Below are positions 1 through 25,716 of a stretch of 25,716 nt of DNA, in pieces. The position numbers were made by a program, and so were the translations under genes. Location of the stretch: positions 1 to 25,716 of IMG/VR virus record IMGVR_UViG_3300043444_000297. The stretch is one strand, 5' to 3'. Every line of letters begins with the position of its first letter. Position 1 is the stretch's first letter. The DNA is from a virus. The notes beneath the pieces are model-generated. The model saw nothing but the letters and a program-made list of their open reading frames with translations. It searched no databases and was not told the origin of the DNA.

Positions 1-791
1 ACTTTGAGATTTTTATACCAGTTTTCATACCATGCTTTAGCGTCCACCGCCCATTTGAAGCAGCCTTTGACGTGGGATAGGGTTCGACTGTAATCGACAA
101 CTTTATTCCACGCGACTTCCATCTCTGGAGTAATCTTCGGGAATGCGACTTTTTCAGCTTTGTCCGTTTCAAAAACAAACAATGCTCGCCGTGAAAAACC
201 GCCAGAGATAACGTCATCTCTGAGTCTGGCCGTAATCCAAGCAGGCGTGGTGCAGGCGAGAAGTGTGAGATAAGGACCGAGGATCGTTTCGATTCCCTTG
301 TTCTTCGTTTTGAGATCGTAGTAATCTTGGTCATATACAGTAGTTAAGAAATCCACCATATGCGCACTGGATGCGCCAAGGAATTGTGAGAGTTCCGTGA
401 CGCATACAGTAATGGGGCTATAGATAATAGACTCTTCCTCTTGAGAATCAGGGTTAGTCCATTTAGCCGCGCGCTGGTATGAAGCCAGCTCTTTGACTAA
501 GGACTCTTTAGTCTGACACTCAGCAGAGAACGGGATGGTTGGATTTGCGTTGTTTTCTTTGTTTAGTTCACGAAGTAGTCGCTTGCAAACGCTCATCGCA
601 GTAGTCTTTCGATTACCGGGAGGGCCGACAAGGACGACGTAAAGATTAGGATAGATGTTAAAGTATCCAAGATCAATCCATACTTTACGAGAAACGATAG
701 ACGAAAGCGCAACCAACGCACTAAAGGTATGATACGTTGGATGCGCTTCGTTACCGCTTGTGAAGATTCTATAGTTTTGTAAGAATGACAT
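1..791 (-). CDS. P-loop ATPase, DUF3987/helicase-like (partial, C-terminus outside window)
   Basis: Open frame of 263 codons from an ATG at 791 to the window edge, without a stop. A Walker A motif GPPGNRKTT is visible at residues 56-64, and a hydrophobic strand ending in a Walker B-like acidic residue (ITVCVTELSQFLG) lies about 75 residues later. Further on, LLACTTPAWI followed by LRDDVISGGFSRRALF resembles the sensor-1 and arginine-finger region of DUF3987-type ATPases, which in phages often sit with replication genes as a primase-helicase or helicase part. I infer a replicative helicase-like role from the position at the end of the replication block. The start overlaps the stop of the upstream gene as TAATG, so translation is probably coupled. 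Family is moderately certain, exact role is not. Confidence 0.72.
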   Translation of the reverse strand, partial: MSFLQNYRIFTSGNEAHPTYHTFSALVALSSIVSRKVWIDLGYFNIYPNLYVVLVGPPGNRKTTAMSVCKRLLRELNKENNANPTIPFSAECQTKESLVKELASYQRAAKWTNPDSQEEESIIYSPITVCVTELSQFLGASSAHMVDFLTTVYDQDYYDLKTKNKGIETILGPYLTLLACTTPAWITARLRDDVISGGFSRRALFVFETDKAEKVAFPKITPEMEVAWNKVVDYSRTLSHVKGCFKWAVDAKAWYENWYKNLK

Positions 792-1114
792 TACTGTGCA
801 GGGTCTTCATCAACAAGTAGTCCTTTGAGGAGGAAGAGATAGTTTATCGCGTCGTTGATACGGCCTTCCATAGATTCCGTAGGTTCGACAGGATAACCGG
901 GATTGTTTTTGATTGCGTTTGTAATAGCGTCGATGTGCTTGTTAAAGTAAACAAGCCAGATCTGAAACGGGCTAACACCTACGCGTTTTGCGTTTCGCTT
1001 GAAGTTATCAAGGACGTCTTCGGCACCAGAGTAAGCGGCGCCTTTTGCTTTCATTAGTGCAAGCAGCTTATCCAGATCATCTTTTACGGTTTGATAGAAT
1101 GTTTCAGCGTTCAT
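791..1114 (-). CDS. DUF1599 / nucleotide-modification-associated domain 1 (Nmad1) protein
   Basis: 107 residues if started at the ATG at 1114, which has GGAGG 8 nt upstream. A longer in-frame start at 1153 lacks this. The sequence has the typical pattern of the family: KGAAYSGAEDVLDNFKR, then SPFQIWLVYFNKHIDAI, then GRINDAINYLFLLKGLL near the C-terminus. The family is small, all-helical and common in phages. It was proposed by comparative genomics to associate with DNA-base modification, but its chemistry is not established. It overlaps the MazG gene by 11 nt and the P-loop ATPase by 1 nt. With MazG and ThyX nearby, a nucleotide-pool role is a reasonable inference. Confidence 0.75.
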   Translation of the reverse strand: MNAETFYQTVKDDLDKLLALMKAKGAAYSGAEDVLDNFKRNAKRVGVSPFQIWLVYFNKHIDAITNAIKNNPGYPVEPTESMEGRINDAINYLFLLKGLLVDEDPAQ

Positions 1115-1445
1115 CTCCAGAGCCTCCGATTGTGTTTTTAGCTTGACGAGCAAGTAGTTTTTCGTTGTTTAATTTTGCAACTTCTTCAAGCGAAGACCCG
1201 TAAGCCTCCGCGGTCATTGCGACAAACCAGAGAACGTCGCCGAGTTCTTTAAGCTGCTTTTGAATGTGCGCTTTACGATCAGCTTCAGGCTCGTCTATTG
1301 CGACGTCACGAATACGCTTAGCATAATTTCCAGCCAGTTCTCCAGCTTCGGCGCAAAGTCCGGGGACTAGATAATCTAAGAACTTTGAGTTCGGTTTTTG
1401 AGTGCTGCGCGCGATGTCAGCGTAGGAACGAAATGTTAATTGCAT
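1104..1445 (-). CDS. MazG-like nucleotide pyrophosphohydrolase
   Basis: About 113 residues from the ATG at 1445. A TTG at 1463 would add six residues, but it lies inside the palindromic element. Two MazG-type metal-binding stretches are visible: AEAGELAGNYAKRIRD and, some 40 residues later, ELGDVLWFVAMTAEAYG. These fit the EExxE / ExxD pattern of all-alpha NTP pyrophosphatases that hydrolyse NTPs or dNTPs to monophosphates. Phage MazG proteins are thought to shape nucleotide pools or lower alarmone levels. No Shine-Dalgarno is visible. The start is preceded by a copy of the 17-bp palindrome and a TACT box. It overlaps the next gene by 11 nt. Confidence 0.85.
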   Translation of the reverse strand: MQLTFRSYADIARSTQKPNSKFLDYLVPGLCAEAGELAGNYAKRIRDVAIDEPEADRKAHIQKQLKELGDVLWFVAMTAEAYGSSLEEVAKLNNEKLLARQAKNTIGGSGDER

Positions 1446-1456
1446 TGATTTAGTAT

Positions 1457-1473
1457 TGTTCAATTATTGATCA
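1457..1473 (-). repeat. Palindromic start-associated element, copy 1
   Basis: Plus strand TGTTCAATTATTGATCA, one mismatch from a perfect palindrome. Read on the minus strand it is followed by ATACT and, 11 nt after the palindrome, the ATG of the mazG-like gene. See the finding on the element family. Confidence 0.8.
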
Positions 1474-1478
1474 GGTAA

Positions 1479-2078
1479 TTAAACCTCACACACGATGTGC
1501 GGATGAAGTTTAAGAAAGACATCACGGCAGGCCCGAACGTCCGCCATAGCGTTATGGGCTCCGTCGAACTCGCAGCCGAAGAAGTGTTTATAGGCTTCGA
1601 CCATCTTGGGCCACTTGTATTTGCCAAAGCGTCCGGGGAGTTTGCAGATGTTTGTAGTAGCTTCCATCGTGCAGAAGACACGTTTGGGGTCGTAACGAAT
1701 GTCACCGCGACGAACTTCGATGCGAAGGACCGGATCGTCGTAAGCGGCGTTGTGGTAGACGAAGAGGTCTACGTCTGCGGTGTGTTCATTGAACGGCGCG
1801 AAGGCTTCTGCCCGAGGTTTACCCAGAGCTAAAGCCTTTTCGGTCGTAAATCCATGGATTGCCGCGGCTTGTTCAGGCACAGTCCAGCCTTCCGGTTTTA
1901 CGATAATCTCGTGTTCATCGCCCATGTAATTCGGGCTATGCAAATCCCAGTGATCAGGGTTTTTCGTGTCGAGGACGATAAAACCTAATTGCACGACTTT
2001 GACTTGAAGAGGATGATTGTGATCAACCGTCTTGTTGATAAAGCCTGTCGTTTCAGTATCTCCGAATGCGATTTTCAT
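1479..2078 (-). CDS. DnaQ-like 3'-5' exonuclease (DEDDh)
   Basis: 199 residues with all three exonuclease motifs: Exo I GDTETTG (D7, E9), Exo II HNAAYDDP (N110, D114) and Exo III DGAHNAMADVRA (H175, D180). The histidine in Exo III marks the DEDDh subgroup, which removes nucleotides from DNA 3' ends. It may proofread or process recombination ends. The polymerase encoded just upstream appears to have its own exonuclease motifs, so this enzyme is probably not its only proofreader. The start ATG overlaps the preceding stop as ATGA. The region before it is A/C-rich with no ribosome site. Confidence 0.9.
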   Translation of the reverse strand: MKIAFGDTETTGFINKTVDHNHPLQVKVVQLGFIVLDTKNPDHWDLHSPNYMGDEHEIIVKPEGWTVPEQAAAIHGFTTEKALALGKPRAEAFAPFNEHTADVDLFVYHNAAYDDPVLRIEVRRGDIRYDPKRVFCTMEATTNICKLPGRFGKYKWPKMVEAYKHFFGCEFDGAHNAMADVRACRDVFLKLHPHIVCEV

Positions 2079-2353
2079 TGTGCGTTTTTGAGTTGTTCTG
2101 CAAGTGCTGCGTGATGATTGCTTAGGATTACAATGGCTTGGCGGTATTCTATTACAAAACCTCCAACACCGAAGTCTTTGTTTAAGATTTTAAGATGAAG
2201 TTCCGCGGAGGATTTGTCGTAAGTCCACCACGGAGTTGGTGCTCCTCCGTTTCCGTAAGGAACCATGAGCACCGAGGTTTTCTCGTTGTTCATGATTACG
2301 TATCGCGGTTGCAGAGGATCTCGTTTTTGTGGGTCTATGTGTAGTCCGTTCAT
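2075..2353 (-). CDS. hypothetical protein, 92 aa
   Basis: Short soluble protein without a motif I recognise. It has a glycine/proline/tryptophan stretch (PYGNGGAPTPWWTYDK, residues 32-47) and a C-terminal helix. It is tightly placed: its ATG overlaps the polymerase stop (TAATG) and its stop overlaps the exonuclease start (ATGA). It is therefore very likely a translated member of the replication operon. Function unknown. Confidence 0.75.
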   Translation of the reverse strand: MNGLHIDPQKRDPLQPRYVIMNNEKTSVLMVPYGNGGAPTPWWTYDKSSAELHLKILNKDFGVGGFVIEYRQAIVILSNHHAALAEQLKNAQ

Positions 2354-4887
2354 TATGCAGCTTTCCAGTTAGGACCCCAACCACCTTCGGCTGGGATAAG
2401 TATTTTTTCACCGGCAATTATCATTGGGTTATTGAACCATTCTTCGAACTTGGCTTCGCACCAACTGCGCTGGGACTTATGGGCTTGCCCAGCAAGCGCG
2501 TCGTGAATCATGATTAACGGTTCGGCCCGCATAAAACCACGAGGAGTGCGGTTGTCAAGATCGTAAAACATACGATGCAAGGCCAGATTCGTCGCGTAGG
2601 TGGTATTTCCCTGTGGTGCTTGAGAAAGTGCGACATTAATGTCAGGCACAGCAGGCTTACTGCGATCGCGAATGCCAAGAAAACGTCGTCTATGACCTGA
2701 AGCACTGTCAATGTATCCATGGTCTTTGAGTTGTTTAGTGATTAAGTCTCGCCTTGCTTCGACGTTATACAAGCGCATGTAAATGTCTTGATAGCGTTTA
2801 ACTTCCTTTGGAGACAGGAAAAGGAAGTTCTCGTCTTTTTGTTCTTTGTCTTGCAGGAAGTCTTCAACCCAACCTGCGACGGAATCTTTGAGAAGGACTT
2901 GAGCAGTTAGCTCCTCCTTCATTCCGTAGTTCGAACCGTGTTGCACGCGCTTGGCGCAAGTGTATCGCCAGTCTTTTCCGGAGACTTTATCGGTAAGAGT
3001 TTTGAGTTCAGCATACTTCCTAGGATCAAACCGCACGCCGTCAAGCACAAGAACAATAACTTTTGACGGCTTAATTCCATGGAGTAGATGCTGGAGCATA
3101 AGGTCGTAACCCACACTAGCAAGGTCAGCAGCAACAGTCCACGCGTCAGCACCGCTAAGGTCATATTGGAAGAAGTCAAAGTCTTCGTTGTCAGGCTCGA
3201 AGCCTTCACGCAAAGCTTTGGTTTGGTTTTGGAGATTTGTTCCGACATCGTCTACGATTGTTTTGTATGTTAGAGTAAGTTTTCCTTTCACGAACTTAAG
3301 CTCAGGCTTGAGCATCGGTCCTTGAATGGGAGTTGTGGATGAACTAAGGCGGCCAGTGTCGGTGCCTACTGCGTTGTAAGAACAGCGCACACGTCCATCG
3401 ACGTATGGCTGGATTTTGTGCAGGTCAGAGAAACGTGTGCGGAGTTTGATTAGCTTAACCACTTCGATCAACGCGGGAATCTTCGTCATCATGTAGAGAC
3501 GGCAGATAGCCTCGAAGTCTGTAGAGATTTTCATCTGCCCAGTAGCCGGGTCACGGTCCATCTGGGGAGGTAGTTTTAGATCTTCATACAACCAAGCAAT
3601 TTTTTGAGGAGTGGACTTGACGTTGAATTCACGTCCGCTCATCATGTTTACTACTTCTTGCTGAAAGACGATTTTGTTCCAAGTGCGGTCACGCTGTTCT
3701 TCCCACCATTTTTTGTTGAGCTTACACCCGCGGAGTTCCATATATAAGTATGGCCGCTGGATTTGCACGTTGAAACGGTAGTGATCAAAGCTAGGCTTGT
3801 GTTTCACAAGCTGCTTTTCCATCACGCCATCTGACTCGTGCGTAACGCATCCGTCCTTACCGCAGTAAAGCCAGAACTCGTGCTCGTCTTGGCTACCGAT
3901 TTCGTCTTTGTAGTATGGTTCCTCGGTGTATAAAGAACTGATGAAGCCTAGGTTTTTATCGAACTCACAGTAGAGTTCCCAGTGCTTCATCATCGTATCC
4001 TCTTGAACGTTTCTGACGAGGATGTTATGGCGCCACGCTAGAACGAAGGTGTCGTATAGAGCGTTTTGTAGTATCTTTGGAACATCAGGTGATTCCAAGA
4101 CAGCGGCAAGACGTTTCCAGACTTCACACTCTTCTTCAAGTGTCCAGTAAGACGAACCGTTTTTGCGACGGAAAGGAATGACAATTCCGTCATCCGGTGC
4201 GCGACATAAAGAAATACACTTCATGCCAATCTCGTCAGGATAACCTTCGATGTCGATTGCGATTGGATCACGTCGAGTTATAAGATTATCAAGGTAAGAT
4301 AACGCTACGTCGATTGACGGTCCGATGATGATGCTGCGTTGCGGAGGACGGTAGTCAGCGAAAAATGACTGTTGATAAGCTCGATGTAAGTCGAACTTGA
4401 ATATCGGTGCCCATCCGAAGTAACGTAATACAGCGGCCGGGTGATACGCAGCGACGCATTTATATCCGAAAGTAGGCGACTTGAAGATCGTGCCTCGGAT
4501 ACTGGTGATGGAACGCGAGTCCCCAAAAGCTCGGCAAGCGGTAGCGCCAAGGAGGAGGACGCAATGCGGGTTGAACTCAGCAAGGTCATGCCGCAGCGAT
4601 TGGAGCCCGCACTGAATTTCATCTGAGTTCCAATCGAATCGTGAAATGTCATTGTCCGGGGGACGTATTTGACAGACATTTCCAATGAAGCACTGTGACG
4701 CATCCACGCCGAGTTGACCCAAGAAGGCTCGCAACAGTCTACCAGAACTACCGACGAAAGGTTTTCCTTCGATTTCTTCTTCTCGTCCGGGAGCTTCTCC
4801 GACAATCGCCAAGCGGAAGTTGACAGGCAAACCAGAAGGGCTTGCGTTTGGAACGGCTTTAGGTTTGCTAGTAATGTTTTCACTCAT
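2353..4887 (-). CDS. Uracil-DNA glycosylase domain fused to family A DNA polymerase
   Basis: 844 residues. Residues about 25-165 resemble the UDG superfamily: GEAPGREEE (30-38), GKPFVGSSGRLL (41-52) and AYHPAAVLR (148-155). The CxxC that begins the iron-sulphur motif of family 4 enzymes is absent. Residues about 205-350 carry DEDD proofreading motifs: D212/E214, N275/D279 and Y341/D345. The polymerase region shows TGRLSS (511-516), motif A (YDLSGADAW, D576), motif B (AKRVQHGSNYGM, K646, Y654) and motif C IHDA (794-797). This is the phage replicative polymerase. UDG-PolA fusions are known in phages such as SPO1. Odd points: motif C reads HDA rather than the usual HDE, and His650 aligns with E. 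coli Phe762. Its start overlaps the methyltransferase end by 8 nt. Confidence 0.93.
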   Translation of the reverse strand: MSENITSKPKAVPNASPSGLPVNFRLAIVGEAPGREEEIEGKPFVGSSGRLLRAFLGQLGVDASQCFIGNVCQIRPPDNDISRFDWNSDEIQCGLQSLRHDLAEFNPHCVLLLGATACRAFGDSRSITSIRGTIFKSPTFGYKCVAAYHPAAVLRYFGWAPIFKFDLHRAYQQSFFADYRPPQRSIIIGPSIDVALSYLDNLITRRDPIAIDIEGYPDEIGMKCISLCRAPDDGIVIPFRRKNGSSYWTLEEECEVWKRLAAVLESPDVPKILQNALYDTFVLAWRHNILVRNVQEDTMMKHWELYCEFDKNLGFISSLYTEEPYYKDEIGSQDEHEFWLYCGKDGCVTHESDGVMEKQLVKHKPSFDHYRFNVQIQRPYLYMELRGCKLNKKWWEEQRDRTWNKIVFQQEVVNMMSGREFNVKSTPQKIAWLYEDLKLPPQMDRDPATGQMKISTDFEAICRLYMMTKIPALIEVVKLIKLRTRFSDLHKIQPYVDGRVRCSYNAVGTDTGRLSSSTTPIQGPMLKPELKFVKGKLTLTYKTIVDDVGTNLQNQTKALREGFEPDNEDFDFFQYDLSGADAWTVAADLASVGYDLMLQHLLHGIKPSKVIVLVLDGVRFDPRKYAELKTLTDKVSGKDWRYTCAKRVQHGSNYGMKEELTAQVLLKDSVAGWVEDFLQDKEQKDENFLFLSPKEVKRYQDIYMRLYNVEARRDLITKQLKDHGYIDSASGHRRRFLGIRDRSKPAVPDINVALSQAPQGNTTYATNLALHRMFYDLDNRTPRGFMRAEPLIMIHDALAGQAHKSQRSWCEAKFEEWFNNPMIIAGEKILIPAEGGWGPNWKAA

Positions 4888-5674
4888 AGAGTTCCGGTTT
4901 GATTACTTCTTGATCAAGACACGCAAGGCGCATCATGATTGTGTTATAATGTTTTTCATTCAGCTCGAACGCAATAGCTTTTCTTCCGAGCTGACACGCG
5001 CATACGGGAGTAGTTCCGCAGCCACCAAACGGATCAAGGACAATTCCTCCGACGGGACTGTAAGCTTTGATAATGCGATAAGTAAGTTCCTGCGGAAATG
5101 CGGCGGGATGTAGATTTTCAAAGGCGCCACCTTTTTGGGCAGCGATACCCCAAACATTTCCGGGGTCAGGTCCCAAAAGGCTGGCCTTCTTGACGTTCCC
5201 TTCCGGTGGCTTGCCGCGAACTGCATCTTTGTCGAAGAAGTATTCCAGCGAAGGATGTCCAAAGTGGAGGACCCACTCGTATTTGTTAGCGAAACGACGG
5301 TCCCCTCCGGCCGGAGTTTTGTTGGGGACAAACCATACGATTCTCTGAACAAGTCGCCAACCGTAGACTTGTTCGATGATCCGTATAAAGTCATCAGATA
5401 TACGGAGTGTAGTCCCATCTTGCACGACGTCCATGATGTTAATAACAAGGTTACCTGAGTTTCGTCGGAGAACCCGTATGCACTCGCCAAATAATTCGGT
5501 GAGGCTTCGGAGGTAATCGTCATAGGACTGGGAGTGCCCAATATCTCCGGGCGTTCCATAATCAATGATGTTCCAATACTCAGGGGACGTCCATACAAGA
5601 TCGACAGCACCGCTAGGGATGGTCTTGATGAGTTCAAGGCAGTTGCCATGACGGATAATTGCTTGAGGAGGCAT
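4880..5674 (-). CDS. DNA methyltransferase, beta-class (N4-cytosine or N6-adenine)
   Basis: 264 residues. Catalytic motif IV TSPEYWN lies near the N-terminus (29-35) and the SAM-binding motif I, VLDPFGGCGTT, lies near the C-terminus (212-222). HPAAFPQEL (189-197) corresponds to motif X. The order IV then I is the beta-class arrangement seen in MboII/PvuII-like enzymes that methylate exocyclic amino groups. The usual SPPY is SPEY here, with the second proline replaced by glutamate. No restriction nuclease is adjacent, so this looks like an orphan phage enzyme that protects phage DNA or marks sites. It starts at TAATG, coupled to the upstream ParB-fusion gene. Confidence 0.9.
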   Translation of the reverse strand: MPPQAIIRHGNCLELIKTIPSGAVDLVWTSPEYWNIIDYGTPGDIGHSQSYDDYLRSLTELFGECIRVLRRNSGNLVINIMDVVQDGTTLRISDDFIRIIEQVYGWRLVQRIVWFVPNKTPAGGDRRFANKYEWVLHFGHPSLEYFFDKDAVRGKPPEGNVKKASLLGPDPGNVWGIAAQKGGAFENLHPAAFPQELTYRIIKAYSPVGGIVLDPFGGCGTTPVCACQLGRKAIAFELNEKHYNTIMMRLACLDQEVIKPELYE

Positions 5675-7140
5675 TAGTGAAGAGGTTCGATTTCGACGTT
5701 TGGAAGGATTTGCATATAGGTATTGCTGGCTACCTGATACGCTTTTTGATAGAGCTTGAAGTCAGGTTCGTTGCAGATGAATTTGATACCGAGTTTGATG
5801 CAAGAACGAATGAGTGAGCCAGAGCCCACGCGTGCACAGATTACCGTGTCACCCCGTTTGCAGAACGCATTGAGAATCCACGTCCAGAAACTATCCGGGT
5901 AGACAGAGAAGTCGTTGCCGAATAAGAGTCTGTCTGCTTCGGAAGTTCCAAAATGGACGGAGGAGTTTTGGAAGTTGGCAAGTTTTGCATCTTCTGCGTA
6001 AGCGAAGTAAAACTCTTGGAAATTTTTACGGAACTCGATGTTTGATTGTCCAGTTCCATCGGGTGCTTTTCCGGTGTCGACATAAATAAGAGGGTGATGT
6101 TGGATTTCTGCTTTCAAACAATCAACGCGAGGCGAGCAACAAAGCGTAAAGCCACGATCAGACGGTTGATAGAACGGGATTTCATGATCAAAGTCTGTTA
6201 ACGCAACAACAAGACGCGCATTGTGATTTGCTTTGATGAAGTTGAATTGTTCAAGAGGTAGATTAGTAAGCTGCGCCTTGAGGTCAATGACCGTCTTCGC
6301 GGGCTGCGCCGGAGCCCCTCGGTCCTCGGCAGGGGGCAAGCCCCCCGCACCCCCCGCGGCTTCTAAGCCATCACCACTGGGAGCTGGCGCGGCAGCCTTC
6401 CCGTTCGGGGCAGCGAACGAACTGAATTCAGATGCAAGATCTACAGTGCGTGGCGTGACGGTGAAGAAGTCGTCATTCGGGCGGGACTTGTCGGTATACT
6501 TTGCGGCAAGGTCGTTTTGTTTGGGGAGATTAGCAACGGACTGAGAGGCGATCGCTCGATTATACTCTTCAAGTTTAAGTGCAGCAAGACGCTGGATGGC
6601 ATCTGTGATAGAGTCGCAATGCCAGAGCGGGGAGTCGTTGTTGGTGAGGTGCTTTGCGACTTCGAGGACATAGGCGACTTTGCCGTTTGAAATCTTGAAG
6701 AGGTTAGCAGTCTGCCGATTGCCCCACGATTCGGAGTTTAGTGCGGCTTTGTTTTGCTTGAGCTTGTGGACTTTGGCAACACCGATGCAGTATTCCTGCC
6801 ACGACATTTGCTTGCGTTGGACGTTTTCTTCAAGCTCTAGTTCGCCGAGATGATCGACGCTGATGGTGGGTTTGAAGGAAAACGTGATGCCAAGTTCAAG
6901 CACGCCAGTAGCGCGCATCTGTTTGATAGTCTCGTGCCAATCTTCCTTCGGCTCACGCTTCATGATTTCACCGATGGCAGTAAAGCGCCTGCCACCTGCG
7001 ACTAGAGTTTTGTTTTGGTCTATCGCGGGCGGGTGGATGAAACCGTATTGGCAGATCGAATCAGCCAGTTCATCAACCGCGCCATAGTCACGGCGGATGC
7101 GATCGTCTAGGATAACTTCAGAGATTTTAATTTGTTGCAT
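5674..7140 (-). CDS. ParB/Srx-domain protein with degenerate methyltransferase-like C-terminus
   Basis: 488 residues. The N-terminal 110 or so match the ParB/sulfiredoxin nuclease fold: ISEVILDDRIRRDYG, then LADSICQYGFIHPPAID and LVAGGRRFTAI. A helical DNA-binding part follows (about 110-200). Residues 243-281 form an Ala/Gly/Pro-rich linker encoded by unusually GC-rich DNA. The C-terminus resembles a worn methyltransferase motif I region, GDTVICARVGSGSLIRS (430-446) then NEPDFKLYQKAY (457-468), but no SPPY/DPPY catalytic motif is evident. ParB-methyltransferase fusions occur in phages. Here the C-terminal half may recognise DNA or support the intact methyltransferase encoded immediately downstream. 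A DLAAKYTDKS peptide (210-219) matches a motif shared with other products in the window. Confidence 0.82.
   Translation of the reverse strand: MQQIKISEVILDDRIRRDYGAVDELADSICQYGFIHPPAIDQNKTLVAGGRRFTAIGEIMKREPKEDWHETIKQMRATGVLELGITFSFKPTISVDHLGELELEENVQRKQMSWQEYCIGVAKVHKLKQNKAALNSESWGNRQTANLFKISNGKVAYVLEVAKHLTNNDSPLWHCDSITDAIQRLAALKLEEYNRAIASQSVANLPKQNDLAAKYTDKSRPNDDFFTVTPRTVDLASEFSSFAAPNGKAAAPAPSGDGLEAAGGAGGLPPAEDRGAPAQPAKTVIDLKAQLTNLPLEQFNFIKANHNARLVVALTDFDHEIPFYQPSDRGFTLCCSPRVDCLKAEIQHHPLIYVDTGKAPDGTGQSNIEFRKNFQEFYFAYAEDAKLANFQNSSVHFGTSEADRLLFGNDFSVYPDSFWTWILNAFCKRGDTVICARVGSGSLIRSCIKLGIKFICNEPDFKLYQKAYQVASNTYMQILPNVEIEPLH
6301..6360. repeat. GC-rich hairpin island inside the ParB-fusion gene
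   Basis: About 60 bp that are far richer in G+C than the surroundings. On the coding (minus) strand it contains GGGGTGCGGGGGGC, then TTGCCCCCTGC, then GAGGACCG, forming a strong hairpin. It reads in frame as the Gly/Ala/Pro linker. The order and several blocks resemble the GC-rich island at 21207-21247. Confidence 0.55.
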
Positions 7141-7633
7141 GTTCGTGGACGGAAATTGTTACAAGTATTTTACCTTCTTTTAACGGAGCAAGACGTGAAA
7201 AAGCGGCGCGAGATAAGTCGATCTTCACGCCTTTTGCGTAGATGTCTTTTCTCGGGCCGCGGTCGTTGACTCGGACGAGGATGGATTTGTTTTTATGAGT
7301 GACACGTAAAACGGTATTGAATGGGTAATCCCATGTAGCGCAGGTGAGTTTGGACGGATTGAACCGTTCACCATTAGATGTAGTATGCCCGGACTCATAC
7401 CACGTTGCTTTGACCGAGGCGTCGCTTTTCGAGGACTGCACGGCGCCGATGTTCTTTCTCTCGGAACTTGGCGACGCAAGGATGTTCTTGACGAATAACA
7501 GTAGCACCGTCAGGACGAACAAAACTACCACCAACTTTAAGCGCCGGACCTTGATTGAGCGTCGCACGAAGTTGTTTGGGTAACGCTTGCACAAGTCGGG
7601 CTTGTTCTGTGGAGTATTTGTTTTTCGGAACAT
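7127..7633 (-). CDS. RlpA-like double-psi beta-barrel protein with N-terminal membrane anchor
   Basis: 168 residues from the ATG at 7633. A single hydrophobic segment (about 34-52, LVVVLFVLTVLLLF) preceded by Arg/Lys residues looks like a signal anchor, so the domain would be outside the inner membrane. Residues about 75-162 match the RlpA double-psi barrel: ATWYESGHTTSNGERFN, RVNDRGP and IDLSRAAFSRLAP. RlpA proteins bind or cleave denuded peptidoglycan. In the segment that normally reads like AHRTLPFG this protein has ATWDYPFN, so the conserved histidine is lost and catalysis is doubtful. The first 230 nt overlap another plausible frame (7395-7640), so the exact start is uncertain. It may serve lysis or wall access. 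Confidence 0.75.
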   Translation of the reverse strand: MFRKTNTPQNKPDLCKRYPNNFVRRSIKVRRLKLVVVLFVLTVLLLFVKNILASPSSERKNIGAVQSSKSDASVKATWYESGHTTSNGERFNPSKLTCATWDYPFNTVLRVTHKNKSILVRVNDRGPRKDIYAKGVKIDLSRAAFSRLAPLKEGKILVTISVHEHATN

Positions 7634-7640
7634 AGCTCAT
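7395..7640 (-). CDS. hypothetical protein, 81 aa, overlapping the RlpA-like gene
   Basis: Starts at ATG 7640, 7 nt upstream of the RlpA-like ATG in another frame, and ends at 7395. Its first 55 codons use GGT, CGT, GCT and CAA freely, which looks like genuine coding use in this genome. The same DNA in the RlpA frame uses rarer CTA, CGA and AGA codons. The protein is basic towards the C-terminus (FREKEHRRRAVLEKRR). No family recognised. Either both frames are translated, or this one is real and the RlpA-like protein starts further in at a GTG or TTG. Confidence 0.5.
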   Translation of the reverse strand: MSYVPKNKYSTEQARLVQALPKQLRATLNQGPALKVGGSFVRPDGATVIRQEHPCVAKFREKEHRRRAVLEKRRLGQSNVV

Positions 7641-7782
7641 AGAAATTAAAAGTCAGTTGATTTGGATTATACGTTTCAGATACCGGCTCGGGGATACCTC
7701 GTTGCCGTCTTAATGCCTTAGCCCAGTCACTTCCTGTTATCGTCTGAAACAGGGTAGATAAACCTGTGGGCTTTCTTGTCAT
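7537..7782 (-). CDS. possible small protein, 81 aa, overlapping both neighbours
   Basis: ATG at 7782 lies inside the end of the 7727 gene, and the frame runs into the RlpA-like gene. The first 47 residues, up to YNPNQLTFNFYELCSEK, look protein-like and fill the only gap between 7727 and 7640. The last 30 residues look like a shadow frame. No family recognised. The evidence is limited to the open frame and plausible composition. Confidence 0.33.
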   Translation of the reverse strand: MTRKPTGLSTLFQTITGSDWAKALRRQRGIPEPVSETYNPNQLTFNFYELCSEKQILHRTSPTCASVTQTTSCDAQSRSGA

Positions 7783-8014
7783 CGGAATAAAGTTCTGGTT
7801 TAGGTTTGACGAATTTGTATTTATCCATCAACCGATTGATTACTTCTTCCTGCTTCGGCGTGAAGCATCCGACATGTTCAAGGTTACTACCGATGAACTC
7901 GGCTTCCCAATTACTGACTTCCACGTCAGCTTCATCCAGTGCGTGGAGAAAGGCCTTATAGTATGCGTGATGCTGGACGAAAGAGAGCTTACGCCTTGCT
8001 TCATGGTGTTCCAT
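7727..8014 (-). CDS. hypothetical protein, 95 aa
   Basis: Reading frame open from ATG 8038, but the ATG at 8014 is preferred. It lies 5 nt after a palindromic element and follows the TCACT box exactly as at other genes, while the upstream ATG falls inside the palindrome. The protein is small and soluble, with WEAEFIGSNL (36-45) and a C-terminal FTPKQEEVINRLMDKYKF helix of a kind seen in small phage proteins. Function unknown. It is isolated from the upstream gene by a strong hairpin. Confidence 0.75.
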   Translation of the reverse strand: MEHHEARRKLSFVQHHAYYKAFLHALDEADVEVSNWEAEFIGSNLEHVGCFTPKQEEVINRLMDKYKFVKPKPELYSDDKKAHRFIYPVSDDNRK

Positions 8015-8019
8015 AGTGA

Positions 8020-8036
8020 GGATCAATAATTGACCC
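8020..8036 (-). repeat. Palindromic start-associated element, copy 2
   Basis: Plus strand GGATCAATAATTGACCC. On the minus strand the palindrome is followed by TCACT and directly by ATGG of the 8014 gene. Its right arm is shared with the large hairpin at 8032-8072. Confidence 0.8.
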
Positions 8037-8072
8037 ATACGGGATGCGTGTTAGGCAGAGCCCGTATGGGTC
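8032..8072 (-). terminator. 12-bp stem hairpin after the ssDNA-binding gene
   Basis: GACCCATACGGG (8032-8043) pairs perfectly with CCCGTATGGGTC (8061-8072) around a 17-nt loop. It starts 15 nt after the stop of the 8087 gene. No clear U-tract follows (AATTATTGATCC), so it may be a terminator, an RNA 3'-end stabiliser or a processing site. Confidence 0.6.
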
Positions 8073-8086
8073 GGATTATCTGACGG

Positions 8087-8554
8087 TTAGGACTTCGGAA
8101 CGAACTGCTTGATCACAGTCTTGGCGGGGTAAACCTCGCCGGTGTCCGGGTTCGTGGTCTCCTCCTGCACGCCGGTCTTGGCAAAGAACGACTGGCGGAG
8201 GTAGATTTGGAACGTCGGGTCCCACTCACGGCGGCCAAGGACCGCATCGAGGAAGCGAGCGACGTTCGCCTTGATCGCGTCAGCAGTCATTTTCTCGGTC
8301 GGAGTGAGCGAGATCATGTGCGTGACTTGATAGCCGGGGTTAACGTCGCGACCCTTGGTGTCCTTACCGGGACCATTCAGGGTAGCACTGATCTGCAGAC
8401 CTTCACCGCCGTTCGGCATCTTGGTCGAGGCTTTGAACTCGACCTTTTTGATACCAGTGATGGTGAACTCGTAGGTGTCAGGAACGAGAACGGGATAGGA
8501 AGTATCCACGCTGCTGAGGTCCGTGTTACCGAGATCGTCGAATATGCTGCTCAT
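8087..8554 (-). CDS. probable ssDNA-binding protein (DUF669-like)
   Basis: 155 residues from ATG 8554 (MSSIFDDLGNTD). An upstream frame to 8605 would put coding sequence in the A/C-rich leader. The pattern of short acidic N-terminus, YPVLVPDTYEFTITGIKKVEFKAS, a mid-protein GKDTKGRDVNPGYQV turn and a lysine-ending tail resembles the DUF669-type beta-barrel proteins. These accompany phage recombination genes and are thought to bind single-stranded DNA. The Sak4-like ATPase and PD-(D/E)XK nuclease just upstream support this. The gene is set apart as its own unit: tRNA-Leu upstream, a 5' hairpin plus G-poor leader without ribosome site, and a strong hairpin downstream. This is consistent with high expression. 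Confidence 0.6.
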   Translation of the reverse strand: MSSIFDDLGNTDLSSVDTSYPVLVPDTYEFTITGIKKVEFKASTKMPNGGEGLQISATLNGPGKDTKGRDVNPGYQVTHMISLTPTEKMTADAIKANVARFLDAVLGRREWDPTFQIYLRQSFFAKTGVQEETTNPDTGEVYPAKTVIKQFVPKS

Positions 8555-8612
8555 GTTTGCGTTTCGTTTTGTTGTTTTTGTTTTGTTTGTGTTTTCAATC
8601 CGCAACTGCGGA
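8555..8612 (-). promoter_or_regulatory. 5' hairpin and G-poor leader of the ssDNA-binding gene
   Basis: On the minus strand CCGCAGTTGCGG folds into a 5-bp hairpin, followed by about 45 nt of almost only A and C with AACAAC blocks up to the ATG at 8554. No Shine-Dalgarno. The same design precedes the genes at 13817 and 18625. Confidence 0.55.
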
Positions 8613-8619
8613 AGGAAAG

Positions 8620-8705
8620 TGGTGCCCGGTGAGGGAGTCGAACCCTCACGCCTTTTCAGGCAGAGGATTTTAAGTCCTATGTGTCTGCCATTCCACCAAC
8701 CGGGC
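8620..8705 (-). tRNA. tRNA-Leu (anticodon UAA)
   Basis: 86 nt. Acceptor GCCCGGT (from 8705) pairs with ACCGGGC, followed by discriminator A and an encoded CCA ending at 8620. The anticodon arm AGGA-CTTAAAA-TCCT places TAA at positions 34-36. A long variable arm (CTGCCTGAAAAGGCG) is typical of a class II tRNA such as leucine. The T arm GAGGG-TTCGACT-CCCTC is intact. It sits 6 nt after the stop of the Sak4-like gene. Excision of its 3' end could also define the 5' end of the mRNA for the ssDNA-binding gene. Confidence 0.96.
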
Positions 8706-8711
8706 GAAATG

Positions 8712-9449
8712 TTAGAAGAATTTACCGAGTTCAGCCCAAATCTGTGCAGGAGTTTTGTTTGTCAAGTCCATATCCGCTTGTGGGATATTAAGACTGTTTC
8801 CGATCTGCATGAGATTGCGTGGGGCGAAGCGGACAGAGTAGACGGCTTTACCGCCTTTGTCCTGAGCTTCGCAACGCCAACAGTCACTAAAGAAGCCGGC
8901 GAGATTATCGCGTAGCTGGCCCGGAATTAGAGGGCGATACGCAATGACAGCACCATCTTCGTTAGTAACGAGTTGTTCGTGGCAAGTGACAATGAAGAAC
9001 TTGCCGCTATTACGACAAGCCATAATCAACTGCGCAAGGCGATTGCGGAATGGCGTCCAATATTGCTGCTGCATCACTGGTTCACCCGCAATCCGTAACT
9101 TCAAGGCGTCGTTACCCGCGTCGTGAAGAATGGCCGTGATAAGATACGTGCTGATGGTTGACAGACTGTCGATGATGATGGTCTCAACGTCTGGGGATGC
9201 GCAAGCGTCTTTAAGGTAATCACAACACGCTTTCCAACGCTTCTCTTCTTCCTTGACTTCATTGGGAGAGTCGTAATTGAAAGTGAAATCCTTTGGCATA
9301 CGGCGAATTGCGCCGGCCAAGTTATTGTCACAGTCGAGAACGTATGGTTTAGGAAAGGTCAAAGCGAGTGAGGTTTTTGCAGCCTTCGGAGGACCGATAA
9401 GCAACAAACCAAACGCGCCTTTGCGGTTATATGCGTTAGAAGATTTCAT
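8712..9449 (-). CDS. Sak4-like / AAA_24 RecA-fold ATPase
   Basis: 245 residues. The Walker A-type loop is GPPKAAKTS (19-27), with alanine where GKT loops normally have glycine before the lysine. Walker B is TIIIDSLSTIS (D94). The single RecA-like core of this length, next to a PD-(D/E)XK nuclease and a DUF669-like protein, matches phage Sak4-type annealing/recombination ATPases, known as AAA_24 in phage annotation. The likely role is single-strand annealing or strand exchange during phage recombination. The start overlaps the upstream stop as ATGA. The family is fairly sure; activity with the altered P-loop is not. Confidence 0.78.
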   Translation of the reverse strand: MKSSNAYNRKGAFGLLLIGPPKAAKTSLALTFPKPYVLDCDNNLAGAIRRMPKDFTFNYDSPNEVKEEEKRWKACCDYLKDACASPDVETIIIDSLSTISTYLITAILHDAGNDALKLRIAGEPVMQQQYWTPFRNRLAQLIMACRNSGKFFIVTCHEQLVTNEDGAVIAYRPLIPGQLRDNLAGFFSDCWRCEAQDKGGKAVYSVRFAPRNLMQIGNSLNIPQADMDLTNKTPAQIWAELGKFF

Positions 9450-9799
9450 AGATCAAGTGCGATAGGAGTTCCTGCTACCCAACGGATGGAGAATTGATAG
9501 CCACTAGCGTGAATGTCCCACTGAAACATACTGCCCGTAGGAACAGCCATCCAGTTTGTTGGATGCATAGACAACGCATCGAGGGTTGCGCGAATCTTAC
9601 CGGCCAAAGTCTTTTCATCGAAACCGGAATGCGTGTCAAAGTAAAAGGTTTTGTTTAACGGATCTGCAAACGCGATCTTGATTCCTGAATGAAGTTCAAA
9701 CGCGGTTAAAACATTCGCCATATCTCGGCAGTTCTTCTCACAGTTTTGAAGAATGCCGAGCGGCGTAAGGCTGGATATTGCTGAGGTTAAGTCACTCAT
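9446..9799 (-). CDS. hypothetical protein, 117 aa
   Basis: No recognised family. A helical N-terminal half (about 1-40, with a CEKNCRDMANVL segment) is followed by a beta-rich half with several aromatic residues (FYFDTHSGF, MFQWDIHASGYQFSIRW). It is translationally coupled on both sides by ATGA overlaps between the nuclease and the Sak4-like ATPase, so it may act in the same recombination step. Confidence 0.78.
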   Translation of the reverse strand: MSDLTSAISSLTPLGILQNCEKNCRDMANVLTAFELHSGIKIAFADPLNKTFYFDTHSGFDEKTLAGKIRATLDALSMHPTNWMAVPTGSMFQWDIHASGYQFSIRWVAGTPIALDL

Positions 9800-10818
9800 G
9801 GTAGATATACTTGCGGGATGTGAGGCAGTTGCGGTTTTGTATCTTCTTCCTCATGGAGAGGACTCCAAGTGATGTCTTTGTAAAGGCCCGAGTCGATCAG
9901 AACTTCACGTGAGGAAGGAGGAAGTTGGCAGATGTCGAAGTATTCGCAGCGTCCATACTTACCTTTGCACCACATAGTGTGCATTGGATAGTATTGGCGC
10001 GAGTAATTATGAAGGAAGTCACTGATGACGTGCATTGTGGATTCCTTCCACTCTTCGATGTGAGAGTCGTCGTAGTAGATCGTGTTGCGCAAGAACTCGC
10101 CAGACCAGCCAGCTTTAGTGGGCTTGCGGACGATGAGTGCGTTAATCACTACGCCGTCCACGCGACGTCCCGATAACTGCTGGGCAGCCCAACGGTATCC
10201 TTTGAACTGTGCAGATATATAGAACTCGTCAAAGAACTCAGCTCCTCCGATCGAACTACTCTTGTGGTCCACAATAATGGTCTCGGACCCACGAGTGGCG
10301 AACATATCAATCCTTCCCGTGTAAACCACTGGGATGGATGAGAGTTCAACTTCAACGATTCCGTCCTTTGTGACGTTAAGGAATCGCGCTGGCTCTGCCA
10401 GTTCAACTGTGAACAAAGGCAAAGCAAACGGAACTTCGATACCCAGACCAAAGTTCGGAATGTCGATTGGCTTGAAGTTGTCAACTTTGTAGGTGTTGTT
10501 ATACTTGCCGATTGTTTCAACGGCATAGTCAAGTTGGCGATGATCGTCGGGAGGTATGTCAACCCCACGAAACGCTTTTGCAAGGGCAACGATCTGTTCT
10601 TCCTGTGTTTGGGAAGTTACGATCGCGCCGCCTTTGCGGTAGCGAACTTCGAGAGCTTTATGCAACGCCCCGCCGAAGATTAACGCCGGACGGGTTTTGT
10701 TAAGCTGCCGTTTTGCTACGAGATTATATGACGCCGCACGAGGGCAGGTCATGAATTGCTGGAGTGACGAATTGTCGATGAATAGACATCCGTCGATGAG
10801 GGTGAGGAGAGTTTTCAA
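9796..10818 (-). CDS. PD-(D/E)XK nuclease, Cas4/RecB-like with four cysteines
   Basis: 340 residues beginning with TTG at 10818 (TTGA overlap with the thyX stop). RecB-family nuclease motifs are in order: H53 in GGALHKALE, D171 in GRIDMF, D184-x-K186 in IIVDHKSSS, and QxxxY (Q204, Y208 in QFKGYRWA). One cysteine near the N-terminus (C25, MTCPRA) and three near the C-terminus (C284, C291, C297) match the iron-sulphur cluster pattern of Cas4/AddB enzymes. It probably acts as a 5'-3' exonuclease that makes single-stranded ends for the Sak4-like annealase. No CRISPR features are nearby. Confidence 0.88.
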   Translation of the reverse strand: MKTLLTLIDGCLFIDNSSLQQFMTCPRAASYNLVAKRQLNKTRPALIFGGALHKALEVRYRKGGAIVTSQTQEEQIVALAKAFRGVDIPPDDHRQLDYAVETIGKYNNTYKVDNFKPIDIPNFGLGIEVPFALPLFTVELAEPARFLNVTKDGIVEVELSSIPVVYTGRIDMFATRGSETIIVDHKSSSIGGAEFFDEFYISAQFKGYRWAAQQLSGRRVDGVVINALIVRKPTKAGWSGEFLRNTIYYDDSHIEEWKESTMHVISDFLHNYSRQYYPMHTMWCKGKYGRCEYFDICQLPPSSREVLIDSGLYKDITWSPLHEEEDTKPQLPHIPQVYLP

Positions 10819-11528
10819 GATGCTTTTGGTTTCAGATACAACTCATAAGCCTCCATAGTCCACGGAAACAAACGAGCAGTGATTGCTTTCATTGCCAGTG
10901 CGAACTGCTGGTGTTCCCACTGAGCGTGAGGGTCGTCACGAAGGGCAAAGAACTTGAGGAGATTGTTTAAGTCCCAAGTGGTGTAGATTTCGGTATAAAT
11001 ATTTACCGGAAGAATCATCCTCGCCATCTCACGGGCGATGCCTGCTTTCAACATCTGTTGATATTGATCGTAAGCATGGCGACAGTGAAAGGAAAGAACT
11101 TCACCAGCGTTATACTTAAACGCCTCATTTTCTGACACGATCGGATTCCAGTCTGCTGTTTCAACACTCCCTTGTTTGTTCTTCGGGTCTTGCGGACGCC
11201 AAGCTTTTGGAATGTAAAACTCACAAGGTAGCTCGGTATACCTCGCACTCACCTCATTCACACTTTGCATCCGATGCCGTATAAACTGCCGCATTACGAA
11301 GATCGGCATCTTGATGTTAAACGTAATTTGACACTGTTCAAAAGGACTGGTGTGTTTATTTTGAAGCAAGTAATGAAGTAGCTTTTTGTCTTGCACTTCA
11401 CCTTTACTCGGAGAACGATAGCTCACTCTTGCGGCTTCAACAATCCGCGTATCAGTCCCCATGTGATCAATATAACGGACGAATCCGTGATCAAGGACTG
11501 TAACAAATAACTCACTGGGATGTTTCAT
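10815..11528 (-). CDS. thyX: Flavin-dependent thymidylate synthase ThyX
   Basis: 237 residues with the ThyX signature RHRMQSVNEVS (R84-H-R86, then S94), followed by ARYTEL. Upstream, SPFEQCQITFNIKMPIFVMRQF is the usual strand leading to the motif. ThyX makes dTMP from dUMP using FAD, NADPH and methylenetetrahydrofolate. The enzyme would supply dTMP for phage DNA synthesis, in line with the MazG and UDG-polymerase genes. It overlaps the nuclease gene (4 nt) and the upstream ORF (17 nt). Confidence 0.96.
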   Translation of the reverse strand: MKHPSELFVTVLDHGFVRYIDHMGTDTRIVEAARVSYRSPSKGEVQDKKLLHYLLQNKHTSPFEQCQITFNIKMPIFVMRQFIRHRMQSVNEVSARYTELPCEFYIPKAWRPQDPKNKQGSVETADWNPIVSENEAFKYNAGEVLSFHCRHAYDQYQQMLKAGIAREMARMILPVNIYTEIYTTWDLNNLLKFFALRDDPHAQWEHQQFALAMKAITARLFPWTMEAYELYLKPKAS

Positions 11529-11787
11529 TGGATGGTTTCTTTAGATACTTACTAAGCAGGTCAGACTTATCAACCTTGGGTTGCGTCACTTCCTTCTTTT
11601 CCTTCTTCTTGACTCCCGCCTCTTCCTCCAACTTTGTCGCCAGCTTTTGCTTTGACGTTGCCACCTCGCGGAGTTGACCGATTGCGTTTCGCAGGTCCTC
11701 CGGACTCATTTGACTTGGGCTCGCTTGAAGTAAGTTCAGCAGCGGAGCGTCGACTAAGGCATTCGAAGAGGTATTGTTCGCGTTCAT
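11512..11787 (-). CDS. hypothetical protein, 91 aa, with DLLSKYLKK tail
   Basis: Charged, probably largely disordered or coiled protein: a helix about 28-55, then a lysine-rich stretch KKKEKKEV, then DLLSKYLKKPSNE (76-88). The tail matches a peptide shared by several other products here. It overlaps the previous gene (11570-12016) in another frame for 218 nt and thyX by 17 nt. Both overlapping frames have plausible composition. Function unknown. Confidence 0.65.
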   Translation of the reverse strand: MNANNTSSNALVDAPLLNLLQASPSQMSPEDLRNAIGQLREVATSKQKLATKLEEEAGVKKKEKKEVTQPKVDKSDLLSKYLKKPSNETSQ

Positions 11788-12016
11788 TTAACGTAGCATG
11801 TGGATTTGTTTTAAGATACCGCGCGCAGTCTTCTGCCATCGCGTGATAAAGAATTTGAATCATCCGGTTATGAATACCGGAGGCAGCGCAGAAAGTATAA
11901 ATCAATCGTTTGTCCTCAAAGGAAATATCGGAACTGGCGCGACTCAGTTCTCGCTCGTCTTTTCCTTGATACGGACTCTTGGGCAGTCGGCCCATCATAG
12001 TAATCGGATCGCTCAC
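11570..12016 (-). CDS. hypothetical protein, 148 aa, GTG start
   Basis: GTG at 12016 overlaps the preceding stop (GTGA), so the start is well supported. Residues 1-88 look globular and helical (FEDKRLIYTFCAASGIHNRMIQILYHAMAED is typical). Residues 89-148 are a low-complexity Gly/Lys/Ser/Glu tail that coincides exactly with the region of overlap with the next gene. No family recognised. Confidence 0.68.
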   Translation of the reverse strand: MSDPITMMGRLPKSPYQGKDERELSRASSDISFEDKRLIYTFCAASGIHNRMIQILYHAMAEDCARYLKTNPHATLNEREQYLFECLSRRSAAELTSSEPKSNESGGPAKRNRSTPRGGNVKAKAGDKVGGRGGSQEEGKEGSDATQG

Positions 12017-12516
12017 AGGATAATAACTTTCTGATTATGTTCCATGACTTCTACGTCATAAAACGCAGCGATTGCTTGAACTTGCGCAAGCGTAACGCCG
12101 GAGAGGGTAATAGATTGCAGGACTTGTTTACTGGCCAAAAGGCATAGTGCCTTGATTACTTCTTCATCAGGACTCTCGATCGTCTCAGAAGCTAGTAAAA
12201 CTTCAGCGCGAAGGACGGTTCCAACGCTTACGGGTTTTACATCTGAGTCTATCGAGGATTTCTTCCCAATTACTACAAACTTATCTCTCAATGCAGTAAC
12301 AATCTCAGGATGTATCGCAGAGAACTTATCATAGTCAATCCGACTGTGATACTTATTCTGCAAAAACCCTCGCATTGCGTCACGAAATCTACACGAGAAC
12401 GTGATCGCTGCAAGCGGTTCTGGATTGATTGTTACCGCATTGGGAAAGTTTTTTACTACAAGTTCAATCGTATCTTCATACCTACGAAATGCTTTTTCAC
12501 TGAAGTATGGGTGCAT
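12013..12516 (-). CDS. hypothetical protein, 167 aa
   Basis: ATG 12516 lies 6 nt after a palindromic element with the TTACT box. No Shine-Dalgarno. The protein is mixed alpha/beta with no obvious motif. The C-terminal SITLSGVTLAQVQAIAAFYDVEVMEHNQKVIIL reads like a helix-turn-strand end. Function unknown. Confidence 0.75.
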   Translation of the reverse strand: MHPYFSEKAFRRYEDTIELVVKNFPNAVTINPEPLAAITFSCRFRDAMRGFLQNKYHSRIDYDKFSAIHPEIVTALRDKFVVIGKKSSIDSDVKPVSVGTVLRAEVLLASETIESPDEEVIKALCLLASKQVLQSITLSGVTLAQVQAIAAFYDVEVMEHNQKVIIL

Positions 12517-12522
12517 TAGTAA

Positions 12523-12539
12523 GGATCAATTATTGATCA
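12523..12539 (-). repeat. Palindromic start-associated element, copy 3
   Basis: Plus strand GGATCAATTATTGATCA. On the minus strand its GATCAATAA gives the last codons and stop (Asp-Gln-stop) of the 12530 gene. It is followed by TTACTA and ATG of the 12013-12516 gene. Confidence 0.85.
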
Positions 12540-12874
12540 CGTTCTTTGAAGCGGTTTTGTTCTTCGAGTAAATGCGCAAGCCCTTGCGACGCCATGTCTG
12601 TTTTGTAGTTTTCGTAAATTGTTTCAATGATCGGCGCGGTAAGATCATTGTATTCCTTAACCGAAAGCAGCTTGAGTTTATCAAGCACGCGTTTAAGAAT
12701 TGGACTGCGGACTTCGTCAACGACAGCCTCAATGATGTCTACTGATTCAGGATCGTCTGGCGTTCCCGGTGCGCCTTTTATTACAGGCGTATAAGTGAAG
12801 GTGACTTTCCAGTAGGACAGATCATACTCACCTTCGTAGTATTCTGCCAGCAGTTCGTGTTTTATTTTTGACAT
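12530..12874 (-). CDS. hypothetical protein, 114 aa
   Basis: Start taken at ATG 12874 (MSKIKHELL), preceded by CATTACT just as in the palindrome-bearing genes. The open frame extends to 12904 in a weaker context. The protein has an aromatic beta-like N-terminus (YYEGEYDLSYWKVTFTYTPVI) and a helical acidic C-terminus. Its last two codons and stop, GAT CAA TAA, are part of palindrome copy 3. Function unknown. Confidence 0.72.
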   Translation of the reverse strand: MSKIKHELLAEYYEGEYDLSYWKVTFTYTPVIKGAPGTPDDPESVDIIEAVVDEVRSPILKRVLDKLKLLSVKEYNDLTAPIIETIYENYKTDMASQGLAHLLEEQNRFKERDQ

Positions 12875-12911
12875 AGTAATGAATCGGGACGCTGCCCTCT
12901 TCACGCGCCAA

Positions 12912-12942
12912 AGCCCTAGTCAACGCAATGTCAACTAGGGCT
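12912..12942 (-). terminator. 9-bp stem hairpin after the 13817-12978 unit
   Basis: AGCCCTAGT (12912-12920) pairs with ACTAGGGCT (12934-12942) around a 13-nt loop that contains half of a GTTGAC direct repeat. It lies 35 nt after the stop of the 12978 gene. Only a short T-run (GGGCTTTGG) follows on the minus strand, so termination is plausible but not proven. Confidence 0.55.
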
Positions 12943-12977
12943 AGGAGCGGTTCTTATTTGCTATGTTTTACCTGAAC

Positions 12978-13160
12978 TTATGCCTTCGGCACAGGTGCGG
13001 GGCCAGTAAGCACCGCGTATACTTTCAGAAACTCAGCAGCGACGGCTTGATCGGTGACCGTAAGAGGCTCGGGATTCTCACCCGTGACTTTCTTAAGGAC
13101 TTCAATAACCGGCTTGACGAGTTCTGCAAGCGGAGGAGACTTTGCAGGAGTATCAGCCAT
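12978..13160 (-). CDS. hypothetical protein, 60 aa
   Basis: Small Ala/Pro/Val-rich protein with a likely helix (LAELVKPVIEVLKKV, 12-26) and proline-rich ends. It follows the 13164 gene with a 3-nt gap and shares its GC-richer codon use, so the two form one unit ending at the 12912 hairpin. Function unknown. Confidence 0.75.
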   Translation of the reverse strand: MADTPAKSPPLAELVKPVIEVLKKVTGENPEPLTVTDQAVAAEFLKVYAVLTGPAPVPKA

Positions 13161-13163
13161 GGC

Positions 13164-13817
13164 TTACGACTTGTTCGCAGCCTTGGAGATATACTGGGCA
13201 GCGCGCTCCTTACGGAGACGAGCCTCGTTCGCCTGAATCGCCTTGGCGATGGACTCGAGGGTAGCCTCGACCGTATAGCCAAGCTCCTCAGTAAGAGAAG
13301 CAGCAACGGGTTCAGCCGCACCCTGATCGAGAATTTCCTGCGCAGTATCAAGATAGACCTGCGGAATCTTCTTCTCCTTCGTTCCGCGCTCGGAAGCAGA
13401 CGGATCGAACGGGATCTTATCCAGTTCCTCCTGAATCAGACCCTTGAACGCTTCGGGTTCGACGCCCTGCTGAGCACAGACGCGCTTGAAGTATTGCACT
13501 TCAGTCTCGTCAGGGATCATCACGGCCTCTTCAGACTCGACCTCGTTACCGTCAACGATGGTCTTAACCTTGCGCTTCTTGCCCGAGTCCTTCATCTTGC
13601 GCTTGATACCGGTAGCCTCAGCCAAGCGGTCAATAACCGCTTTGCGCAGCTTGACGAGCGTATCCTTCTCGGTGACGTAAGCAATGGCGCATTCAAGCGC
13701 AGTGCCGGGAGCCTTGGCGAGATTGTCGAAGTCTTCGATCGAGGCGGGGACCTTGTAAGTAAGGCCATCGACATTGAAGGAACGCGTTTCAGCAGCGACG
13801 TAGTTAACAGCAGACAT
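13164..13817 (-). CDS. hypothetical protein, 217 aa, probably highly expressed
   Basis: Begins with a short beta segment (TRSFNVDGLTYKVPASIEDFDNLA), then a lysine-rich middle (IKRKMKDSGKKRKVK) and a long helical, acidic C-terminal half ending ERAAQYISKAANKS, similar to the shared (S/D)LAxKY peptide. Codon use is more G+C-rich and more uniform than in the neighbours, strong enough to leave a 351-codon open frame on the other strand. Together with its A/C-rich leader this suggests strong expression. No family recognised. A structural or DNA-coating role would be a guess. Confidence 0.8.
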   Translation of the reverse strand: MSAVNYVAAETRSFNVDGLTYKVPASIEDFDNLAKAPGTALECAIAYVTEKDTLVKLRKAVIDRLAEATGIKRKMKDSGKKRKVKTIVDGNEVESEEAVMIPDETEVQYFKRVCAQQGVEPEAFKGLIQEELDKIPFDPSASERGTKEKKIPQVYLDTAQEILDQGAAEPVAASLTEELGYTVEATLESIAKAIQANEARLRKERAAQYISKAANKS

Positions 13818-13862
13818 GTTGTTTTGTGTTTTGTTGTTTTGATTCCCGTTCTATCGGCCGAG
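13818..13862 (-). promoter_or_regulatory. 5' hairpin and G-poor leader of the 13817 gene
   Basis: On the minus strand GATTC (13858-13862 region) can pair with GAATC across a GGCCG core. About 30 nt of AACAAC-type sequence without ribosome site then lead to the ATG at 13817. The same layout occurs at 8554 and 18625. Confidence 0.5.
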
Positions 13863-14585
13863 AATCAGGACCGTTTCCTCGTAATGAGGGAAAGTAATTT
13901 AACTGGAAAGGTGACAGCTTATCCCTTTAGTAGTCACTATCCTTTTACCGCGGGACTAACGAACCAGTTGCTATGTCTCCCAGAACCAACTAGGAGAAAG
14001 GTTGCGCCGTATGATTAAAACTCCTGTATCCACCAAAAGAAGTAATCATACGACGTTTGCTACACCCGTAGCAAAGTGACCAATCAATAAAACGCTAAAG
14101 AGTTCTGTTGCAGTTTCGACCGCGGAGTTAGAAAGGACTTATCAGTCGGTTGCCATTTTCTAAACTGTGTTCGCTCGTATCGTTACAGTGGAATTAAACT
14201 CTGAGCCTGATGGTTTTAATTGATTGGCAAATAGATCGCACTGCGCCGGATTACACGGCAAGGTGCATAGCCGAACCCTACTTCGTGTGTGCTAATACCC
14301 AGTGCGAAAGTATTAAAGAACGAGCACCAGTCAAGTAGCGTTGCTCAGTCACTGTTGACACCGGCCATCTATTCGTGGCAGGAAAACAGAAAAGGCCGAC
14401 TAGCTAGGAGATGCGTTCACAGATGGATTCCGAGCCACCCGTGAGATACTACCTTTGCCAGTCGGCCAATAAGAGTTGAGGAGAAGTTTTTCCATTGCTT
14501 TACTCGGTTAAAGCGAGGAAAAGATTGAACGAGTGCGCGATAAAGGGCAAGAGCTAATCGCTCAATCCCTTAATCTCTGCATTCG
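13860..14585. ncRNA. candidate large structured noncoding RNA, about 725 nt
   Basis: No plausible gene in the whole stretch, but many strong self-complementary pairs. Examples: 13901-13915 with 13933-13969 (three nested helices AACTGG/CCAGTT, AAAGG/CCTTT, TGAC/GTCA); 14008-14017 with 14043-14052 (10 bp); 14056-14063 with 14068-14075 (8 bp, loop ACCC); 14128-14134 with 14157-14163; 14192-14198 with 14215-14221; 14236-14243 with 14300-14307 (8 bp); 14394-14401 with 14460-14467 (8 bp), interleaved with 14365-14370/14421-14426 as a possible pseudoknot; 14488-14502 with 14509-14522; 14530-14547 with 14567-14585. Wobble pairs in three helices favour the plus strand and one favours the minus, so orientation is open. 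Size, phage setting and nearby tRNA recall GOLLD/ROOL-type ornate RNAs, but I cannot match it to one. Confidence 0.65.
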
Positions 14586-14588
14586 GAA

Positions 14589-14900
14589 TTACGCAGCAGC
14601 TTTGTGATGTATATTGTTCAGTTGGGCTTTATTTTTACTGAGCTTGGTAAAGTTGATCGAAACGAGTTTATTGGTTTCGACTTTTGGTTCTTTGGCAGAA
14701 GTAGTCCGGCCAAGGACAATCCAGAGTCCATCCTTACGGGCTTGAACTTTAGCAGCATAGTGCTGCCAGTTTTCATCCCGAGGAGCTTCAAAGAAAGTCC
14801 AACGCTGGGAGCTTAACTGCCCTTGGGCTTTTAGTTCAAAAGCCTTAGCCCATGCGATGGAGAACTTTTCGAATGAGGTAGTTTTCTTGCGGCGCGACAT
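14589..14900 (-). CDS. hypothetical basic protein, 103 aa
   Basis: Lys/Arg-rich small protein (MSRRKKTTSFEKFSIAWAKAFE at the N-terminus) with aromatic residues through the middle (WTFFEAPRDENWQHYAAKVQ). Basicity hints at nucleic-acid binding, but no domain is recognised. ATG at 14900 is preceded by ATACTAAA and no ribosome site. Its stop abuts the structured-RNA locus. Confidence 0.7.
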   Translation of the reverse strand: MSRRKKTTSFEKFSIAWAKAFELKAQGQLSSQRWTFFEAPRDENWQHYAAKVQARKDGLWIVLGRTTSAKEPKVETNKLVSINFTKLSKNKAQLNNIHHKAAA

Positions 14901-14934
14901 TTTAGTATATAGGACGGTTTATGTTGATCTAACT

Positions 14935-15222
14935 TTATGGACGAAACAAAGTTAGTGGTATGATCTTGGCTTCCTTCAGTTCTTCAACCAAATGCGGCCA
15001 CTGTGTGCGCATGAAGTCCAAAGCGCCTTGGGCTTTGGTTTTGTTATCAAACTGCAGGATGTGACCATCCATGCCGTAAAGGTGAGTTACGATTTCTTGC
15101 GTCGTAACATCACCGACTGTCTTTGCATCGGTGGTATGATAACCGATGGCGTATTTTTCTGTTTCTTTCATTCCGAGGAACGAGTTATGGTTTGGTATCC
15201 TTAAGTTATTGATCACGAACAT
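14935..15222 (-). CDS. hypothetical protein, 95 aa
   Basis: The first ATG (15222) overlaps the upstream gene by 17 nt. Met18 at 15171 (MKETEKYAIGYHTTDAK) is an alternative start after CTCGGA. The body, KTVGDVTTQEIVTHLYG then a helix and KEAKIIPLTLFRP at the end, suggests a small alpha/beta fold. Not recognised. A degenerate half-copy of the palindrome lies in its first codons. Confidence 0.7.
   Translation of the reverse strand: MFVINNLRIPNHNSFLGMKETEKYAIGYHTTDAKTVGDVTTQEIVTHLYGMDGHILQFDNKTKAQGALDFMRTQWPHLVEELKEAKIIPLTLFRP
15199..15215 (-). repeat. degenerate half-copy of the palindromic element
   Basis: On the minus strand TGATCAATA is intact and encodes the Asp-Gln-stop end of the 15206 gene, but the second arm reads ACTTAAGG and no longer pairs. 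Likely a decayed copy. Confidence 0.4.
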
Positions 15223-15445
15223 CGAGAACTATAACTCCGGGAAAGTGTTTACGCAGGAATTGTTTTCCTGTGGGCGTTTGTGGTGCACGAAGATCACGTA
15301 AAGTGATTTGCTTTAGTTGAAGTTCGAGCAAGAAATTAGTAATCGCCGAGCCAACTCCATCTTTACCGTGGATGTGGTATAGTAGCTCGTATGCTGAGCA
15401 GTAAGACGGATTAGTCTCGCCTTTGATGAAGTTTTCGAATTGCAT
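15206..15445 (-). CDS. hypothetical protein, 79 aa
   Basis: Start taken at ATG 15445 (MQFENFIKGETN), 8 nt after the perfect palindrome copy. The frame also has a TTG inside the palindrome at 15460. It reads as helical with YELLYHIHGKDGVGSAITNFLLELQ and a C-terminal KQFLRKHFPGVIVLDVRDQ, reminiscent of small phage proteins that follow an alpha/beta pattern. Ends with GAT CAA TAA. Function unknown. Confidence 0.7.
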   Translation of the reverse strand: MQFENFIKGETNPSYCSAYELLYHIHGKDGVGSAITNFLLELQLKQITLRDLRAPQTPTGKQFLRKHFPGVIVLDVRDQ

Positions 15446-15453
15446 GGAAGTAA

Positions 15454-15470
15454 TGATCAATTATTGATCA
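15454..15470 (-). repeat. Palindromic start-associated element, copy 4 (perfect)
   Basis: TGATCAATTATTGATCA, a perfect 17-bp palindrome about its central base. On the minus strand its first three bases are the TGA stop of the 15468 gene. It is followed by TTACTTCC and the ATG of the 15206 gene. Confidence 0.9.
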
Positions 15471-16037
15471 GGACTTTTTGAGATACTTAGCAGCTAAAGA
15501 CTGAGCGGATGCTTTAGTAAGCGCAGCAGATACAAGATTGCGAGTAGTGTTTCCTGCCTTGCGTTCGGAAATTTTCTTAACTTTCTCCACGTGAATCTCA
15601 TCATCCAACTTCTTAGCCATAGCAAAGAAGGCAGTAGCGTCACGGCAAATCCAACGTTGAACGAAACCTTTCGTGCGAGTATGAGCGACGTTTGCAGCCA
15701 ATTCAAACTCTTGAACGAACTTAGTCTCAGGATTCTCCCAGACTTGCAAGATCGTAACCGAAGCCGTGCACTGCAAACCAGCTTGCTGCTCGATATACTC
15801 ACGCTGTCCACCCGAGAGCATATACTGATAGCCTTGGGAGATATTACTTGAATCAAGAATTGGCAAGTTCGAGTCAGGATCAATCTCCGCAACGCGAACG
15901 TCGGAGAACATAAGAACTCCGCGGGGTTTAACTGTAGTGAGTTCTTTCTTCCGAGCCCCGATGACGGACTCTATATCCGTTAAGTTTTCAAGCGTGGCTT
16001 CAGTTAAAAGCCATTGGATTATATTATGTGCGTTCAT
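15468..16037 (-). CDS. hypothetical protein, 189 aa, ending SLAAKYLKKS
   Basis: N-terminal helices (IIQWLLTEATLENLTDIESVIGARKKEL) precede a beta-rich core with aromatic strands (GVLMFSDVRVAEIDPD; ASVTILQVWENPETKFVQEFELAANVA) and a lysine-rich helical tail ending SLAAKYLKKS (180-189). The tail is one of five or six copies of a shared peptide in the window. Start ATG 16037 has AGAGGA just upstream and overlaps the preceding stop (ATGA). Function unknown. Confidence 0.78.
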   Translation of the reverse strand: MNAHNIIQWLLTEATLENLTDIESVIGARKKELTTVKPRGVLMFSDVRVAEIDPDSNLPILDSSNISQGYQYMLSGGQREYIEQQAGLQCTASVTILQVWENPETKFVQEFELAANVAHTRTKGFVQRWICRDATAFFAMAKKLDDEIHVEKVKKISERKAGNTTRNLVSAALTKASAQSLAAKYLKKS

Positions 16038-16228
16038 GTTCCTCTAATTACGTTAATTGAAATTCCTACGACCTTGCATTTAGCTACAGCCGTTTCTACC
16101 TTACGTTGCTTTTCGAGTTCACTATCAAAAGGTTTGAAGTCAAACCGCTCTTGCCGAACACCAATCCCAAACTGATTCGGGATACTCGTCAGAACTACAT
16201 GCGTGTGATAACAGTAAAGTGTGATCAT
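16034..16228 (-). CDS. hypothetical protein, 64 aa
   Basis: Short beta-type N-terminus (MITLYCYHTHVVLTSIP) and a charged middle (FDSELEKQRKVETAVAKC). Coupled to the 15468 gene by ATGA. The start follows GTATCAA. Function unknown. Confidence 0.65.
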   Translation of the reverse strand: MITLYCYHTHVVLTSIPNQFGIGVRQERFDFKPFDSELEKQRKVETAVAKCKVVGISINVIRGT

Positions 16229-16230
16229 TT

Positions 16231-16260
16231 GATACTATGGTTTAGCTCGCGAACTCGCGG
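16231..16260. repeat. GC-rich intergenic repeat, copy A
   Basis: Plus strand GATACTATGGTTT then AGCTCGCGAACTCGCGG. Aligns, with substitutions, to the copies at 16540 and 17267 (GATAC near the left end, AGCTCGC and CTCGC at the right). It lies just after the stop of the 16262 gene and just before the start of the 16228 gene. Confidence 0.5.
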
Positions 16261-16261
16261 G

Positions 16262-16525
16262 TTACATTAAACGTCCACCACCATCCATTTGCTTACGCAG
16301 AATAGACGATTGACCTTTACGATCAGTTGCGGACTTGAAGTTATTAAAAGAATCAGCATCACTAAAAACCGCAAGTGATCCTGCAGTTTTATGATCATAA
16401 ACCATCGCGCCACGGTATTTTGTAACCGTCTTAGAAGCACAACGAACGCAAACAGTGCAATTCGGAATCGCTTCTAAACGCTCTTGTGGAATAGTCGCGC
16501 CGCAGGAATGACAATGGACGTTCAT
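16262..16525 (-). CDS. TraR/DksA-type zinc-finger protein
   Basis: 87 residues. The N-terminus has the DksA/TraR pattern C5-x2-C8-G, IP, RLEAIP, then C26-x2-C29 (CHSCG and CVRC), a four-cysteine zinc ribbon. Such proteins bind the secondary channel of host RNA polymerase or act as small regulators. Phage versions are often just this finger plus a short tail. The remaining 55 residues, rich in charged and serine residues, are not recognised, and no long coiled coil is present. A transcription-related role is inferred. Confidence 0.72.
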   Translation of the reverse strand: MNVHCHSCGATIPQERLEAIPNCTVCVRCASKTVTKYRGAMVYDHKTAGSLAVFSDADSFNNFKSATDRKGQSSILRKQMDGGGRLM

Positions 16526-16539
16526 GCTGATATAAATGT

Positions 16540-16566
16540 GGATGCGAACGCTAAGGTCGCTACGCT
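16540..16566. repeat. GC-rich intergenic repeat, copy B
   Basis: Plus strand GGATGCGAACGCTAAG then GTCGCTACGCTC. Strongly similar to 17267-17296 (GGATACGAACGTCTAG then CTCGCTTCGCTC). Lies between the zinc-finger gene start and the stop of the small membrane protein gene. Confidence 0.6.
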
Positions 16567-16572
16567 CCCGGG

Positions 16573-16734
16573 TTAATGATTCCTCTCGGCAAGTAATGTA
16601 AGCAAAACCGCAAGGACGAAAAGAATAGCCATCATCCCTGCGACGTCGACTTGCTTATGCCATTGCGCGTAGAGCATTGCTGATAGCGTAATCAGCAAAG
16701 ATAGAACACAAAGAACTCGGATGATTAGTTTCAT
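16573..16734 (-). CDS. small membrane protein, 53 aa
   Basis: Short ORF from ATG 16734 to TAA 16573. Two hydrophobic segments: residues 3-22 (LIIRVLCVLSLLITLSAMLY) and 32-49 (AGMMAILFVLAVLLTLLA), separated by a short polar turn QWHKQV. The ends are charged. A two-pass inner-membrane protein, possibly holin-like by size and topology, but this is only inferred. Start lies 8 nt after palindrome copy 5 with TCACTTTT between, which supports it as a real gene. Confidence 0.7.
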   Translation of the reverse strand: MKLIIRVLCVLSLLITLSAMLYAQWHKQVDVAGMMAILFVLAVLLTLLAERNH

Positions 16735-16742
16735 AAAAGTGA

Positions 16743-16759
16743 TGGTCAATTATTGACCC
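16743..16759 (-). repeat. Palindromic start-associated element, copy 5
   Basis: Plus strand TGGTCAATTATTGACCC. On the minus strand GGT CAA TAA ends the 16750 gene. TCACTTTT and the ATG of the small membrane protein follow. Confidence 0.85.
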
Positions 16760-16968
16760 TTACGAATGCGATCTGATTCCACACGGTTAATGTCAAGGCG
16801 CAAGTGATGCAACGAATTTTCAACCGAAGCAATTTTGGCGTTGAGAGTGAGGATGGTAACTGAACCGGCATCTTGATGCTTATTGTAAACCATAAGCGTT
16901 TGCAATAGACTGATCAGCTTATGATTGTAAGCGATTTGAAGCTGGAGTAGATCGTTATAGGTGAGCAT
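16750..16968 (-). CDS. hypothetical coiled-coil protein, 72 aa
   Basis: Almost entirely helical with heptad-like spacing (LLQLQIAYNHKLISLLQTL; ILTLNAKIASVENSLHHLRLDINRVESDRI). Start ATG 16968 follows TTTTACTAA, no ribosome site. Stop is formed by palindrome copy 5. Function unknown. Confidence 0.7.
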   Translation of the reverse strand: MLTYNDLLQLQIAYNHKLISLLQTLMVYNKHQDAGSVTILTLNAKIASVENSLHHLRLDINRVESDRIRKGQ

Positions 16969-16984
16969 TTAGTAAAATGGTAGA

Positions 16985-17024
16985 AAGGGCCGAGCCGCTA
17001 GACTTTTATCTAAGCTCCGCCCTT
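16985..17024 (-). terminator. long hairpin between 17075 and 16968 genes
   Basis: AAGGGC-GAGC-TAGA on one side (16985-17002) pairs with TCTA-GCTC-GCCCTT (17009-17024), with small internal loops. On the minus strand it ends CCCTTTCTACCATTTT, a modest T-rich tail. A plausible intrinsic terminator 50 nt after the stop of the 17075 gene. Confidence 0.6.
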
Positions 17025-17074
17025 ATTCTTATAGCCTCTCTGCAATACTTGATATGTAAGTTGCAGCAAGTAAA

Positions 17075-17245
17075 TCATGCAATAACCAAAAGCCAACGTT
17101 CTTTATTCACAAGAACCATTGCTTGATCGTAATTTATAGTCTCCAACTTTGCCAAACTTCCAAACTGTCTTACAGCATCTTGATACGTTACATCCGTAAC
17201 AACAATGAAGTTTCCAGCCGGATGAATTACTTTATACGTTTTCAT
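17075..17245 (-). CDS. hypothetical protein, 56 aa
   Basis: Short ORF from ATG 17245 to TGA 17075. Reads as a small alpha/beta protein: MKTYKVIHPAGNFIVVTDV, a helix QDAVRQFGSLAKLE and an end strand ERWLLVIA. Composition is typical of real protein and it fills the gap between a repeat and a hairpin. No family recognised. Confidence 0.65.
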   Translation of the reverse strand: MKTYKVIHPAGNFIVVTDVTYQDAVRQFGSLAKLETINYDQAMVLVNKERWLLVIA

Positions 17246-17266
17246 GATTAGTTTAGTGCTTATGGA

Positions 17267-17296
17267 GGATACGAACGTCTAGCTCGCTTCGCTCGC
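17267..17296. repeat. GC-rich intergenic repeat, copy C
   Basis: Plus strand GGATACGAACGTCTAG then CTCGCTTCGCTCGC. Best match is copy B (16540). Located between the 17302 gene stop and the 17245 gene start. Confidence 0.6.
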
Positions 17297-17301
17297 CGAG
17301 T

Positions 17302-17487
17302 TTATGGTAGTATAGTTATACTGTCAAAGCAAGCCGCAAGCATTGCACGAAACGCCTCAGAATCGTTATCACGAACTGCGCGCTCCTCAATCTTGTCTAC
17401 AATCTCGCGACCAGTAATAAGTCCCTTTCGGAACTTATACACTAAATCCTTAACAGTCTCCCATTGCGGTAATGTTAGTTTTTCCAT
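17302..17487 (-). CDS. hypothetical protein, 61 aa
   Basis: Start taken at ATG 17487 (MEKLTLPQWETV), directly after the context GAATACT. The frame is open to 17508. Helical, acidic protein with LVYKFRKGLITGREIVDKIEERAV. Small phage proteins of this kind are common and unassigned. Confidence 0.68.
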   Translation of the reverse strand: MEKLTLPQWETVKDLVYKFRKGLITGREIVDKIEERAVRDNDSEAFRAMLAACFDSITILP

Positions 17488-17895
17488 AGTATTCGATAAA
17501 GCAACCAACTACCATAGTCAGGTGCTTTAACCAACGCTATAAATATCCCGATTAAATCAATTGGTTGATTGATTGATCAATCTCTTTCCGTCGATCAGCT
17601 TGAACTGTCCAAAATACTGTTTGAACGTGTGATTGCCATATTACGCATTTGTGCCAAAGTATGGGAGCCTTCCTATATAGTATGTAAAAAAAAAAAAAAT
17701 AAATATACTGTATAGCCAAAAGCCATACGGCTCACATAGAAGATTGTTGACCACTAATCAGCAATTCACCGTAATTTAATCGTTTTGAAAACTGTAGAGG
17801 CATAAGCTAGCGAAAATGAACAATTGACTAACTTACTAACTAATCTAATCCAGTCGATCATTAATCGGTTAAGCCCTTAATCGCTTTATTTGCAA
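17488..17895. other. 408-bp AT-rich stretch without a credible gene
   Basis: Only very short frames (23 aa or less) on the minus strand. Contains a run of 14 A (17686-17699) flanked by an 11-nt inverted repeat (CTATATAGTAT, 17673-17683; ATACTGTATAG, 17705-17715), an AGCC-ATAC-GGCT hairpin (17721-17732), GTTTT-G-AAAAC at about 17783-17793, and an ATTGATCAAT palindrome at 17572-17581. It could hold a replication origin, a promoter region or an end of a transcript. The sequence does not decide. Confidence 0.4.
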
Positions 17896-18045
17896 TTACT
17901 GGCGCATACCTTGCCACCAAGTTTGGTGCATATCTTGCATCCAAAGTATGCAGGTTTCTGGTGAACTATAGATTGTTCGATAAGCAGTAGTTCCGGGTTT
18001 GGCGGCACAGTTTACGAAGTTGTAATAATAGATTGCGTCTTGCAT
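17896..18045 (-). CDS. hypothetical protein, 49 aa, Trp/Tyr/Met-rich
   Basis: ATG 18045 to TAA 17896. Starts MQDAIYYYNFVNCAAKPG and ends WMQDMHQTWWQGMRQ, unusually rich in aromatic residues and methionine. Palindrome copy 6 lies 37 nt upstream of the start, in the orientation used elsewhere. No family recognised. Confidence 0.55.
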   Translation of the reverse strand: MQDAIYYYNFVNCAAKPGTTAYRTIYSSPETCILWMQDMHQTWWQGMRQ

Positions 18046-18082
18046 ATTGTGTTTAAGTTTAATCAGACCCTAAAGCTAGTGA

Positions 18083-18099
18083 TGATCAATAATTGACCA
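18083..18099 (-). repeat. Palindromic start-associated element, copy 6
   Basis: Plus strand TGATCAATAATTGACCA. The symmetry extends outwards: AGTGATG on the left matches CATCACT on the right, giving 13-nt arms (one mismatch) about the central A. On the minus strand it is followed by TCACT. ATG of the 18045 gene is 37 nt away. Confidence 0.8.
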
Positions 18100-18118
18100 T
18101 CACTAAATTAGGAGCTAA

Positions 18119-18280
18119 TTAAATCAGTTCGCGCAGGTCGTAAATTACCGCAAAAGGTAGATAGTTGCAAAATGTCGCGTTTACGGTAATGTAATCCGCA
18201 GGATAGTAAATTGTTGACCATTCGTTCAAATCGGACTGTGTCCAATGCGTTTCGTCGGTGGATTTGTCTAAAGTTGTCAT
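18119..18280 (-). CDS. hypothetical protein, 53 aa
   Basis: ATG 18280 (context CTTACCT) to TAA 18119. Polar N-terminus (MTTLDKSTDETHWTQSDLNEW) followed by an aromatic, beta-like C-terminus (IYYPADYITV, then FCNYLPFAVIYDL). No family recognised. It sits between a hairpin and palindrome copy 6, a typical cassette place in this block. Confidence 0.6.
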   Translation of the reverse strand: MTTLDKSTDETHWTQSDLNEWSTIYYPADYITVNATFCNYLPFAVIYDLRELI

Positions 18281-18293
18281 AGGTAAGACCATC

Positions 18294-18312
18294 GGGCGTT
18301 TGCAGTCCGCCC
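18294..18312 (-). terminator. short GC hairpin after the 18341 gene
   Basis: GGGCG (18294-18298) pairs with CGCCC (18308-18312), 29 nt after the stop at 18341. A second small palindrome GCGC-TTATT-GCGC lies between. Weak as a terminator, but it completes the leader/gene/hairpin layout seen at 8554 and 13817. Confidence 0.35.
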
Positions 18313-18340
18313 TAGGTTTCGCGCTTATTGCGCTCGTCAG

Positions 18341-18625
18341 TTACCCTTTGCTCTTAGCAAGTGCGGCATACTTTTCCGCCAAGCTAGACGCCTTCGCCTT
18401 TTCGTTCAACGCCTTGCACTTGATCATCGCCTTTTCCATGTTACTCGCATAAGCGGGCAATGCGGAAAGCGTGGTGATTGCATCGGCAAAGTTTTCTTTG
18501 TCAATCAAACCCTCCTCAGCTAGAATCAAGGCAACCGTTGCCCAAAACGCCTCGCCGTTAACTTCAGTAAAACCAAAGGTCTCAACGGCTTGGGTGTAAT
18601 ATTTAGTAATGGTCTCAGCATTCAT
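18341..18625 (-). CDS. hypothetical protein, 94 aa, with SLAEKY tail
   Basis: Helical protein (residues 1-70, ALILAEEGLIDKENFADAI and similar) with a lysine/alanine tail ASSLAEKYAALAKSKG that contains the shared (S/D)LAxKY peptide. First gene of the leftward arm, preceded by a GNRA-capped hairpin and a G-poor leader without ribosome site. This suggests early and strong expression. Function unknown; early host-directed proteins are often of this size. Confidence 0.78.
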   Translation of the reverse strand: MNAETITKYYTQAVETFGFTEVNGEAFWATVALILAEEGLIDKENFADAITTLSALPAYASNMEKAMIKCKALNEKAKASSLAEKYAALAKSKG

Positions 18626-18896
18626 TTTGTGTCTTTCGTTTGTTGTTATTGTTTAAGAACCGCCTTTCGGCTTAATCTAATAGCCGTCTTGCAATGTTCC
18701 TTGAATTACTGCAAATGAGACGCAATCTCATACGTCCTGCGTTCACTCTCGCCGTCCATCGCTTGCCGTTTGTCATTGCCGTAAAAGGGGTTCCCTTCCC
18801 TCGGCCGTGCTTTGTGGGTTTATTAGCCTAGCTTACAGAAATTTTTCAATTTTAAGACCTCTTCGCGTAATAGATTCAAAAGCACCTGAGAGGACA

Positions 18897-18913
18897 GGAT
18901 CAATAATTGACCA
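18897..18913 (+). repeat. Palindromic start-associated element, copy 7
   Basis: Plus strand GGATCAATAATTGACCA. Unlike the other copies it lacks a clear TYACT box. Read rightward it is followed 4 nt later by the ATG of the 23-aa frame at 18918. Confidence 0.75.
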
Positions 18914-18917
18914 TGTA

Positions 18918-18989
18918 ATGAATGAAACTGGGATTAGCGGATTGAGCGATTGCGCGATTAGGCATTGCAAGTCGGATGGGGACGTATAA
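18918..18989 (+). CDS. possible micropeptide, 23 aa
   Basis: ATG 4 nt after palindrome copy 7, frame MNETGISGLSDCAIRHCKSDG to a TAA at 18989. Supported only by the position of the palindrome. It may be a chance frame in the leader of the right arm. Confidence 0.25.
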   Translation: MNETGISGLSDCAIRHCKSDGDV

Positions 18990-19003
18990 CGCTGGGAGGC
19001 ATT

Positions 19004-19129
19004 ATGAAAAACGTAGCGCGTCCGATCTTGAAGATCACTAAGGAAGTAAAACTTGGCGAGGCTGCGCGGAGTAAAATGGCGTTATGCCCAATTCCGGTAA
19101 AGCCGGAGGTTGCTGTTTTGAAGTCATGA
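19004..19129 (+). CDS. small basic protein, 41 aa
   Basis: ATG 19004 has GGAGG 4 nt upstream, the best ribosome site of the right arm. The frame ends in a TGA that overlaps the next ATG (ATGA, 19126). Sequence: MKNVARPILKITKEVKLGEA, then ARSKMALCPIPVKPEVAVLKS. It could be a translated leader that feeds ribosomes to the small terminase gene or a real small protein. The overlapping longer frame from 19084 (ATGCCC) is less likely. Confidence 0.65.
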   Translation: MKNVARPILKITKEVKLGEAARSKMALCPIPVKPEVAVLKS

Positions 19130-19803
19130 GCGCACTTGAAGAAGCACTTCGTGAGGGAGAGAGTTTGGCGAGTAAGTATATTAAAGGCCGCAAAGGTCGC
19201 TTACCGGATGGGGAAGAAGCGCGTCCGAACGGGCAGGCGTTTGAGGAGAGTGAGGAGAATCAAAGGCCAAAGAGAGTTTTGCAGGAGTTAGGGCAGGATT
19301 TACATAATGCCAAGGCGCCGAACTTGGAGATTATTAGTGAGAAACCGGAGCATCGGTTTATTGCGTATTTGCGTGCGCAGGGCATGAGCGTGATGGAGAT
19401 TTTTAAGCAGTTCGGCGGGCAGACGAACGAGAAGTGCCAGCCGGTTTCTGGAACTGGTGAGTATTCTTACGCTTGGCTTACGCAAATCTGCCGCCAGCCG
19501 TGGTTTCAAGCGCGAGTAATTGCGATCATGGAAGCGGCTGGTATGGATGTTGTGCAGCAGACTTTGAAGGCTGAGTGCCTTGATTCTGTGCATACGCTGG
19601 TGGAATTACGCGATAATGCTAAAACTGAAAGCGTCCGGGCGAGTGCGGCAAATTCTATACTTGATCGCTTCCTCGGTAAGCCGACGCAGAAGATTGAAAC
19701 AAAGTCTGAAATCAAGCATGGACAGCTTGAGGACGATGCTAGCAAACTTCAGGAAGAGTTGGATCAGGTTGAATCTGAACTTAAAGCGCGAGGGCTTTCA
19801 TAA
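19126..19803 (+). CDS. probable terminase small subunit
   Basis: 225 residues from ATG 19126, coupled to the upstream small ORF by ATGA. After a charged linker (1-70, including SLASKYIKGRKG at 13-24) comes a helical domain, FIAYLRAQGMSVMEIFKQFG, then YAWLTQICRQPWFQARVIAIMEAAG. This looks like the helix-turn-helix part of small terminases, which bind packaging sites. The C-terminus is an acidic coiled coil (LQEELDQVESELKARG). First sizeable gene of the packaging arm, with the large terminase 1.5 kb downstream. The call rests on fold-like pattern and context. Confidence 0.62.
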   Translation: MSALEEALREGESLASKYIKGRKGRLPDGEEARPNGQAFEESEENQRPKRVLQELGQDLHNAKAPNLEIISEKPEHRFIAYLRAQGMSVMEIFKQFGGQTNEKCQPVSGTGEYSYAWLTQICRQPWFQARVIAIMEAAGMDVVQQTLKAECLDSVHTLVELRDNAKTESVRASAANSILDRFLGKPTQKIETKSEIKHGQLEDDASKLQEELDQVESELKARGLS

Positions 19804-20198
19804 TGTTTTGGACCAAGCTTCACGTAACTCCGGGTGATAAACCCAACGTCTGGATCTTGCTCGATCCGTTTACTTACGAAACCAAAGATCGGCAAGTGAT
19901 TACTGTGCCGGAAGGTTTTGATACGGATTTTGCTTCAATCCCACGGCCCTTGTGGGCGTTCTATCCGCCTACTGGGGCGTATAAAGAAGCCGCGGTAATT
20001 CATGATTACATGTATTACATGCAGCGTTTAGGTGACGAGCCGTGGAGTCGAGAGAAAGTTGACGCGCTGTTTCTCGAAGCCATGGAAGAACTTGGGATTC
20101 CTTATCTCCGCCGTAAGTTGTTTTACTACATGGTCCGGAGTTTTGGATGGAAATACTGGAACAAGCGTCAGGATGAGCTTGACAATGAAACTGTTTAA
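19803..20198 (+). CDS. DUF1353 family phage protein
   Basis: 131 residues. Family pattern: VPEGFDTDFASIPRPLWAFYPPTGAYKEAAVIHDYMYY (36-73), then SREKVDALFLEAMEELGI and a C-terminal VRSFGWKYWNK. DUF1353 proteins are frequent in tailed phages, often near lysis or tail genes. Their biochemical role is unknown, though conserved His/Asp (IHDY) invite the idea of a metal-dependent hydrolase. Starts with TAATG overlapping the small terminase. Confidence 0.88.
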   Translation: MFWTKLHVTPGDKPNVWILLDPFTYETKDRQVITVPEGFDTDFASIPRPLWAFYPPTGAYKEAAVIHDYMYYMQRLGDEPWSREKVDALFLEAMEELGIPYLRRKLFYYMVRSFGWKYWNKRQDELDNETV

Positions 20199-20508
20199 AT
20201 TCACACTTTTACTTTTCTCACTCGGACTCTGCGGCTGCCAGTCTGTAACTAAACAATTACAGCAAGTGCCGTCCGTGGAGTTCGAGTCCTTTTCATATCA
20301 CCGGTCTGGGAATGTGACTTCGGCGTCTATCGTCGCAACAAACGCAAAAAAGACTGATGATAAGTTAGAGATCGAGGCCGTTTCGATTCAACAAAACTAC
20401 GGCCCGTTTCTTTCTACAAACATTGAGCTGCGTGGTTACAAACGTGCAATTCCGAAAGTGATGACTTCGGATGCGGAAGCTGGAACCGCAGAGGTGAGCA
20501 CCAAGTAA
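20185..20508 (+). CDS. phage lipoprotein, 107 aa (possible outer spanin)
   Basis: Start at ATG 20185 inside the end of the DUF1353 gene, with AGGA about 12 nt upstream. Residues 1-18 form a lipoprotein signal, MKLFKFTLLLFSLGLCGC, with the lipobox LCGC ending at Cys18, so the mature protein should be lipid-anchored. The mature part is beta-like and polar, without the proline richness of classical Rz1. The next gene encodes a single-span coiled-coil protein, so an outer/inner spanin pair is possible. The host would then be Gram-negative. Confidence 0.75.
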   Translation: MKLFKFTLLLFSLGLCGCQSVTKQLQQVPSVEFESFSYHRSGNVTSASIVATNAKKTDDKLEIEAVSIQQNYGPFLSTNIELRGYKRAIPKVMTSDAEAGTAEVSTK

Positions 20509-20529
20509 CCACGCAGCGTCTTATTTTCA

Positions 20530-20892
20530 ATGAGTAACGATTTCTGGAAAATAAACATCGGGCATGTAGCAACGATCGCAGTTTTCTGCGTCGGTCTCGG
20601 TATCGCCTATCAGGAGCTTCGAGGAGAACAGAAACTTTCGGAACAAAAATTTACTTCCGAAGTTCAGCGCCTCGAAACTAAAATCAATCTCCTCGATGCG
20701 TCGCAGCCGCAGATTGCCCAACTTACCCGCGAGCTTGCTGAGCTTCGCGTTGAAATGAAATATCTTCGCCTTGCGTTGGAGGCTAAATCTCCCACACGCG
20801 CCACATCACTTTTCTTCGAATTACCTGATCAACAATTGATCATCACTCCTGCAATTTATGCACAACACAGTTCCATTCAATCTTTCCGTTAA
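20530..20892 (+). CDS. membrane-anchored coiled-coil protein, 120 aa (possible inner spanin)
   Basis: One hydrophobic segment at about 11-26 (GHVATIAVFCVGLGIAY), then a long coiled coil (EQKLSEQKFTSEVQRLETKINLL; IAQLTRELAELRVEMKYLRLALEA, to about 88) and a short tail. N-terminal anchor plus periplasmic coiled coil is the layout of inner-membrane spanins. Some holin-like or tail-accessory proteins look similar. No good ribosome site. Its last 35 nt overlap the next gene, and palindrome copy 8 lies within its final codons. Confidence 0.7.
   Translation: MSNDFWKINIGHVATIAVFCVGLGIAYQELRGEQKLSEQKFTSEVQRLETKINLLDASQPQIAQLTRELAELRVEMKYLRLALEAKSPTRATSLFFELPDQQLIITPAIYAQHSSIQSFR
20826..20842 (+). repeat. 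Palindromic start-associated element, copy 8
   Basis: TGATCAACAATTGATCA, one mismatch from perfect symmetry, followed by TCACT and, 15 nt after the palindrome, the ATG at 20858. It is the only clear copy in plus orientation and lies inside the end of the upstream coding frame. Confidence 0.82.
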
Positions 20893-21139
20893 CGGTAATA
20901 CTTTGGTAGATTGGCGGGCCGGTAAGCGTGGCATTTTTGCCGTGGCCGGAACCTTTGATTCTGCTACCGTAAAACTCCAAACCAAAGTCGGAACGACTTG
21001 GTATGATCTTCCTAACTGTTCCTTAACCGCAAACGGCCAAGCCGAATTCGTCAGCCCGTCTAACGAACTTCGCCTCAACGTTTCCGGCGTCGCTACCGCT
21101 GCGACTCTTACCGCTGTCGTTAATGGCGTTCAATTGTAA
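20858..21139 (+). CDS. small beta-rich phage protein, 93 aa
   Basis: All-beta pattern: VPFNLSVNGNTLVDWRAGKRGIFAVAGTFDSATVKLQTKVGTTWYDL, then a C-terminal repeat of strands (LRLNVSGVATAATLTAVVNG). Proteins of this length and pattern recur near packaging and virion genes of tailed phages and are probably virion-associated, but the role is not known to me. Confidence 0.72.
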   Translation: MHNTVPFNLSVNGNTLVDWRAGKRGIFAVAGTFDSATVKLQTKVGTTWYDLPNCSLTANGQAEFVSPSNELRLNVSGVATAATLTAVVNGVQL

Positions 21140-21309
21140 TAATTCCTTGAGGACCGCCCGCGAGAAATGCCGCGCCGCCGGCACGTCTCCCGAGGGCTGG
21201 ATTCGATGCGTGGGGTTCGGGGCGCAGCCCTGAGCGGACCGCCCGCGGCTTGGGCGTCGAGGCCGAGCGGAGCGAGGCCGAGTGATTGGGCTACGAAGTC
21301 GCAAAGCGT
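21140..21309. other. GC-rich intergenic segment with direct and inverted repeats
   Basis: 170 bp, far more G+C-rich than its neighbours. GGACCGCCCGCG occurs twice (21151-21162 and 21236-21247). GGGGTTCGGGGC followed by GCAGCCC (from about 21211) forms a hairpin and resembles the island at 6301-6360. CGAGGCCGAG also repeats at about 21260-21282. The stretch looks inserted relative to the otherwise tight spacing. Confidence 0.5.
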
Positions 21310-22809
21310 ATGAACGAAACAAACTTACTTCTTAAACGAAAGATTCAACTGCGGCGTAAGCAACTTGAACTTGCTAAGGAATACGGTCTTTTGTTTTACA
21401 GGCCGCATAATAAGCAAGATCAGTTTCACTCCGCGGGTGATTTTAAGTTTCGTCTAGCCCGATGCGGCAATCGCTTTGGTAAGTCCGACATGGGTGTTTC
21501 GGAGGACTTGGCTTGGGCTCTTGGTGAACGGCCATGGTATGACAAGAACGATCCAAGAAGGTATGTCGGTATTCCGCAACGAGCGACTAAGGGTTTGATT
21601 ATTGCAGCAGACTGGGATAAGGTAGATGAGATCTTTACAGGTGATGGGAAAAAAGGTAATATCGGAAAAATCTACAAGAAAATTCCGAAGCATTTGATTA
21701 CTGGTATCGTTCGTAATCATACGGGCGTAATTTGTCAGATGCAGATTCTCGGTCTTTATGGACTTTCTACTATTTGTTTCGATACTCGTAAGTCTTTCGC
21801 CACTAATCCCATGGGGTCTGAGTCTTCAGACTGGGACTGGATTCACGTCGATGAGCCGATCGCAGAAGCTCACTGGAAAGCTGTTAGCCGCGGTCTTGTT
21901 GACCGTGGTGGCTCTGCGTGGTTTACCTGCACGCTGCTTGAACAGCCTTGGATTCAGGACTTCTTCTTTCCAAGTCAGGAAGAGTCGAAGCAATCTGAAT
22001 ACATTCAAATTAAAGATGGCCGTAAAGTTCGCTGGGTTATCACTGGGACGATTTGGGACAATCCGCATCTTAGTAAGGCTGATATTGCGGACTTTCTTGA
22101 AAGCCTTACGCCCGAAGAACGTGACTGCCGCGAAAGAGGTATTCCGCTCCATCTTTCTGGATTAGTTTATAAAGAGTTCGAACCGCAAAAGCATGTGTTA
22201 AAAAACGTGCCACACGGTTGGAAGTCTTACAATCAACCACCTAAGGATTACTCAATCTGGGTCCGAATTGACCCGCATCCGAGAACACCTCATGCAGTTT
22301 TGTTCTTGGCAATCAGTCCTTTAGGGCAATTGTTCTTTTATGACGAAATCTTTGAAGCTTGTGTAATTAGTAAATTAGCTGAACAAATTCGTAAAAAGAC
22401 GGAAGGTTATATCATTCAAGACATTAAGATGGACCCTTCGGCGTGGATTGAGAATCCAATTGATCGGACGTCCATGGCTGATGAATTTGAACGATGTGGT
22501 GTTTACGGTATTGAAAAAGCTTCAAAGGATTTAGACAGAGGTATTCTTGCAACAAAGGAATACTTAAGTGGACAAAAAGGTGAAATATACTTTGCGCCTA
22601 CTTTAAGAACAACGATCTGGGAAATTTCACGTTACGCTTGGGCTGATAAACAAGGCGTTCCAACAAACAAACCGGTAGATAAAGACGATCATATGATGGA
22701 AAATCTCCGGCGTTTTCTTATTGACGAACCGTATTATATTGCTCCTACAAATCGAAGTGCTCCAGTTGCCGATCTTTCTATCGGTGGAGATTTAAGTCGT
22801 GCCATATAG
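21310..22809 (+). CDS. terminase large subunit
   Basis: 499 residues from ATG 21310; a TTG at 21286 could add 8. ATPase domain: Walker A RCGNRFGKSD (51-60) and Walker B DWIHVDEP (D181, E182). Nuclease domain: acidic residues in VRIDPHPRTPHAVL (D321), IKMDPSAW (D375) and DKDDHMMENL (around residue 465), as expected for an RNase H-like fold. The enzyme pumps DNA into the prohead and cuts it. No Shine-Dalgarno is visible, and the GC-rich island lies directly upstream. It overlaps the next gene by 11 nt. Confidence 0.93.
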   Translation: MNETNLLLKRKIQLRRKQLELAKEYGLLFYRPHNKQDQFHSAGDFKFRLARCGNRFGKSDMGVSEDLAWALGERPWYDKNDPRRYVGIPQRATKGLIIAADWDKVDEIFTGDGKKGNIGKIYKKIPKHLITGIVRNHTGVICQMQILGLYGLSTICFDTRKSFATNPMGSESSDWDWIHVDEPIAEAHWKAVSRGLVDRGGSAWFTCTLLEQPWIQDFFFPSQEESKQSEYIQIKDGRKVRWVITGTIWDNPHLSKADIADFLESLTPEERDCRERGIPLHLSGLVYKEFEPQKHVLKNVPHGWKSYNQPPKDYSIWVRIDPHPRTPHAVLFLAISPLGQLFFYDEIFEACVISKLAEQIRKKTEGYIIQDIKMDPSAWIENPIDRTSMADEFERCGVYGIEKASKDLDRGILATKEYLSGQKGEIYFAPTLRTTIWEISRYAWADKQGVPTNKPVDKDDHMMENLRRFLIDEPYYIAPTNRSAPVADLSIGGDLSRAI

Positions 22810-23389
22810 TCCTACAACAAGAAAACCAAAAGTTAAACCTTCTGATATTGTGGTGCCAGAAGGTTCGACGTTAACAGGTTCTGGTGGTAGTTCTGGAACA
22901 CCAGTAATTTCTATCACCAGTGCAGCTAATGTAGGCGTTGGTTCTGGTATTTTTTATACTTTAATTGACGGCCAGCTGCAATTCAAATCGTTAGTTGCCG
23001 GCACAGGTATTACAATTAGTAGCAGCGCTTCTGAAATAACAATCACAAATTCAATTAGTGCTGGTGAAGTTAACACAGCTTCAAACGTTGGTAGTGGTGA
23101 AGGTGTTTACAAACAAAAAACAGGCACTGATTTAGAATTTAAATCATTAGTTTCTGGCAAAGGACTTACTGTTGAAAGTTTAACTAACACAATACAAATT
23201 CGAGTTAAAGATTTAACAGCTTTACCTTTGTTTGATACTAGCAGTTCTGCTGTTGGCGCTTTAATTTTTAGTAATCCACCAACACAAACAGAGTTAGAAA
23301 ACTTCCGAGACGCTGTTAAAACACAGTTAGATAATTTGATCAGCGATCTTGGTAAAATTAGAACTTACGTAACACAATTAGAATCATGA
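22799..23389 (+). CDS. tail-associated protein with two 42-aa beta repeats, 196 aa
   Basis: GTG start at 22799 inside the terminase end. Residues 43-84 and 95-136 are related repeats, each with an (A)NVGxGxG, then FKSLVxGxGLT/ITI pattern. They suggest a beta-solenoid or fibre shaft segment. The N-terminus is proline/lysine-rich and the C-terminus (165-196) is helical, ending LGKIRTYVTQLES, possibly a trimerising coil. Codons here are more A/T-ending than in genes at 19-21 kb. Probably a tail-fibre or appendage component together with the next gene, coupled by ATGA. Confidence 0.72.
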   Translation: MPYSPTTRKPKVKPSDIVVPEGSTLTGSGGSSGTPVISITSAANVGVGSGIFYTLIDGQLQFKSLVAGTGITISSSASEITITNSISAGEVNTASNVGSGEGVYKQKTGTDLEFKSLVSGKGLTVESLTNTIQIRVKDLTALPLFDTSSSAVGALIFSNPPTQTELENFRDAVKTQLDNLISDLGKIRTYVTQLES

Positions 23390-25716
23390 GTCTTCCTAAT
23401 TCCAGTCTTCAATATATTTCGATCTACGACGCTGTAATCGGCACCGCTGATCCGTCCACGCCAAATGGTGCTTTGAATCGTGAGTTGTATAAACTTCTTC
23501 AGAACGATAACTGGCTCGCTGCTGCTGTTGATTCTTTTCTCGGCACTACGGTTAATTATCTAGGTCCTATTGCTGCTGCTGCTCTTCCTGTTTCTGCAGT
23601 GGATAAGGGTTTTTATGTCATTACCGTTGAAGGCACTAAATATGGCATTGACTGGGAAGTTGGTGACGGTGCTTTTTACGACCTTGCTTCGACTAGTTGG
23701 AAGCGTTTGAAAGGTGCTGCGACTGATGCGGCTAATGCTGCACTTTCTGCTGCTGCTGCGTCTGTTAGTGCTGCTGAGGCTTTGGCTTCTAAGAACAGTG
23801 CTGAAACTTTTAAGAACCAGGCTGGTTCTTTTGCTACTGCGGCTGCCGCTAGTGCCGCTACTGCTGCAAGTTTTAGCCCAAAGATCGAAGTGTTAAACAT
23901 TGCCGCCTTAAAAGCGCTTTCTACGACTAGTTTTACTAGTGGAGACGTTGCTTTGGTGCGCGGTCGTTTCTTTGCTAATGATAACCTTGGCGGTTTTTAT
24001 CAGTGGAATCCTTCAGGTGTTTATGCTGATAATAGTGCGACTTTTAACACAATCATTGCACCCACGATTGGTGGTGGAAATTGGCAGTTTGTTGGTTCTT
24101 TGTCGACTAATGAGTATCTGCGTCGCCCTCGTCAACTAAAAGCGTGGCAGAAGATTCAAGCAAACCGTAAAGGCGTAACTTCACAGCTTCGTGTGATGGC
24201 TTTTGGTGATTCTGTTGCACAAAGACAGATTGGAAAACTACTTCCTTTGGTTCGGAAGAATCTAGGTAATTGCGGTGCTGTTGGCACTGGCGCAATTTCT
24301 AGCGTTCTTTCTGGTGGAGCTTCTACTTCAGACGATTATACAGTTTCTCCTGTTGGTTTTGTCACCAGTGTTCCTGCTGGTGGTAACGCTTTGCTGTCTC
24401 AATCTGGCGGTTCTTTCTATTGCGATACGCTAACCCTTTATTACATTAAAGAACCCGGCGCTGGCACGTTTAAGATTCAAACTTCGACAAGCGGCGGTGC
24501 GTTTGCTGACGAAGCTGGTTTTACTTCTATTGACGCTTCTAATGCAAGTAAAGCGCTCGGGATTGTTAAAATTACTAAAACACTTGATCTTTACCGGATG
24601 CAAGTTGTTGGTCTTACTGGCACTGTTCGTTTTATTCTTGCTGGTTTCGAAGCACTGACGATTTCTGGTGTTGTTTCTATTGGACTTGATCGTGGTGGTA
24701 TTGCGTTAAGTTCTATGAATCTGTGTGAACCACAGATTGCTTCTGCGTTGTATGCAGACATGAATCCAGATGTTGGTTGGTTTGAAATGAAAGAACCAAT
24801 TTCTGGTTTTGAGACTGAACTTAACACTCATGGTTCTCGTTGGCTTACTGCTTGTCCGTATATGGACTGGCTTTATATTGTTACACCTCCAGTTTTTGCA
24901 GGAGAGTCTGGTATGGTGGAACAGAATACGATTATGGTAAGTTGGTGCCAGCGCAATGGTTATCAAGTTATTGATAGCTACGGTGATTGTGGTAGTTTTG
25001 CTGTTCTTAACTCTGTCCCTTGTGAAGTTTTTAAGTCTGTTACTTCTATTACGCGGAGTGGAGGCACTGCGACTGTTACTTGCACAGCTCATGCTTTAGC
25101 TGGCGTTGATGGAAATTCTTCTGGCTGGGTTCTTATTGCTGGTGCAGATCAGACAGAGTATAACGGTTTACATTTTGCAACCGTTACTGGTGCAAACACG
25201 TTTACCTTTACAGACTTCACAGGAACACCAGCAACACCAGCTACTGGAACAATTAGCATGGCGCCGACGTTTGGAGGCGACGGAACGCATTTGCATTCAA
25301 ATACTTATGAGTATCTTGCCACTCAAACTGCTTTTCGTGTTCCTTGGTTGTTGAATGCATTGACCGTTTGGAAAGACGATCCTGCGCAGGGTCAAGATCC
25401 GTTGGCCATTCGCACGCCTATGGGAACAGGACGTCTTGCATTAGCTGCTGGACGTAATATTCTTCAAAATCCAACGCTTGGTCCTGCTCAAGGAGCGCCG
25501 TCTAATTTTTCTCATTGGCAGTTTGGCACTTTTGATGGAAGTGCTACTGGCGCAATGATGTTGATGTTGCGTTCTTGGGCAGGCAGTGCGCAGAACTTTT
25601 TTACTTATCGTTTTAGGACGATTGGTATTGGTGGCGGTCAAAACGCGTTGTCTCTTGGTTATAACTTTACTGCTGCGGCGGCAGGAAGTGAAACGTTTAC
25701 AGAAAACATTACTTTT
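23386..25716 (+). CDS. tail fibre/appendage with SGNH-esterase domain (partial, runs off the edge)
   Basis: 777 codons in the window. Residues 106-165 are an Ala/Ser-rich helical stalk. Residues 181-237 (VRGRFFANDNLGGFYQWNPSG) match a small domain common in tail fibres. An SGNH/GDSL hydrolase follows, with block I MAFGDS (Ser276) and block V GGDGTHLHSNTYEYLA (Asp632, His635). The distance between them is long because a separate beta domain (about 551-626, SGGTATVTCTAHALAG to TPATPATGTISM) is inserted just before block V. Such esterases remove O-acetyl or other ester groups from surface polysaccharide during attachment. The remainder (after 650) reads as further beta-rich receptor-binding sequence. 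Confidence 0.82.
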   Translation, partial: MSLPNSSLQYISIYDAVIGTADPSTPNGALNRELYKLLQNDNWLAAAVDSFLGTTVNYLGPIAAAALPVSAVDKGFYVITVEGTKYGIDWEVGDGAFYDLASTSWKRLKGAATDAANAALSAAAASVSAAEALASKNSAETFKNQAGSFATAAAASAATAASFSPKIEVLNIAALKALSTTSFTSGDVALVRGRFFANDNLGGFYQWNPSGVYADNSATFNTIIAPTIGGGNWQFVGSLSTNEYLRRPRQLKAWQKIQANRKGVTSQLRVMAFGDSVAQRQIGKLLPLVRKNLGNCGAVGTGAISSVLSGGASTSDDYTVSPVGFVTSVPAGGNALLSQSGGSFYCDTLTLYYIKEPGAGTFKIQTSTSGGAFADEAGFTSIDASNASKALGIVKITKTLDLYRMQVVGLTGTVRFILAGFEALTISGVVSIGLDRGGIALSSMNLCEPQIASALYADMNPDVGWFEMKEPISGFETELNTHGSRWLTACPYMDWLYIVTPPVFAGESGMVEQNTIMVSWCQRNGYQVIDSYGDCGSFAVLNSVPCEVFKSVTSITRSGGTATVTCTAHALAGVDGNSSGWVLIAGADQTEYNGLHFATVTGANTFTFTDFTGTPATPATGTISMAPTFGGDGTHLHSNTYEYLATQTAFRVPWLLNALTVWKDDPAQGQDPLAIRTPMGTGRLALAAGRNILQNPTLGPAQGAPSNFSHWQFGTFDGSATGAMMLMLRSWAGSAQNFFTYRFRTIGIGGGQNALSLGYNFTAAAAGSETFTENITF

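Follow-up and report, generated by a model that had tools for sequence, protein, structure and literature searches.

A candidate large structured non-coding RNA in the early region of an uncultured phage

The window, that is the whole stretch of DNA that was analysed (25,716 nt), is a 25.7-kb IMG/VR phage fragment from an uncultured phage. Its minus strand carries early genes, including those for a DNA polymerase, an exonuclease, a ParB/methyltransferase, Sak4, a Cas4-like nuclease and thymidylate synthase, while terminase and tail genes are found on the plus strand. Within the early region, where all genes lie on the minus strand, 771 nt (13818–14588) make up the whole interval between an upstream orphan gene of 103 aa (14589–14900) and a downstream gene of 217 aa (13164–13817). 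The initial annotation had described a gene-free stretch of 725 nt, and the empty interval proved to be slightly longer than that. The longest open reading frames (ORFs) inside it reach at most 44 codons from an ATG and 51 codons from a GTG or TTG start. Stop codons are spread throughout all six frames, and none of the single stop-codon reassignments tried as alternative genetic codes opens the gap from end to end. Based on a codon log-likelihood trained on the same phage, none of the six frames showed a codon signal (−0.08 to −0.03, negative throughout), whereas 17 of 18 reference genes scored between 0.06 and 0.26 and the remaining one 0.003. A 351-aa plus-strand ORF entering the gap from 12963 was discarded as a shadow ORF antisense to the 217-aa gene; its codon score is near zero (0.017).

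The folding of the locus was compared with 160 dinucleotide-preserving shuffles, a control that the initial annotation had proposed for the many helices it listed. These helices go beyond chance: the z-score was −5.6 for the minus and −4.2 for the plus strand, and on either strand the locus was more stable than all 160 shuffles. On the minus strand, 258 nt were paired at P>0.9, compared to 107±55 in the shuffles. Sign and order were the same in earlier runs of 20 and 60 shuffles, and across runs the minus-strand z-score ranged from −5.6 to −6.5. Coding controls showed values between −0.4 and −2.8. Among 39 windows of equal length along the genome, the mean was about −2.4, with some coding windows at −4 to −5; the locus (−5.9) ranked second behind the 771-nt window holding the tRNA-Leu gene (anticodon TAA; 8620–8705, minus strand; −6.2). 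As the tRNA window ranks above the locus, folding alone is suggestive, not proof. At the scale of 150-nt local windows, only 13951–14100 was exceptional. The fold signal is thus real when set against the composition control, but it stands out less from the background of the genome itself. Two traits of large structured phage non-coding RNAs are present at the locus, namely the lack of ORFs over several hundred nucleotides and folding above composition-matched controls.

The predicted minus-strand fold comprises about 8–10 hairpin domains and one long-range helix, covers nt 4–749 of the gap, and its signal stems from this helix together with many stems of 8–16 bp. Reading 5' to 3' along the minus strand, a 5' hairpin domain (14530–14585) begins 4 nt past the stop codon of the 103-aa gene and is built on a 15 bp stem (CGAATGCAGAGATTAAGGG/CCCTTTATCGCGCACTCG) plus GAGC/GCTC, with most pairs at P>0.9. 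It is followed by a predicted stem-loop at 14394–14467 with a 16 bp outer stem (GGCCGACTGGC.../...GCTAGTCGGCC) and a 10 bp inner stem (UCACGGGUGG/CCAUCUGUGA, two G-U pairs, P≥0.94), and by another at 14236–14307, in which TCGCACTGGGT/GCGCAGTGCGA encloses ACACGAAGTAGGG.../...CCTTGCCGTGT. The long-range helix (14079–14228; P 0.64–0.99) is formed by 14 + 10 bp, GCCAATCAAT.AAAAC/GTTTTATTGATTGGT and GCTCAGAGTTT/GAACTCTTTAGC, with the arms 14228–14213/14093–14079 and then 14206–14196/14105–14094, and closes a multibranch loop of about 90 nt. Further hairpins are predicted at 14056–14075 (TTTGCTAC/GTAGCAAA), at 14005–14055 (13 bp + 6 bp, CGTCGTATGATTA/TAATCATACGGCG, P≥0.89) and at 13976–13997 (TCTCCTAG/CTGGGAGA). 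The stem-loop at 13889–13942, GGATAGTGA/TTACTTTCC around ACTAAAGGGATA/TGTCACCTTTCCAGT, is predicted on the minus strand only. The 3' terminal hairpin (13840–13867, TGATTCTCGGCC/GAACGGGAATCA, P≥0.89) has no U run after it. The last part of the gap, 13818–13839, is an unstructured A/C-rich leader (AAACAACAAAACACAAAACAAC) directly 5' of the ATG of the 217-aa gene; similar leaders precede homologues of this gene in some other phages of the group. A pseudoknot suggested earlier between 14365–14370 (CCATCT) and 14421–14426 (AGATGG) is unsupported: the segments are complementary, but the second is taken by a stronger local helix (14417–14426/14435–14444) with P≥0.94 (minus strand) or 0.8 (plus strand).

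Of the two, the minus strand is favoured as the transcribed one because the flanking genes lie on it, its fold is better, and it holds the 258 nt of high-probability pairs. In the helices common to both strands, the minus strand has 11 G-U pairs to the plus strand's 7, a count that leans weakly towards the minus strand, although sequence alone leaves the strand unsettled. The wobble pairs had been read as favouring the plus strand; this preference finds no support in view of these counts, the minus-strand neighbours and the limits of the predicted structure, 4 nt past one stop codon and 22 nt before the next ATG. No good minus-strand promoter or intrinsic terminator bounding the locus was found.

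Elsewhere in the genome, a 15-bp near-palindrome (GRTCAATWATTGAYC) occurs in eight copies (1458–1472, 8021–8035, 12524–12538, 15455–15469, 16744–16758, 18084–18098, 18898–18912 and 20827–20841), compared to a chance expectation of 0.15. Five of them (1458, 8021, 12524, 15455 and 16744) lie just 5' of the ATG of a minus-strand gene, and those at 12524, 15455 and 16744 overlap the stop codon of the preceding gene. This near-palindrome is a candidate operator or intercistronic control element.

Relatives of the phage were sought in IMG/VR by TerL, which returned one contig at 100% (L082, the same phage) and next ones at 58% or less; early-gene relatives were collected with a Sak4 alignment. Many of the latter encode homologues of the 217-aa protein (29–42% identity), and the sequence ahead of these, where read, holds small genes or short gaps (0–300 nt in most) with no recognisable RNA. 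For the locus itself, no homologue was found by blastn against phages and plasmids, by blastn and nhmmer on the fetched related loci, or with two single-sequence covariance models (R1 and R2) run over related loci and relative contigs; when 50 complete contigs of relatives were searched at the DNA level, only matches of 14–31 nt emerged. Weak R1 matches inside TerL (L150) and inside a 668-aa ORF (G012) were taken as chance. The reach of a model built on a single sequence ends at fairly close relatives, and these searches may thus have passed over a diverged homologue. No homologue emerged either when IMG/VR was scanned with back-translated patterns from parts of the RNA, a method that picks up near-identical copies only, and the alignment of the 217-aa homologues was too variable for scanning. 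Since neither sequence nor covariance-model searches gave a homologue, the locus appears to be specific to the source phage within the collections searched.

Two contigs were considered by position. In L089, the region upstream of the 217-aa homologue (6336–7343, z −4.2) looked like a positional homologue at first sight and was dropped because its minus strand reads as small genes, one of them for a Cys-rich repeat protein. The latter (6960–7270, minus strand) is small, contains CxxC-like units and is masked by a longer antisense ORF. In L187, at least 200 nt free of ORFs, as far as the contig extends, precede the 217-aa homologue and end in a similar A/C-rich leader; this leader shows no sequence similarity to the locus, and a scan for more such contigs returned the L187 contig alone.

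Other ORF-free, strongly folding loci of about 0.5–0.8 kb were detected in several relatives, among them L145, L141, L124, L197, L103 and L087. On the minus strand, these are L145 4115–4737 (z about −10, within a range of −9 to −13 shared with L141, and −26 in one run of 10 shuffles), L141 5924–6532 (about −9 to −13), L197 667–1234 (−8), L103 7771–8368 (−5) and L087 1633–2293 (−5 to −6); the L124 locus (7895–8489) scored −4 to −10 depending on strand and run. A further minus-strand locus, L156 (about 4470–5130), is homologous to the L145 and L141 elements. Those of L145, L156, L141, L124, L103 and L087 sit on the early strand at a distance of about 0.7–1.3 kb upstream of TerS. None of them shows sequence similarity to 13818–14588, and Rfam gave no match for eight such loci (including L145, L141, L124, L103 and L087). 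Long arms made of simple repeats are found in L087 (GGTC/GACC) and L124 (GGTGGATG).

The L145, L156 and L141 elements have conserved blocks in common (GATATAGGC, ATTATCAAtGACTTaGC) together with long variable hairpins. In their three-sequence alignment, a two-sided change is kept in at least one sequence at 42 of 149 predicted pairs; three sequences are too few for a test. These elements are a better covariation target than 13818–14588. In the source phage, the region where relatives place their structured locus (17246–18118) is gene-poor, with weak small ORFs, and 17658–18428 gave a z-score of about −4; a second non-coding element may be located there.

Comparison with known RNA families (Rfam 15) at the gathering threshold returned the tRNA-Leu as the only match, and a permissive scan of the locus (E≤10) gave just two chance matches far below the cut-off. 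At neither threshold did the locus match group I or group II introns, OLE, HEARO, RNase P, tmRNA or any other Rfam family, and ARAGORN found no tmRNA. The covariance models of GOLLD (RF02032) and ROOL (RF03087) gave nothing at E≤10, either in the Rfam scans or when each was run singly; the single-model ROOL search had no positive-control match, while cmscan did detect the tRNA. The failure to match GOLLD or ROOL, stated in the initial annotation with these models proposed as the check, was hence confirmed, and it extends to HEARO and OLE.

As the 771 bases are non-coding and fold far above chance, the locus probably makes a large structured RNA. Our preferred reading, held with moderate confidence, is a structured non-coding RNA of about 770 nt, encoded on the minus strand within the early/replication operon and most likely a discrete RNA. 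Of the original proposal, the large structured RNA itself remains the reading that best accounts for a gap that is non-coding and folds strongly, while the plus strand and the pseudoknot do not. Similar-sized ORF-free folding loci in L145, L141, L124, L197 and L087 argue for it; the lack of a bounding promoter or terminator, the lack of a homologue, the negative background of the genome windows and the small genes or short gaps that relatives with the 217-aa gene have at this place argue against it. Such an RNA would take up everything between the stop codon that ends the 103-aa gene and a point about 22 nt short of the 217-aa start codon. It would be transcribed together with the early/replication operon, may be cut out of the polycistronic transcript or be stable within it, and could act in trans in the manner of GOLLD and ROOL.

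The main rival is a long structured intercistronic leader acting in cis, which would either free translation of the 217-aa gene from coupling to the genes upstream or stabilise its mRNA, with no separate RNA being formed. The position directly ahead of this gene, the unstructured A/C-rich end before its ATG and the ORF-free stretch with a similar end in L187 are what such a leader would look like, but 771 nt is very long for one, most relatives have 0–300 nt or small genes there, and the L187 leader is unrelated in sequence; we regard it as a tentative alternative. It is unlikely that the gap is a spacer or a decayed gene whose folding excess reflects a general bias of the genome: coding windows of the same genome do average about −2.4, some reaching −4 to −5, and no conservation was found, but the locus lies at −5.6 to −6.5, has stops in every frame and lacks codon bias, and 0.77 kb of junk is more than phages usually retain. 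Least probable is a DNA-level element (a replication origin, packaging or recombination site) that folds as a by-product, since, although both strands fold above shuffles and palindromic non-coding loci lie near terminase in some relatives, the locus has no direct or inverted repeats of at least 14 nt and no iterons, its numerous helices are short and irregular, and folding is stronger on the minus than on the plus strand.

Returning to the discrete structured RNA, it is conceivable, if doubtful, that the locus is the first representative of a novel class of ornate large phage RNAs unrelated to GOLLD, ROOL and OLE, and that several phages of its uncultured group carry different unannotated structured RNAs of 0.5–0.8 kb in their early regions. 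With one more independent locus for a large structured RNA, there would be more cases from which the roles of such RNAs could be learned, and the signs of unannotated 0.5–0.8 kb structured loci in several phages of one group would add to them.

Among the systems available for comparison, the L145, L156 and L141 loci are sited about 1–1.3 kb upstream of TerS and have long palindromic arms, unlike 13818–14588, and they resemble it in phage group, size and location on the early strand, with L145 and L141 likewise absent from Rfam. GOLLD and ROOL are large phage RNAs of unknown roles that assemble into RNA-only cages, the ROOL cage being homo-oligomeric (PMC12286853). While the conserved 3' region of GOLLD was not found in the locus, GOLLD is likewise phage-encoded, about 800 nt long and multi-domain. 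The locus also differs from ROOL in not lying beside a tRNA island, the nearest and sole tRNA found being 5 kb off; nevertheless, ROOL is phage-encoded as well, measures about 600–660 nt, has no protein product and is dense in helices (sizes and phage location of both RNAs as given in PMC12286853).
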